This document shows positions 1 to 64,000 of a stretch of 64,000 nt of DNA, piece by piece. The DNA comes from Pacificibacter maritimus. GTDB lineage: Bacteria > Pseudomonadota > Alphaproteobacteria > Rhodobacterales > Rhodobacteraceae. The DNA is taken from positions 636,031 through 700,030 of the forward strand of contig NZ_RKQK01000001.1 of assembly GCF_003814915.1 (NCBI RefSeq). Direction: 5' to 3'. The position numbers were made by a program, and so were the translations under genes. Position 1 is the first letter of the stretch, and each line of letters begins with the position of its first letter. The notes under the pieces were generated by a model, which worked only from the letters and a program-made list of their open reading frames with translations, searched no databases and had not been told where the DNA came from.

Positions 1-20
1 GCGATTGCGATATTTTTCAT
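1..20 (-). CDS. 5' end of an unidentified gene, cut by the window edge
   Basis: An ATG on the minus strand at 20 opens a frame reading MKNIAI before the window ends. A GGAG lies 8 bases upstream of it, which is a good ribosome binding site. Only six full codons are visible, so the product cannot be named. The gene is co-directional with gyrA and separated from it by a strong hairpin. Confidence 0.4.
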
Positions 21-165
21 AACGTAGTCTCCAATAACTATGTGCGTTCATCTAGTGAGTTTGGCGGTGAGTGCTAGAGCAAACAGCAGTTTCGAGTTTG
101 GTTGTTACGATCCATTTTCTTTACGTTGCTACAATGCAACAAACTGACATCAGTCTAAAACAAAC

Positions 166-195
166 AAAAACGGGGACCGCTAAGCCCCCGTTTTT
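166..195. terminator. Bidirectional rho-independent terminator after gyrA
   Basis: A hairpin with stem AAAAACGGGG / CCCCGTTTTT has an A-run on one side and a T-run on the other. It would end gyrA transcription on the minus strand 21 bases after the stop codon. Confidence 0.8.
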
Positions 196-215
196 AATCA
201 CAAAAATGTGAAGTC

Positions 216-2993
216 CTATGTTTCAGGTGTCTGTGGCGTTTCAGGTGTTTCTGGCGCCGCGTCCAGTGTTGACTCCTCCTCATCGCTTTCCGCGATATAG
301 GCAACTGACACCACTTCTTCGCCTTTACCTGTGTTGAAAACCTTCACACCACCAGCAGAGCGTGAGCGGAAGGAAATGCCTTGAACAGGGCAACGAATAG
401 ACTGGCCTTTTGATGTAGCCAGCATGATTTGATCATCCAAGCTCACAGGGAAAGACGCGACAAGCGGCCCACCACGCATGGCTTTGTCCATCGCGGTCAC
501 GCCCATGCCACCACGGCCCCGAACAGGGTAATCGTGGCTCGATGACAGTTTGCCCGTGCCGCCCGCGGAAATGGTCACCAGCAATTCTTCAGCGGCTTTC
601 ATTTCTTCGAAACGCTCTTGCGTGATAGATCCTTCAACGGCCTCTTCGTCGTCCTCGGTGTTTTCCACCTCATCAGCCCCAGCTTGAGCGCGGCGCATTT
701 TCAGGTATGCCGTGCGCTCTGATGCTTCGGCCTCAAAATGGCGCAACACTGACATGGAGACAACTTCATCATCGGTCATTTTGATGCCGCGCACCCCGAG
801 TGACGCACGCGAGTTGAACACGCGCACATCTGTCACAGGGAAACGGATCGCACGGCCAGATGAGGTCACAAGCATGACGTCATCGTTTTCATCACAAATG
901 CGGGCGTTGATCAGGCGAGTGCCTTCATCTTCGCCTTCGAACTTCATCGCAATCTTGCCGTTGGCTTTGACATTGGTGAAATCTGATAGACGGTTGCGCC
1001 GCACAGAGCCTTTTGAGGTGGCAAAAATAACCTGTAGGTCATCCCATTCCACTTCATCACGGTCCACAGGCATAATCGCAGCGATTCCGACACCCGTTGG
1101 GATTGGCAGAATATTGACGATCGGTTTGCCTTTGGCTGTGCGACCACCAAGGGGCAGGCGCCATGTTTTCAACTTATAGGCCATGCCATCATCGGTGAAG
1201 AACAACAGCTGCGTATGCGTATTGGCCACAAAGAGCGTGGTGATCACGTCTTCGTCTTTGGTGGACATGCCAGACAGGCCTTTCCCGCCACGTTTTTGCG
1301 CGCGGTAATCGGCCAAAGGCGTGCGTTTTGCCCAGCCAGAAGACGTGATGGTCACAACCATATCTTCTTTTTCGATCAGATCTTCATCTGTCGCATCGCC
1401 TGACCAATCCACGATCTCAGTGCGGCGGTCGACTGCAAACAGTGATTTCACCTCGGACAGCTCGTTGGAAATGATCGCCATGATGCGTTCGCGTGATGCC
1501 AAGATTTCAAGGTAATCTTTGATCTTGCCCGCAAGTTCTTGCAATTCGTCGGTGACTTCTTTGACGCCGATCTGTGTCAAACGCTGCAAACGCAATTCCA
1601 AAATGGCGCGCGCTTGGGTTTCAGACAGATTATATGTGCCGTCTTCGTTCATTGTATGCGCGGGGTCATCCACAAGCGCAATATAAGGCGCGATGTCTTG
1701 GGCAGGCCAGCGACGGGTCATCAATTTAGCCCGCGCTTCTGCGGCATCTGCCGAGGCGCGAATGGTGGCAACGACTTCGTCAACGTTGGTAACAGCCACA
1801 GCCAAGCCACATAAAATATGGGCGCGATCACGCGCTTTGCGCAGTTCAAAGGCGGTGCGGCGTGCGACGACTTCTTCGCGGAACGAAATGAAGTTGGTCA
1901 AGAAATCGCGTAGAGTCAATTGCTCTGGACGACCACCGTTCAGCGCCAACATGTTACAGCCAAAGTATGTCTGAAGCGGCGTGAAGCGGAACAATTGGTT
2001 GAGCACAACTTCTGGCGTCGCGTCGCGTTTGAGTTCGATCACAACCCGCACACCGATACGATCGGACTCGTCTTGCACGTGGGCAATGCCTTCGACGCGT
2101 TTGTCGCGCACCAATTCGGCGATTTTTTCGATCATCGTGGATTTATTCACCTGATAGGGAATTTCATCGACAACAATCGCGTAGCGGTCTTTGCGGATCT
2201 CTTCGACACGGGTTTTCGCACGAATGATCACAGAGCCGCGGCCCTCAAGATAGGCTTTGCGTGCGCCAGAACGCCCCAGCATCAAACCGCCCGTTGGAAA
2301 ATCAGGGCCAGGCACGATTTCCATCAAGCGTTCCATAGAAATATCGGGATTGTCGATCATTTCCAGCGTTGCATCAATGACTTCGCCCAAGTTATGCGGC
2401 GGAATATTTGTGGCCATACCCACAGCAATACCCCCAGCGCCGTTCACCAACATATTGGGATAACGGGCGGGCAAAACTGTAGGTTCTTTGTCTTTACCAT
2501 CATAGTTGAGCGTAAAATCGACTGTATCTTTGTCGATATCGGCCAAAAGATAGGCCGCGGTTTTGTCCATGCGCACTTCAGTATAGCGCATCGCAGCTGC
2601 GGAATCGCCATCCATAGAGCCAAAGTTACCTTGGCCATCAAGCAAGGGCAGGGACATCGAAAAATCCTGCGCCATACGCACCAAGGCGTCATAAATAGCA
2701 GTGTCACCATGGGGGTGATATTTACCCATAGTATCGCCGACTGCACGGGCTGATTTGCGGTAGGATTTATCGTGAGTGTTGCCAGCTTCATGCATCGCAA
2801 ATAGGATACGACGGTGTACAGGTTTCAAACCATCGCGTAAATCAGGGATCGCACGGCTCACGATCACGCTCATAGCGTAATCAAGATAGGAGCTTTTCAT
2901 CTCAGATGTGATAGAGATGCTTGGCCCGTCATGAAACATTGGCTCGCGCGGTGTTTCGTCTTCGGATTCAGGAGTTTCTGGAGTGTCGCTCAC
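216..2993 (-). CDS. gyrA: DNA gyrase subunit A
   Basis: This is the breakage-reunion subunit of gyrase (A2B2), which introduces negative supercoils using ATP hydrolysed by GyrB. The active-site tyrosine is Tyr137 in the motif RYTEV. The quinolone-pocket segment [10 protein letters not shown] (93-102) has Thr98 where E. coli has Ser83 and keeps Asp102 (E. coli Asp87). The GyrA box QKRGGKG, which marks a true gyrase rather than topoisomerase IV, is present in the C-terminal beta-pinwheel region. At 925 residues it is longer than E. coli GyrA, partly through an acidic insert ([14 protein letters not shown]) in the C-terminal domain and a Pro/Glu/Thr-rich tail. The start codon is GTG; the first residues MSDTPETPE are a typical acidic lead-in. 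No gyrB is in the window. Confidence 0.97.
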
Positions 2994-3115
2994 GATGTCC
3001 GCCTGTGGTTGTTATGAGGTCTATATATCGTTGACCTACAGTCTACCCCGACAGCATATAGGGCGCAATGGCTCATTGCCCTCTCAGGGGCGATATGCGC
3101 CGCTTGACAACGCCT

Positions 3116-3589
3116 TTAGGCGGCTTTGCGCGCCGCAATCACCCAAATTACCATTAAAACCGCTGAGAAGATGAAGTTATAGCTGGCCATAGACAGGCCT
3201 AAAAATTGCCACGTGACCGCATCGCACATGACAATCGCATCGACCGCAGAGCCAGGCAATAAATCACCGCCTGTTAAGCCCAAAAGACCGTCACCTCCGC
3301 CTGTGCAAGATGTTGGGCCTTGCCACCATTTGCGTTCAACGCCTGTATGATAGGCGCCCAAAGCCGATGTGATGGCTGTAGCCCCCGCACCAAGCCAACA
3401 TAATACCCGTGTTTGCACGCCCATATAGGCCGCGCCAAGCGCGATGGCTGCGGCATGGGGCCAACGTTGCCATAGGCACATTTTACAGGGCGCATAGCCC
3501 AAAGCTTGAAATAGGAATGCGCCCAGTAAAAGCGCCAAAGATCCGCCTGCGGCCATGGTTACAAGCTGTGTACGTGTCATCTGTTTCAT
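3116..3589 (-). CDS. dsbB: Disulfide bond formation protein B (DsbB)
   Basis: This inner-membrane quinone reductase reoxidises periplasmic DsbA. It has four hydrophobic segments and the two expected cysteine pairs: Cys35/Cys38 in CKMCLWQRWPH, which is the family hallmark, and Cys95/Cys122 in the second periplasmic loop. Its length of 157 aa is usual for the short alphaproteobacterial form. Its start ATG overlaps the stop of the upstream membrane-protein gene by four bases (ATGA), so the two are translationally coupled. The substrate DsbA is not adjacent, although a DsbA/FrnE-like protein lies at 57.5 kb. Confidence 0.92.
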   Translation of the reverse strand: MKQMTRTQLVTMAAGGSLALLLGAFLFQALGYAPCKMCLWQRWPHAAAIALGAAYMGVQTRVLCWLGAGATAITSALGAYHTGVERKWWQGPTSCTGGGDGLLGLTGGDLLPGSAVDAIVMCDAVTWQFLGLSMASYNFIFSAVLMVIWVIAARKAA

Positions 3590-4179
3590 AGGAATTTCAC
3601 CGCATAGAAGCCGCCCAGCAAGATCACCACAAAGGCGATAAAGACCAAGCCAAGGCGTTTTTCAATAAAGTCACGGATCGGCGCACCGAATTTCCACAGC
3701 AAAGCGGCCACGATGAAAAAGCGCAAGGCGCGCGCCACAACAGACGCGAGTATAAAGACTGGCAAAGACAAAGATGTTGCCCCCGACAGGATGGTGATGA
3801 CCTTATAAGGAAAGGGTGTCACGCCAGCGATCAAAACAGCCCATGCGCCCCATTCGTTATATTTCACTGCAAATTCGTCGAAATAGGCGTCTTTGCCGTA
3901 GAATTCCAACACTGGCTTGCCGATGGTCTCGAAAGCGCCATAGCCAATGAAATAGCCCAACATGCCGCCCAAAACCGAGGCCACCGTGGCAACCAAAGCA
4001 ATTTTAAACGCCGCGCGTGGGCGTGCAATGATCAAAGGGATCATCAAGATATCAGGGGGAATGGGAAAGACCGAACTTTCGATAAAGGCAACAAAAGCCA
4101 AGGCCCAAAGCGCGCGTGGATGTTGCGCCATGGACAAAGTCCAATCGTAAAGTCGTTTCAACATTCGCCCATATCCCAC
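3586..4179 (-). CDS. YqaA/DedA-like (VTT/SNARE-associated) membrane protein
   Basis: The protein has 197 aa and several membrane segments. It carries the family pattern FIESSVFPIPPDILMIP near residues 33-50 and a second conserved block, GVTPFPYKVITILSG, around 117-131. Members of the VTT/DedA superfamily are thought to act in lipid or ion transport; the specific role of YqaA-type proteins is not established. A second start, MLKRLYDW at 4164, is also possible and equally near a purine-rich stretch. The gene forms a two-gene unit with dsbB through an ATGA overlap and is transcribed divergently from the metallopeptidase gene at 4304. Confidence 0.85.
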   Translation of the reverse strand: MGYGRMLKRLYDWTLSMAQHPRALWALAFVAFIESSVFPIPPDILMIPLIIARPRAAFKIALVATVASVLGGMLGYFIGYGAFETIGKPVLEFYGKDAYFDEFAVKYNEWGAWAVLIAGVTPFPYKVITILSGATSLSLPVFILASVVARALRFFIVAALLWKFGAPIRDFIEKRLGLVFIAFVVILLGGFYAVKFL

Positions 4180-4303
4180 TCTTGTTGTTTTTATTCTTTT
4201 GGCCGCATTGCAAGCTTAGGGTCAAGGTTCGATTGCAGCTTTTCACCTTGTTACCGAATAAGCGCACGCTAATGTGAAATAAATCACCATCAAGGGGCTG
4301 ACT

Positions 4304-5182
4304 ATGAAATGGCAAGGCAGGCGCGGTTCGCGCAATATCGAAGATCGCAGAGGGCGCAGCACAGGAGCGCGTTCAGGTCGGGCCTCGGGCGGCAAAGCCA
4401 TCGGTGGGGTTGGTTTGATTGCCGTGTTGATCATCGGCTATGCGCTTGGGATTGATGTCACGCCTTTGTTGAATGAGGTCGCGGGCACAAGTCAGGTGGG
4501 ATCATCGCGCCAAAGCACTGAGATCACCGCCGCAGATGAAAAAGCCGCGCAATTTGTTTCTGTAACCTTGGCTGACACTGAAGACATCTGGACGGATCTC
4601 TTTCAAACTCAAGTCGGAGCGGAATATTCTGCGCCCATCCTTGTCCTATATAAAGATGTCACGCAAAGCCCTTGTGGCGGGGCTTCTGGCGCGACGGGAC
4701 CATTTTATTGCCCCGCAGATCGCAAGGTCTATCTCGACACAGCGTTTTTCACCACGATGGAACGCCAACTGGGGGCAGGGGGTGATTTTGCTGCTGCCTA
4801 TGTTGTGGCCCATGAGGTCGCGCATCACGTTCAAAACGAATTGGGCATCTTAGGGCAAGCCAACCGAGTGCGGGCGCAATCCTCTGTTAACGAGGCCAAT
4901 GCCATTTCTGTACGCATTGAACTTCAGGCAGATTGCTATTCGGGCATTTGGGCGCGCGCTGCCGATGCGCGCTTCGATAGTCTAGAACGCGGCGATCTCG
5001 CAGAGGCGTTGAATGCGGCCAAGCAAATCGGCGATGACACTCTGCAAAAGAATGCAGGACGCGTGCCGCAACCTCATACCTTTACCCACGGCACATCGAA
5101 ACAACGGCAAAATTGGTTCAAAATTGGCTATGACACGGGCGATCTACGCCAATGCGATACGTTTTCTGCAAGCCGTTTGTAA
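4304..5182 (+). CDS. ypfJ: YpfJ-family neutral zinc metallopeptidase
   Basis: This 292-residue protein belongs to the putative neutral zinc metallopeptidase family (PF04228). A basic N-terminus rich in Arg and Gly (1-32) is followed by one membrane segment (about 33-50), so the catalytic domain is probably periplasmic. The zincin motif HEVAH is at 170-174, with the family's Glu in the later segment IRIELQADCYSGIWA. Cys124 and Cys136 may form a disulfide. Substrates are unknown for the family. The gene stands alone, with tRNA-Leu following downstream. Confidence 0.9.
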   Translation: MKWQGRRGSRNIEDRRGRSTGARSGRASGGKAIGGVGLIAVLIIGYALGIDVTPLLNEVAGTSQVGSSRQSTEITAADEKAAQFVSVTLADTEDIWTDLFQTQVGAEYSAPILVLYKDVTQSPCGGASGATGPFYCPADRKVYLDTAFFTTMERQLGAGGDFAAAYVVAHEVAHHVQNELGILGQANRVRAQSSVNEANAISVRIELQADCYSGIWARAADARFDSLERGDLAEALNAAKQIGDDTLQKNAGRVPQPHTFTHGTSKQRQNWFKIGYDTGDLRQCDTFSASRL

Positions 5183-5349
5183 GGCATGCATCGCAAACCC
5201 CAATAAAATAAGGACCGAGCAGGCGTGACCAAAAGAAAATGACATTTTTTTTAAAAGAACTGTCATATCCCTCTTGTGGACCTGCGCGCGCTTCGCTAAA
5301 TCCCTGCACACGACGAAGCAAACGGTCGTAACGACACAATGCTTCATCT

Positions 5350-5436
5350 GCCCGCGTGGTGGAATTGGTAGACACAGGGGATTCAAAATCCCCCGCTGTA
5401 ACAGGCTTGGCGGTTCGAGTCCGCCCGCGGGTACCA
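5350..5436 (+). tRNA. tRNA-Leu, anticodon CAA
   Basis: A full cloverleaf can be drawn. The acceptor is GCCCGCG / CGCGGGT, with a G:U first pair that is also common in other leucine tRNAs. The anticodon stem is GGGGA / TCCCC around loop TTCAAAA. A long variable arm contains CTG TAA CAG, typical of class II tRNAs. The T arm is GGCGG TTCGAGT CCGCC. The 3' CCA is encoded at 5434-5436. It decodes UUG. Confidence 0.97.
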
Positions 5437-5449
5437 ATTCATTTATTGA

Positions 5450-5488
5450 AAAAACGTCCGAAGTGTTCATCACTTTCGGGCGTTTTTC
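5450..5488 (+). terminator. Rho-independent terminator after tRNA-Leu
   Basis: The stem pairs ACGTCCGAAAGTG-like arms (CGTCCGAAGTG / CACTTTCGGGCG) around a short loop, followed by TTTTT. It lies 14 bases after the tRNA 3' end. Confidence 0.8.
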
Positions 5489-6054
5489 ATTTTCAGCTTT
5501 TGCGATGCCGTCTGATGCCTGTGGCCACTGCTTGCTGCACGTGGTGCACGACAGGAAGATAGTTGGTCGGACGCTTGGCAGTATGCAGCAATACGCCCAG
5601 CGACGAAACGGGACTTAGGTCGCCACAATTGGCACCCAAACAACGGCTTCGATTCGCCTAATCGCCTTAAAGTGGTCACCTGAGTGCCCGATTCGAATCA
5701 ATTTTTGGGCTTGTTGACCTAAGGACTGTTTCCATCTTGGGTTTAGTAATTTGACTTTGGTTTGATTGTGTCAGGTCGATCTGAAAAGGGGGCAAGAGAA
5801 TGGCAAAAATAAATTTAGTATAGGAAAGATCTCCAATGCGCCCAGATTTAGGGTGCCTTATGGGCGAATTATGTCCAGTTTTTCCGATTTTGAAATGCTG
5901 ATAAGGTATTGAATCTAAGCGTTAAATTATTTTTTGATTCAACTTAAAGATGATTTGTTTACGTAAGGTTACCCTGCACCCATAGGTTGTATAGTTAAAA
6001 ATTCATGAATGTCAGAGTTGATTTGAGCTTGGGAATTTAACCGAAGGTGAAAAA
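5489..6054. other. Gene-poor, increasingly AT-rich stretch upstream of the micro-ORF
   Basis: I see no convincing protein gene here. Composition shifts from about neutral near 5500-5700 to AT-rich at 5750-6030, which suits a promoter region for the following micro-ORF and RTX gene. A TATAGT hexamer at about 5988-5993 is a possible -10 element, without a clear -35 partner. Confidence 0.4.
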
Positions 6055-6150
6055 ATGGCTATTGCTCACCGAAACTTTGGTCGTAGAAAGGCCTTGCCCA
6101 CTGGGGGGCATTCTAAATTCGGCCACGGGGGCGGCCGCGCACTTGGATAA
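6055..6150 (+). CDS. 31-residue basic, Gly/His/Arg-rich micro-ORF upstream of the giant RTX gene
   Basis: An ATG at 6055 opens a 31-codon frame ending in TAA. A good ribosome binding site (GAAGGTGA) lies 5-12 bases upstream. The peptide begins MAIAHRNFGRRKALP and continues Gly-rich (TGGHSKFGHGGGRALG). It is strongly basic, with no signal peptide or membrane segment. It lies 222 bases upstream of the 2595-aa RTX/Hint gene on the same strand. It could be a regulatory leader peptide, a small secreted or nucleic-acid-binding peptide, or a chance ORF. The clean RBS and biased composition favour translation. I do not recognise a family. Confidence 0.45.
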   Translation: MAIAHRNFGRRKALPTGGHSKFGHGGGRALG

Positions 6151-6372
6151 TCTTTAAGCAGATTGTCTGATATGCGTGTTCGTGTGGAGAGGGATGATCT
6201 GCTCATTCCCGCTGCTACTGAGTGACATGTGTAATCCGTTTTGCGGATGGGAGTAGGTATTGCTCCGTCAGATTTGCTTTCAATTCACCTCGTGTGTGGC
6301 TGCTTTGGCTACTCAGCGCCCTTGTGGGCGATGTTCGGGTTTGTCCGGATGTGTTTTTGTAGGAGAGAGTAA

Positions 6373-9300
6373 ATGACATATTGGTGGAACTGGGGTTCGT
6401 CCCATACAAGCCCAACAACCGAAACATCAGGGGCACAATTTAGTGATCCCGCAGCGCAAAATCTGATCGGTTTGTGGGACTTTAGCACAGGCGCGACAAC
6501 AGCGGACACTGGTCTGGCTGACGGTATTGCACAAAACGGACATTTTGTTGGCGATGCAACGGCATCTGGGAATGCCTTACGTCTGAATGGTAACGGTCAT
6601 TTCGATACTGCGGGCACAGCTGCCAATGATGTGCCGTTTGAAATCGGCCAAGGCACTGTCATGTTGCAGTTCAACCAAGATAACCATGTTGGGACTTCAC
6701 CCGATACGCTTGTGTCGCGCGGTGAATATGCTGACAGATCGACCGAAGGTCACTTCAACATCTCCGTTACAGAACACGGCGCAGTTACTGTATTCCACGC
6801 ATCAGGTGAACAGCTTTCTCTCTCCACAGGCAATGGCTTTTTCTCTGCAGGCGACGATGTACGCGTAGCATATTCATGGGATGAATCTGGCACAGGTTCA
6901 TTCGTGGTTGAGAACATCACAGACGGCACCTCATATAGCGAAGACTTCGACAGCACAGGCTTGTCGATGGATATCGGCGATAATGACGATGAAAACTTTA
7001 CATTCGGCGCGCGTGAAAAAGATGATGGCGTCTATGATCACTACTTTGACGGTCAAATTGGCTATGTCGCGATTTTCAACACCGATGTTGTGAATGTTGG
7101 TGGTGGCGAAGGTATCGTCGAAGGCACGGACGGCGATGATCTGATCGACACGGCCTACACAGGCGATCCTGATGGCGACATGATCGATGCAGGTGACGCT
7201 TTGCTTGAGGGCGAAGTGGGCGATGACGATATTGTTGTTGCAGGCGCAGGGAACGACACAGTTCTGTCTGGCGAAGGCGATGATGAAGTTTACGGCCAAG
7301 CGGGCGATGATTACATCGACGGCGGCGCTGGCAACGATTTTCTTGTTGGCGATGGCGGCACGGGCTCTACGCGCGTTCCAACGGGCGAAACCGTGCGTGA
7401 AAGCTTTGAATGGGATCTCGCGGGGGTCTCTGACGAAGGCCAGTTGAACGGCTTTACGCAAGACACTGGCAATGTGGATGTAACATTCTCATACAGCACA
7501 ACCGGGGCTACCCAGACTGAGTTCTCAACCGACACGCAAAAAGTACACAGCATCGATACCGATGGCTCAGGTGCAGATGCGCACAGTTCGATGGATTCTG
7601 AACTCAGCTCTGTGAGCGACAAAGGCACGTATGAACTTGGGTTCTCTGATCCCGTGTCAGATGTGTCTTTCCGCGTCAACGACATCGACGGCGACGGCGT
7701 TGTAAAAGTTACGGCATTCGACGCAGACGGCAATCAAATCAACGTCGATATGACAGGTGGTTACAAACTGACCCTGCTCGACACTGATGGTCAATTCGGT
7801 GTTGATACAGCAGACAGTAAAGGTGGCTACGAAGACGACACCTCTGGCAACTACTCTATCTTGGTCGACATTCCTGGCCCAGTTGCCCGCGTTGTGATCG
7901 AGCACACGCAAGATGGCGCAAACACCTCTGGCATCAATGTCACAGACGTTTACTACGATGCGACTGTCTACGAAGTGATCGAAGGCAGTGCTGGCGGCGA
8001 AGTTGGCGATGACACCATCCTCGGCGGTGCGGGCGATGACATCATCTACGGCGACACTGGCCAAGGCGCGACAGCTGTCGCGGGTGACCCCACCACTTTC
8101 GACATCTCAGACATGTCTGGCGGAAAGATTGTGTCCGAAGATGGCGTGGTGACAACAGATGTTTCGCTGAACGGTTTCATCAAGACCACCTCAAGCTCCA
8201 CTTACGGCAAGGCGACACCAGACAACGTCTTTTACTCTGGCCCTGAAGTTGGCGGATCCAGCAATACGCTCGACCTTGAGTTTGATACACTCGTAAGTGA
8301 CGTTAGCTTTACCATCTATGACGTGAACCAAGGCAGTGGCTGGGACGATAAGGTGACCATTATCGCCCTCGATGCCGATGGCAACCAAGTCCCTGTGACA
8401 TTCTCAGGTGGAAATGTGACCAGCGGCGGAGTCGATGTAAGCGGCAACTCCATTGACGGGAACGACAACAACACCACCTTCCGTTTGGACCCGAACAATC
8501 CGGACAACGTCCAAGTCACGATCTCAGGTCCTATTGCGTCCTTGGAAATCATCCACGAAGCGGGCAACGACACCTCTACTCAACTTGGTTGGATCGGTGT
8601 TGGCGATATCGAAGCGACACCTATTCTAGACCCGAATAGCGGCGCTGGTACGGGTGGTTCAAACGGATTTGGCGATGACATCCTAATGGGTGGCACAGGT
8701 GATGACGTTATCTATGGTGATAACGGCGATAACTTGGGCATCACTGGGGATGAGACATCGGGCACGGATGCAACGGGTATTGATCTCGCGATCGGTAACG
8801 TGCGTACAGGCAGCGACACTGGGGACAGCATCATTTATGATGATGTCGCAACATTAGACGACGGCACGTCGATCTCTGCACGCCTTGTTCTGGTTGAAAC
8901 ATCAGACTCCAGCTTGAATGTTGACTTGACGCCAGTTGCGGGCAGCAGCAACGGCCATGCCATCTTGCTCAACGGCAACAACGATGCTGGTTCAAACGGC
9001 GATACAGCGACATTCCGTCTGGAGTTCTTCGATCCAGCAACGGGTGAACCAGTCGCGATCAACTCAGGTCTGTCTATCGGTGACATCGATCTGCGCAATG
9101 CAGGCGAAGTGGCTGAATTCGATCTGGACGACATCACGGGCTACGGCACACGTCCTGGTTCATCATTGACCGTTCAAAATGATGGCACATCTGTTTCGGC
9201 AACCGGAACAGAAACCAACAATGCAGATGATCCTGATGCGGAGTTTGGTGTTACCTTTGAAAACACCAGCGAGATCACATTCACCGTGACCGCAGGGGCT

Positions 9301-12300
9301 ACAAACACTGGCTTTGTCTTTGGCGACTTCAACGCAGATGATTTCAACATCACTCCAGTTGATCGCGCACCAAACGACGAAGGTGGCAATGATATCATCT
9401 TGGGCGATGAGGGCGACGACACGCTCTACGGCGAAGGCGGTAACGACACGATCACTGGCGGCGACGGCGCGGATAGCATCTACGGCGGCTCAGGTGCGGA
9501 TACAATCATCGGCGGTAATGCGGGTGATGTGGTCGATGGTGGCACAACAGGCGATGACAACGATACACTCGACTTGTCAAACTCTGGTCCTTTGCGCATC
9601 GTGGATGAAACAACCGACGAAGATGGCGACTCGACATCTGGTACGGTTGAATTCCTTGATAACGAAGGCAATGTCACAGGCACGATGTCCTTCACGGAAA
9701 TCGAAAACCTGATCTTGCCTGAAAATACAGGTCCTGTCGCAAACGACGATACTGCAACTGTTCTGGAAGATGGCTCAGTTGTGATCGATGTTTTGGACAA
9801 CGACACAGATGCAAATGGCGATGCATTGACCATCGCTTCTGCAACCGTTCCAGCAGATCAAGGTACGGTCGAAATCGTTGACGGCAAGCTCGTGTTTACA
9901 CCAGCTGAAAACTACAATGGCCCAGCTGAAATCACCTACACTGTTGATGACGGCAATGGCGGCACAGACACAGGCACAGTCAATGTTGACGTGACCCCTG
10001 TGAACGATGCGCCTGACGCTGTGAACGATGAGATCACAACGGATGAGGACACAGCTGTCACCATCGATGTGCTTGACAATGACACCGATGTGGATGGCGA
10101 CACGCTCACCATCACAGGCGCAACTGTGCCTGCGGAACAAGGCACTGTCGAAATCGTTGACAACGAATTGGTGTTCACACCAGCCGATGATTTCAACGGC
10201 GAAGCGACGATTTCTTACGCGATCGAAGACGGAAACGGCGGCACAGATACTGCGACTGTGACAGTCAATGTAACCCCTGTGAACGACGATCCTGTGGCAG
10301 TTGATGACGCCTTTGAAACAGACGAAGACACGGCTGTGGTTATTGATCTGATCGGCAATGACACTGATGTTGATGGCGATCCTTTGACCATCGGCACTGT
10401 TTCTGTTGATCCAGCGTTTGGCGAAGTTGTCGACAATGGCGATGGCACAGCGACCTTTACACCTGCGGAAAACTACTACGGTCCAGTCACCATCGACTAC
10501 ACTGTTGTGGACGGAAATGGCGGTGAAGACGCAGGTCAAGCCATTGTAAACGTAGGCTCCGTCAACGACGGTCCAACAGCCAATGATGACGAAGACACAA
10601 CAGACGAAGACGTCTCTATCACTGTTGATCTGATCGGTAACGACACTGATCCTGACGGTGATACACTGACTGTCACTGGCGCCTCTGTCCCTGCCGACCA
10701 AGGCACGCTTGTGGACAATGGCGATGGTACAGTGACCTTCACGCCTGCGGAAAACTTCAACGGTGAAGCGACAATTTCCTACTCTGTCACAGACGGAAAT
10801 GGTGGCACATCTTCTGCGACCCACACAGTCAATGTCACACCTGTGAACGACGATCCTGTGGCCGTGGACGATATCGAAACCACTGATGAGGACCAGTCTG
10901 TCGTGATCGATCTGATCGGCAATGACACAGACGTTGATGGCGATCCTTTGACCATCGGCACTGTTTCTGTTGATCCTGCACTTGGTGAAGTTGTCGACAA
11001 TGGCGACGGCACTGTGACCTTCACACCTGCGCCTGATTACAACGGCCCTGTGACCATCGACTACACAGTTGTCGACGGCCAAGGTGGCGAAGACGCAGGC
11101 CAAGCGATCGTCTCAGTCGGCGCTGTCAATGATGCGCCAGAGGCCAACGATGACGCTGACACAACCGATGAAGACACATCTATCACTGTTGATTTGCTCG
11201 GCAATGACACTGATCCTGATGGCGATACATTGGAAGTGATCAACGCGACTGTCCCTGCCGATCAAGGCACGCTTGTGGACAATGGCGATGGTACAGTGAC
11301 CTTCACGCCTGCTGCAAATTTCAATGGCGAAGCGACGATTAGCTACGAAATCTCTGACGGCAACGGCGGTACTGATACGGGCGTTCACACGATCAACGTG
11401 ACACCTGTCGAAGACGCGCCAATCACCGAAGACGACACTGCCACAACTGATGAGGACACAGCTGTCACCATCGACGTGCTGGACAATGACACAGACCCAG
11501 ACGGTCAGCCTTTGACCATCGGTTCTGCCACTGTTCCAGCCGATCAAGGCACCGTGGAAATCGTTGACGGCAAGCTCGTGTTTACACCAGCTGACGACTT
11601 CAACGGCGAAGCGACCATCACATACACAGCCAAAGACCCAGACGGCAATGAGACGCCAGGCACTGCGGTTGTGAACGTGACACCTGTAAATGACGATCCT
11701 GTGGCCGTGGATGACACCGCGACAGTACCGTTCGAAGGTGAAGTCACCATCGATGTTCTGGACAATGACACAGATGTAGATGGCGATACGTTGACCATCG
11801 CATCTGCGACTGTTCCAGTTGATCAAGGGACTGTTGAAATCGTTGGAAACGAGCTGGTGTTCACAGCCGCTGACGGTTTTGAAGGCGAAGCGACGATCAC
11901 TTACACTGTATCCGACGGCAACGGCGGCACAGATGAAGGTGAAGTACTTGTCACTGTTGAGGCTTCTCCACTCGATGGCATCGTCTCTGGTACAGCGGGT
12001 GATGACATCATCGATCTGGCCTACACTGACGACCCCGAAGGCGACATGGTCGACAACAATGATGAAATCATTGCAGGCGAAGGCCCCAATGACGACATCA
12101 TCCGTGCAGGTGCTGGCGATGATATTGTCTACGGCGGCCTTGGCGATGATGACATCGTTGACGAAGAAGGGTCTGACACTGTCTACGGTGAAGATGGCAA
12201 CGATTACATTGATGTTTCTGGACCAAACTCTGGCCCGAACACATTCGATGAACTCGCAGCCGATCCAAGCCTGCTTGGCGATGCAGCCCTAGATGACACG

Positions 12301-14160
12301 CCGCTACCTGATGGCTTGCCTTACGATGCATTGGAAGACACCGATCCAAACAATGACATCGATTTCGTTGATGGCGGTGATGGCGACGATACGATCATCA
12401 CTGGCGATGATGATGATACGATCTACGGTGGACTTGGCAACGACACCATCTATGCAGGCATCGATAACGATACTGTTTACGGTGGCGCGGGCAACGATAC
12501 GATCATCGATGTTCAAGGTGCGGATTACATCGAAGGTGGCGCGGGCGATGATTACATCGATGCGGGCAACAACACCTTCTCTGACTATGTCGGTGATGAT
12601 CCCAACCTGCCTAACGGCTTGTACCCGTTCCCGAATGACCAAAACACCGAAGACGGCAAAGACGAAGTCCACGGTGGGTCTGGCAACGATACAATCTTTA
12701 CAGGCGATGACGCGGATATCGTTTACGGTGACCAAGGCGATGATATCATCGACGCTGGCATTGACGACGACGAAGTCTACGGCGGCTCTGGCAATGACAC
12801 CATCACAGGTGGTCACGGGTCTGATCGCATCTTTGGTGGCTCTGGCGATGACATCATCTATGCAGGTGACGTTGATGGCGTGATGAACCACACCAACGAA
12901 GGTGATGAGACCGATCCAGTGCCTGAAAACGACATGGACTATGTCCGTGGCGGTGGCGGTAACGACACCATCTATGGCGGTGATGACGCGGATACGCTTT
13001 ACGGCGATGCGGGGGATGACTACATCGATGGTGGTCTGGATGACGACTTCATCTCAGGCGGTGACGGCACAGATATCTTGATCGGCGGTCATGGCAATGA
13101 CACGCTTGTGTCCGACAATGATGACTTTGTTGACACCTTGGATGCAGGCGAGGGCGACGATACGCTCTTTGTTGGCACCAATGATATCGCAGATGCTGGC
13201 ACGGGCGATGATACGGCGACTATTCGCGGTGAAAACGCTACTGTGGACATGGGCGATGGCGATGACTTTGTCACTGTCACCAATGGTGCTGATGGCGCTG
13301 ACATCATGGGCGGCGCGGGGCGTGATACATTTGATATCAACAACGCGCCTGGCACGGTAGCTAACCCATCATTCATGACCATTGATGGTGGATCTGCGGG
13401 TGATGACTACGATGTCTTGGATTTAACTGGTTCTACAGTTGAAGACGGATCGTTCGACATCGAATTCACCAACCCAGATTCCAACGGCAACGGGTTTGAT
13501 GGAACCGTCACTTACTATGACGCTTCTGGAAATATGACTGGCACGCTCGAATTCACAGAAATCGAGAATGTCATCCCATGTTTCACTCCAGGCACGATGA
13601 TCGCGACACCAAAAGGTGAAGTCGATGTCGCCACCATGAAAGTGGGCGACAAAGTGATCACGCGTGACAATGGTTTGCAATCAATCCGCTGGATTGGGAA
13701 AAAATCACTGTCTCCTGCTGAGTTGATGCTGCGCCCTGAGCTGCGTCCTGTCATGATCAGTCAAGGTGCCTTGGGCAATGGTCTGCCTGAACGCGATATG
13801 ATGGTGTCTCCAAACCACCGCATGTTGGTGTCTTCTGACAAAGCAGCGCTCTACTTTGATGACCACGAAGTGCTTGTGGCAGCGAAACACTTGACCAAAA
13901 TGGATGGTGTTGAGTTGGTGGATGCGACCAGTGTGACATATATCCACGTGATGTTCGATCACCACGAAGTCATCCTGAGCGATGGCACATGGTCTGAGAG
14001 CTTCCAGCCTGGCGACTTTACACTGGCTGGTATCGGAGAAGAACAACGCGAAGAAATCTTTGCGCTCTTCCCTGAACTGCGTGAACAGTCAGGACGCGGC
14101 CATTACGCAACAGCGCGTCGTGTGCTTCGTAAACATGAAGCAGAGCTGCTGGTTTCATAG
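6373..14160 (+). CDS. Giant RTX adhesin-like protein with eight cadherin-like repeats and C-terminal Hint domain
   Basis: This 2595-residue, very acidic protein is predicted to be exported by a type I secretion system: it has no Sec signal but glycine/aspartate RTX nonapeptides. In order it has a LamG/concanavalin-like domain (about 25-235); an RTX block (245-335); two related beta modules (about 338-530 and 571-755) separated by RTX repeats; a module of about 200 residues (799-995) shared with the next RTX protein; RTX (1000-1058); a pre-Hint-like module (1064-1119); eight VCBS/cadherin-like repeats of about 94 residues (1120-1864); a long RTX block (about 1870-2340); a second pre-Hint module; and a Hint_2 domain starting at Cys2403 (CFTPGTMIATPKGE, then SPNHRML), which is the intein/hedgehog fold. 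No ABC exporter or HlyD partner is nearby. The start is supported by GGAGAGAG just upstream. The target ligand is unknown. Confidence 0.9.
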   Translation: MTYWWNWGSSHTSPTTETSGAQFSDPAAQNLIGLWDFSTGATTADTGLADGIAQNGHFVGDATASGNALRLNGNGHFDTAGTAANDVPFEIGQGTVMLQFNQDNHVGTSPDTLVSRGEYADRSTEGHFNISVTEHGAVTVFHASGEQLSLSTGNGFFSAGDDVRVAYSWDESGTGSFVVENITDGTSYSEDFDSTGLSMDIGDNDDENFTFGAREKDDGVYDHYFDGQIGYVAIFNTDVVNVGGGEGIVEGTDGDDLIDTAYTGDPDGDMIDAGDALLEGEVGDDDIVVAGAGNDTVLSGEGDDEVYGQAGDDYIDGGAGNDFLVGDGGTGSTRVPTGETVRESFEWDLAGVSDEGQLNGFTQDTGNVDVTFSYSTTGATQTEFSTDTQKVHSIDTDGSGADAHSSMDSELSSVSDKGTYELGFSDPVSDVSFRVNDIDGDGVVKVTAFDADGNQINVDMTGGYKLTLLDTDGQFGVDTADSKGGYEDDTSGNYSILVDIPGPVARVVIEHTQDGANTSGINVTDVYYDATVYEVIEGSAGGEVGDDTILGGAGDDIIYGDTGQGATAVAGDPTTFDISDMSGGKIVSEDGVVTTDVSLNGFIKTTSSSTYGKATPDNVFYSGPEVGGSSNTLDLEFDTLVSDVSFTIYDVNQGSGWDDKVTIIALDADGNQVPVTFSGGNVTSGGVDVSGNSIDGNDNNTTFRLDPNNPDNVQVTISGPIASLEIIHEAGNDTSTQLGWIGVGDIEATPILDPNSGAGTGGSNGFGDDILMGGTGDDVIYGDNGDNLGITGDETSGTDATGIDLAIGNVRTGSDTGDSIIYDDVATLDDGTSISARLVLVETSDSSLNVDLTPVAGSSNGHAILLNGNNDAGSNGDTATFRLEFFDPATGEPVAINSGLSIGDIDLRNAGEVAEFDLDDITGYGTRPGSSLTVQNDGTSVSATGTETNNADDPDAEFGVTFENTSEITFTVTAGATNTGFVFGDFNADDFNITPVDRAPNDEGGNDIILGDEGDDTLYGEGGNDTITGGDGADSIYGGSGADTIIGGNAGDVVDGGTTGDDNDTLDLSNSGPLRIVDETTDEDGDSTSGTVEFLDNEGNVTGTMSFTEIENLILPENTGPVANDDTATVLEDGSVVIDVLDNDTDANGDALTIASATVPADQGTVEIVDGKLVFTPAENYNGPAEITYTVDDGNGGTDTGTVNVDVTPVNDAPDAVNDEITTDEDTAVTIDVLDNDTDVDGDTLTITGATVPAEQGTVEIVDNELVFTPADDFNGEATISYAIEDGNGGTDTATVTVNVTPVNDDPVAVDDAFETDEDTAVVIDLIGNDTDVDGDPLTIGTVSVDPAFGEVVDNGDGTATFTPAENYYGPVTIDYTVVDGNGGEDAGQAIVNVGSVNDGPTANDDEDTTDEDVSITVDLIGNDTDPDGDTLTVTGASVPADQGTLVDNGDGTVTFTPAENFNGEATISYSVTDGNGGTSSATHTVNVTPVNDDPVAVDDIETTDEDQSVVIDLIGNDTDVDGDPLTIGTVSVDPALGEVVDNGDGTVTFTPAPDYNGPVTIDYTVVDGQGGEDAGQAIVSVGAVNDAPEANDDADTTDEDTSITVDLLGNDTDPDGDTLEVINATVPADQGTLVDNGDGTVTFTPAANFNGEATISYEISDGNGGTDTGVHTINVTPVEDAPITEDDTATTDEDTAVTIDVLDNDTDPDGQPLTIGSATVPADQGTVEIVDGKLVFTPADDFNGEATITYTAKDPDGNETPGTAVVNVTPVNDDPVAVDDTATVPFEGEVTIDVLDNDTDVDGDTLTIASATVPVDQGTVEIVGNELVFTAADGFEGEATITYTVSDGNGGTDEGEVLVTVEASPLDGIVSGTAGDDIIDLAYTDDPEGDMVDNNDEIIAGEGPNDDIIRAGAGDDIVYGGLGDDDIVDEEGSDTVYGEDGNDYIDVSGPNSGPNTFDELAADPSLLGDAALDDTPLPDGLPYDALEDTDPNNDIDFVDGGDGDDTIITGDDDDTIYGGLGNDTIYAGIDNDTVYGGAGNDTIIDVQGADYIEGGAGDDYIDAGNNTFSDYVGDDPNLPNGLYPFPNDQNTEDGKDEVHGGSGNDTIFTGDDADIVYGDQGDDIIDAGIDDDEVYGGSGNDTITGGHGSDRIFGGSGDDIIYAGDVDGVMNHTNEGDETDPVPENDMDYVRGGGGNDTIYGGDDADTLYGDAGDDYIDGGLDDDFISGGDGTDILIGGHGNDTLVSDNDDFVDTLDAGEGDDTLFVGTNDIADAGTGDDTATIRGENATVDMGDGDDFVTVTNGADGADIMGGAGRDTFDINNAPGTVANPSFMTIDGGSAGDDYDVLDLTGSTVEDGSFDIEFTNPDSNGNGFDGTVTYYDASGNMTGTLEFTEIENVIPCFTPGTMIATPKGEVDVATMKVGDKVITRDNGLQSIRWIGKKSLSPAELMLRPELRPVMISQGALGNGLPERDMMVSPNHRMLVSSDKAALYFDDHEVLVAAKHLTKMDGVELVDATSVTYIHVMFDHHEVILSDGTWSESFQPGDFTLAGIGEEQREEIFALFPELREQSGRGHYATARRVLRKHEAELLVS
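9730..11964 (+). repeat. Eight tandem cadherin-like repeats encoded in the giant RTX gene
   Basis: Repeat starts lie at 9730, 10009, 10288, 10570, 10852, 11134, 11416 and 11695, each 279-282 bases long except the last. Each encodes a unit beginning like DPVAVDD..TTDED and containing GNDTDVDGD or DNDTDVDGD. Units 3-4 (10288-10851) and 5-6 (10852-11415) are near copies of each other, each pair exactly 564 bases long. This is in-frame coding repetition, not a CRISPR array. Confidence 0.9.
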
Positions 14161-14322
14161 ACCAGATCAGTATCGCTTCCTAACCGAATGCTCTGGGAGG
14201 GCAGGGCATTCGGGCTTCGCGCCATCTGATGGTGTGGGGCAGCGTCCCTGATTCTTTGATCCACTGAGTTTTCGCTTTTGGATCAGGGGCGTTTCCACTT
14301 TTGATACAATGCTCAAAATAAG

Positions 14323-14362
14323 ATACAGTCGTTTCACTTTTTGAAGCGGCTGTATTTTTTTT
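14323..14362 (+). terminator. Rho-independent terminator after the giant RTX gene
   Basis: A 14-pair stem (ATACAGTCGTTTCA with TGAAGCGGCTGTAT, two G:U pairs) around a short loop is followed by a run of eight T. It lies about 160 bases after the stop codon and separates the two RTX genes into different transcripts. Confidence 0.85.
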
Positions 14363-14482
14363 CTGCTAATGGCTGATAATTTAAACAATCCTTTACGCTT
14401 TTCTTGATATCAAAAATTAATATTAAATATCTGATGCTTAAGCGAAATTCGACTGTAACTATCTGCCATAAAGGTCTTAAAA

Positions 14483-14638
14483 ATGCGGCAGTGCAGCGAA
14501 AAAATGCCGACGGGGAATAATGAAACGGAACTCCCTGTGTTGAAAAAGAGTAAGTTTGATACAGTTATCTCAACATGTGCGGAATGCGATAAGTTTACGT
14601 CTAAAAAGTATCGCGCTCGCTTTGCATTTATAAATTAG
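14483..14638 (+). CDS. 51-residue small ORF upstream of the second RTX/Hint gene
   Basis: An ATG at 14483 opens a 51-codon frame ending in TAG, with AAAGG seven bases upstream. The peptide starts MRQCSEKMPTGNNETELP and has a CAEC motif (Cys32, Cys35) plus Cys4 and a basic C-terminal half. It ends 31 bases before the next RTX gene, on the same strand and after the preceding gene's terminator, so it would share that gene's transcript. It has no similarity that I can see to the 31-residue ORF at 6055. It may be a leader peptide, a small zinc- or redox-binding protein, or chance. Confidence 0.38.
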   Translation: MRQCSEKMPTGNNETELPVLKKSKFDTVISTCAECDKFTSKKYRARFAFIN

Positions 14639-14669
14639 TCAACCTATCCGAAGTTTGGGGATTTGCTTT

Positions 14670-16460
14670 ATGGCCGATATCAGCGGTGACAACGACAACA
14701 ATGTCCTAAATGGCACAAATGGCGATGATACCATAACGGGCCGTGGTGGTGATGATGTTATCAATGGGAACGCCGGCAATGACACCATTTACGGTGACGC
14801 TGGAAATAACCTTGAGGGGGCAGGGCTAGATGCAACGCCTTTGTCTTTGTCCAGCGCAAATCTGGTTTCCGATAGTTCATTGCTGAACAACAATGCGCGC
14901 CCTGGCGATGTAGCGGTCTATAGAAACGTCGCTCAGCTTGAAGATGGCACTCAAATCTCAGCGCGTATCGTGCTTGTAGAGACCTCTGATCCATTCTTGA
15001 ACATCGACATGAGCGGTGGCAACGGATCAGAAATTCTTTTGAACAGCGGCATCGGACGGACCTCATTTGATCGCGGGGAAACCGCGACATTCCGCATGGA
15101 ATTTTTTGATCCAGCGACAGGTCAACCTGTTGCCCTGAATTCGACCGCCACTTTCAACGATCTCGATGCCAATGGCAGCAATGATTTCGAAGCAGTTTCA
15201 TTGGATGCGGGGTCGTTTTCAAGCTTTGGCACGCAAGACGGAACGTCTTTGAATATTCAAAATGACGGATCAACCGTCACAGCCAGCGGTACAGAGGCCA
15301 ATAGCCCCAGCGATCAGGATGCGTGGTTCTCTGCTCAGTTTGAAAATCAGACCTCTATCACTTTTACCCTGACCACGCGATCTTCGCCGTCTGGGTTTAC
15401 CATGAATGGCGATCTTATTGAGGACGTCATTGAAACCCCCTTGGTGCCTGGCGATGATGTGATCGACGGCGGATCTGGCAACGATATCATCTACGGCGAA
15501 GCGGGAAATGACACGCTGACAGCGGGGGATGGTTACGACCAACTGTTCGGCGGCGCAGGGGAGGATACCCTCTATGGCGGCGGCGAAAATGACGTTTTGT
15601 CAGGTGGTGATGGGGCCGATACAATTGTTGTCAATTCCATCGGCAATACAACCAATCCGAACAATACCACCGTTGATGGCGGCGGTGATGGCGATGCGAC
15701 AGACCAAGACACGCTGGATCTGTCGTGGTTTATCGACAACGGATATCGGATTTCGGCGCAAACTCAAAACCCAGATGACGATGGCAACGGGTTCTCGGGA
15801 CAGTTCACATTTTTTAATGAGGGCAACGGCCAAACTGCCACGATCAACTACACCGATATCGAAGAATTTGTCATTTGCTTCACACCAAATACAGCCATTG
15901 CCACGCCACAAGGTGAGGTGGCTGCCGAAACTCTGTCTGTGGGTGATAAAATCTTCACCCGCGACAATGGTGTGCAAGAAATCCAATGGGTGGGTCGCAA
16001 AGACCTGACGGCAAAAGATATCGCGCAGCAAAAATCACTCGCGCCTGTTTTCATTCAAAAGGGCGCTTTGGGCAACGGATTACCTGATCGCGATTTGATG
16101 GTGTCACCGCAGCATCGAATTTTGCTGACCTCAGACCGCGCGATGTTGTATTTTGATGAACGTGAAGTGCTGGCACCTGCTATTCATTTGGTCGACTTGC
16201 CTGGGATCACGCAAGTTCAACCTGCTGAGACATCCTATTTGCACTTTTTATGTGAAAACCACGAAGTGGTTTTGTCAAACGGGACATGGACTGAGACATT
16301 CCAGCCAGGAAATGCATCCATGAACAGTTTGAAATCAGCACAGCGCGAAGAGGTCTACACGCTCTTTCCTGAACTCAAGACACAGGCGGGTCTCACCAAT
16401 TACGCATCTGCACGTAAGTCATTGAAAAGACATGAAACACGTTTGTTGTGGGCCAGCTAA
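14670..16460 (+). CDS. RTX protein with C-terminal Hint domain (short paralogue of the giant protein)
   Basis: This is a 596-residue acidic protein. RTX repeats at the N-terminus (1-45) are followed by a module of about 200 residues (54-250) clearly related to residues 799-995 of the giant protein (shared motifs RIVLVETSD and FFDPATG). A second RTX block (about 258-310) follows, then a pre-Hint module and a Hint_2 domain from Cys403 (CFTPNTAIATPQGE, later SPQHRIL). The last 40 residues (QREEVYTLFPEL onward) match the giant protein's tail. The ATG at 14670 is preferred over an in-frame TTG at 14655 because GGGG lies about 9 bases upstream and the RTX sequence begins right after it. Type I secretion is inferred from the RTX repeats. 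No exporter genes are in the window. Confidence 0.88.
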   Translation: MADISGDNDNNVLNGTNGDDTITGRGGDDVINGNAGNDTIYGDAGNNLEGAGLDATPLSLSSANLVSDSSLLNNNARPGDVAVYRNVAQLEDGTQISARIVLVETSDPFLNIDMSGGNGSEILLNSGIGRTSFDRGETATFRMEFFDPATGQPVALNSTATFNDLDANGSNDFEAVSLDAGSFSSFGTQDGTSLNIQNDGSTVTASGTEANSPSDQDAWFSAQFENQTSITFTLTTRSSPSGFTMNGDLIEDVIETPLVPGDDVIDGGSGNDIIYGEAGNDTLTAGDGYDQLFGGAGEDTLYGGGENDVLSGGDGADTIVVNSIGNTTNPNNTTVDGGGDGDATDQDTLDLSWFIDNGYRISAQTQNPDDDGNGFSGQFTFFNEGNGQTATINYTDIEEFVICFTPNTAIATPQGEVAAETLSVGDKIFTRDNGVQEIQWVGRKDLTAKDIAQQKSLAPVFIQKGALGNGLPDRDLMVSPQHRILLTSDRAMLYFDEREVLAPAIHLVDLPGITQVQPAETSYLHFLCENHEVVLSNGTWTETFQPGNASMNSLKSAQREEVYTLFPELKTQAGLTNYASARKSLKRHETRLLWAS

Positions 16461-16484
16461 GCTGTCACCAGATTTGATCGTTTG

Positions 16485-16512
16485 AAAGGCGCCCTTCGGG
16501 GCGTCTTTTTTA
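16485..16512 (+). terminator. Terminator after the second RTX/Hint gene
   Basis: A stem GGCGCCC with loop TTCG and GGGCGTC is followed by TTTTTT. It starts 25 bases after the stop codon. Confidence 0.88.
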
Positions 16513-16556
16513 TGGCGCCACGCAACTTACCCCTCGTGCCGTAAGCAGTCACGCAT

Positions 16557-16600
16557 GAAAAAGGCGCAGCCTTGCGAAAGACTGCGCCTTAATTTTTCTT
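16557..16600 (-). terminator. Terminator of the liv operon
   Basis: A 9-bp stem AAGGCGCAG / CTGCGCCTT is followed on the minus strand by TTTTTC. It lies just downstream of the livM stop codon and faces the terminator of the RTX gene. Confidence 0.82.
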
Positions 16601-16615
16601 GTGTTGTTTATCGCT

Positions 16616-17941
16616 TTAACGCTCGGGCAATAGTCCGCGTGGGTTAAATCGTAGCACGAACAAAAGCACCAAGCCCATGGTCAAGGGGCGTACATAGACA
16701 GTGCGTTCCAAAATCACGGCTTTCAAAGCGCTCGTGTCTGCCATGCCAGATGTGATTACCTCTGCGATAAATCGACCGATAGGTTCGACTTCAACCCAGA
16801 GGAACCAGATGAACAGGCCTCCCAAAACAGCACCCCAGTTGTTGCCAGAGCCACCAACGATAACCATCACCCATACCAAAAAGGTAAAGCGCAACGGCTG
16901 ATAACTTGAGGGTGTTAACTGACCGTCCAGCGTCGTCATCATCGCACCAGCCAAACCACAGATCGCAGCGCCCAAGACGAAGATTTGCAAGTGGCGCCCT
17001 GTTACGTTTTTGCCCATGGCTTCTGATGACACTTCATTGTCACGGATGGCGCGCATCATGCGGCCCCAAGGGGAATTCAGCGCCAATTGCATGGCAGTGA
17101 TCAAGATAATGATCACAGCAAAGAACAGCCCCGCATAGCACAGTTTCACGAAAATACTTGACGCTGTGACAGGGTTTGCGCCGATGGATTGCATCAGCCC
17201 AATGAACCATTCGCTTTGCTGCAAATCAATTTCATAGGGCACGGGACGGGGAAGGCCGATGACATTTTTAACGCCGCGCCCTAACCAATCTTCGTTCTTC
17301 AATACAGCAATGATGATTTCAGCAATGCCGAGTGTCGCGATCGCCAAATAGTCAGAGCGCAAGCCAAGCGCGGTTTTGGCCACCAGCCAAGCCGCACCCG
17401 CAGCAAACAATCCGCCAACAGGCCAAGCGATCAGAACAGGCAGTCCAAGGCCACCCAAGTTCCCTGAAATTGCGGGGTTCACAGCCTCGATGGCTGCAAC
17501 AGCAGGGTCAAAGACTGCGCGGAAAATAAAGAAACCTGCAATCAACCAAGCCGCGATAAACAAAGCGCGGTATTTGTTGCCCCTCAGCATCGCCCAAAAG
17601 ACAATGCCGCCAACAATCGTAGCCACACCAATGGCAAGACCGAAGAGCACGCGTAGGCCGCCCGCTTGCCATGCTTCGCCAACGGGTGAGGTCGAAATCA
17701 GCACAACAGCCAGACCGCCAAGCGCCACAAAGCCCATAACACCAACGTTAAACAGGCCTGCGAAACCCCATTGTAGATTGACGCCAAGCGCCATGATCGC
17801 GGAAATCAACCCCATGTTCAAAATGAACAGGGCAGAGTTCCAAGACTGCAAAAATCCAACCGCAATAATAAGCACGGCCATCATGCCAAAATACAGCGGC
17901 GCGCGATTGGGTGCAGTTTGTGCAACGTGAGACTGGCTCAT
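16616..17941 (-). CDS. livM: Branched-chain amino acid ABC transporter, permease LivM
   Basis: This is a 441-residue inner-membrane permease of the LivM family, with many hydrophobic segments and the family core ALGVNLQWGFAGLFNVG near residues 52-68. The coupling region DYLAIATLGIAEII and the C-terminal LRFNPRGLLPER are also typical. It pairs with LivH to form the channel. It is longer than E. coli LivM, mainly by extra hydrophobic sequence around 90-150. It is the last gene of the operon, and its ATG overlaps the livH stop by four bases. Confidence 0.93.
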   Translation of the reverse strand: MSQSHVAQTAPNRAPLYFGMMAVLIIAVGFLQSWNSALFILNMGLISAIMALGVNLQWGFAGLFNVGVMGFVALGGLAVVLISTSPVGEAWQAGGLRVLFGLAIGVATIVGGIVFWAMLRGNKYRALFIAAWLIAGFFIFRAVFDPAVAAIEAVNPAISGNLGGLGLPVLIAWPVGGLFAAGAAWLVAKTALGLRSDYLAIATLGIAEIIIAVLKNEDWLGRGVKNVIGLPRPVPYEIDLQQSEWFIGLMQSIGANPVTASSIFVKLCYAGLFFAVIIILITAMQLALNSPWGRMMRAIRDNEVSSEAMGKNVTGRHLQIFVLGAAICGLAGAMMTTLDGQLTPSSYQPLRFTFLVWVMVIVGGSGNNWGAVLGGLFIWFLWVEVEPIGRFIAEVITSGMADTSALKAVILERTVYVRPLTMGLVLLFVLRFNPRGLLPER

Positions 17942-18951
17942 ACTGATTTCCCCTTAAACAGACCTGTGGGTTTGAACAACAAGACGATGATCAAAATCGC
18001 GAAAGATACAGCAAATTTGTAATCGGTTGACAAAAGCTGCACCAAACCATCGGGTGCCCAACCGTCTGGACCGAGATAAGTGATGACCTTTTTAAAGGCA
18101 TAGGTCAGCGTGACTTCGGAAAAGGCGATGACAAAACCACCTGCGATGGCCCCCAAAGGCGACCCAAGCCCACCAACGATGGCAGAGGCAAAGATCGGCA
18201 GCAAAAGCTGCATATAGATGAAGGGCTTAAACGACTTATCTAACCCATAGAGTGTGCCTGCAATCGTGGCCAAAGCGGCGACGATCAACCAAGTCACCGT
18301 CACAACACGTTCAGGATTGATGCCTGACAAAAGCGCCAGATCTTCGTTGTCCGAATAGGCGCGCATGGATTTGCCAGTACGGGTTTTGTTCAAGAACCAA
18401 AACAAGGCAGCCACAACCACAACCGCGGTCACAACTGTGATCACCTGCGTGGTGCGGATCGCCAAGCCTTCGGATAGGCCTGTCATAGTTTTGAAATCGC
18501 GTGCGGTGATCAAAAAGCGTTCGCCATCGGCAAAGCGGCGGTCATCTGTGCCGACAATCATACGCACAGCGCCATTCATCACAAACATCACGCCCATAGA
18601 GACGATCACTAACATAACAGGCGCTGCTTTCACCTTGCGGTAAAAGCGGTACACGGCACGGTCGGTGATCAGCACCAATGCCATTGTACAAAGGATCGCA
18701 AAAGGCAAAGCGAGTAGGGCGGTGGGAAGGGGCCCAAAGCTGATGCCTATTGATTTCATTGCGGCTGTGATCAAAACCACAAACATCGTTCCAAAGGCCA
18801 TGGTGTCGCCATGGGCAAAGTTGGAAAAGCGCAAGATTCCGTAGATCAATGTGACCCCAAGTGCGCCAAGCGCAAGCTGCGCGCCATATGCGGTGCCGGG
18901 AACAATCACAAAGTTCGTAAAAGCCACTAAGGCGTTGAGAATATCCATCAA
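17938..18951 (-). CDS. livH: Branched-chain amino acid ABC transporter, permease LivH
   Basis: This 337-residue inner-membrane permease of the LivH family carries ALGALGVTLIYGILRFSNFA near the N-terminus, a hallmark of this permease class. A later block, GLGSPLGAIAGGFVIAF, precedes a final hydrophobic helix and the motif LLFKPTGLFKGK. It overlaps livM at its 3' end and the small unknown gene at its 5' end, both by ATGA, indicating translational coupling. The transporter substrate could be leucine, isoleucine or valine, or other amides or ureas taken by Liv-like systems. Confidence 0.93.
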   Translation of the reverse strand: MMDILNALVAFTNFVIVPGTAYGAQLALGALGVTLIYGILRFSNFAHGDTMAFGTMFVVLITAAMKSIGISFGPLPTALLALPFAILCTMALVLITDRAVYRFYRKVKAAPVMLVIVSMGVMFVMNGAVRMIVGTDDRRFADGERFLITARDFKTMTGLSEGLAIRTTQVITVVTAVVVVAALFWFLNKTRTGKSMRAYSDNEDLALLSGINPERVVTVTWLIVAALATIAGTLYGLDKSFKPFIYMQLLLPIFASAIVGGLGSPLGAIAGGFVIAFSEVTLTYAFKKVITYLGPDGWAPDGLVQLLSTDYKFAVSFAILIIVLLFKPTGLFKGKSV

Positions 18952-19367
18952 TTCACCCTCTCACATGAGCCTTGATAATAGGTCTCTTTGGTTTTACCCC
19001 CGATATCGGGTGTCCGTTTCATCAAGGTGAAATCCCCCTCGTAGTAGATTTCAAGGTCCAGTGTCGTTCCGTCATTTTGCGCGAATTCGCCTGACAATTG
19101 ACCCGCAACGCCTGTGACTTTGCCCGTCAAGTTCGGGCCAAAATCAAATTGCATAACGCCGTCAAAATCATCGCCACGACGAAAGGTCAAAGGCGCACCA
19201 AAGGCTGTGCAATTGTCTGCGCTGTTTTCGCATTTCAGGTCTGCTTGGCAGTTGAATGCATTTGGCGTTTCATTTTTGCGGTTCGCCTGATTGGCAAAAT
19301 AAACATAGCCCAAGACGCCTGCTGTGCTTGCGGTGGCGATCAGGCTGGGCACGATATACTTGTGCAT
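18948..19367 (-). CDS. Unknown 139-aa membrane-anchored or exported protein inside the liv operon
   Basis: This gene lies between livF and livH. It overlaps livH by four bases and starts three bases after the livF stop, so it is an integral part of the operon. The N-terminus MHKYIVPSLIATASTAG with following VLGYVYFA is one hydrophobic segment, either a signal anchor or an uncleaved signal. The rest is a polar domain with cysteines at about 39, 46, 53 and near the C-terminus (GSCERVN), suggesting periplasmic disulfides. It contains beta-rich repeats such as FDFGPNLTGKVTG. I do not recognise the family. An accessory role in the transporter is an inference from position only. Confidence 0.8.
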   Translation of the reverse strand: MHKYIVPSLIATASTAGVLGYVYFANQANRKNETPNAFNCQADLKCENSADNCTAFGAPLTFRRGDDFDGVMQFDFGPNLTGKVTGVAGQLSGEFAQNDGTTLDLEIYYEGDFTLMKRTPDIGGKTKETYYQGSCERVN

Positions 19368-19370
19368 ATC

Positions 19371-20075
19371 CTAGCCCCCCAAGAATGTGCGACGCACTTC
19401 AGGATCGGCCAAAAGCGCGGCACCTGTATCGGTATAGGCATTCGTGCCCTGCACTAAAACATAGCCTTTATCAGCAATATCAAGTGCTTGGCGTGCGTTT
19501 TGTTCCACCATCAAGACAGCGATACCTGTTTTTGCCACTTCGATAATGCGGTCAAACAGTTCATCCATCACGATGGGCGATACACCCGCTGTCGGTTCAT
19601 CCAGCATCAAAAGTTTCGGCTGGGTCATCAAAGCGCGGCTTACAGCCACCTGTTGCCGTTGTCCGCCCGACAATTCACCCGCATTCTGATGACGTTTTTC
19701 ATAGACCGCAGGAAAGATTTCATAGACCTGTTCCAGCGTTTGTTTGAAATCATCTGTGCGAATAAAAGCGCCCATTTCTAGGTTTTCTTCCACGCTCATG
19801 GTGGGGAAAATATTGTTGGTCTGGGGCACAAACCCCATACCTTTATACACGCGATCTTGCGGCGTTAGACCTGTGATGTCTTCGCCGTCGAGCACGACAG
19901 ACCCAGTGTGGATGTTCAGCATGCCAAAGACGGCTTTCATCGCAGTGGATTTGCCAGCGCCATTTGGGCCGACAATCACAGCGATTTCGCCTTTTTCAAC
20001 CGAAAGTTCGCAATCGTGCAAAATGTCAGCGCCGCCGTAGCCGCCTGTCATATGTGTGGCACTTAGGTAGCTCAT
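19371..20075 (-). CDS. livF: Branched-chain amino acid ABC transporter, ATPase LivF
   Basis: This 234-residue cytoplasmic nucleotide-binding subunit has Walker A GPNGAGKST (38-46), signature LSGGQRQQVAVSRAL, Walker B LLMLDEPTAG and the family-typical MVEQNARQAL near 190. It works as a dimer partner with LivG. Its start overlaps the livG stop by ATGA. Confidence 0.95.
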   Translation of the reverse strand: MSYLSATHMTGGYGGADILHDCELSVEKGEIAVIVGPNGAGKSTAMKAVFGMLNIHTGSVVLDGEDITGLTPQDRVYKGMGFVPQTNNIFPTMSVEENLEMGAFIRTDDFKQTLEQVYEIFPAVYEKRHQNAGELSGGQRQQVAVSRALMTQPKLLMLDEPTAGVSPIVMDELFDRIIEVAKTGIAVLMVEQNARQALDIADKGYVLVQGTNAYTDTGAALLADPEVRRTFLGG

Positions 20076-20896
20076 GATGTGCCCTCCGATGACGCGGGGA
20101 TGGCGTCTTTGGTCAGGCCTTCGGTGGCCTCTTTGTTTTTGATGCCCGTGCCAAGGTAGGCTTCGATCACCTGTTCGTTTTGCATAATATCTTGTGCCGA
20201 TCCCGTGGCCATCACCTGACCTGCGGCCATAACGATGACAGGATCACAAAGCATTTTGATAAATTCCATGTCGTGTTCGATCATGCAAAATGTGTATCCG
20301 CGCTCGACGTTCAAGCGTTTGATCGCATCAGCAATCGTGTAGAGCAGCGTGCGGTTTACGCCCGCGCCCACTTCATCCAAAAACACGATTTTCGCGTCGA
20401 CCATCATGGTGCGACCCAGTTCGACCAGTTTTTTCTGACCGCCTGAAATATTGCCAGCTTTTTCGTCAGCAATGTGCGAAATCGTCAAAAATTCTAGAAC
20501 TTCATCGGCCTTTTTGCGCAAGGCAGCTTCTTCGATTGCGATTTGACCCCGTTTAAACCAAGCATTCCACAGGGTTTCACCTGATTGGTTTGCAGGCACC
20601 ATCATCAGGTTTTCGCGCACAGTCATTGTCGGGAATTCATGCGCGATCTGAAAGGTGCGCAAAATACCTTTGTGGAACATTTGATGCGGCTTGAGCCCTG
20701 TAATATCTTCGCCATCAAAGATGATTTTGCCGCTCGTAGGTGTCAAAACACCCGCGATACAGTTGAAAAGCGACGTTTTTCCCGCACCATTTGGTCCGAT
20801 AAGGCCCGTAATGGATCCTTTTTCGATGGAAAGCGATGCCCCATCGACTGCGCGAAAACCGCCGAAATGCATGTGTAGATCACGCACTTCGATCAT
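20072..20896 (-). CDS. livG: Branched-chain amino acid ABC transporter, ATPase LivG
   Basis: This 274-residue nucleotide-binding subunit has Walker A GPNGAGKTS (34-42), signature ISGGQKKLVELGRTM, Walker B IVFLDEVGAGVN and the LivG-type MIEHDMEFI motif. The D-loop sequence GAGVNRTL is usual for LivG, where most ABC ATPases have DEP. A polar C-terminal extension of about 20 residues follows the conserved EAYLG. It is the first gene after the intercistronic hairpin downstream of livK. Confidence 0.95.
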   Translation of the reverse strand: MIEVRDLHMHFGGFRAVDGASLSIEKGSITGLIGPNGAGKTSLFNCIAGVLTPTSGKIIFDGEDITGLKPHQMFHKGILRTFQIAHEFPTMTVRENLMMVPANQSGETLWNAWFKRGQIAIEEAALRKKADEVLEFLTISHIADEKAGNISGGQKKLVELGRTMMVDAKIVFLDEVGAGVNRTLLYTIADAIKRLNVERGYTFCMIEHDMEFIKMLCDPVIVMAAGQVMATGSAQDIMQNEQVIEAYLGTGIKNKEATEGLTKDAIPASSEGTS

Positions 20897-20943
20897 GTGT
20901 ATATCCCCTTAGAATTGTCCAAAGTCGACCTTTGGGTACGAAA

Positions 20944-20970
20944 ACAGCCCAGACTATGAGTCTGGGCTGT
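20944..20970 (-). terminator. Intercistronic hairpin between livK and livG
   Basis: A perfect 12-bp stem ACAGCCCAGACT / AGTCTGGGCTGT closes a three-base loop. No clear T-run follows on the minus strand, so partial termination or protection of the livK mRNA 3' end fits best. Either would raise binding protein over the membrane components, as in many ABC operons. Confidence 0.65.
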
Positions 20971-20986
20971 GATCGCATATTCGGTT

Positions 20987-22171
20987 TTAGCGGTAACCAA
21001 CTGTGGTGATTTTGCCGTCTTTGACAAGGATCTCACGGTAAGAACCTGCCGCTTCACCTGGTTCGATCAACTCAGCAGCTGTGCCGCCGACATAGTCAAC
21101 TTCACCGCCAGCAGCCAAGATATCGAGCGCTTTTGCCAGTTCACCTGGGAAAATTTGCTCGCCTGGAGCATTGGCAACACCCATCACGAAGTCTTTGTAG
21201 ACCTGTGGATCAGTTGAACCAGCCGCTTGCATGGCCAAAACCATCATAGCTGCTGCGTCGTATGATTCAGGCGCGTAGGGCGCTGTGCCGTTGTAGCCGT
21301 TTGCTTCACCGATTGGGATAAGCATTTCACCGCCTGGTGAATCGGAACCAGGAACTTGACCTGTCGCGCCTTCGATTTCTGTACCGAAACGCTCTTCCAT
21401 TGCGTCACCGATCATCGCGTCAGGCAGGTGGAAACGGTCGAATGCGCCCGTATCAAGTGCCGCACGAATGATGCCAGGACCACCTTGGTCGATGTAGCCA
21501 ACAACCACAAGAATGTCGCCACCAGCAGAAGCCAAAGCGCCAACTTCAGCAGAGTAATCTGCTTTGCCGTCTTCATGCGATGCGTTGATTGTGACTGTGC
21601 CGCCCAATTCGGTGTATGACGATTCAAACGCGTCCGCCAAACCTTTGCCGTAGTCGTTGTTTGTGTAAGTCACAGCAGCAGATGTCACGCCTTTTTCAAG
21701 CAATGATTCAGCCATAACTTGACCTTGACGTGCATCGGATGGGGAGGCACGGAAGAACAAGCCGTTGTCTTCGATTGTTGTCAAAGAGGGGGATGTCGCG
21801 GATGGTGAGAACATAACCATGCCGTTTGGTACAGCAACGTTGGTCAAAGCTGCACCTGTCGCACCTGAACACAAAGCGCCGATGAGGCCGACGATACCAT
21901 CAGATGTGATCATGCGCTCTGCCACAGATGAAGCAACAGCCGCATCCGTACAGGTTGAATCACCTTCAACCAAAGCGATGGTTGTGCCGTCCAAGAATTT
22001 GCCGCTCTCTGAAGCTTCTTTAACAGCCGCACGCACGCCGCCAGCCATGTCTGGTGCAAGCGATTCAGCTGGGCCAGAAAAACCAAGCATTAGACCAAGT
22101 TTGATCTCATCAGCGTATGATGCGCTTGCAATAAGGGTTGAGGCCGCTGTGGCCAGTAGGATCTTTTTCAT
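20987..22171 (-). CDS. livK: Branched-chain amino acid ABC transporter, periplasmic binding protein
   Basis: This 394-residue type I periplasmic binding protein (Peripla_BP_6 class) starts with a cleavable signal peptide, MKKILLATAASTLIASASYA, ending at an AYA-D site. The mature part has the pattern GLMLGFSGPAESLAPDMAGG and the hinge segment SDGIVGLIGALCSGATGAAL. The first domain ends near 140 and the second contains VVGYIDQGGPG. It is the promoter-proximal gene of the liv operon; the ligand cannot be told from sequence alone. Confidence 0.93.
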   Translation of the reverse strand: MKKILLATAASTLIASASYADEIKLGLMLGFSGPAESLAPDMAGGVRAAVKEASESGKFLDGTTIALVEGDSTCTDAAVASSVAERMITSDGIVGLIGALCSGATGAALTNVAVPNGMVMFSPSATSPSLTTIEDNGLFFRASPSDARQGQVMAESLLEKGVTSAAVTYTNNDYGKGLADAFESSYTELGGTVTINASHEDGKADYSAEVGALASAGGDILVVVGYIDQGGPGIIRAALDTGAFDRFHLPDAMIGDAMEERFGTEIEGATGQVPGSDSPGGEMLIPIGEANGYNGTAPYAPESYDAAAMMVLAMQAAGSTDPQVYKDFVMGVANAPGEQIFPGELAKALDILAAGGEVDYVGGTAAELIEPGEAAGSYREILVKDGKITTVGYR

Positions 22172-22731
22172 TCGTTTCTCCCGAGTTGGATCATTGTCCT
22201 GCGAAGAGGTTAGAACGTGTTTTTATGAATGGGAAGTGCTGAGGTCGCATTGAGCTTGATATCTGTTCAAAATGGGCAAATTGACTATTCGTTGCGCCTA
22301 GCTAAGGAATTTTGGATAGAAAAAACCGCCTTTTTAATGAATTTGCGATTTGTCATCCCATGCCCCAAATGCCCGATTTGGTCATTTTTGCCGTTAAAGT
22401 TGTGACGCAGCTGCGTTTTGACGCAATGAGAACAGAATCGTTGCGCGCAGAACCAATCCGATTGAGGGGCAGATCTCAGTTCAAAGCGCTGTGATCTGCA
22501 TTTCATCCGCCTTCTTGGCCGTTTTCTACCAAGACCATGAGCGGGTACAGGTACGTTGTGTTCAGTCCAAGCCTGCGCCAAGGCAGGCGGTAATCGCAGG
22601 TGAAACGCATAATATACCCGTTTTCGAATGGTTTTCGATATTTCGGGTTTTCCATCGCAAAACCTGCGCCTATAACGCTTGGGCTGATAGCGCCACCAAA
22701 TAGGGGCGCGCAGCACGAGACGATAGACATA
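22172..22731. other. 560-bp divergent intergenic region between livK and the DAHP synthase gene
   Basis: This stretch carries the minus-strand promoter of livK and the plus-strand promoter of the aro gene. Open frames on the minus strand up to 143 codons exist, but they lack family features and a good ribosome binding site, so I do not call them genes. The region 22503-22700 has codon-like composition on the minus strand and could be the remnant of a small gene. Confidence 0.4.
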
Positions 22732-22737
22732 TATAAT
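22732..22737 (+). promoter_or_regulatory. Consensus -10 element upstream of the DAHP synthase gene
   Basis: TATAAT lies 33 bases upstream of the chosen start codon, giving a short leader of about 27 bases. No good -35 match is visible 17 bases upstream, so an activator or weak promoter is possible. Confidence 0.4.
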
Positions 22738-22770
22738 GACGTAACCAAATCACTATCTCGGAGAATGACA

Positions 22771-24117
22771 ATGACGGATTGGGTAAAATCAGCATGGCGC
22801 AACAAACCGCGAGTGCAAATGCCCGAGTATACAGACGAGGCCGCGCTAAACGCTGTTGAGGCGCAACTCTCAAAGTATCCTCCTCTTGTCTTCGCTGGCG
22901 AGACAAAGACCCTAAAAGATCAACTGGCGGCAGCATCACGCGGCGAAGCGTTTTTGTTGCAGGGCGGCGATTGTGCTGAAAGCTTTGCTGAATTCGGTGC
23001 AGATCAAATTCGCGACACGTTCAAAGTCATGTTGCAAATGGCGATGGTTTTGACCTTTGGCGCGAAAGTGCCTGTGATCAAAGTTGGTCGCATGGCGGGT
23101 CAATTCGCCAAGCCACGCTCAGCGCCCACTGAAACTGCAAACGGTGTCGAACTGCCAAGCTACCGCGGTGACATCATCAACGGTTTCGATTTCACGCCTG
23201 AAGCGCGCATTCCAGATCCTGACCGTATGTTGCAGGCCTACACACAGGCTGCTGCGTCTTTGAACTTGTTGCGCGCCTATGCGAAGGGCGGCTTTGCAGA
23301 TGTGAACCGCGTACATGCATGGACTTTGGGGTACACTGAAGCGGATGAGGCCGAAAAATACCGCGACATGGCCACACGTATTCAAGATGCCTTGGATTTC
23401 ATGAATGCGGCAGGCATGTCGGCTGCGAACAACAACAACCTTAAGACGGTTGATTTTTACACGTCGCACGAAGCATTATTGCTGGAATATGAAGAAGCAC
23501 TGACCCGTGTTGACAGCACATCAGGCTCTACGATCGCTGGTTCGGGCCATATGATCTGGATCGGGGATCGCACCCGTCAACCAGATGGCGCGCATGTTGA
23601 ATTCTGTTCTGGTGTTTCTAATCCACTCGGTTTGAAATGTGGTCCAACAACCACAGCGGAAGATCTGAAAATCTTGATGCAAAAACTGAACCCGAACAAT
23701 GAAGCAGGGCGTTTGACATTGATCGCGCGCTTTGGTGCGGGCAAAGTCAGAGATCACCTGCCACGTTTGATCGAAGCTGTAAAAGAAGCGGGCGCAAATG
23801 TGGTTTGGTCTTGTGATCCGATGCATGGCAACACGATCAAATCCGAAAGCGGCTACAAAACGCGTCCGTTTGAAAGCGTGTTGCAAGAGGTACAAGAATT
23901 CTTTGCAGTGCACCGTGAATACGGGACTATTCCTGGTGGTGTGCATTTCGAGATGACTGGTAAAGACGTCACCGAATGCACAGGCGGGGCGATTGAAGTC
24001 ACTGACGAAAATCTAGCCGATCGTTACCATACAGCCTGTGATCCGCGTTTGAATGCGTCTCAATCTTTGGAATTGGCATTCTTGGTGGCTGAAGAACTGT
24101 CAAAGAACGCACGTTAA
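22771..24117 (+). CDS. aroG: Class II 3-deoxy-7-phosphoheptulonate (DAHP) synthase
   Basis: This enzyme condenses phosphoenolpyruvate and erythrose 4-phosphate into DAHP, the first step of the shikimate pathway. The 448-residue protein is of the class II (plant and actinobacterial) type, with [11 protein letters not shown] near the N-terminus, [36 protein letters not shown] and CDPMHGNT. The reading frame is open from 22600, but GGAG at 22760-22763 sits seven bases before the ATG at 22771 (MTDWVKSAW). An ATG at 22764 is too close to that site. The gene is single and followed by a strong terminator. Confidence 0.93.
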
Positions 24118-24135
24118 GTTTTTCGTATAAAATGC

Positions 24136-24168
24136 GAAAAAAGGCTGGGGGTTTTCCCAGCCTTTTTT
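24136..24168 (+). terminator. Terminator after the DAHP synthase gene
   Basis: A stem AAAGGCTGGG / CCCAGCCTTTTTT around a GGTTTT-like loop ends in a T-run. Confidence 0.9.
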
Positions 24169-24296
24169 ATGTTCGCAGCTGCACTGCAGCCCGCCCGGCG
24201 CATTATCCACGCGAAATTGGCGCCGCTTTCATAAGCTAGGCCATCTGGGTGGAATATTGCACGCACATGCGCTTTGGTGCGATTGTTTCGCGAAAA

Positions 24297-25031
24297 TTAG
24301 TCGTCGGTTTTCACCAAACGTAAAACGGGTTTGCCCGTTGGGCGTGCAGGCGGGGTTGCCGCTGTATCACTTTCATTCGTGTTTTGTTGCTCAAGATAGG
24401 CTTTGCGTGCCTCTGCAAACCCTTTGGGAATGGGCGTGCCCTTTGCAGTAACCTCATGCGTCGCGTTATCTGATAGGCCAGCATCCGTCATCAGAGGGCG
24501 GGATAGGGTTTCAACCGCTTCAAAACGGCGTGGCTGTCGGCCAATGTCGCCTTTGGATTGCAAGCAGCCCAAGATGCGGTTTACATCGCCAAGATCCGAT
24601 TTCAATGGGCAAAGCAGCAATTGCGCATCCAAAGACTGGCGACCAATACCGCGTTCGCCTTTTAGCGTTATGGTTGTGATCTGCGGTGTCTCACAGACGG
24701 CTTCAATGGCTTGCGAAATCTTGCTGCGGCTTTCGGGGACAAACATTGCGGTCAAGGGCATACCGCGCACTTCCATACCCATCAAATCTGTCAGATGCAT
24801 CCCTGCAAGGCGGAACCGTGCCACGCCAGGGGCAATGCGTTCCAAGATGAAAGCGAATTCAAGTGCAGATTGCATACCACGAGGATCAATGTCCGCGCGC
24901 GCAGGGACAGGGCGCCCATTGCGCAAACCGTCCCAATAGGCTTCGACTTCTTTCAAAGCAGGAAAAATCATTTCGTTGCGACGCGGCATAATGGAAACAA
25001 CATTGGAACCGCTTACATAGTCAATTTTCAT
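24297..25031 (-). CDS. PAS_5-family PAS domain protein
   Basis: This 244-residue soluble protein has a PAS_5 (PF07310) domain in about residues 15-165, marked by YWDGLRNGRPVPARADIDP, FRLAGMHLTDLMGMEVRG and LLCPL. The family is widespread in Alphaproteobacteria and has unknown ligands. No kinase, HTH or other output domain follows. The C-terminal 70 residues are low-complexity polar sequence ending in PVLRLVKTDD, which could be an interaction tail. Similar domains elsewhere act in envelope or motility regulation, but nothing here ties it to a pathway. Confidence 0.82.
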   Translation of the reverse strand: MKIDYVSGSNVVSIMPRRNEMIFPALKEVEAYWDGLRNGRPVPARADIDPRGMQSALEFAFILERIAPGVARFRLAGMHLTDLMGMEVRGMPLTAMFVPESRSKISQAIEAVCETPQITTITLKGERGIGRQSLDAQLLLCPLKSDLGDVNRILGCLQSKGDIGRQPRRFEAVETLSRPLMTDAGLSDNATHEVTAKGTPIPKGFAEARKAYLEQQNTNESDTAATPPARPTGKPVLRLVKTDD

Positions 25032-25611
25032 TTTCTTAACCTTTTCGATAGCGGCATTAAGTATTTCTGTGCGTTGGCCGCTGTAATTGATCGTGCAGAG
25101 TGTCTCTGCTTGCTTGACCTGAATATGCCACGACTTTGCCTGATTTGGTGTGTTTTCCTAACGAATGGTTAACACCGAGCGACGTTTTGGCCCTAAAATT
25201 CCCCCAAATCTGGCGATTTTGACATAAATTTTTCGCCCCAGCCCTGCAATATGTACGTTAAAACAATAACTTAAACGAAAGTGGTGGAAAATCTTCCTAA
25301 AAGCGTGCTCAACTGTATCGAAAAGGCAGAATTTGCGCTCGAAAGTTTCTATGACAGCGACTTTTGGGATATTTGCCCGATCTGAAAGCGACTCAAAACG
25401 TTAATTTTTCCGATAAATTTGACCGCAAAACATCGCACATTTGCTCCGTTGCCACATTTTTGCCTTGTTTCACATCGACGTTGACGATTTGTGGCAAAAT
25501 CCACTCTTAACAATAAACGTCATTCACCCTTGGCATTTTGACACTGTGCAATTGGTGGTCAACTCTGTGTAAGATGGCTATAGACGACCCGTCATATCTA
25601 AGGAGAGACAT
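25032..25611. other. 580-bp gene-free region between the PAS_5 gene and gmk
   Basis: No coding frame with a credible start is visible on either strand. The region is AT-rich in patches and must carry the divergent promoters. It contains a TTGACA at 25538-25543 that may be a -35 element for gmk, without a well-spaced -10. No strong hairpin was found. It is large for an intergenic region in this genome. Confidence 0.5.
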
Positions 25612-26259
25612 ATGTCTGTCGAACGCCGTGGTCTTTTGATCATTTTGTCATCCCCCTCAGGGGCGGGAAAATCCACTTTGGCCAAGCGCCTGATGCAATG
25701 GGACGAAAGCTTAAGCTTTTCAGTCTCTGCCACGACGCGCGCCCCACGCGCGGGCGAAGAAAACGGTGTCGATTATCATTTTACGTCCGAAGAAGATTTT
25801 AAATCGATGGTCTCCAAAGGCGAGATGTTGGAACATGCCTTGGTCTTTGGAAATTACTATGGCTCGCCTGCAGGGCGTGTGCGCCAAGCGATCGAGGCGG
25901 GGCGGGATGTCTTGTTTGACGTTGATTGGCAAGGCGCGCAGCAGATCGCGAATTCGTCATTGCGCGATCATGTTTTGTCGATCTTTGTTTTACCGCCCTC
26001 TATCGTAGAGTTGCGCAGACGGTTGGAAACACGCGGCCAAGACAGTGCGGAAGTTATCGAAAAGCGCATGCGTCAAAGCTGGGATGAAATCAGTCATTGG
26101 GATGGCTACGACTATGTATTGGTCAATGACGATTTGGACACATCTTTCGAACGCCTAAAAACCATCGTTTCCGCCGAAAGGTTGCATCGCCGCCAACAGC
26201 CTGGCCTGTTGGAAATCGTGCGAGGGCTCCAAGCTGAATTTGAAGGACTTGAATCATGA
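25612..26259 (+). CDS. gmk: Guanylate kinase
   Basis: This enzyme phosphorylates GMP to GDP with ATP in purine nucleotide synthesis. The protein is 215 aa, as usual. The P-loop SGAGKST is at residues 16-22, the GMP-binding segment [10 protein letters not shown] and YGSPAGRVR follow, and the lid region [17 protein letters not shown] is near 140-156. AAGGAG lies upstream of the ATG. It overlaps the next gene by ATGA. Confidence 0.96.
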
Positions 26260-26786
26260 CTTTATACACTCTTGGCGATACAGCCCCTATTTTGCCCGAA
26301 AATGGCGATTTCTGGGTGGCGCCCGATGCGAATGTGATTGGCAAGGTGCGCTTGGGCGCAGGTGTTAGTATTTGGTTCGGGGCAACTTTGCGCGGCGACA
26401 ACGAGACTTTGGATATCGGCGAGGGCACGAACATCCAAGATCATGCTGTGTTGCACACAGATATGGGCGTGCCATTTTCAATCGGTCAGGGCTGTACGGT
26501 GGGTCACAAAGCCATGTTGCACGGCTGCATTATTGGCGAGAACAGCTTGATCGGCATGGGGGCTACCATTTTAAATGGTGCTGTGATTGGCAAAAACTGC
26601 CTGATCGGGGCAGGGGCTTTGGTCACGGAAGGCAAAGTCATTCCCGATGGATCTTTGGTCATGGGGGCGCCAGGCAAGGTGGTGCGTGAGTTGACCGAGG
26701 ATCAAATCGAAGGTTTGAGAAAATCAGCCCTGCGCTATCAGGAAAATGCGCGGCGCTTTCAAGACGGCCTAACCCCCATTACCTAA
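26256..26786 (+). CDS. Gamma-carbonic-anhydrase-like hexapeptide-repeat protein
   Basis: This 176-residue left-handed beta-helix protein of the YrdA/PaaY/CaiE group forms trimers. It has hexapeptide repeats from about 20 to 145, with the metal-site histidines suggested by NIQDHAVLH and VGHKAMLHG, and the motif [11 protein letters not shown]-terminal helix starts near [10 protein letters not shown]. Members bind zinc or iron; some are carbonic anhydrases, while many have no tested activity. It is translationally coupled to gmk. Confidence 0.9.
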
Positions 26787-26831
26787 TGCTTCAGTTGCGC
26801 CATGTGGTTTTAAGACCCATGCGCGCAGCTG

Positions 26832-27245
26832 TTAGTTTATATGTTTCTTTGAAACAGGCTTGGCCTTTAAGACGTCGAAATCCACCATCGGATGGCGTTG
26901 CCGGACTTCACGACAGATAATTTCAGGGCATGGAATGTCATCAGTCATCACTCGATAGCGTCCAGAAAACCCTGTCTGTTCTAATAAATCAGCCAATTCC
27001 AAACAATCGAAGCTGTTTGAAATCGCGGGCGACATCACCAAATCTGGATTTACGGCTTTCACAATATCAGGCGTGAGCTCTAAAAAATCCATATAGAAGA
27101 CTGCGCTTACCGCTGTGCCGAAAGTTCCAATATCTTTGATCTGGCTGCGCTCACCCACCAGCAAGAGCATTGGGGCCTGCGTGCCTTGTTTCGTGCGTGC
27201 CATGGCGACGATATCAAAGTAGCTTGATGTTGTAATATTGCCCAT
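26832..27245 (-). CDS. Unknown conserved-looking 137-aa protein
   Basis: This small soluble protein has no signal peptide or membrane segment. The first half (MARTKQGTQAPMLLLVGERS) and the segment VNPDLVMSPAISNSFDCLELADLLEQ alternate beta and helix in a way reminiscent of a receiver-like or Rossmann-type fold. However, the usual phospho-acceptor pattern is not evident. It ends in a basic KPVSKKHIN tail. It is convergent with the gamma-carbonic-anhydrase-like gene and divergent from phoR, so it could share that promoter region. I do not recognise the family. Confidence 0.7.
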   Translation of the reverse strand: MGNITTSSYFDIVAMARTKQGTQAPMLLLVGERSQIKDIGTFGTAVSAVFYMDFLELTPDIVKAVNPDLVMSPAISNSFDCLELADLLEQTGFSGRYRVMTDDIPCPEIICREVRQRHPMVDFDVLKAKPVSKKHIN

Positions 27246-27410
27246 TGATCTTGGTGCCCATTCCAGTGTGACAGTCTATAACCAATCAGAAGCGGAAATC
27301 CGCCTAATTGCAACAGTGATTTTTGGCAAAATCGGAAAAATTTGCATTTTGCAAGAATGACTTAAGTTGATTCGTGAATCAATATAAGCAAATATGAACG
27401 CATGAAAATT

Positions 27411-27455
27411 AATGTCAAAAACGGTCACATAGCAGTTACTTAAACCTGTTACAAA
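27411..27455 (+). promoter_or_regulatory. Pho box candidate upstream of phoR
   Basis: Direct repeats with 11-bp spacing (TGTCAAAAAC, GGTCACATAG, AGTTACTTAA, CTGTTACAAA) precede phoR by about 30 bases. They match the CTGTCAY-type half-sites of PhoB and imply autoregulation. Confidence 0.5.
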
Positions 27456-27481
27456 GCACGAAAAGACTGGAAGAGACTGAC

Positions 27482-28549
27482 ATGCAAGACCCGACCTCCC
27501 TGCAGATTTCCCAAGATTTATTGGTAATCGAAATGGCGCAGGCCATTCCTTTGCCGATCTTAGTGATCGATAAAAATGACCGTGTTGTTGCGGCCAATAC
27601 CAAGGCAGAAGTGATCTTTGGTAAGGGTGTCCAAGGCCGACATTATGTGACTGTGTTTCGTCAACCCATTTTGCTTGATGCGATCGAAAACACATTGCGC
27701 TTAGGTGAAGAGGCCACAGCAACCTATAGAGTCACGCAAGCGGCCCATGATTTGCATTTCGATGTCAAAACCCGCGCAGTGATCACCAAAGACAGCCGCT
27801 ACGTGGTGGTCTCGCTAGAGGATAAGACCGAGCTGCAAGAGGTGGGCGAAATGCGCCGAAACTTCGTGGCCAATGTATCGCATGAATTGCGCACGCCTTT
27901 GACCGCTTTGTTGGGATTTATCGAAACCCTGATGGGGCCTGCGGCCAATGACAGTGCCGCGCGCACACGATTTTTGACCATCATGGATACAGAAGCAAAG
28001 CGGATGAACAGGATCGTTGGGGATCTCTTGTCACTAAGCCGTGTTGAGGCCGATAGGCGCGTCCGCCCCCGCAGCTTGGTCAATGTGGATTCCATCTTGC
28101 GATCTGTGATCCAAACGCTGCACCCTTTGGCCGCCGCGCGTCATGTCAATCTACGTCTTGAAGGGATGGAAGAGGATAGCGAAGTTTTGGGCGATCAAGA
28201 CCAATTGACGCAAGTGTTTACAAATCTGGTAGAGAACGCGATCAAATATGGTCCCGAAAACGGTGAGGTATCGATCTGCATCACGGCGCATAGCAATGAG
28301 CCGACCCTGCGCGGCCCCGCCGTACGCATCGATATTGCTGATCAAGGCGAAGGCATTGCGGCCCATCATATCCCGCGCTTGACCGAACGGTTCTACCGTG
28401 TCGATTCTCACCGTTCGCGTGAAATGGGGGGCACAGGGCTTGGTTTGGCAATTGTAAAACATATTTTGAACCGTCACCGCGGTCGTTTGCGTATTGAAAG
28501 TCATGCAGGCAATGGAAGCTGCTTTTCGGTTATTTTGCCTTATAATTAA
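27482..28549 (+). CDS. phoR: Phosphate regulon sensor histidine kinase PhoR
   Basis: This kinase pairs with PhoB to sense phosphate limitation through the Pst transporter and PhoU. The 355-residue protein has a PAS domain (about 15-120), a HisKA domain with the phospho-acceptor FVANVSHELRTPLTALLGF (His near 138), and a HATPase_c domain with N box VENAIKYGPENG, DQGEGI and GGTGLGLAIVKHI. No membrane segment is visible, unlike E. coli PhoR, so membrane or PstB/PhoU association would have to be indirect. A GGAAGAG ribosome binding site precedes the ATG. It is the first gene of the phosphate cluster, separated from phoB by six genes. Confidence 0.93.
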   Translation: MQDPTSLQISQDLLVIEMAQAIPLPILVIDKNDRVVAANTKAEVIFGKGVQGRHYVTVFRQPILLDAIENTLRLGEEATATYRVTQAAHDLHFDVKTRAVITKDSRYVVVSLEDKTELQEVGEMRRNFVANVSHELRTPLTALLGFIETLMGPAANDSAARTRFLTIMDTEAKRMNRIVGDLLSLSRVEADRRVRPRSLVNVDSILRSVIQTLHPLAAARHVNLRLEGMEEDSEVLGDQDQLTQVFTNLVENAIKYGPENGEVSICITAHSNEPTLRGPAVRIDIADQGEGIAAHHIPRLTERFYRVDSHRSREMGGTGLGLAIVKHILNRHRGRLRIESHAGNGSCFSVILPYN

Positions 28550-28621
28550 TCATTTAGGGCGGGCTTATCCTGTCACATTCATTAAACATGCGTCATAAAA
28601 ATCCTGATAAATCGCTTTGTG

Positions 28622-28660
28622 TCATGAAACTGTTACATTAGGTTCACAAAAGTATAGCTA
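28622..28660 (+). promoter_or_regulatory. Pho box and -10 element of the pstS promoter
   Basis: Three consecutive 11-bp units begin TGTCATGAAAC, TGTTACATTAG and GTTCACAAAAG (28622-28654), immediately followed by TATAGC at 28655-28660. A PhoB array replacing the -35 element right before the -10 is the classical architecture of Pho promoters. A weaker half-site (CTGTCAC at 28572) lies further upstream. Confidence 0.75.
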
Positions 28661-28728
28661 ACGGACCTTAGAAACCGCCACAGAGAGAGAAATGAAGCCT
28701 CTCGGTTTTGACATTTTTGGAGTTATAT

Positions 28729-29760
28729 ATGTCCCTCGTAAAACTAACTGCCTCCGCATTGGCGATTTCTGCAATGACTGTGACTGCTGCATCAGCACGC
28801 GACCAAGTTCAGGTTGCTGGTTCCTCTACAGTTCTTCCATACGCCTCTATCGTGGCTGAAGCGTTCGGCGAAAACTTTGACTTCCCAACACCTGTTGTTG
28901 AATCTGGCGGCTCATCTGCTGGTCTTAAGCGTTTCTGTGAAGGCCTTGGCGAAAACACAATCGACATCGCCAACGCATCACGCGCCATCAAAGATACAGA
29001 AGTTGCAGCCTGTGCAGAGGCTGGCGTGACAGACATCGTTGAAGTGCGCATTGGTTACGATGGTATCGTGTTCGCATCCGACATTAACGGCAACTCTTTC
29101 GAGTTTACACAAGAAGACTGGTACAAAGCTTTGGCCGCTGAAATCGTTGTAGACGGTGAAGTTGTTGCCAACCCAAACACAACTTGGGACCAAGTAAACC
29201 CAGCGTTCCCAGCGCAGCCGATCATGGCGTTCATCCCAGGTACAAAGCACGGCACACGCGAAGTGTTCGACGAAAAAGTGATCTTGGTTGGCTGTGAAGA
29301 CTCTGGCGATTTCGAAAAATTCGTTGAAGTCAAAGGCGACGAAGACGCCGCTGAAGACGCATGTATGTCTATCCGCACAGACGGTCTTTCAGTAGACATC
29401 GACGGCGACTACACAGAAACACTTGCCCGTATCGACAGCAACAAAGACGGTCTGGGTGTGTTCGGTCTCGCATTCTACGAAAACAACACAGACAAATTGC
29501 AAGTCGCGACAATGGCTGGTGTTGTTCCAACAACTGAATCAATCGCTGAAGGCACATACCCAGTGTCTCGCCCATTGTACTTCTACATCAAAGCGGCACA
29601 TATCGGCGTGATCCCAGGTCTGCAAGAATTCGCTGACTTCTTCGTCTCTGACGACATGGCAGGCCCAGACGGCCCATTGGCTGAATACGGTCTTGTGTCT
29701 GATCCAGCCCTTGTTGAAACACAAGATGCGGTTGCATCAGCAACAGTCATGATGAAATAA
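28729..29760 (+). CDS. pstS: Phosphate ABC transporter, periplasmic phosphate-binding protein
   Basis: This 343-residue protein has a signal peptide (MSLVKLTASALAISAMTVTA) cleaved near ASA-RD. The mature N-terminus carries the phosphate-binding motif VAGSSTVLPYA, followed by ESGGSSAGLKRFC, NASRAI and GTKHGTREVF, all typical of the PstS class that feeds the Pst permease. The frame extends to an upstream TTG at 28708, but GGAG at 28719-28722 sets the start at the ATG at 28729. It is first in the pst operon, behind a PhoB-type promoter. Confidence 0.95.
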   Translation: MSLVKLTASALAISAMTVTAASARDQVQVAGSSTVLPYASIVAEAFGENFDFPTPVVESGGSSAGLKRFCEGLGENTIDIANASRAIKDTEVAACAEAGVTDIVEVRIGYDGIVFASDINGNSFEFTQEDWYKALAAEIVVDGEVVANPNTTWDQVNPAFPAQPIMAFIPGTKHGTREVFDEKVILVGCEDSGDFEKFVEVKGDEDAAEDACMSIRTDGLSVDIDGDYTETLARIDSNKDGLGVFGLAFYENNTDKLQVATMAGVVPTTESIAEGTYPVSRPLYFYIKAAHIGVIPGLQEFADFFVSDDMAGPDGPLAEYGLVSDPALVETQDAVASATVMMK

Positions 29761-29789
29761 GCCAAGCGCTTGTTGAAAATATAAATGGC

Positions 29790-29867
29790 GGCGCAGGGCA
29801 ACCTGTGCCGTCTTTTACCCGAAACGGGGCAGGGGTAGATCCCTGCCAAGGCAAGATTATCCTTGCC
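29790..29867 (+). terminator. Three stem-loops between pstS and pstC
   Basis: Stems GGCGCAGG / CCTGTGCC (followed by TTTT), GGCAGGG / CCCTGCC and GGCAAG / CTTGCC sit in a row in a 136-base gap. The first may act as a partial terminator. The set fits differential expression, with more PstS than permease. Confidence 0.55.
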
Positions 29868-29896
29868 ACAGATAAAGACGCTAAGGGGAGCTGCTC

Positions 29897-31366
29897 ATGC
29901 CCGCGTTATGGCTGTTTATTACGGTTTTGGTCTTAGGACTGGCCGGCTTTGTATTGGGGCGCAAACGCGTCATGGCAGACGCCGGAGGAGATATTCGTAA
30001 ACTGCATTCCTTGCCCAATTATTATGGCGCGAATGTTATGCTATCGGCGCTTATTCCCAGCTTGGGCCTTTTGGTTTTGTGGTTGATTGTGCAGCCGATG
30101 ATTGTTCAGGCCACAGTTGCCTCACATATTCCCACTGAAAACTATGCCGATAGCGGCGCTTTGAATTTGCTGATGTCTGATGTGCGCCGTGTCGCAGATG
30201 GGCTGACTTTGGCAGTGTCCCAAGGTGCTCTATCGCCACAAGCGGCCCAAGACCTGACGGGTGCAGATGATGTACGCGGGCTCTTGGGTAATCTTGGGAT
30301 CGCGCTCGGCACTGACATTGAAGATTATGTGCTAACAGCCGCTCAAGAATACCGTGTCAAATCCAATACGGGAAACTGGATCATGACTGTGGCTGTGATT
30401 GCCGCAGGTGTTCTTGGTTTTGCCCTTGCATTGCGCGCCACATCAAAATCGCACCGTGCACGCAATTCAGTTGAAAAGGTGATCTTGGCCTTGCTTATCG
30501 GGGCTGCGTCTATTGCTGTTTTGACCACCATCGGCATCGTCTTTTCGCTGATTTTCAACACCATCGAATTCTTCAAACTCTATCCTGCCGATGAATTCTT
30601 TTTCGGCACCACTTGGGCGCCTTCCTTTGGCGGCGGGTCTGAATTGGGGATTTTGCCGCTGTTTTGGGGCACCTTCTATATTTCGATTATTTCATTGCTG
30701 GTCGCCGTTCCTATCGGATTGTTCGCGGCCGTCTATTTGTCCGAATATGCAGGGCCAAAGATGCGCGGTATTGCCAAGCCTTTGCTTGAAGTGCTCGCGG
30801 GTATTCCGACCATCGTTTACGGTCTTTTTGCCCTTATTACTGTCGGTCCGATGCTTGTGGGACTGTTCGGCAAGGACGGCAGCTTTGGTGTCAACTGGAT
30901 GCAGGGTGGCTCTGCGGTGATGACAGCGGGTTTGGTGATGGGCGTGATGTTGATCCCGTTCATTTCATCGCTGTCAGATGATATCATTAACTCCGTGCCG
31001 CAAGCTATGCGGGATGGATCTTTGGGGCTTGGGGCTACGAAATCCGAAACCATCAAGCAGGTGATCCTGCCTGCTGCCTTGCCAGGCATTGTTGGTGCAA
31101 TCCTTTTGGCCGCATCGCGCGCCATCGGTGAAACCATGATTGTTGTGCTGGGCGCTGGTGCGGCAGCGCGTCTTTCGATGAACCCTTTCGAAGCTATGAC
31201 AACCGTGACCACGCGGATTGTCAGCCAATTGACTGGGGATGCCGATTTTTCTTCGCCAGAAGCCTTGGTCGCTTTTGCTCTTGGGATGACGCTCTTCGTC
31301 ATCACCCTTTGCCTTAACATCGTCGCACTGTTGATTGTGCGCAAATATCGGGAGCAGTACGACTGA
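29897..31366 (+). CDS. pstC: Phosphate ABC transporter, permease PstC
   Basis: This 489-residue inner-membrane permease has two N-terminal membrane segments, then an extra periplasmic domain (about 70-150) and a further helix, before the conserved permease domain from about 255. The domain contains GIPTIVYGLFALITVG, VPQAMRDGSLGLGATKSETI (the EAA-type loop that contacts PstB) and AIGETMIVVLGAGA. The N-terminal extension is typical of the long PstC found in Alphaproteobacteria. Its stop codon overlaps the pstA start (TGATG). Confidence 0.93.
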   Translation: MPALWLFITVLVLGLAGFVLGRKRVMADAGGDIRKLHSLPNYYGANVMLSALIPSLGLLVLWLIVQPMIVQATVASHIPTENYADSGALNLLMSDVRRVADGLTLAVSQGALSPQAAQDLTGADDVRGLLGNLGIALGTDIEDYVLTAAQEYRVKSNTGNWIMTVAVIAAGVLGFALALRATSKSHRARNSVEKVILALLIGAASIAVLTTIGIVFSLIFNTIEFFKLYPADEFFFGTTWAPSFGGGSELGILPLFWGTFYISIISLLVAVPIGLFAAVYLSEYAGPKMRGIAKPLLEVLAGIPTIVYGLFALITVGPMLVGLFGKDGSFGVNWMQGGSAVMTAGLVMGVMLIPFISSLSDDIINSVPQAMRDGSLGLGATKSETIKQVILPAALPGIVGAILLAASRAIGETMIVVLGAGAAARLSMNPFEAMTTVTTRIVSQLTGDADFSSPEALVAFALGMTLFVITLCLNIVALLIVRKYREQYD

Positions 31367-32715
31367 TGTCTGATCTATCCTCATCCCAAAACGGCGCGCC
31401 CAAAAATTCACTTTTAAAAGTGGATGCGCGGACCAAAAAACGCAATGCATCAGAGGCGCGTTTTAAAGCCTACGGCATTGGCGCGATTGCGCTGGGTCTG
31501 TGCTTTTTGGTGACCTTGCTTGTGTCCATCTTGGGCAACGGTGTGCCTGCCTTTAAACAGACCTTTATCACCATTCCTGTCGAACTGACCGAAAGCAAAC
31601 TTGATAAATCGGGCACGCGCGATCTCGAAGTGATGAAAAAGGTCACAACCTTTGGCTATAAGCCTTTGGTGGAAAACGCGCTTGTCGCAGCTTTGGAAAA
31701 AGAAGGCATTGAAAACCCCTTTGCCAAGGCCAAAGATCTGGCCAAACTTTTGTCATCCTCTGCCCCCGCACAGGTGCGTGATGTGGTTTTAGACAACCCA
31801 AATCTTGTGGGGCAAACGGTCGAGTTTCGCCTCTTGGCAGGCTCACGGGTGGATGGCTATTTCAAGGGCCGCGTGACCCGCGATGCTTTGGCGCGTGATA
31901 AAAACCTAGATGCAGCGCATCTAGATATCGCCGATGCCATGGTGGCAGCTGGCATGATGGACACCACATTCAACGCTGATTTTGTGCTGGGCGCCGACGC
32001 CTCTGAATCGCGCCCTGAACAGGCGGGGATCGGTGTGTCGATGGTCGGATCTTTGTTCATGATGATCGTGGTGTTGTGCCTGTCATTGCCGATCGGTGTT
32101 GCGGCTTCGATCTATTTGGAAGAATTCGCACCACAAAACAAATGGACCGATTTGATTGAGGTGAATATCTCAAACTTGGCCGCGGTTCCTTCGATTGTAT
32201 ACGGGATTTTGGGATTGGCTGTGTTCATCCAATTCGCGCATTTACCACAATCCGCGCCTCTTGTGGGCGGTTTGGTTTTGACGCTGATGACTTTGCCGAC
32301 GATCATCATTTCCACCCGTGCCTCATTAAAAGCTGTGCCGCCCTCCATTCGCGATGCAGCGCTTGGAATTGGCGCCTCGAAAATGCAATCGGTGTTCCAC
32401 CATGTTCTGCCCCTCGCTATGCCTGGTATTTTGACAGGAACTATCATTGGCTTGGCGCAGGCTTTGGGGGAAACAGCGCCATTGCTGTTGATCGGGATGG
32501 TGGGCTTTATCGCCTCGAATATGCCTGATGGTATTGCCTCTGGTTTTCTTGATCCGAACTCAGCCATGCCTGCCCAGATCTACGAATGGGCCAAACGTGC
32601 CGACCCTGCCTATTACGAACGTGCTTGGGGCGGGATCATCATTCTTTTGGGCTTCTTGATGACCATGAACATCATCGCCGTTATCTTGCGCCGCCGCTTT
32701 GAGCGCCGCTGGTAG
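31366..32715 (+). CDS. pstA: Phosphate ABC transporter, permease PstA (DUF3333-containing)
   Basis: This 449-residue permease has an N-terminal cytoplasmic/membrane part and a DUF3333-type domain (about 25-215) preceding the usual permease core. The core motifs are IYLEEFAP, AAVPSIVYGILGLAVF, SIRDAALGIGASKMQSVFHHVLPLA (EAA loop) and ALGETAPLLLIGM. The DUF3333 fusion is an established feature of many proteobacterial PstA proteins. It is co-translated with pstC and followed 12 bases later by pstB. Confidence 0.93.
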   Translation: MSDLSSSQNGAPKNSLLKVDARTKKRNASEARFKAYGIGAIALGLCFLVTLLVSILGNGVPAFKQTFITIPVELTESKLDKSGTRDLEVMKKVTTFGYKPLVENALVAALEKEGIENPFAKAKDLAKLLSSSAPAQVRDVVLDNPNLVGQTVEFRLLAGSRVDGYFKGRVTRDALARDKNLDAAHLDIADAMVAAGMMDTTFNADFVLGADASESRPEQAGIGVSMVGSLFMMIVVLCLSLPIGVAASIYLEEFAPQNKWTDLIEVNISNLAAVPSIVYGILGLAVFIQFAHLPQSAPLVGGLVLTLMTLPTIIISTRASLKAVPPSIRDAALGIGASKMQSVFHHVLPLAMPGILTGTIIGLAQALGETAPLLLIGMVGFIASNMPDGIASGFLDPNSAMPAQIYEWAKRADPAYYERAWGGIIILLGFLMTMNIIAVILRRRFERRW

Positions 32716-32727
32716 AAAGGCATTACA

Positions 32728-33525
32728 ATGAACGATATGCGAATAGTGAAAAGAGACGTCGAAATGAATGACATCAAAATCTCCGCCAAAGATGTTCAAG
32801 TCTACTACGGTGATACTCATGCGATCAAAGACGTCAATGTCGAGATCAAAGACAAAACCGTTACGGCCTTTATCGGCCCGTCTGGGTGTGGCAAGTCCAC
32901 ATTCTTGCGTTGCTTGAACCGTATGAACGACACGATTGATATTTGTCGCGTGTCAGGTGAAATCAAGATCGAAGGCGAAGACATCTACGACAAGCGTGTT
33001 GACCCTGTGCAGTTGCGCGCGAAAGTGGGCATGGTGTTTCAAAAACCGAACCCATTCCCTAAGTCGATCTATGATAACATCGCTTACGGTCCACGTATTC
33101 ACGGGCTTGCACGCTCAAAAGCTGACCTTGATGACATCGTTGAAAAATCCCTGCGCCGTGGTGCGATTTGGGATGAGGTCAAAGACCGTCTTCATGCACC
33201 TGGCACTGGGCTGTCTGGCGGTCAACAACAGCGTTTGTGTATCGCCCGCGCGGTTGCGACAGAGCCCGAAGTGCTTTTGATGGATGAGCCCTGTTCAGCG
33301 CTCGATCCTATCGCCACCGCCCAAGTCGAAGAATTGATCGACGAACTGCGCGAGAACTTTTCGGTGGTGATCGTGACCCACTCCATGCAGCAAGCCGCGC
33401 GTGTCAGCCAGAAAACCGCATTTTTCCACCTTGGGAACCTCGTGGAATATGGCGAAACGGCGCAGATCTTCACCAACCCCGAAGATCCGCGCACTGAATC
33501 CTACATCACTGGCCGGATCGGCTAA
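32728..33525 (+). CDS. pstB: Phosphate ABC transporter, ATPase PstB
   Basis: This 265-residue nucleotide-binding subunit has Walker [10 protein letters not shown] (about 51-59), signature [14 protein letters not shown], Walker [14 protein letters not shown] and switch histidine in [12 protein letters not shown]. It also signals through PhoU/PhoR when phosphate is plentiful. The ATG at 32728 is preferred, with AGAAAGG upstream; an in-frame ATG at 32764 would shorten it by 12 residues. Confidence 0.96.
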
Positions 33526-33536
33526 GGAGCGACACA

Positions 33537-34259
33537 ATGAACAATGACAAACATATCGCAACCGCCTTTGATCGTGATCTCGAAGCCATCCAAGCACTGA
33601 TCATGAAAATGGGCGGCATGGTAGAAGCCAATATCACAGCCGCAGCCCAAGCTTTGGAAGATCGTGATGTTGAAACAGCTGCAAAAGTTCGTGCTGCCGA
33701 CAAAGCAATCGATGCTTTGGAAGAACAAATCAACGAAGAAGCCGCGCGCGTGATTGCGCTGCGATCCCCTGCGGCTGGCGATCTGCGCACTGTTTTGACC
33801 GTGATGAAAATCTCTGGCAATTTGGAACGCTGCGGTGATTACGCGAAAAACCTTGCCAAGCGCACAGGTGTTTTGGCCGAACTTGCGCCAATTGACGGGG
33901 CAGGGGCATCCATTCGCCGTATGGCACGCGCTGTTGAAGAAATGCTGAAACTGGCGCTTGATGCCTATATTCAACGCGACGCAGATCTGGCTGAACAGGT
34001 CCGCCAACGTGATCTGGATGTGGATCAAATGTACAACGCATTGTTCCGCGAATTCTTGACCTATATGATGGAAGATCCGCGCAATATTTCCGCCTGCATG
34101 CACTTGCATTTCATCGCCAAAAACATCGAACGTATGGGCGATCATGCGACATCTATTGCCGAACAAGTCATTTACCTTGTCACGGGTGAATTGCCCGATG
34201 AAAGCCGCCCGAAAGGCGATATGACATCGCATACAGATCTCGGGTTGGAGCCAAGCTAA
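33537..34259 (+). CDS. phoU: Phosphate transport system regulator PhoU
   Basis: This 240-residue all-helical protein is made of two PhoU repeats. It has metal-binding-type acidic motifs EEQINEEAARVIALRSP and MKISGNLERCGDYAKNLAKR in the first half and IAKNIERMGDHATSIAEQV in the second. It represses PhoR output and modulates Pst activity when phosphate is abundant. Its stop overlaps the phoB start (TAATG). Confidence 0.96.
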   Translation: MNNDKHIATAFDRDLEAIQALIMKMGGMVEANITAAAQALEDRDVETAAKVRAADKAIDALEEQINEEAARVIALRSPAAGDLRTVLTVMKISGNLERCGDYAKNLAKRTGVLAELAPIDGAGASIRRMARAVEEMLKLALDAYIQRDADLAEQVRQRDLDVDQMYNALFREFLTYMMEDPRNISACMHLHFIAKNIERMGDHATSIAEQVIYLVTGELPDESRPKGDMTSHTDLGLEPS

Positions 34260-34948
34260 TGTCTGTGAATGGTCCCCATATTTTAGTTGTTGAAGATGAA
34301 CCATCTCAACGCGAAGTCCTAAGCTATAACTTTGAATCCGAAGGGTTTAATGTCACACAAGCTGAAAACGGTGACGATGCTTTGATGTTTGTGCGTGAAA
34401 CAGCGCCTGACATTATCGTGCTCGACTGGATGTTGCCTGGCGTATCTGGCATCGAAATTTGCCGCCGCCTGAAGTCACGCCCTGAAACACGCGATATCCC
34501 TGTGATCATGCTCTCTGCGCGTTCAGAAGAAGTCGACCGTGTGCGCGGGTTGGAAACGGGTGCAGATGACTATGTGGTCAAACCCTATTCCATCGGTGAA
34601 TTGATCGCCCGCGTTCGCACGCAACTGCGCCGCGTGCGCCCTGCATCTGTTGGGCAGGTGCTGTCCTATGATGACATCAAATTGGATGCAGAAACCCATA
34701 AAGTGTCGCGCGCTGAGAACCCATTGAAGCTTGGTCCAACCGAGTTCCGTTTGCTGAGCACTTTCATGGAAAAACCAGGGCGTGTGTGGTCGCGTGAACA
34801 GCTTTTGGATCGCGTTTGGGGCCGTGATATCTATGTTGATACCCGTACTGTCGATGTCCATATCGGCCGGTTACGCAAAGCTTTGTGCACTCACGGGGGC
34901 GAAGATCCTGTGCGCACAATTCGCGGCGCGGGTTATGCTTTGGGCTAA
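34259..34948 (+). CDS. phoB: Phosphate regulon response regulator PhoB
   Basis: This 229-residue OmpR/PhoB-class regulator has receiver acidic pocket EDEPSQ, phospho-acceptor Asp in IVLDWMLPG and switch Lys in VVKPYS. The C-terminal winged helix carries REQLLDRVWG and VDVHIGRLRKAL. It binds the 11-bp direct repeats seen at phoR and pstS. It is the last gene of the cluster, followed by a strong terminator. Confidence 0.96.
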   Translation: MSVNGPHILVVEDEPSQREVLSYNFESEGFNVTQAENGDDALMFVRETAPDIIVLDWMLPGVSGIEICRRLKSRPETRDIPVIMLSARSEEVDRVRGLETGADDYVVKPYSIGELIARVRTQLRRVRPASVGQVLSYDDIKLDAETHKVSRAENPLKLGPTEFRLLSTFMEKPGRVWSREQLLDRVWGRDIYVDTRTVDVHIGRLRKALCTHGGEDPVRTIRGAGYALG

Positions 34949-34972
34949 GGCATATTACGTGAAGCGATAAAA

Positions 34973-35010
34973 GAAAGGCGCCTCAGGTTCCCCCTGAAGC
35001 GCCTTTTTTA
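34973..35010 (+). terminator. Terminator of the pst-phoB operon
   Basis: A stem AAAGGCGCCTCAGG / CCTGAAGCGCCTTT with a short loop is followed by TTTTTT. It may also stop nrdF transcription from the other side. Confidence 0.88.
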
Positions 35011-35030
35011 TTTTAAAACGTCTTGTGGGG

Positions 35031-38121
<3,091 letters not shown>

Positions 38122-38137
<16 letters not shown>

Positions 38138-38550
38138 TCCGCCCTCCAAAAGTGTTCAAGCCCCGCGCTGATGCGCGTGATATCTGTATCTGTGCCGGCC
38201 AGTTCGAAACGATATAGAACAGGCACGTCACATTTGTTGGCAATAACATCAGCAGCGCGTGCAAATGTCGCGCCAAAATTGCGGTTGCCCGCACCGATGA
38301 CGCCGCGCAGCCCTGCGCGACGATTGGGATCATTAAGAAAGCGGATCACCTGCTTGGGGACCGCGCCGCGCCCTTCGCCATCTGCATAAGTCGGACAGAT
38401 CAAGACATAAGGGTGGGGCGCTTGGGGCATTGGATCTTTAGGGCTGATCGGCAGTCTTTCGATCTGCATCTGTGCAACATGCGGTGCGAGCTGTGAAACA
38501 AAGCGCGCCGTATTGCCCGAGGCAGAGGAAAAATAGATCAGACCCGACAC
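38122..38550 (-). CDS. nrdI: NrdI flavodoxin-like ribonucleotide reductase assembly protein
   Basis: This 142-residue FMN-binding protein supplies the oxidant that assembles the Mn-tyrosyl cofactor of NrdF. It has the flavin-phosphate loop [13 protein letters not shown] at the N-terminus and [21 protein letters not shown] in the middle. It starts five bases after the nrdH stop and overlaps nrdE. Confidence 0.95.
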
Positions 38551-38554
38551 AATT

Positions 38555-38776
38555 TTACGCCAATTGACCGATCATATCAGGACGAAACCCTGCCCAATGC
38601 GCGTCGCCGGCAATCACAACAGGCGCTTGGCGGTAACCAAGTTCCGTCACTTGCGTCATGGCCGCTGCGTCGAGCGTAAGATCGACCACAGTGTAGTCCA
38701 AGCCTTTGGCATCCAGCGCACGTGTCGTGGCGGTGCATTGTACGCAAGCGGGTTTTGAATAAACGGTGATAGTCAT
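38555..38776 (-). CDS. nrdH: NrdH glutaredoxin-like electron donor
   Basis: This 73-residue thioredoxin-fold protein reduces NrdE. It carries the CxxC motif as CVQC (residues 10-13, after MTITVYSKPA), plus the family's C-terminal block HWAGFRPDMI. The longer open frame (from 38848) is not used because AGGACG precedes the ATG at 38776. It is the first gene of the operon, behind the cobalamin riboswitch. Confidence 0.94.
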   Translation of the reverse strand: MTITVYSKPACVQCTATTRALDAKGLDYTVVDLTLDAAAMTQVTELGYRQAPVVIAGDAHWAGFRPDMIGQLA

Positions 38777-38877
38777 GCCTGTTCGTCCTAATTGGTTCGG
38801 GCGGAAAACAGGCTTGGGGCAGGGCAGTCCGATCGACAACCTTACCACGCCCCCATGCCCGCCGCACGGTTTCGTCT

Positions 38878-39060
38878 TTGTGTCTGGCAGGTCTCCTGGC
38901 TTGCGGGTCGAAGCTAGACTGACCTTCCCAAGGTTTCCCTTAGTGGTAAATTCAGTGTCGCTATCCGCTTACAGTTGCGGGGGCAGCCTCGGAATTGGAT
39001 CGAAATCCGCACCGAATTCACTTTTCACTTTCGACTCGCGTCAAAAGAACCATGACACAA
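38878..39060 (-). promoter_or_regulatory. Cobalamin (B12) riboswitch in the nrdHIEF leader
   Basis: Read on the minus strand this shows the full set of B12 riboswitch signatures: a GAATTCGGTGCGG arm, the GCTGCCCCCGCAACTG box (about 38977-38992), CACTG, GGGAAGG and the 3' CCAGGAGACCTGCC. The closing P1 stem pairs 38878-38884 with 39054-39060. The nrdH start lies about 100 bases downstream. B12 binding is expected to repress this B12-independent reductase. Confidence 0.92.
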
Positions 39061-39070
39061 GTACTAGTGT
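39055..39070 (-). promoter_or_regulatory. NrdR-box-like palindrome 1
   Basis: On the minus strand ACACTAGTACTTGTGT matches the ACACWA....TWGTGT arms of the NrdR box. It lies exactly 16 bases from a second such site, the usual tandem arrangement, and covers the 5' end of the riboswitch. Confidence 0.6.
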
Positions 39071-39086
39071 TATACGGGGGTAATTT

Positions 39087-39102
39087 TGTCAACATGTTGT
39101 GT
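39087..39102 (-). promoter_or_regulatory. NrdR-box-like palindrome 2
   Basis: On the minus strand ACACAACATGTTGACA has a perfect left arm and a partly matching right arm. It overlaps a TTGACA that could be a promoter -35 element. The 16-base spacer to box 1 also contains part of a TATAAC. Confidence 0.55.
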
Positions 39103-39239
39103 TGAGGTGGAGTGGAAAAAATATTGCCGTGTATTGAGAGTGATCAAATCTTCGGCGGTCTTCAATATGTAGCAAGACTTTCGCCAAGATGAAACGCCAT
39201 CTTGGGCCCCTTGATCATAATAATTCCCCTCAGGGTCGT

Positions 39240-39959
39240 TTAGCGCTGAATCCATTCAGAAATAAATTTTTTTGCCACGTCGCAGGCCTTTGCCAGAGAG
39301 TGCCCACGGGCAAGTGTGCACGCAATTGCTGTCGCGAGTGCACAGCCCGTACCGCGCTTATTTTGTGCGAAGCGCTCTGTGCAATAAGACTGTTCAGCGT
39401 CATCCGTGAACAAAGTGTCGCAACAGGTATCACCTTGGCCATGACCGCCCTTGATCAATACGGATTTGGCGCCTTTTGTACGCAAAAATGCTCCTTGCGC
39501 TGTCAAAGCTGCATGAGACTGCGCCACAGCCTGATTGCTTAGCGCTGCGGCCTCATCCAGATTTGGCGTGATCAAGGCCGACATGGCAATCAAACCGTCT
39601 AGCGCATGGATTTGTGTCAGCCGACCGCCCGAGCTGGCCCGCAAAACAGGATCAAGAATGACGGGGATGGTCCTGTAAGGCGCTAAAGCATCTTTGATCG
39701 CATTTGCGCAGTCTTTTGATCCAACCATGCCTATTTTTATAGCGTCAGGCGGGCCCTGTTCACAGGCTGCTGCAATCTGCGCATGAATCATGTCAGCTGG
39801 CAAAGGATGCAAGGCCTGTACAGACCGATTGGATTGCGCCGTAACGCAGGTCACAACGGGGCTGACATGACAGCCAAATTCATAGGCCACCGAAGTGTCG
39901 CAGGTGATCCCCGCGCCGCCACTGCTGTCTGTGCCGCCGATGATTAAAATGCGTGTCAC
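39240..39959 (-). CDS. thiD: Hydroxymethylpyrimidine/phosphomethylpyrimidine kinase ThiD
   Basis: This enzyme phosphorylates HMP and HMP-P to HMP-PP, the pyrimidine half of thiamine. The 239-residue ribokinase-fold protein has IIGGTDSSGGAGITCD at the N-terminus, LDPVLRASSGGRL in the middle and the anion-hole motif RGTGCALATAIA near the C-terminus. It is the last gene of the thi operon, joined to thiF by an ATGA overlap. No strong terminator follows, so read-through towards nrdH is possible. Confidence 0.94.
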   Translation of the reverse strand: MTRILIIGGTDSSGGAGITCDTSVAYEFGCHVSPVVTCVTAQSNRSVQALHPLPADMIHAQIAAACEQGPPDAIKIGMVGSKDCANAIKDALAPYRTIPVILDPVLRASSGGRLTQIHALDGLIAMSALITPNLDEAAALSNQAVAQSHAALTAQGAFLRTKGAKSVLIKGGHGQGDTCCDTLFTDDAEQSYCTERFAQNKRGTGCALATAIACTLARGHSLAKACDVAKKFISEWIQR

Positions 39960-40927
39960 TGGCAGGCGCTCGCAGCGATCAAAGCGGTTGCGTCATAGCC
40001 CCGTGATCGCAAGAGATCGGAGGCCCGCCATGCACGCAGACCTGTCGCGCAACATAAAACCACACGTCGTTGCGCTGGAATACAGTGCTGTTCGAGCGCT
40101 TCTCCCCCAAGACGCTGGGCCATGGGATGAAGGGCATGCTGCGACTCGTGTTCATCCCGCAATTCGATGACATAATCCAAGGGGTCTATATCTGCGAGGC
40201 TGATAAATGGCGCATGGGTTTTCGGTTCGTCCGCAGATGTAAAATCAAATCCGCCAAAGGTCAGACTGGCCGCATCAAGCGTGACAAGGCGCCCCATCGG
40301 GGAGGGCGTCATCTGCATCACTATTTGCAACGCCATCTGAGCTTGCAGCGCGCCAATCATACCAACGACAGGCCCAAGAACACCCGAAGTGGCGCAGGTA
40401 GCACCTGACTGTGGCAAATCGGGGAATACAGCGCGTAAAGACGGTGTGCTCTTGCCGCAAAATGCACCGACATAGCCCGTTTGCCCCAAAGCGCTGGCGG
40501 AAATCAAAGGGGTTTTGGCTTGAAAACACAGATCGGATAGAATGTAACTTACCGCAAAGCTATCGGCCGCATCGATCACAATATCGGCGTTTTGCACAAA
40601 CTGTGCGGCATTCTTCGGGTGAAGCGCAGCGGCATGCGCAGTGAGTGTCAGCTTTGGATTGGCGCGCAACACATGATCACGGGCCATTTCAGCTTTGGGG
40701 CGTCCTATGTCAGTCATAGTATAGAGCGGTTGGCGGTGCAGGTTGCTTTCTTCGACGTGATCAGGATCAACGATGGTGATCTGACCTATGCCAGCGCCCG
40801 CCAAATAGCTTAAAACTGGACAGCCCAAACCCCCAGCACCAACTACGAGCACACGCGCCTTCGCCAGCTTTTTTTGGCCTGTTTCGCCCACCTGTGGCAC
40901 AAGAGTTTGTCTTATATAGCGGTTCAT
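39956..40927 (-). CDS. thiF: ThiF/MoeB-family adenylyltransferase with C-terminal rhodanese domain
   Basis: This 323-residue protein is predicted to adenylate the C-terminal Gly-Gly of ThiS before sulfur transfer. It has the nucleotide loop VLVVGAGGLGCPVLSYLAGAG, DPDHVEESNLHRQ and the partner-binding region. A degenerate rhodanese-like domain follows from about 240, with Cys in VLCCATGLRAW as the candidate persulfide carrier. The start is the ATG at 40927 ([11 protein letters not shown]), which overlaps the thiE stop; a longer frame upstream is Arg/Cys-rich shadow sequence. In some genomes this paralogue serves molybdopterin synthesis, but the operon favours thiamine. Confidence 0.9.
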   Translation of the reverse strand: MNRYIRQTLVPQVGETGQKKLAKARVLVVGAGGLGCPVLSYLAGAGIGQITIVDPDHVEESNLHRQPLYTMTDIGRPKAEMARDHVLRANPKLTLTAHAAALHPKNAAQFVQNADIVIDAADSFAVSYILSDLCFQAKTPLISASALGQTGYVGAFCGKSTPSLRAVFPDLPQSGATCATSGVLGPVVGMIGALQAQMALQIVMQMTPSPMGRLVTLDAASLTFGGFDFTSADEPKTHAPFISLADIDPLDYVIELRDEHESQHALHPMAQRLGGEALEQHCIPAQRRVVLCCATGLRAWRASDLLRSRGYDATALIAASACQ

Positions 40928-41520
40928 GTTGCGCAAGCCTTGAGCCATTCGGCTGTGCGCGCTTCTGGGTGAGGCGCGGTTTGAATATCTGTCACCACAG
41001 CGGCACTGTCTGCACCTGCGGCAAAAACATCGGGTAGGCGCTCTGGCGTGAGACCGCCGATGGCGACAAGGGGCGTTTGCCCTGCGATTTGTTTCCATTT
41101 TTGCAGACGATCCAAACCTTGTGGGGCCCATTTCATTTGCTTCAAAAGGGTCGGATACACGGGTCCCAAGGCCACATAGGCAGGGTCATGGGATAGGGCG
41201 CGGTCCAATTCCGCTTCATCATGGGTCGATAGACCATAGCGAATTCCAGCCCGATTTAAGGCCTTAAAATCAGCCGTTTCCATGTCTTCTTGGCCCAAAT
41301 GAACAAAGGTGCACCGCAGGTCCAACGCGAGTTCCCAGTAATCATTCACCACCAACTGCGCGCCATGCACCGCGCAAAAATCGCGCGCGCGGGCAATTTG
41401 GCGTTTTACTTCAGCCAGAGGCAGATCTTTCAGGCGCAGTTGCACCAGTTTGACACCATGGGGCACCAAAAGTTCGATACGGTCAACGTGGCTGACGATC
41501 AGATAAAAGCGTTCCATCAT
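40924..41520 (-). CDS. thiE: Thiamine phosphate synthase ThiE
   Basis: This 198-residue TIM-barrel enzyme joins HMP-PP and thiazole phosphate. It has [30 protein letters not shown] and [22 protein letters not shown], in the family order. It overlaps thiG and thiF by ATGA at both ends. Confidence 0.92.
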
Positions 41521-42284
41521 GACAACTCCGCCAGTCCGAATACAGGGGTTGAAGGCACGGCCATATCGCGGCGCTCCATGGGGTCTGCGAGATAGCCCAT
41601 ACGGCCTGCACGCACGGCCATAGACATCGCACGCGCCATCTCAACAGGGTTACCAGCTTTGGCGACAGCCGTGTTCAAAAGCACTGCGTCCATACCCAAT
41701 TCCATAGCCTGAATTGCATCTGACGGGCGCCCAATACCCGCATCCACAATCAAGGGGGTGTTTGGAAAATGCGCGCGCATCGCACGCAGACGATCTGGAT
41801 TGCGCAAACCCTGACCTGATCCAATTGGGGCGCCCCAAGGCATCAAAACATCGCATCCTGCATCCAATAAGCGCTCTCCCACGCTCAGATCATCAGTGGT
41901 ATAGGGAAAGACTTTAAAGCCATCCTTTGCCAAGATTTTGGCCGCTTCAACCAGTTCAAACACGTCAGGCGCAAGCATGTCTGACTGGCCGATCACCTCA
42001 AGCTTGATCCAATCGGTTTCAAACAGATCGCGTGCCATTTTGGCCGTTGTAATTGCCTCTGACGCGCTGTGACAGCCTGCTGTATTGGGCAGAATATGAC
42101 AGTTTGCCTCTTGCAGTAATCGGTAAAAACCGCCCGCTGACCCTTGTGGCATTTCACGGCGCAAGGACACGGTGATCACTTGGGTCGCACTGGCTTTTAT
42201 GGCGTCCAGCAAGACCGATGGCGAGGGATATTGTGCCGTGCCCAACAGCAGTCTTGAGGTCAGGTCAGTATCGTAAAGTTTCAT
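41517..42284 (-). CDS. thiG: Thiazole synthase ThiG
   Basis: This 255-residue TIM-barrel enzyme forms the thiazole ring from deoxyxylulose phosphate, dehydroglycine (via ThiO) and ThiS-thiocarboxylate. It has [37 protein letters not shown], the [16 protein letters not shown] loop and [24 protein letters not shown]. It begins three bases after thiS. Confidence 0.95.
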
Positions 42285-42465
42285 AGGTTATCCGCCTTGC
42301 ATTGGCGTAAGAATTTCAACACGGTCGCCCGAATATAGAGCAATCTCATGGCGGTCGGACTTGGCGATGAATTGATCATTCAGCGCGGTCGCGAGTGCCA
42401 GTGGTTGGCCTTGCGTGATGTAGCCCAGTTCAACCAATAGGTCGTGTAAGGTTGGGCCAGTGACA

Positions 42466-45474
<3,009 letters not shown>

Positions 45475-45617
45475 GCTTTGGGTAGCTTGCCTAAATTTAC
45501 AAAGCAAGCCTCTTTTTCAGATCATATTCACTGAACGCGAAGATCTATTGTTTATAAATATGGTGGTCGGTATTTATGGAATATTCTTTATAAATTGAAT
45601 TAATATATTACTTTATA

Positions 45618-45779
45618 TCACTGATATATAACTATAGTTTCAAAATTATGCGGCAACCATATTTGACACTTAATTGCTATTTTATTGTGTCGGATATAAG
45701 CGTCGAGGGTCGCAAATTCATCGGCGGATAAACGCAATGCTGTCGGCTCATCGGCCAAAAATATCTTAGGGCGCTGCAT
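45618..45779 (-). pseudogene. Remnant of a sugar-type ABC transporter ATPase
   Basis: A 53-codon frame begins RPKIFLADEPTALRLSADEF and continues ATLDAYIRHNKIAIK. This resembles the Walker B and following helix of RbsA/MglA-type sugar ATPases (typically RPKLLILDEPTAALS, then a VxxLFxxIRxLxxxGxAI pattern). A stop lies four codons upstream of its first ATG and the frame runs into AT-rich sequence without the switch region. No other ATPase parts are nearby. This is best read as a decayed fragment. Confidence 0.6.
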
Positions 45780-45788
45780 CGTCACCGC

Positions 45789-45832
45789 TTAGAAAACCCC
45801 TCAAAACTTGGTCAAACCGAGTTTCGAGGGAG
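45789..45832 (-). terminator. Terminator after the ferredoxin gene
   Basis: A long hairpin (CCCTCaAAACTtGGT / ACCgAGTTTcGAGGG) followed on the minus strand by GTTTTC lies just after the ferredoxin stop codon. Confidence 0.75.
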
Positions 45833-45842
45833 ACAGATTTTC

Positions 45843-46166
45843 TTATTCTTGGCTTTCTGGTAGGTGCACGACAAGCCCATCTAGTTCTGGCGTAATTTTA
45901 ATTTGGCACGATAAGCGCGATGTAGGCCGTATGTCAGCCGCCGCACATTCTAACATATCCTCTTCGCCATCTATCTGTGCACCCACCTTGTCTGCCCATG
46001 CCTCATCAACATAGCAGTGACATGTTGCACACATCATTGCGCCACCACATTCGCCAACAATTCCAGCCACATTGTTGCTGAGCGCGGTGTGCATAACGTT
46101 GTTGCCCACTTGCGTCTCAACAGTCGTGTCCGTGCCATCGGCCGCAATATACGTGATTTTAACCAT
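45843..46166 (-). CDS. [2Fe-2S] ferredoxin, putidaredoxin type
   Basis: This 107-residue ferredoxin has the cluster cysteines in CGGAMMCATCHCYVD and a later Cys in RLSCQIK. It is of the adrenodoxin/putidaredoxin class that donates electrons to P450s or to iron-sulfur assembly. It lies 35 bases after the P450 gene on the same strand and is its likely redox partner. No ferredoxin reductase is next to it. Confidence 0.93.
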   Translation of the reverse strand: MVKITYIAADGTDTTVETQVGNNVMHTALSNNVAGIVGECGGAMMCATCHCYVDEAWADKVGAQIDGEEDMLECAAADIRPTSRLSCQIKITPELDGLVVHLPESQE

Positions 46167-46201
46167 AGTGAATTCCTTTGTAATTTAGCATGTTTGGACG
46201 C

Positions 46202-47377
46202 TTATCTCAATGTGACAGGTAAATTGATCGGCCCCCGAAAACCAAAGCCGCGCCAGTTTACCTTGGATGGATCCGCCAAAGACATGTCAGGAAAACGATC
46301 GAACAACGCGGGGATCATGATTTCGCCAACGGTGCGCCGCGCGATATGTGAGCCAGCACAAAGATGCGGTCCACTGCCAAAAGCTTGATGCGGATTTTGG
46401 TCCCGGAAAACCATAAATTCCTCGCTATTTTCATACAGATCCTCATCACGGTTGGCCGAGGCCTGAATAGTCATCACGGTTTCACCCTTGGGCACATCGT
46501 AACCGCCGATTTCTGTATCTTCTAACACCAAACGGCTTGAGGCTTGAATGGGGGCGACCCAACGCACACCTTCTTCAAAGGCCTGTCCCCAAGCATCTTG
46601 CCTGCGCACCTCGTCAAGTTGATCAGGATTTGTGAGCAAACCATATAAAATCGTGGCCATCGCATCACGAGGCTCATTGATCCCACCGCCGATGGCGATT
46701 TTAAGATTGGCGTAGATTTGACTTTGTGGGATCGGATTTTGGGCATTCAACATAACAGAGAATGCAGATGAATTTGGAGTGGCTATATGATGTGCGATTA
46801 GCCCATCAAAATGCGCGTTCATTTCGTCATTTGCACGATCCGAAATTTTAAACAACTCAGGATCCCAGCCAAAATTCCCAGCACCGTCAATCAAATGTTG
46901 TGACCATCGCAGCATTTGGTCATCTGTTGCACCGTCTAACCCGAGAATATGCACGAGAATACGGGCCGAGACGGGACCACAGATATCTTTATACAGATCA
47001 ACGGTTTCCCCACGTGGCAGCCGCGATATGTAGTCTTGTGTGATATCGCGATAAAGTTGAGCCCAGTTTTGTTTGATCACTTTGGGTGAAAAACTCAACT
47101 GCATTGCCATGCGTTCACGTCGATGTTCAAGACCATCTTTGCGCATCAAAGTATGCGCTTGAAAGGCGGGTTCCATCGGTGTGTTCGGGTCGTTCGAGCT
47201 AAACACTTCTGGCGTGTCTTTGATCATCCGTGTCATAGCGGCTTTGGTCACAAAGGTTCGCTTGATCTGTTCGACCCGCACCACAGGCGTTTGGGTACGC
47301 ATTTTTCGGTAAATGGGGTAGGGGTCGTGCGTCAGTTGCACCATGCCTATTTCGGTATTTACGGGTGCTAAAGCCAT
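46202..47377 (-). CDS. Cytochrome P450
   Basis: This 391-residue soluble bacterial P450 has the heme-thiolate motif FGSGPHLCAGSHIARR and the ExxR of the K helix in EEGVRW. In the I helix, where most P450s read AGxDT, this one has GGGINEPRD. The acidic residue is kept as Glu but the usual proton-relay Thr is replaced by Pro. Such variants exist in some families, but they point to non-standard oxygen activation. GGAGG seven bases before the ATG at 47377 sets the start. The substrate is unknown; a divergent LysR gene may regulate it. Confidence 0.92.
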   Translation of the reverse strand: MALAPVNTEIGMVQLTHDPYPIYRKMRTQTPVVRVEQIKRTFVTKAAMTRMIKDTPEVFSSNDPNTPMEPAFQAHTLMRKDGLEHRRERMAMQLSFSPKVIKQNWAQLYRDITQDYISRLPRGETVDLYKDICGPVSARILVHILGLDGATDDQMLRWSQHLIDGAGNFGWDPELFKISDRANDEMNAHFDGLIAHHIATPNSSAFSVMLNAQNPIPQSQIYANLKIAIGGGINEPRDAMATILYGLLTNPDQLDEVRRQDAWGQAFEEGVRWVAPIQASSRLVLEDTEIGGYDVPKGETVMTIQASANRDEDLYENSEEFMVFRDQNPHQAFGSGPHLCAGSHIARRTVGEIMIPALFDRFPDMSLADPSKVNWRGFGFRGPINLPVTLR

Positions 47378-47488
47378 GCCAATTCCTCCCAAAATTGTTC
47401 TGCCAATATGTCATGCGAATTTGCATCTGAAAAGATGATGCATTAGATGTTATGAATCTAATTTTTCGATCAAGACTAAGGACGCCAG

Positions 47489-48391
47489 ATGACACAGCAA
47501 CACAGCAATTTGAGCAATCTGGATATGCGTGCCCTTGAGATTTTGCTTTTGGTGTATAAAGAAAAATCCTTTACGCGTGCGGCAGATAGCCTTGGCGTTA
47601 GCCAGTCTGTGGTGAGCTATAATATTGATAAGGTGAGAAAAGTTGTCGGAGACCCGCTTTTTGTTCGCGAAGCGGGGGTGACCTTACCAACTGAAAAATG
47701 TGTCTCTCTCGTGACCCTGTCCGAAGAGATGCTTTTGCGAATGGAAGACCTGCAAAGCGCCAATACATTTGACCCCACAACCACAACAGACCCACTGGTC
47801 ATTGCCTGCAACTACTATGAGCGCTTGCTGCTTATCCCTTCAATCGTCGCCACATTTCGCAGCCTTGCGCCAAGCATGCCAATAGAAATCATCGACGCAT
47901 CGGGGCTGGGCCATGAAAAGTTGTTGAACCGTGAAGCCGATATTTTGATCGGTCCATTTAATCGTACCGACACCGCATTTTATGCCCGAACCTTGTTCAC
48001 AGATAATTACGTCTGCATGATGGATGCCGCCAATCCCGCGGTGCAGTCGGAGTTAACCTTGGAGACCTATTTAAAGCTCGACCATATCGTTGTTACATAT
48101 GGTGGCATGTGGAAGTCATTCTACCTGACAGAGCTTGAACGCTTGGGACATCAAATTCGCCCGATGCTCCGTGTTCCAAGCCCAGCAGGGATCGAGGAAA
48201 TCGTGAGCGGTTCGCCATTGGTCGCGACACTTCCTGCGGGGATGGGCCGCAAAATCTGTGGCAGCTTACGTTTGGTGCCTTGTCCGATACAACAGTCACT
48301 TCCCATTCGAATTGTTTGGACTGCGCAACATCATCATTCAGCAAAGATCAAATGGGTGCGAGATATTATTGCTGAAACGATGACGGCCTGA
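47489..48391 (+). CDS. LysR-family transcriptional regulator
   Basis: This 300-residue protein has an N-terminal winged helix-turn-helix (KSFTRAADSLGVSQSVVSYNIDKVRKVVGD, residues about 27-56) and a periplasmic-binding-like effector domain. It is divergent from the P450 gene across 111 bases, the classic LysR arrangement, so it most likely controls the P450/ferredoxin operon. The effector is unknown. Confidence 0.92.
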   Translation: MTQQHSNLSNLDMRALEILLLVYKEKSFTRAADSLGVSQSVVSYNIDKVRKVVGDPLFVREAGVTLPTEKCVSLVTLSEEMLLRMEDLQSANTFDPTTTTDPLVIACNYYERLLLIPSIVATFRSLAPSMPIEIIDASGLGHEKLLNREADILIGPFNRTDTAFYARTLFTDNYVCMMDAANPAVQSELTLETYLKLDHIVVTYGGMWKSFYLTELERLGHQIRPMLRVPSPAGIEEIVSGSPLVATLPAGMGRKICGSLRLVPCPIQQSLPIRIVWTAQHHHSAKIKWVRDIIAETMTA

Positions 48392-48610
48392 ATGTCGCAT
48401 TCGTCGTTATAAAGCTTCAACGCTTTACCTCAGCAGCGCTGCCAGCATGAATGACTGCGCCACAATAGAGGACAGGCTGCGTGCATATAAATATCTTATA
48501 ATCAGTATTATGTTAAAAGAAGATGAATCCACACACAGAATGAATTGAATTTGCGCATAGTATCAGAGATATACGAGGCAAAGCTTATGTCATTGGTGAA
48601 GGTCATCCAT
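48392..48610. other. Gene-free region between the LysR gene and the tsf terminator
   Basis: I see no convincing gene, repeat or hairpin here. The centre (48480-48560) is AT-rich. Confidence 0.5.
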
Positions 48611-48644
48611 AAAAAAAGGACCAGCTAAAATGCCGGTCCTTTTA
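48611..48644 (-). terminator. Terminator of the rpsB-tsf operon
   Basis: A stem AAAAGGACC / GGTCCTTTT has an A-run that reads as TTTTTTT on the minus strand, 35 bases after the tsf stop. Confidence 0.88.
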
Positions 48645-48678
48645 GAAAACGTAATGGATGGCACATTAGCCAGCCATT

Positions 48679-49554
48679 TTAGCCGCCCATAGTTTTTGCA
48701 ACTTCAGCAGCAAAATCTTCTTCAACTTTCTCGATGCCTTCGCCAACAGCGAGACGGATAAAGCCAGTGATTTCAGCGCCAGCTTCTTTTGCTGCAGCTT
48801 CAACTGTTAGATCTGGGTTGATCACAAAAGCTTGGCCCAACAATGTGGATTCTGCGATGAATTTTTTCATGCGGCCCACGATCATTTTTTCGATCACAGC
48901 ATCTGGCTTGCCAGATTCACGTGCGATGTCAATTTGAACTTGCTTTTCTTTCTCGACAACCTCTGCATCAAGGTCAGCTTCTGACAGGGCTGCTGGGTTA
49001 ACAGCGGCAATGTGCATAGCAACTTGTTTTGCAAACGCTTCGTCGCCGCCTTTAAGCGCAACGAGAACACCGATTTTACCCATGCCGTCAGCAGCAGCGT
49101 TGTGAACATAAGACACAACCAAATCGCCAGTCAGCGTAGACATGCGGCGCAAGCCCATGTTTTCACCGATTGTCGCAACTTTATCTGTGATCACTTCGGA
49201 AACAGTTTTGCCACCCAAGTCAGCAGTCGCAAGCTCTTCAACTGTGTTTACAGTCAAGGCAACTTCAGCAATTGAACCAACCATAGATTGGAATTCAGCG
49301 TTTTTACCAACGAAGTCAGTTTCAGAGTTCACTTCAACTGCAACACCTTTGCCACCAGAAACGGCAACGGCAACAAGGCCTTCCGCAGCTGTACGGCCAG
49401 CTTTTTTCGCAGCTTTTGCCAAACCTTTGGTGCGAAGCCAATCAACAGCGGCCTCCATGTCACCATCACACTCAACGAGTGCTTTTTTAGCGTCCATCAT
49501 GCCTGCAGCTGTTGCTTCGCGCAGTTCTTTCACCATTGCAGCAGTAATTGCCAT
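48679..49554 (-). CDS. tsf: Translation elongation factor Ts
   Basis: This 291-residue guanine nucleotide exchange factor for EF-Tu has an N-terminal UBA-like domain ([21 protein letters not shown]) and the TDFVGKN motif of the dimerisation region. It follows rpsB, the nearly universal bacterial pairing. Confidence 0.97.
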
Positions 49555-49582
49555 GCCGGTTCTCCTAGAATTGAAATGGGAT

Positions 49583-49607
49583 CGGGGGCGGGTCTACCCT
49601 GCCCCCG
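49583..49607 (-). other. Strong hairpin between rpsB and tsf
   Basis: A GC-rich inverted repeat (CGGGGGC.GGT / ACC.GCCCCCG) lies in the 81-base gap. No T-run follows on the minus strand, so it is more likely an mRNA-processing or partial attenuation element than a full terminator. Confidence 0.5.
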
Positions 49608-49635
49608 TAACATTTATGTAAAGGCTGTTGGTCGC

Positions 49636-50394
49636 TTACGCGTCTGCAACAACTTCTTCAACGGGAGCTTCTTCGAAAGCACCGAAATCAACGCCAGCAG
49701 CGCCCATTTGTTCAGTCATGCCGTCAAGAGCTGCACGTGCAATCAAGTCACAGTACAATGTGATCGCGCGTGACGCGTCATCGTTGCCTGGGATCACGTA
49801 ATCAACACCTGCTGGTGGGCAGTTAGAGTCAACAACAGCAACAACAGGGATACCCAATTTGTTGGCTTCCAAGATCGCTAGGTCTTCTTTGTTTACGTCA
49901 ACAACGAAGATAAGGTCAGGAACGCCGCCCATGTCGCGGATACCGCCCAAAGAGGCTTGCAATTTAGCTTGGTCACGTTCCATGCCCAAACGCTCTTTCT
50001 TGGTCAGGCCTTCGGCGCCAGAGGCAAGCTTTTCGTCGATCATTTTAAGGCGTGCGATAGACTGGGAAACAGTTTTCCAGTTTGTCAGCGTGCCGCCCAA
50101 CCAACGGTGGTTCATGTAGTACTGTGCGCATTTTTCAGCAGCTTCAGCAACAGGACCAGCCGCTTGGCGTTTTGTACCAACGAAAAGGATACGGCCGCCT
50201 TTGGCAGCTGTGTCGCGCACAACTTTCAACGCTTGATCAAGCATTGGAACAGTTTGTGTCAAATCGAAGATGTGGATACCATTACGCTCGCCGTAGATGA
50301 ACTCCTGCATGCGCGGGTTCCAGCGTTGTGTTTGGTGACCATAGTGAACGCCAGCTTCCAAAAGCTGACGGATAGTGAATTCTGGAAGAGCCAT
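49636..50394 (-). CDS. rpsB: 30S ribosomal protein S2
   Basis: This 252-residue protein binds the 30S head-body junction. It has [22 protein letters not shown] at the N-terminus, with LVDNW-like sequence [10 protein letters not shown] and [26 protein letters not shown] eight bases before the ATG at 50394 sets the start; an ATG at 50400 is too close. A 300-base leader precedes it, with potential for S2-type autoregulation not proven here. Confidence 0.96.
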
Positions 50395-50703
50395 ATTCAT
50401 GTTCCTTTTCCGGTTTATACCTGAGCGGAGGGTCTTCAGGACAAATGCCCCAACCGGTGGACCGTACAAGGATTTCTCCCTTGAGGGCCCGCCTCCGCCT
50501 GTGAAGTGATCGAGCTAATAGGTTGGCTCACTGAAAAGCGCAAGGGATTTTGATCGCTTTTTGGCATCAAAATACAGTTTTTCTGGGCTTTTCATTTGAA
50601 ACCGTGAGCTTTCTCGATGAATTTGTGAGTTTTCCACATTTGGCGTCAGAAACCTTAGGTCAAATCTCTTGCCATTTGGTCAAAAATAGCGCCAATTCGC
50701 ATA
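50395..50703. other. Divergent intergenic region between rpsB and psuK (309 bp)
   Basis: This stretch holds the rpsB leader with GC-rich inverted segments near 50470-50510, and the psuK promoter region. No gene is seen. Confidence 0.4.
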
Positions 50704-51597
50704 ATGACACAAGCACCTCAAATCTTATGTATTGGTTCCGTTCTATGGGACATCATCGGCCGCTCTGACCGCTCCATGCGTGTTGGCTCAGACGTGCCAG
50801 GTCGGATCATTCGTGTGCCTGGCGGTGTTGCGATGAATATCGCTATGGCCCTGTCCCGATTTGGCCTAAAACCCAGCCTGCTCACCTCTATCGGTCGCGA
50901 TGCCCAAGGGGATGAATTGATAGAAGCCGCCAAAGTGCGCGATATCCAAACCGACTATATATATAGATCAGACGATCTGCCCACAGACATCTATATGGCT
51001 GTCGAGGGCGCAAATGGTCTGATTGCCGCCATTGCGGATGCACATTCATTAGAGGCAGCTGGCGACAAGGTTTTGCGCCCCTTGAGTGACGGGCGCTTGG
51101 GGTCTGCGGAATCCCCCTATGCTGGCCCTATCGCCCTTGATGGCAATCTCACGGCGGCTTTGTTGCGCGAGATAGCAACATCACCTTTGTTTAGCGCGGC
51201 TGACCTGCGCGTGGCCCCTGCGAGCCCCGGAAAAGCCGAACGATTGCAGCCCTTGTTACACCACCCGCGCGCAACACTTTATGTCAATTTGGAAGAAGCG
51301 GGCCTATTGTGTCACCAAACATTCCACAGGTCTCAAGATGCTGCGGGTGCCTTGATCGCCAAAGGTGCGCATCGCGTTTTGGTCACCAATGGCGGGGATG
51401 ACGCAACCTTGGCCAGCCAAAATACCGTGCTCACACAAACGCCCCCTTCCGTCATGGTCGCGCGCGTCACTGGCGCAGGCGATACCTTTATGGCAGCCCA
51501 TATCGCGGCTGAAATGAACGGCGCTGATAGCATGAACTCTCTTACACAAGCCCTTGAAGCTGCGGCCCTTTATGTCTCAGGAGACACAGATATATGA
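50704..51597 (+). CDS. psuK: PfkB-family sugar kinase, probable pseudouridine kinase
   Basis: This 297-residue ribokinase-fold protein has the glycine-rich segment GGVAMNIAMALSRFG and the catalytic PfkB signature RVTGAGDTFMAAHIA near the C-terminus. It is coupled by an ATGA overlap to pseudouridine-5'-phosphate glycosidase, which identifies the likely substrate as pseudouridine, phosphorylated to PsiMP. Other PfkB substrates cannot be excluded from sequence alone. Confidence 0.87.
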   Translation: MTQAPQILCIGSVLWDIIGRSDRSMRVGSDVPGRIIRVPGGVAMNIAMALSRFGLKPSLLTSIGRDAQGDELIEAAKVRDIQTDYIYRSDDLPTDIYMAVEGANGLIAAIADAHSLEAAGDKVLRPLSDGRLGSAESPYAGPIALDGNLTAALLREIATSPLFSAADLRVAPASPGKAERLQPLLHHPRATLYVNLEEAGLLCHQTFHRSQDAAGALIAKGAHRVLVTNGGDDATLASQNTVLTQTPPSVMVARVTGAGDTFMAAHIAAEMNGADSMNSLTQALEAAALYVSGDTDI

Positions 51598-52502
51598 CCC
51601 TTACCCTGCCCATCACCTTTTCCCCTGATGTCCAAGCCGCAAAAGATGCGGGCAAAGCCATTGTCGCACTTGAAAGCACGATCATCACCCACGGCATGCC
51701 GTATCCGCAGAACGTCGAAACAGCGCGTTTGGTCGAAAGTGATGTGCGCGACAACGGTGCCGTACCTGCAACGATTGCAGTGCTGAAGGGCAAGCTGCAC
51801 GTTGGGTTGAGGGATGAAGAGTTGGAAAGCCTTGGGCAAGCGCAAAACGTTGCTAAGCTTTCGCGTGCGGATCTGGCAGTTTGCATTGCAACAGGTGGCA
51901 CGGGTGCCACCACGGTTGCAGCCACCATGATTGCGGCGCATTTGGCAGGTATTCACGTCTTTGCGACAGGTGGCATCGGTGGGGTTCACCGCGGCGCGGA
52001 AGACACTTTTGACATTTCTGCCGACTTGCTGGAATTGGCGCAAACCCCCGTGACCGTTGTTGCTGCTGGCCCCAAGGCGATTTTGGACATTCCGAAAACG
52101 ATGGAAGTCCTTGAAACACAAGGGGTTCCCGTCATTGCCTATGGTCAAGACGCCCTACCCGCGTTTTGGTCACGCGCCTCACAATATAAAGCGCCTTTGC
52201 GTTTGGACAGTGCTGCCGATATCGCGAAATCCGCGCAAATGCGTACACTTATGGGCTTGCCTGGCGGTCAATTGATTGCCAATCCCATCCCTGAAGCTGA
52301 CGAAATTCCAGTTGATGTTATCATGCCCTTTGTCGAAACGGCGCTACAAGAAGCCGAAGACCAATCCATCACCGCCAAGCAATTGACACCTTTCTTACTG
52401 GGGCGGATTTTTGAGCTGACCGAAGGACAGTCTTTGACAGCCAATATTGCACTTGTGCGCAATAATGCGCGTTTGGCGGCGCAAATTGCGTGTGCTTTCT
52501 AG
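51594..52502 (+). CDS. psuG: Pseudouridine-5'-phosphate glycosidase
   Basis: This 302-residue enzyme splits PsiMP into uracil and ribose 5-phosphate, the second step of pseudouridine salvage from RNA turnover. It has ALESTIITHGMPYPQN, the ATGGTGATTVAATM segment, FATGGIGGVHRGAE and VVAAGPKAILD, all characteristic of the PsuG (YeiN) family. It is translationally coupled to psuK. Confidence 0.95.
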   Translation: MTLTLPITFSPDVQAAKDAGKAIVALESTIITHGMPYPQNVETARLVESDVRDNGAVPATIAVLKGKLHVGLRDEELESLGQAQNVAKLSRADLAVCIATGGTGATTVAATMIAAHLAGIHVFATGGIGGVHRGAEDTFDISADLLELAQTPVTVVAAGPKAILDIPKTMEVLETQGVPVIAYGQDALPAFWSRASQYKAPLRLDSAADIAKSAQMRTLMGLPGGQLIANPIPEADEIPVDVIMPFVETALQEAEDQSITAKQLTPFLLGRIFELTEGQSLTANIALVRNNARLAAQIACAF

Positions 52503-52626
52503 GCAATTGCGAGTTTATTCACGGCTTTGACGTATTTCAGCTCTAGGTGTTATTGTGTCTCGGCGTGGTGATGCCTAGGTTCGCTGGAATATGTTTCAAA
52601 ATTTTATGTAAAGACAGGCTGCGCCC

Positions 52627-53367
52627 ATGACCAATCCCTTCGATGAGCCAACCCCAACACCTGCGCCAAAACGCGGGATGTTTGCGCGGCTGCGGGCGTC
52701 TTTCTTTACGGGGCTCGTTGTTGTCGCCCCCATCGGCTTGACCGCCTATTTGATTTGGACCGTGACTGGCTGGTTCGATGGCTGGGTTTTGAATTTCGTG
52801 CCGCGCGCTTATCATCCAGGCGAAATTATCAACCGCCTTTTGGGCTATGATGATCCCCTCAATCAGTTGCCAGTCAACCTGCGCGGCGTTGGGGTGATCA
52901 TCTTTTTGATTTTCACTGTGATCGTCGGATGGCTTGCCAAGGGCCTGCTTGGTCGATCCTTTATCCGCTGGGCAGAGGCTCTTGTAGATCGTACGCCCGT
53001 GGTAAGTTCGGTATATAACGGCTTGAAACAAATCGCAGAAACTGTATTTGCTCAGTCTGAAACTTCGTTTGATCAAGCCTGTTTGATTGAATATCCGCGC
53101 AAAGGCACTTGGGCCATCGGATTTGTATCTACTTCGGCAAAAGGCGAAATCGCCGCTGGCGCTGACCCATCTGACCCGTTGATTTCGGTCTTTGTGCCCA
53201 CCACGCCCAACCCGACTTCGGGTTTTTTATTGTTCTTTAAAACATCAGAAGTTCGCATTTTGGATATGACCGTTGAAGATGCAGCGAAACTGGTGATCTC
53301 TGCGGGTCTCGTTTACCCAAATGGCAAGGCACCAGCCGAGTCAAATCCTAAGATTTCAAAAAAATAA
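52627..53367 (+). CDS. DUF502-family membrane protein
   Basis: This 246-residue protein has two membrane segments (about 25-47 and 88-108) and a conserved C-terminal soluble domain. Family motifs include FFTGLVVVAPIGLTAYL, RTPVVSSVYNGLKQIAETVF and VFVPTTPNPTSGFLLF. DUF502 proteins are widespread; their role is not established. The gene stands alone and is convergent with bdhA. Confidence 0.9.
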   Translation: MTNPFDEPTPTPAPKRGMFARLRASFFTGLVVVAPIGLTAYLIWTVTGWFDGWVLNFVPRAYHPGEIINRLLGYDDPLNQLPVNLRGVGVIIFLIFTVIVGWLAKGLLGRSFIRWAEALVDRTPVVSSVYNGLKQIAETVFAQSETSFDQACLIEYPRKGTWAIGFVSTSAKGEIAAGADPSDPLISVFVPTTPNPTSGFLLFFKTSEVRILDMTVEDAAKLVISAGLVYPNGKAPAESNPKISKK

Positions 53368-53407
53368 ACCAAAACGAGCGCCCACATGCATGGACCCTCG
53401 CTTTGGT
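53368..53407. terminator. Convergent hairpin between the DUF502 gene and bdhA
   Basis: The arms ACCAAAACGAG and CTCGCTTTGGT pair with one mismatch around a long loop. T-runs are weak on both sides, so function as a terminator is tentative. Confidence 0.4.
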
Positions 53408-53424
53408 TACTCGATGCAATTGCT

Positions 53425-54198
53425 TTAGAGCGCTGTCCAGCCCCCGTCGATTGAAAGCGTCGTGCCCGTCATTTGGGCCGCCGCGTCAGATGCCAAATAC
53501 ACGCAGGTGCCGCCCAGCTGTTCCACCGTTGCGAATGCCTTTGAGGGCTGGCGTTCCAGTAAAACTTCGCGAATAACCGTTTCGCGGTCCATCCCATATT
53601 TTTCCATTGTATCAGGGATTTGCGCCTCGACCAGCGGTGTCAAAACATAGCCAGGACAAATGGCATTGGCGGTAATGTTTTCTTCTGCGGTTTCCAAGGC
53701 TGTGACTTTTGTCAAACCAACGACCCCGTGTTTTGCTGTGACATAAGCCGATTTAAACGGTGACGCAGTTAATCCGTGGGCTGAGGCGATATTGATCACC
53801 CTGCCCCAACCGCTGGCGCGCATGACAGGTAAAGCTGCGGCTGTGGTGTGAAAAGCGGAACTCATATTGATAGCGATGATTGCATCCCATTTATCGCTGG
53901 GAAATTCATCAATCGCGGCCACATGCTGGATCCCCGCGTTATTCACCAAAATGTCGCAAGCGCCAGCCTGTTCGATCAAAGCGCGACAGGCGCTGCCTTT
54001 TGACATATCCGCCGAAATATAGCGGGCTTTGACATTAAATTCATCGGCCAATGCGTCAGCCAAAGCGTGGTCTTCATCGTTGTTTGTGAACGAATTCAAT
54101 ACAATATCCGCGCCGACCTTGGCCAATTCACGGGCGATACCCAGCCCAATGCCTGAATTCGATCCCGTGATGACGGCCTGTTTTCCTGCCAAAATCAT
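53425..54198 (-). CDS. bdhA: 3-Hydroxybutyrate dehydrogenase
   Basis: This 257-residue short-chain dehydrogenase interconverts 3-hydroxybutyrate and acetoacetate with NAD, in polyhydroxybutyrate breakdown. It has TGSNSGIGLGIA at the N-terminus, NNAGIQHVAAIDEFP, catalytic Ser/Tyr/Lys in NIASAHG and AYVTAKHG, and NAICPGYVLTPLVEAQI, which is the BdhA pattern. No phb synthesis genes are nearby. Confidence 0.93.
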   Translation of the reverse strand: MILAGKQAVITGSNSGIGLGIARELAKVGADIVLNSFTNNDEDHALADALADEFNVKARYISADMSKGSACRALIEQAGACDILVNNAGIQHVAAIDEFPSDKWDAIIAINMSSAFHTTAAALPVMRASGWGRVINIASAHGLTASPFKSAYVTAKHGVVGLTKVTALETAEENITANAICPGYVLTPLVEAQIPDTMEKYGMDRETVIREVLLERQPSKAFATVEQLGGTCVYLASDAAAQMTGTTLSIDGGWTAL

Positions 54199-54405
54199 GT
54201 AACTGCTCCACTTTCATCTGCCAAATTCGGCATTTATTCAAAGCTATGACAACAGAGTTTCGCCTGATACTGCAACTCAAAACAGAATCATTGTGCAAAT
54301 AACGGTGAAAAGGAATCGGTTTTTCAGGTTTTTCTGCGCGCTCAAAGTAGCTTAGGTCACAGCTTGGAAAACCGCGATACAGCCAAGCCTGCCTAGCTAT
54401 TTGCC
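54199..54405. other. Intergenic stretch between bdhA and the sRNA candidate
   Basis: This is the probable bdhA promoter region. I see no gene here. Confidence 0.4.
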
Positions 54406-54481
54406 AAAAAAAACGCCCGCACGAGGCGGGCGCAAAGTTATTGAGGCAGGTTTCATACAGGCAAGAAACCTATCGAGCAGT
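54406..54481 (-). ncRNA. Candidate trans-acting small RNA, about 76 nt
   Basis: On the minus strand a promoter (TTGGAT at 54511-54516 and TATAAA at 54488-54493, exactly 17 apart) predicts a start near 54481. The transcript would contain a hairpin AGGTTTC / GAAACCT with loop TTGCCTGTAT, a single-stranded stretch CTCAATAACTTT, and a strong terminator CGCCCGC / GCGGGCG followed by eight T. There is no ORF of any size. The terminator cannot serve a protein gene because none on this strand lies upstream. A cis-acting bdhA leader with an attenuator is an alternative. Confidence 0.6.
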
Positions 54482-54487
54482 GACTTC

Positions 54488-54516
54488 TTTATACGCATTT
54501 ATCGCGTGGCATCCAA
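54488..54516 (-). promoter_or_regulatory. Sigma-70-like promoter of the sRNA candidate
   Basis: TTGGAT and TATAAA are separated by 17 bases on the minus strand. Confidence 0.5.
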
Positions 54517-54596
54517 GCTAAAAGTTTGAAACCTCAGTCAGGGCGTCATAAGCTAAGTGCAAGTAAACCCACGCGGATGGAGGCATTGTAGCAAGA

Positions 54597-56411
54597 ATGG
54601 CAACGCAGTTTTTCTCAAGATACCTAATACGGTCCACGGCCTTTGCCCTGTGCTGCACAACCTCAATGGCTTTTGCCGAGGCAAAACATGGCATCGCTAT
54701 GTACGGTGACCCTGCGTTACCACAAGATTTCGTGTCACTGCCCTATGCAAACCCTGAGGCCCCTAAGGGGGGTAAGATCGTCACTGGCGAAGGCGGCACC
54801 TTTGACAGTTTGAACCCTTATATTCAAAAAGGCACGGTTCCGTGGCAACTGAGATTTATGTTGGCCGAAAGTTTGATGGGGCGCTCATATGGCGAACCCT
54901 TTGCGCTTTATGGTGTTTTAGCCGAATCGATTGAAGTCGGTGACAACCGCGAATGGGCCGAATTCACATTACGCGAGGAAGCTAAGTTTTCAGACGGCAG
55001 CCCTGTGACCATCGAAGATGTCATGTGGTCTTATGAAAAACTCGGCACCGAAGGCCACGGTCGCTATGCGTCGCTTTGGACCCAGATCGAAAGTATGGAA
55101 CAAACTGGCCCGAGATCGGTCAAGTTCACATTTAACACGGATAACCGTGAATTAGCGCTTTTGGTCGGGATGCGGCCGATTTTGAAAAAAGCGCAATGGG
55201 ATGGATTGGACTTTACCAAATCTGGTTTCGATCAAATTCCCATTGGATCTGCACCCTATGTGGTCTCAGATTTCAAAGCGGGCAGTTTTGTCGAACTTTC
55301 GCGCAACCCTGATTATTGGGGAAAAGACGTGCCATTCATGCGTGGCCAAGCCAATTTGGACACCATTCGCTGGGAATTTTTTGCGGACTCAAGCTTGGTG
55401 ATCGAAGCGTTCAAAGCTGGTGAGCTGAACGCGCATCGTGAATTCAACGTGCAGACCTGGGATGACCAATATAACTTTCCCGCGATTGAACGCGGCGATG
55501 TGGTGAAATCCATCGTGCCACATCAGCGCCCCTCTGGCATGACAGGCTTTGCCATGAACACTCGCCTGCCCCAGTTCCAAGATTGGCGCGTGCGTGAAGC
55601 TTTGATCACTGCATTCAATTTCGAATACATCAATGAGGTGCAGACTGGATCACAGCAATCGCGGATCACATCTTATTTCTCCAATTCGACCCTCGGCATG
55701 CAAGACGGCCCCGCCACAGGAAAAGTTGCAGAATTGCTTGAACCTTTCAAAGATGACCTTTTGCCAGGCGCGATCGAGGGATACACCCTGCCCGTCACCA
55801 ACGGCACGCAGAATGACCGCAAATCCCTGCGGACCACTCTGGCCCTTTTCGAAGAAGCTGGTTGGACTGTGCAAGACGGCGTGATGAAAAATGCCGAAGG
55901 CGATGCCTTTACCTTTGATATTTTGCTGAAAGTTGGCGATGACGAAAACCAATCCATCATCGACACCTATGTGACCAATCTGGCGCAGCTTGGCATAAAG
56001 CCGACCGTCACAGTTGTTGACGCGCCACAATACCGCGCGCGCACCGATAGTTTTGATTTTGGCATGACCAACTTCCGCGTTGGCTTGTCACTGTCACCTG
56101 GCAATGAACAAAAATCCTATTGGGGATCTGAGGCCGCAGAAATTGAAGGATCGCGCAATCTCATCGGCATTCAGTCGGAAGCGGTGGACAGTCTGATCGA
56201 CACATTGTTGTCATCCACAAGCCAAGATGACTTTTTAGCGTCAGCGCGCGCACTTGATCGTGTTTTGACATCTGGGCGCTATGCAATACCTATCTACCAG
56301 TGGAATATTTCTCGTCTTGCACATGCAAAAGAGTTAAAATTCCCCGAAACTTTGCCGATCTATGGTGACTGGATCGGTTGGCAACCTGATGTTTGGTACT
56401 GGGAAGACTGA
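54597..56411 (+). CDS. YejA-like ABC transporter extracellular solute-binding protein (family 5)
   Basis: This 604-residue periplasmic protein has a signal peptide (about 1-28, cleaved near AFA-EA) and the SBP_bac_5 fold. YejA-class motifs include YGDPALPQDFVSLPYANPEAPKGG and the C-terminal GDWIGWQPDVWYW. Family members bind peptides or oligopeptide antibiotics for an ABC importer. Permease and ATPase genes are not next to it in this window, so it is an orphan or works with a remote system. The stop overlaps the next gene (TGATG). Confidence 0.92.
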   Translation: MATQFFSRYLIRSTAFALCCTTSMAFAEAKHGIAMYGDPALPQDFVSLPYANPEAPKGGKIVTGEGGTFDSLNPYIQKGTVPWQLRFMLAESLMGRSYGEPFALYGVLAESIEVGDNREWAEFTLREEAKFSDGSPVTIEDVMWSYEKLGTEGHGRYASLWTQIESMEQTGPRSVKFTFNTDNRELALLVGMRPILKKAQWDGLDFTKSGFDQIPIGSAPYVVSDFKAGSFVELSRNPDYWGKDVPFMRGQANLDTIRWEFFADSSLVIEAFKAGELNAHREFNVQTWDDQYNFPAIERGDVVKSIVPHQRPSGMTGFAMNTRLPQFQDWRVREALITAFNFEYINEVQTGSQQSRITSYFSNSTLGMQDGPATGKVAELLEPFKDDLLPGAIEGYTLPVTNGTQNDRKSLRTTLALFEEAGWTVQDGVMKNAEGDAFTFDILLKVGDDENQSIIDTYVTNLAQLGIKPTVTVVDAPQYRARTDSFDFGMTNFRVGLSLSPGNEQKSYWGSEAAEIEGSRNLIGIQSEAVDSLIDTLLSSTSQDDFLASARALDRVLTSGRYAIPIYQWNISRLAHAKELKFPETLPIYGDWIGWQPDVWYWED

Positions 56412-56524
56412 TGAAAACGATAATCGCTGTTATATTGCTTACAACTTTGGCCTCTTGCGGCACAGTCGCGGGCGTTGGTGAAGATATCACTGGCGCATCG
56501 CGGACCGTTCAGGGCTGGCTGTAG
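56411..56524 (+). CDS. Entericidin-like small lipoprotein (37 aa)
   Basis: This ORF of 37 codons starts at the ATG overlapping the previous stop. It has a short hydrophobic signal (MKTIIAVILLTTLASCG) with lipobox LASC, where Cys16 is the lipidated residue. The mature part has GEDITGASRTVQGWL. This pattern matches the entericidin (EcnA/EcnB) lipoproteins, tiny cell-envelope proteins of an antidote/toxin pair in enterobacteria. It is too short for most gene finders. Confidence 0.8.
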   Translation: MKTIIAVILLTTLASCGTVAGVGEDITGASRTVQGWL

Positions 56525-56667
56525 TGCATAAACTCGTAGTGAGTGCTTTGGTATGTATATCTTTGACTGGCTGTTCTGTGGCCCGAGCGGGTGTGAAAAC
56601 AGGATATAAAGCCAGCAAGGCAGTTGTGAAAACGACGGGCAAAGCAGCCACAGCTATTGTGCGTTGA
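56524..56667 (+). CDS. Second small lipoprotein (47 aa) paired with the entericidin-like gene
   Basis: A GTG start overlaps the preceding TAG by one base (TAGTG). The 47-residue product has a signal with lipobox LTGC (Cys17) followed by a Lys/Ala/Val-rich stretch, ARAGVKTGYKASKAVVK and TTGKAATAIVR, which could form a basic amphipathic helix. Its size and tandem position resemble EcnB after EcnA. I do not recognise a specific family, and a membrane-active role is inference. Confidence 0.65.
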   Translation: MHKLVVSALVCISLTGCSVARAGVKTGYKASKAVVKTTGKAATAIVR

Positions 56668-56756
56668 GTTCCCCTAAAAACACGTGCAGGCCAATCCCTG
56701 CGCGTGTTCCGAGATTGCACATCTCATTTGCGCCACTGGGCTGCAAAAACCACCCC

Positions 56757-56806
56757 AAAAAAAGAAAAAGCCCCCGGATGCTGTTAAGCGCATCTTCGGG
56801 GGCGTA
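56757..56806 (-). terminator. Terminator of the small membrane-protein gene
   Basis: A strong stem GCCCCCG / CGGGGGC with internal pairing of ATGC and GCAT is followed on the minus strand by TTTTTCTTTTTTT. Confidence 0.85.
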
Positions 56807-56891
56807 TTGGGCCAAACCATTCGTCTTGGGGACTTTGCTCGATGGGGTATCTTGCTTGGCCTAAATCGTCTGTCACACCTGTTTTCAAGTG

Positions 56892-57128
56892 TCAGTAGGT
56901 TTGATCAGTGGTGCCGATCATGTATTCAATTTCGCTCAGCTGAGATGTCACAGACCCATTCACGGGCAACCAATCCAAAGCGCCAGCGGCGATGACCAAG
57001 GCTGCGATAGCACCCAACGCGATTGTCACCACGGGCAAACGCATGCGCTGCGGCAAAGACAGGCTGCTTTTGCGCGCAAAAGCGCGACCCTGAGCTGATG
57101 AAAAGCTGTTGTCGGTGTAAAATGCCAT
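56892..57128 (-). CDS. Unknown small membrane protein (78 aa)
   Basis: The start at 57128 (MAFYTDNSFSSAQGRAF) is preferred over a longer frame from 57191, because AGG lies nine bases upstream and the upstream part is Arg/Asn-rich. One membrane helix spans about residues 32-52 (LPVVTIALGAIAALVIAAG), followed by a periplasmic-type tail. No family is recognised. It is a monocistronic gene with its own terminator and no clear partner. Confidence 0.6.
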   Translation of the reverse strand: MAFYTDNSFSSAQGRAFARKSSLSLPQRMRLPVVTIALGAIAALVIAAGALDWLPVNGSVTSQLSEIEYMIGTTDQTY

Positions 57129-57492
57129 AATCGGGAACCTGCGTCTCTCGGATGCGAAATAATTATCGTTACGTTGCAATATCTTAACCACAAATCATCG
57201 CTCAGGTCACGCAGCATGATTTGTAACACAATACGCCCCATTCCTTGCGAACAAACGTGAACAAAAGCGGAATATGCGCAGTTTGCAAAGTTGCAAACCC
57301 CACTGCATCACAAGATATAGGTCAATGAGAACATCTGAATTTGCAAAAATCGTGAGGTGGAAGAATATTTTCCTTTTGTGAATTGGGGTGTTATTTTTCA
57401 ACAAATAGGCTAGCTAACTTCAAACTGCGCAGGCCATATTTCTCACCCCGCGCCTTGCTTTAAAATCACGCTCACCCAAGGACCTTGTTCAA
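57129..57492. other. Divergent intergenic region between a small membrane-protein gene and the DsbA/FrnE-like gene
   Basis: The 364-bp region is AT-rich in part and has no convincing gene. It contains GAAC-N6-GAAC at 57249-57262, which is one base short of the usual alphaproteobacterial LexA spacing. Confidence 0.4.
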
Positions 57493-58143
57493 ATGATCAA
57501 ACTTGATATCTTTTCCGATCCCATTTGCCCGTGGTGCTACATTGGAAAAACACGTCTTGAAGCAGCCCTCGACCAACGCCCAGACCACCCTTTCGTGGTG
57601 GAATGGCACCCGTTTCAATTGAACCCTGAGATGCCTGCGGAGGGCATGGATCGACGCGCCTATTTGGAAGGTAAATTTGGCGGCACCGAAGGCGCGAAAA
57701 ACGCCTACCGCCCTGTCGTTGAAACCTTGGCGAAAGAACTTCCCGATGCAGATTTGGGCAAAATCGAAAAAACGCCCAACACCCTAAATGCGCACCGCGT
57801 CATTCACTGGGCAGGCTTGGAAGCCAAACAGACTGCCATGGTCGATGCACTTTTTGCTGCCTATTTTGTTGATGGGCGCGACATCGGCGATGCAGAAGTT
57901 TTGGCGGATATAGCTGACAGTATCGGCCTAGACGCCTCTGTTATTTTGCGCCTGCTCGCCTCAGATGAAGATGTTAAAGCCATCCAAACCCGCGATGCAC
58001 ATGCTCGCGAACGCGGCATCAACGCCGTGCCAATGTTTGTCGTCGCGCAGCAACACGCCGTGTCAGGCGCACAAGACAGCGCACTTTGGATAAACGTCAT
58101 CGACGAATTGATGGCACAGGCCACCGAAACATCTAACGCATGA
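57493..58143 (+). CDS. DsbA-family (FrnE-like) oxidoreductase
   Basis: This 216-residue thioredoxin-fold protein with a helical insert has the active-site CPWC in DPICPWCYIGKTRLE near residue 11. It lacks a signal peptide and is therefore probably cytoplasmic, in the FrnE/DSBA group that includes polyketide-related and stress-response proteins. The cis-Pro region NAVPMFVV is near 176. It overlaps the next gene by ATGA. Confidence 0.9.
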   Translation: MIKLDIFSDPICPWCYIGKTRLEAALDQRPDHPFVVEWHPFQLNPEMPAEGMDRRAYLEGKFGGTEGAKNAYRPVVETLAKELPDADLGKIEKTPNTLNAHRVIHWAGLEAKQTAMVDALFAAYFVDGRDIGDAEVLADIADSIGLDASVILRLLASDEDVKAIQTRDAHARERGINAVPMFVVAQQHAVSGAQDSALWINVIDELMAQATETSNA

Positions 58144-58649
58144 TCCTTAATTTCGCGCTAGGACTTATTGGGTGCTTTGGTTGGCTTGGCATTCTGACCC
58201 ATGCCAACTTAAGACCCAGCGCGCGCATTTGGCCGCCGCGCCGCCCCTCTTGGATCTGCGTGTTATGGTCTTGGGGTTTGACGACGATGATTTATGTTGG
58301 CCTGTTTCGCTTAGGACTGTCCGAAAACGAGGCCCGCATCTTACCAGAATCGCTTGTGACACTCGGGGCAATCATCGCCGTGGCAGGATCGATTTTGCAA
58401 TCTTGGGGCACATCTGCACTTGGCTTAAAGGCGACATCAGGCTGGCCGCTCGGCGGATCATATCCCGCTGACGGCTGCACCAAAGGCCCCTATAAATACC
58501 ACCGTCACCCGCAATACATCGGCCAAAGCCTGTCATTTATTGGTCTCGCGCTTTTCGGCGGATCGCCTTATGCGGTGGTGCTTGCGGTCTTTGGCTGTGC
58601 CGCCTTGGTCTTTGCCAGCCATGTCGAAGGCAAACATCTAAAAACATAA
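58140..58649 (+). CDS. PEMT/isoprenylcysteine-methyltransferase-like membrane protein
   Basis: This 169-residue protein with four to five membrane segments has the SAM-dependent membrane methyltransferase motif GPYKYHRHPQYIGQ (about 119-132). It resembles the ICMT/PEMT superfamily. The substrate is unknown. It is co-transcribed with the FrnE-like gene through a four-base overlap, and convergent with mfd. Confidence 0.8.
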   Translation: MILNFALGLIGCFGWLGILTHANLRPSARIWPPRRPSWICVLWSWGLTTMIYVGLFRLGLSENEARILPESLVTLGAIIAVAGSILQSWGTSALGLKATSGWPLGGSYPADGCTKGPYKYHRHPQYIGQSLSFIGLALFGGSPYAVVLAVFGCAALVFASHVEGKHLKT

Positions 58650-58662
58650 CGCGCAGACGTCT

Positions 58663-61600
58663 TTATTTTTTCACGCCGACCTTTGAAAACTTGGCCAAAT
58701 CCTGCGCAATCGAAAACGCGCCCTTGATTTTGTCACTGTCTTTTTTCCAATCGCGGCGCACGATGATTTTGTTGTCTTTGACCTTTGCCATGCCCTTTTG
58801 CGCTTGGATGAAATCAACAAGCCCCACAGGGCTCGCAAATTTATCATTGTGGAACTGAATGGTGACACCTTTTGGCCCGCCGTCCAAACGCCCGATGCCA
58901 GCCTCGCGGCATTTTTCCTTGATCCGCACAATCACCAGCAAGGTATTGACCTCTTTGGGAAGCTTCCCAAAGCGGTCGATCAATTCAGCGGCAAAACCTT
59001 CGAGTTCAACTTTGCTGCGCAGACCTGACAGGCGACGATAAAGCCCTAAACGCACATCAAGATCGGCAACATAAGTTTCAGGAATCAAAACAGGCACGCC
59101 CAAATTGATTTGCGGCGCCCATTGACCATCATCGTCCAAAGTCACGGCTTCGTCGCCGGATTTGATCTTGGCAATCGCCTCTTCCAGCAGGTTTTGATAC
59201 AGTTCAAACCCGACTTCTTTCACCTGACCAGATTGTTCTTCGCCCACCAAATTGCCCGCACCGCGAATGTCCAGATCTTGTGAGGCAAGCGTAAAACCAG
59301 CCCCCAAAGTGTCCAAACTGCCCAAAACCCGCAGACGTTTTTCGGCTGTGGGTGTAAGCGGGCTGCGTGGTTTCGTGGTAAGATAGGCATAGGCGCGGGT
59401 TTTTGCGCGCCCGACACGGCCTCGAATTTGGTACAACTGTGCCAAGCCAAACATATCCGCACGGTGAATAATCATAGTGTTGGCAGTGGGAATATCGATG
59501 CCACTTTCCACGATGGTCGTCGCCAAAAGCACATCGAATTTGCCATCGTAAAAGGCATTCATCCGATCATCCAATTCGCCCGCCGCCAATTGGCCGTGTC
59601 CAATCACAACGCTGACTTCGGGCACTTCTTTGCGTAAGAAGTCTTCGATCTCAGGAATATCTTTGATGCGTGGCACCACAAAAAAGGACTGCCCGCCACG
59701 ATAATGTTCGCGCAACAAGGCTTCTCGCAATGTGACCGTATCGAATTCAGACACATAGGTGCGGATCGACAAACGATCGACAGGCGGTGTGCCGATGATC
59801 GACAAGTCGCGCACGCCCGTCAGTGACATTTGCAAGGTGCGCGGGATGGGTGTCGCCGAAAGCGTTAGAACATGAATGTTTGATTTCAGTGACTTAAGTC
59901 GTTCTTTATGGGTCACACCAAAGCGCTGTTCTTCGTCGACGATCATCAAACCTATGTTTTGGAAGCGCACTGATTTGGCCAAAAGCGCATGGGTGCCGAC
60001 CACAATGTCAACTTCGCCCGACGCTAGGCCCTCGCGGGTTTTGGCCATCTCTTTGGTCGACACAAAACGCGACATGGGCCGCACGTTGATTGGAAAACCA
60101 CGGAATCTTTCAGCAAAGGAGCGATAATGTTGACGCGCCAAAAGTGTCGTCGGCGCGATCATCGCCACCTGCACACCGCACATGGCGGCAATAAAGGCAG
60201 CACGCATGGCGACTTCGGTTTTGCCAAAGCCAACATCGCCGCAAATCAAACGATCCATCGGACGTCCTGCTTCGAAGTCATCCAAAACATCTTCGATGGC
60301 GCGCAACTGATCTTCGGTTTCCGAATAAGGAAAGCGCGCACAAAACGCCTGCCACATATCATCGGGCGGCGTCATTATTGGCGCTTTGCGGATATGACGC
60401 TCTGCCGCGATGCGGATCAGCTTTTCGGCCACTTCGCGGATGCGTTCTTTCATCCGCGCTTTTTTCGCCTGCCAAGCCCCGCCGCCGAGCTTGTCCAACA
60501 TGCCTTCGTCATGGCCATAGCGACTTAGAAGCTCAATGTTTTCAACAGGTAAATACAGTCGGTCGCCGCCTGCATATTCTAACAACAGACATTCATGGGC
60601 CGCGCCCAAGGCTGTGACGACCTCCAACCCTTGGTAAATCCCCACCCCATGCTCAACATGCACGATCAAATCACCGACAGTGAGATTGGAATGTTCTGTC
60701 AGGAAATTCTCAGCGCGTTTTTTGCGCGTTGGTCGGCGGATGAGACGATCGCCAAGCACATCTTGTTCGGAAATAACCGTGATATGCCCCGTGTCGAGCT
60801 GTGCTTCGAACCCTTGATCAAGCGGCCAAATTGCTAAGAAAACACCTCCGATGCCCTCTGGCACATCACGCCAATCGCCAATTTCAACCGCGCCGTTGAG
60901 GTCTTGGTCTTGCAGCAAGGTCGAAATACGGTCACGCGCGCCTTCAGACCAAGAGGCAATGATCACCTGCCCGCCCTTACGCTTTGCATTAATATGATCC
61001 GCTAATGATTGGAAAATATTTATATTTTCAAGATTTCGTTCAGGTGAAAAATTGCGCCCTAAAACGCCACCTGCATCAATTGCGCCCAGCCCTGTCGGCA
61101 CCTGTAATGGGTTAAGACTGAGCATGCGACGGTCTTGAGTTACAGACGTCCAAGCGTCGTCAGTCAGATATAAAAGCTCAGGCGGACAGGGTTTATAAAC
61201 ACTGTCTAATCGGCCTTTTGCGGTGAGTGCCTCTTTACGGTTTTCATACTGATCTTGGATGCCTTCCCAACGTGAAAGTCGTGCTGCATCCAATTGATTA
61301 TCAAGTGATATTGTTGCTTTTGGAAGATAATCAAATACCGTTTCCAATGTCTCATGAAAATAGGGCAACCAATGTTCAATGCCCGCATGTTTTTTGCCCG
61401 CAGAAATCGCTTCATAGATCGGATCGTCAGACCCTGTAGAGCCAAATTCAATGCGATAATTCTGACGAAACCGCGTGATCGCCGCATCGTCCAAAATGAC
61501 TTCTGAAACAGGCGTAAATGTGATTTCTTTCAAGCTTGTGGTCGTGCGCTGCGTCGCAGGATCAAATCGACGCAACCCATCCAATTCATCGCCAAAGAAA

Positions 61601-62130
61601 TCTAAACGCACAGGCAGATCATGCCCTGACGCATAGACATCAATGATGCCCCCACGAATAGCGTAATCGCCAGGCTCAACAACTGTTGGCGCTTGGGTAA
61701 AGCCCATCCGAACCAAGAACGCCCTTAGATTGGCCTCGTTGATCCGCTCACCAACGCGAGCTGTAAAAGCGGCTTCTTTCAACGTGTTGCGCGCAGGCAC
61801 CCGCTGGGTGGCCGCCGATAAAGTTGTCAGCAAAACGAACCGTTTGGGGGTGGCACCGTGACTTAAAGCCGCCAAAGTTGCCATCCTGTGCGCAGAAATA
61901 TCTGAATTGGGTGACATGCGATCGAAAGGCAAACAATCCCATGCGGGAAAATCTAAAACCGGCAAATCGGGTGCGAAAAAGCGCAGCGCTGTCCGCATCG
62001 CTTCGCGGCGCTTATCATCGCGGGCAATATGCACCACAGGGCCGTCAGATTTTTCGATCTCGCGCATCAACAGGTAGGCGTCGAACCCCTCAGGCGCGCC
62101 GCCAACTTGGATATGTTTTTTTGCTGTCAT
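58663..62130 (-). CDS. mfd: Transcription-repair coupling factor Mfd
   Basis: This 1155-residue helicase displaces stalled RNA polymerase and recruits UvrA. It has an N-terminal UvrB-like part (TLSAATQRVPARN), an RNAP-interacting domain containing VGDLIVHVEHGVGIYQGLE, helicase Walker A GDVGFGKTEVAMRAAF, motif II VDEEQRFGV and later RIKDIPEIEDF and QIRGRVGRA. The start is the ATG at 62130 (MTAKKHIQVGGAPEG); the longer frame adds 21 unsupported residues. Confidence 0.96.
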   Translation of the reverse strand: MTAKKHIQVGGAPEGFDAYLLMREIEKSDGPVVHIARDDKRREAMRTALRFFAPDLPVLDFPAWDCLPFDRMSPNSDISAHRMATLAALSHGATPKRFVLLTTLSAATQRVPARNTLKEAAFTARVGERINEANLRAFLVRMGFTQAPTVVEPGDYAIRGGIIDVYASGHDLPVRLDFFGDELDGLRRFDPATQRTTTSLKEITFTPVSEVILDDAAITRFRQNYRIEFGSTGSDDPIYEAISAGKKHAGIEHWLPYFHETLETVFDYLPKATISLDNQLDAARLSRWEGIQDQYENRKEALTAKGRLDSVYKPCPPELLYLTDDAWTSVTQDRRMLSLNPLQVPTGLGAIDAGGVLGRNFSPERNLENINIFQSLADHINAKRKGGQVIIASWSEGARDRISTLLQDQDLNGAVEIGDWRDVPEGIGGVFLAIWPLDQGFEAQLDTGHITVISEQDVLGDRLIRRPTRKKRAENFLTEHSNLTVGDLIVHVEHGVGIYQGLEVVTALGAAHECLLLEYAGGDRLYLPVENIELLSRYGHDEGMLDKLGGGAWQAKKARMKERIREVAEKLIRIAAERHIRKAPIMTPPDDMWQAFCARFPYSETEDQLRAIEDVLDDFEAGRPMDRLICGDVGFGKTEVAMRAAFIAAMCGVQVAMIAPTTLLARQHYRSFAERFRGFPINVRPMSRFVSTKEMAKTREGLASGEVDIVVGTHALLAKSVRFQNIGLMIVDEEQRFGVTHKERLKSLKSNIHVLTLSATPIPRTLQMSLTGVRDLSIIGTPPVDRLSIRTYVSEFDTVTLREALLREHYRGGQSFFVVPRIKDIPEIEDFLRKEVPEVSVVIGHGQLAAGELDDRMNAFYDGKFDVLLATTIVESGIDIPTANTMIIHRADMFGLAQLYQIRGRVGRAKTRAYAYLTTKPRSPLTPTAEKRLRVLGSLDTLGAGFTLASQDLDIRGAGNLVGEEQSGQVKEVGFELYQNLLEEAIAKIKSGDEAVTLDDDGQWAPQINLGVPVLIPETYVADLDVRLGLYRRLSGLRSKVELEGFAAELIDRFGKLPKEVNTLLVIVRIKEKCREAGIGRLDGGPKGVTIQFHNDKFASPVGLVDFIQAQKGMAKVKDNKIIVRRDWKKDSDKIKGAFSIAQDLAKFSKVGVKK

Positions 62131-62147
62131 TGTTCTTATCCGCGTTG

Positions 62148-62675
62148 TTATCCGCCCAAAGGTCCTGTCACAAGGTTTTGGTACATGCCCCACATTGCAG
62201 TGACGAAAATCGACATCATGCCAATCACTTGCGTCTTGAACCTATGGAATTTCAAAGTCTCGAACAAAGCCGCCCCTTGCAGGGTCTCACTGCGGATTTT
62301 GCGGGCAGTTAAAACATTCATCAAAGCCACGCAACACATTGGAAAAGCTAATAAAAATGTCGCTTGCGCAAATTCAACACTATAGAAAATTCCCAAAGAA
62401 AACAGTACAGTAAGCCCTGTGCACACAAGCGCCACCGAAAACAGACCCGTTACTTCGGCGATGTTCAGCAAACGGTTGATGTTGATCCTCACCAAGGTTT
62501 CAATATCTGCCTGTTTTTCGCCGCCTTCTTTTGAGGCTTTTTGCACCAAATCAAAAGGTACACCCAGAACGTAGTGAGATGTGGCAGACCACAAAACCGC
62601 CAAAGCGATCCAGTACCATAGGTTTGAAAAGGATCGCATATCGATCACTTCAAAGATAGTTTGATAGAGATTCAA
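62148..62675 (-). CDS. Unknown conserved-looking membrane protein (175 aa)
   Basis: The protein has about four membrane helices, with LWYWIALAVLWSATSHYVLG at 19-38 and a charged loop QKASKEGGEKQADIETLVRININ (45-67). The next helices are around 76-100, 105-122 and 155-168. Similar proteins in Roseobacter-group genomes are sometimes labelled as a component of a SufBCD complex, but I find nothing here that supports a specific Fe-S role. It lies directly upstream of mfd on the same strand (17 bases), so the two are probably co-transcribed. Confidence 0.72.
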   Translation of the reverse strand: MNLYQTIFEVIDMRSFSNLWYWIALAVLWSATSHYVLGVPFDLVQKASKEGGEKQADIETLVRININRLLNIAEVTGLFSVALVCTGLTVLFSLGIFYSVEFAQATFLLAFPMCCVALMNVLTARKIRSETLQGAALFETLKFHRFKTQVIGMMSIFVTAMWGMYQNLVTGPLGG

Positions 62676-62820
62676 AACTGCAACTCTTTCTGATCGTTAT
62701 GCCGTCTTTTGACGACTTTATGCTGTGGATGCGGCGATTCCTACCCTTGAAGCAGAGGAAAATCCATGGCACCTGATAATCTATAGAAAATACATCGATT
62801 TCCTGCAAAAAGGACACGCT

Positions 62821-63825
62821 ATGCCTCGCACTGTTGCTCCCTATCCGTTGACGCGTCTACGCCGCACACGCAAGATGAGCGCCCTGCGCGGTTTGGTGCG
62901 TGAAAATGCCCTTGAAGCCCATGATTTGATCTGGCCCGTCTTTGTACAAGAGGGCGAAAACAAATCGACGCCTATCGTATCGATGCCTGGCGTCAACCGT
63001 TTGTCGATTGATCTTTTGGTACAATCCGCCAGCGAAGCCTATGATTTGGGCATTGGCGTAATCTGCCTTTTTCCGTATATAGAACAAGATCTTAAAACCG
63101 AAGATTGTGCGGGAGCTTGGGCAAGTGACAACCTGATCAACCGCGCCATTCGCGCCCTGAAACAGGCCTTGCCCGACTTGGCCATTATGACCGACGTGGC
63201 ACTAGACCCCTATAACATCAACGGCCATGACGGATTTGTTGTAAACGGTGAAATCGTCAATGATTTGACGGTTGAAGCCCTCGTGAAAATGGCCGTTGCG
63301 CAGGCGGAAGCAGGCGCTGATATCATCGGCCCGTCTGATATGATGGATGGGCGCATCGGGGCAATTCGCCGCGCCTTGGAAGTGGACGGTCATTCGAACG
63401 TGACGATCATGTCTTATTCGGCCAAATATGCCTCATCATTCTACGGTCCGTTTCGCGATGCTGTCGGGGCCTCTGGCGCGTTGACAGGCGATAAAAAGAC
63501 TTATCAAATGGACCCCGCGAATGCCGAAGAAGCCATGCGTTTGATCGAACGCGACCTGACCGAGGGCGCAGATATGGTGATGGTGAAACCTGGCATGCCT
63601 TATTTGGATATCTGCCGCCAAGCCCGTGATACTTTCGGTGTGCCGACCTTTGCCTATCAGGTGTCAGGCGAATATGCGATGATTTCGGCGGCTGCTGAAA
63701 ATGGCTGGATTGACCGTAAATCGACCATTTTAGAAAGCCTGATGTGCTTCAAGCGTGCGGGATGCAGCGGGATTTTGACCTATTTCGCGCCCGAAGTGGC
63801 AAAACTTTTAAAATCATCCGATTAA
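62821..63825 (+). CDS. hemB: Delta-aminolevulinic acid dehydratase (porphobilinogen synthase)
   Basis: This enzyme condenses two aminolevulinate molecules to porphobilinogen in heme and chlorophyll synthesis. The 334-residue protein has Schiff-base lysines in MSYSAKYASSFYG and MVKPGMPYLD. In place of the zinc-binding cysteine triad it has DVALDPYNINGHDGFV, so it is of the zinc-independent, magnesium-stimulated type known in Rhizobiales and Rhodobacter. The ATG at 62821 is supported by AGGA; an upstream in-frame region is ignored. Confidence 0.95.
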   Translation: MPRTVAPYPLTRLRRTRKMSALRGLVRENALEAHDLIWPVFVQEGENKSTPIVSMPGVNRLSIDLLVQSASEAYDLGIGVICLFPYIEQDLKTEDCAGAWASDNLINRAIRALKQALPDLAIMTDVALDPYNINGHDGFVVNGEIVNDLTVEALVKMAVAQAEAGADIIGPSDMMDGRIGAIRRALEVDGHSNVTIMSYSAKYASSFYGPFRDAVGASGALTGDKKTYQMDPANAEEAMRLIERDLTEGADMVMVKPGMPYLDICRQARDTFGVPTFAYQVSGEYAMISAAAENGWIDRKSTILESLMCFKRAGCSGILTYFAPEVAKLLKSSD

Positions 63826-63975
63826 AGCACGGGTTTTTCGCCGAAAATCGCACCAAATGCGCTTTGGTCATGACAAAATGGAAAAACCATGCAAAATACG
63901 GGTAAACAAAGATAAAAGAGGCTTTAAAGCTTCGTGAGCAATGATGCCTTCGGGCAAGAATATAAGGGCAGCCCT

Positions 63976-64000
63976 ATGACACAATCCGTCGTTACGCGAA
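63976..64000 (+). CDS. 5' end of an unidentified gene, cut by the window edge
   Basis: An ATG at 63976 with AAGGG seven bases upstream opens a frame reading MTQSVVTR before the window ends. It lies 150 bases after hemB. The product cannot be identified. Confidence 0.4.

Follow-up and report, generated by a model that had tools for sequence, protein, structure and literature searches.

The closest described relatives of the locus reported here are cobalamin riboswitches that lie upstream of B12-independent isozymes. The nrdABS operon of Streptomyces, which encodes a class Ia ribonucleotide reductase, is under the control of a B12 riboswitch (Borovok et al. 2006, cited in PMC5962746), and the metE cobalamin riboswitch, for instance that of Mycobacterium tuberculosis, is treated in PMC11260477 as an OFF switch that works through L5-L13 kissing and translational control. 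‘Isozymes of B12-dependent enzymes’ form a listed category of cobalamin regulons in a study that included 15 Rhodobacterales genomes (PMC3766115); its main text contains neither ‘nrd’ nor ‘ribonucle’, and nrdHIEF may already appear in its supplementary tables. We found no description of a cobalamin riboswitch on nrdHIEF in the literature searched, supplements lying outside that search, and an earlier listing is quite possible.

In the window, by which we mean the whole 64,000-nucleotide stretch of DNA that was analysed, a B12-independent reductase operon stands behind a cobalamin riboswitch, as in Streptomyces nrdABS, but the enzyme here is the class Ib nrdHIEF, where that of Streptomyces is class Ia. 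The metE switch shares the arrangement of a B12-independent isozyme behind a cobalamin riboswitch, and differs in controlling a methionine synthase rather than a reductase. Streptomyces belongs to a different phylum from the window’s organism, and species with the nrdABS switch reportedly also have a class II enzyme, as is the case here. The preliminary description of this DNA had stated that B12 repression of B12-independent isozymes (nrd, metE) is established elsewhere, and the Streptomyces nrdABS and metE switches bear this out; the regulatory logic is already established, and nrdHIEF here is another instance, for which B12 repression is predicted.

The gene set behind the riboswitch is identified as a B12-independent isozyme by nrdH, nrdI, nrdE and nrdF all scoring over class Ib cut-offs. 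On the minus strand, nrdH (38555–38776; TIGR02194, 93.8 bits, cut-off 85.75) encodes a glutaredoxin-like NrdH that would be lengthened by an in-frame GTG at 38848, and nrdI (38122–38550; TIGR00333, 133 bits, cut-off 74.65) encodes the class Ib assembly flavoprotein. These are followed on the same strand by the alpha subunit gene nrdE, an ORF from TTG (36014–38149; TIGR04170, 1223.7 bits, cut-off 750), whose product has as its best solved match chain F of 9l6o, a ribonucleoside-diphosphate reductase, and by the beta subunit gene nrdF (35031–36002; TIGR04171, 475.1 bits, cut-off 355), best matched by 8j4x, an NrdF2.

An Rfam cmscan of the whole window finds the aptamer of a cobalamin riboswitch (RF00174) within the leader of nrdHIEF, at 39069–38870 on the minus strand. 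It scores 118 bits, where the gathering score is 31.5, with an E value of 6e-29, and the match is full length (model positions 1–189 of 189). B12-riboswitch boxes on the minus strand of the nrdH leader had been proposed in the preliminary description at 38878–39060, which falls within this match, together with a covariance-model search as a check; the strong 118-bit match upholds the proposal. Full-length RF00174 matches are mostly of the adenosylcobalamin-binding type. The nrdH ATG lies 93 nt past the 3′ end of the aptamer, and the aptamer starts 170 nt beyond the end of a thiD-like gene (39240–39959; below its model’s cut-off). A thiamine-type gene run leads up to the nrdH leader in the window, and contains a TPP riboswitch (45356–45478, minus strand; 58.7 bits, cut-off 54.3) directly before a 630-aa ORF (43443–45335) that looks ThiC-like by eye. 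A whole-genome search gave two cobalamin riboswitches, the nrdH-leader element and one on contig 5 that precedes a 226-aa ORF, cobW and cobN; near the latter are cbiB, over its cut-off, and a threonine-phosphate decarboxylase match below cut-off. B12-synthesis genes are present in the genome, as seen around the contig 5 riboswitch.

The same genome encodes two class II (adenosylcobalamin-dependent) reductases over the TIGR02504 cut-off. The larger, of 1245 aa, is also over the NF005736 cut-off and its residues 15–939 align to the solved B12-dependent reductase 7b9p, while the 758-aa protein aligns to 1xje and retains the NPCGE stretch. A class II enzyme had been predicted from the window before the genome was searched, and these two genes, each with a solved homologue, answer to that prediction. 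NrdE is the only class I large subunit in the genome over the TIGR02506 cut-off. With a B12-independent reductase behind a riboswitch and two B12-dependent ones in the same genome, the cell probably keeps the former as a spare, produced only under B12 shortage.

We consider it very probable that one explanation accounts for the locus as a whole. The nrdHIEF mRNA would open with a cobalamin OFF riboswitch, and plentiful adenosylcobalamin would bind the aptamer. In the ligand-bound aptamer, L5 would kiss L13 of a hairpin just downstream, and the kissed fold would keep the nrdH ribosome-binding region masked, with no class Ib reductase made. Class II enzymes would provide deoxynucleotides in B12-replete cells, and the operon would be expressed when B12 drops. 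NrdR-like boxes before the aptamer would add deoxynucleotide status as a second input.

The association of the riboswitch with nrdHIEF, first noted in the window, is found again in relatives. Matches to nrdI were obtained in 35 of 295 genomes of the window’s family, Rhodobacteraceae (34 over cut-off), and 30 of these 35 loci, namely the window and 29 of 34 others (17/20 and 12/14), have a same-strand cobalamin riboswitch upstream. Among the remaining five, L050 and L058 gave no cobalamin riboswitch match at E up to 1, L076 had no cobalamin match at its nrdI locus, L054 had a match of 29.2 bits, below the gathering score, and L078, where the nrdI match is itself partial, had none over the gathering score. 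In a second collection of named nrdI loci (the 80 best of 550), the riboswitch is present at 57 and absent from 23; the two sets overlap, with at least nine loci in common. A sequence pattern, which in calibration had recognised 25 of 27 loci known to carry the riboswitch and no locus of three known to be without it, called 52 of the 80 positive. The other 28 were examined by cmscan and five proved positive: L143, L151 and, with weak scores of 37–44 bits, L107, L128 and L135. All 28 of the pattern-positive loci that were put through cmscan were confirmed, and the other 24 rest on the pattern. Elsewhere in the Alphaproteobacteria, nrdI was found in five other genomes of a sample of 385 (four over cut-off), and flanks of 1.5 kb around it contain no riboswitch in any of them. 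The riboswitch is, however, carried at the nrdI locus by records named Stappia and Pseudovibrio (L156 and L165), so the arrangement is not restricted to one family.

By eye, an apparent decayed aptamer or P13-like hairpin can be seen at L054:2271–2412 (minus strand) and in the leaders of L050, L058, L118, L131 and L140. That riboswitch-less loci often keep such aptamer- or P13-like remnants suggests that the riboswitch is ancestral and was then lost at these loci. Five named records (L122, L138, L143, L149 and L150, with titles such as Nocardioides marinus, Lautropia and Brachymonas) hold an alphaproteobacterial-like nrdI, and L122, L143 and L150 carry the riboswitch; the title of L122 is probably wrong, and the other four could be mis-binned or transferred. 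Several loci have a second cobalamin riboswitch. At L065:2598–2797 (plus strand, 103 bits) it is directed away from nrdH and stands before an ORF that is Rieske-type-oxygenase-like by eye, where a B12-independent route may be controlled. Divergent second copies at L040:636–829 (minus), L044:2567–2763 (plus) and L047:2794–2984 (plus) precede ORFs that by eye resemble a metal-uptake (DUF4198-like) protein and BtuF-like binding proteins, and further copies lie close to nrdHI in the named genomes at L123:72–274 (plus), L096:1675–1875 (minus) and L145:1228–1429 (minus). In Paracoccus homiensis, a TPP riboswitch on the opposite strand (L107:1780–1874, minus) adjoins the weak cobalamin riboswitch (39.1 bits) before nrdHI.

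Directly downstream of the aptamer, the window’s leader contains a hairpin (38853–38869, minus strand) with a 6-bp stem and the loop GGCGG. A script found a G(G/A)NGG loop right after the aptamer in all 30 riboswitch-bearing leaders of the family sample. Its stem reaches 4 bp or more in 25 of them and 3 bp or more in 29, with 17 different stem pairs among the leaders; shuffled leaders yield 0.58 P13-like hairpins of at least 4 bp, against the 25 observed. This hairpin is the expected P13-L13, whose loop is the predicted partner of L5. Masking of the ribosome-binding region was then modelled from structural ensembles in 29 of the 30 leaders, L063 being left out with a P13 of less than 3 bp. With P13 formed and L13 unavailable, the openness of the ribosome-binding region is 0.378, against 0.491 in shuffles (p = 2.4e-4). 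When P13 is blocked, the openness rises to 0.450 (p = 0.0025; p = 0.024 against the change seen in shuffles), a state not clearly distinct from that of shuffled leaders (p = 0.084). Ten of the 29 leaders open by more than 0.1 on P13 blocking and three close by more than 0.1. In the window’s own leader masking is predicted and switching is not, the value being 0.39 in all three modelled states. On average, the modelled leaders weakly fit a translational OFF switch, a fit that the model does not support for the window’s own leader. A possible hairpin just before the nrdH ATG in the window (38777–38813, minus strand) pairs arms at 38813–38806 and 38784–38777 in an 8-bp helix that 3 of 50 shuffles equal. 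The outcome of a best-helix search for a stem across the nrdH ribosome-binding site was mixed, with many leaders not exceeding shuffles, and this search was set aside.

Since L13 stands 59–100 nt before the nrdH ATG in the 30 leaders, the nrdH ribosome-binding site lies outside it, and this, with the window’s lack of modelled switching, speaks for control by premature transcription termination, for example Rho-dependent, within the 93-nt leader. The aptamer would then work as proposed, without masking of nrdH. PMC11260477 presents Rho-dependent termination as a possible sequel of translational riboswitches. Against it stands the P13-dependent masking across the population of leaders, and no terminator-like site was found in 38700–39300, a search for intrinsic terminators that is uninformative on Rho. 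We regard termination as possible but rather unlikely.

A different role for L13 would make it the ribosome-binding site of a translated leader, which B12 would hide in parallel to NrdR acting at the promoter; translation would yield either the product of a short nrdH-coupled ORF or, as in the window, an extended NrdH from the GTG at 38848. Of 71 leaders, 47 do have a GUG or AUG 5–12 nt past L13, where 14.3 would be expected. These 71 were obtained by merging identical leaders and leaving out 7 of the 57 riboswitch-bearing named loci, four where nrdH was not found by pattern (L143, L147, L148, L162) and three with no P13 of 3 bp (L107, L156, L164). The upstream ORF was not adopted: its frames relative to nrdH are evenly spread (17, 15 and 15), and the two alternative frames are open as often (69/94) as the proposed one (36/47). 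The leaders treated in PMC11260477 hold translated short ORFs, whereas a conserved frame is not supported in the nrdH leaders. We judge a ribosome-binding L13 improbable, and return to masking of nrdH by the kissed fold as the preferred reading.

Upstream of the aptamer, the second proposed input is represented by a pair of NrdR-like boxes on the minus strand. Box 1, CAACATGTTG (39090–39099), overlaps a TTGACA at 39092–39087, and box 2, CTAGTACTTG (39058–39067), starts 32 bp after box 1 and is off consensus in its middle. The boxes were named by a consensus and a spacing of about 31–32 bp that we take to be those of NrdR. The window’s pair scores 14 of 16, a value matched by none of 200 shuffles. 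Across the 30 loci the pair averages 13.9 of 16, against 9.65 in shuffles; no shuffle of 200 is as good in 23 of the loci, and 15 to 29 are as good in L055, L059 and L060. In 27 of 30 loci the best pair begins 29–32 nt ahead of the aptamer; it lies elsewhere in L060, L062 and L069. The 30 upstream regions share two cores with a spacing of 31 bp, CwAnATATTG around −35 and CwATATGnwG at the probable −10, and 29 of them have TTGAC at a fixed spacing from the aptamer downstream. Because TTGAC or a close variant of it served to align the loci, its conservation is partly by construction and that of the flanks is not. An earlier scan with a single 16-bp NrdR consensus (mean 10.3, against 8.8 in shuffles, with 27 of 200 shuffles as good as the window) gave way to the paired test, and a promoter scan found no consensus sigma-70 promoter in 38700–39300. 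If the boxes are promoter elements, the transcript would begin almost at the aptamer. Ribonucleotide reductase promoters are described as carrying two NrdR boxes, one overlapping the −10 (PMC4409342). The genome has an nrdR gene (TIGR00244, over cut-off), and this gene with two boxes 31–32 bp apart at a putative promoter matches what defines an NrdR regulon. The paired boxes look like NrdR boxes, to which we infer that NrdR binds, and the operon probably has two inputs, the deoxynucleotide state via NrdR and B12.

NrdR-like pairs also stand upstream of nrdH at the 23 riboswitch-less loci, where they score 12–15 of 16 with no shuffle control. This would suit a riboswitch that is a relic or barely functional here, with nrdHIEF really under NrdR at the promoter, as would the decayed or missing aptamers of some relatives (29.2 bits in L054; in 23 of the best 80 of 550 named loci, no match by pattern or above the gathering score). 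The window’s copy, on the other hand, is full length at 118 bits and retains P13-L13, and we hold a relic to be very improbable.

The preferred reading, an OFF riboswitch with a class II alternative, can be set against the distribution of class II genes. All 57 riboswitch-bearing genomes (27/27 and 30/30) have class II over cut-off, as do 18 of 23 without the riboswitch (best 80 of 550), which gives a Fisher p of 0.0014 with relatedness ignored, or 0.0056 if a genome with a broken frame (G693, L091) is scored as class II-bearing. Only NrdE-type matches, and no riboswitch, are found in Gemmobacter serpentinus (L105), Falsigemmobacter faecalis (L115), Sinirhodobacter populi (L118) and Pseudogemmobacter hezensis (L131), class II absences to be read with the proviso that draft genomes can miss genes. 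Fifteen of the 18 riboswitch-less genomes with class II are named Paracoccus (best 80 of 550). Class II loss is thus seen only without the riboswitch, and the riboswitch is often missing where class II remains. In the family sample 34 of 35 genomes have class II over cut-off, and the exception, G193, is also without the riboswitch; alone, this sample (30/30 against 4/5) is not significant (p = 0.14). Of 295 family genomes, 293 match the long NrdJ model and 275 do so over cut-off, the weak matches including possible other reductases, as in G193. With the NrdJ model found nearly everywhere in the family, class Ib is the accessory enzyme.

MetE, the one methionine route searched for, was not found in the genome, and methionine synthesis might therefore still be blocked if B12 were lost altogether. 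This weakens the picture of full starvation, and the class Ib backup may instead serve partial adenosylcobalamin shortage. Every genome seen without class II is also without the riboswitch, which makes the idea of an isozyme backup testable by natural variation. If the proposed mechanism is true, the choice between cobalt-based and B12-free ribonucleotide reduction would be made by an RNA that reads coenzyme B12, probably together with deoxynucleotides through NrdR.
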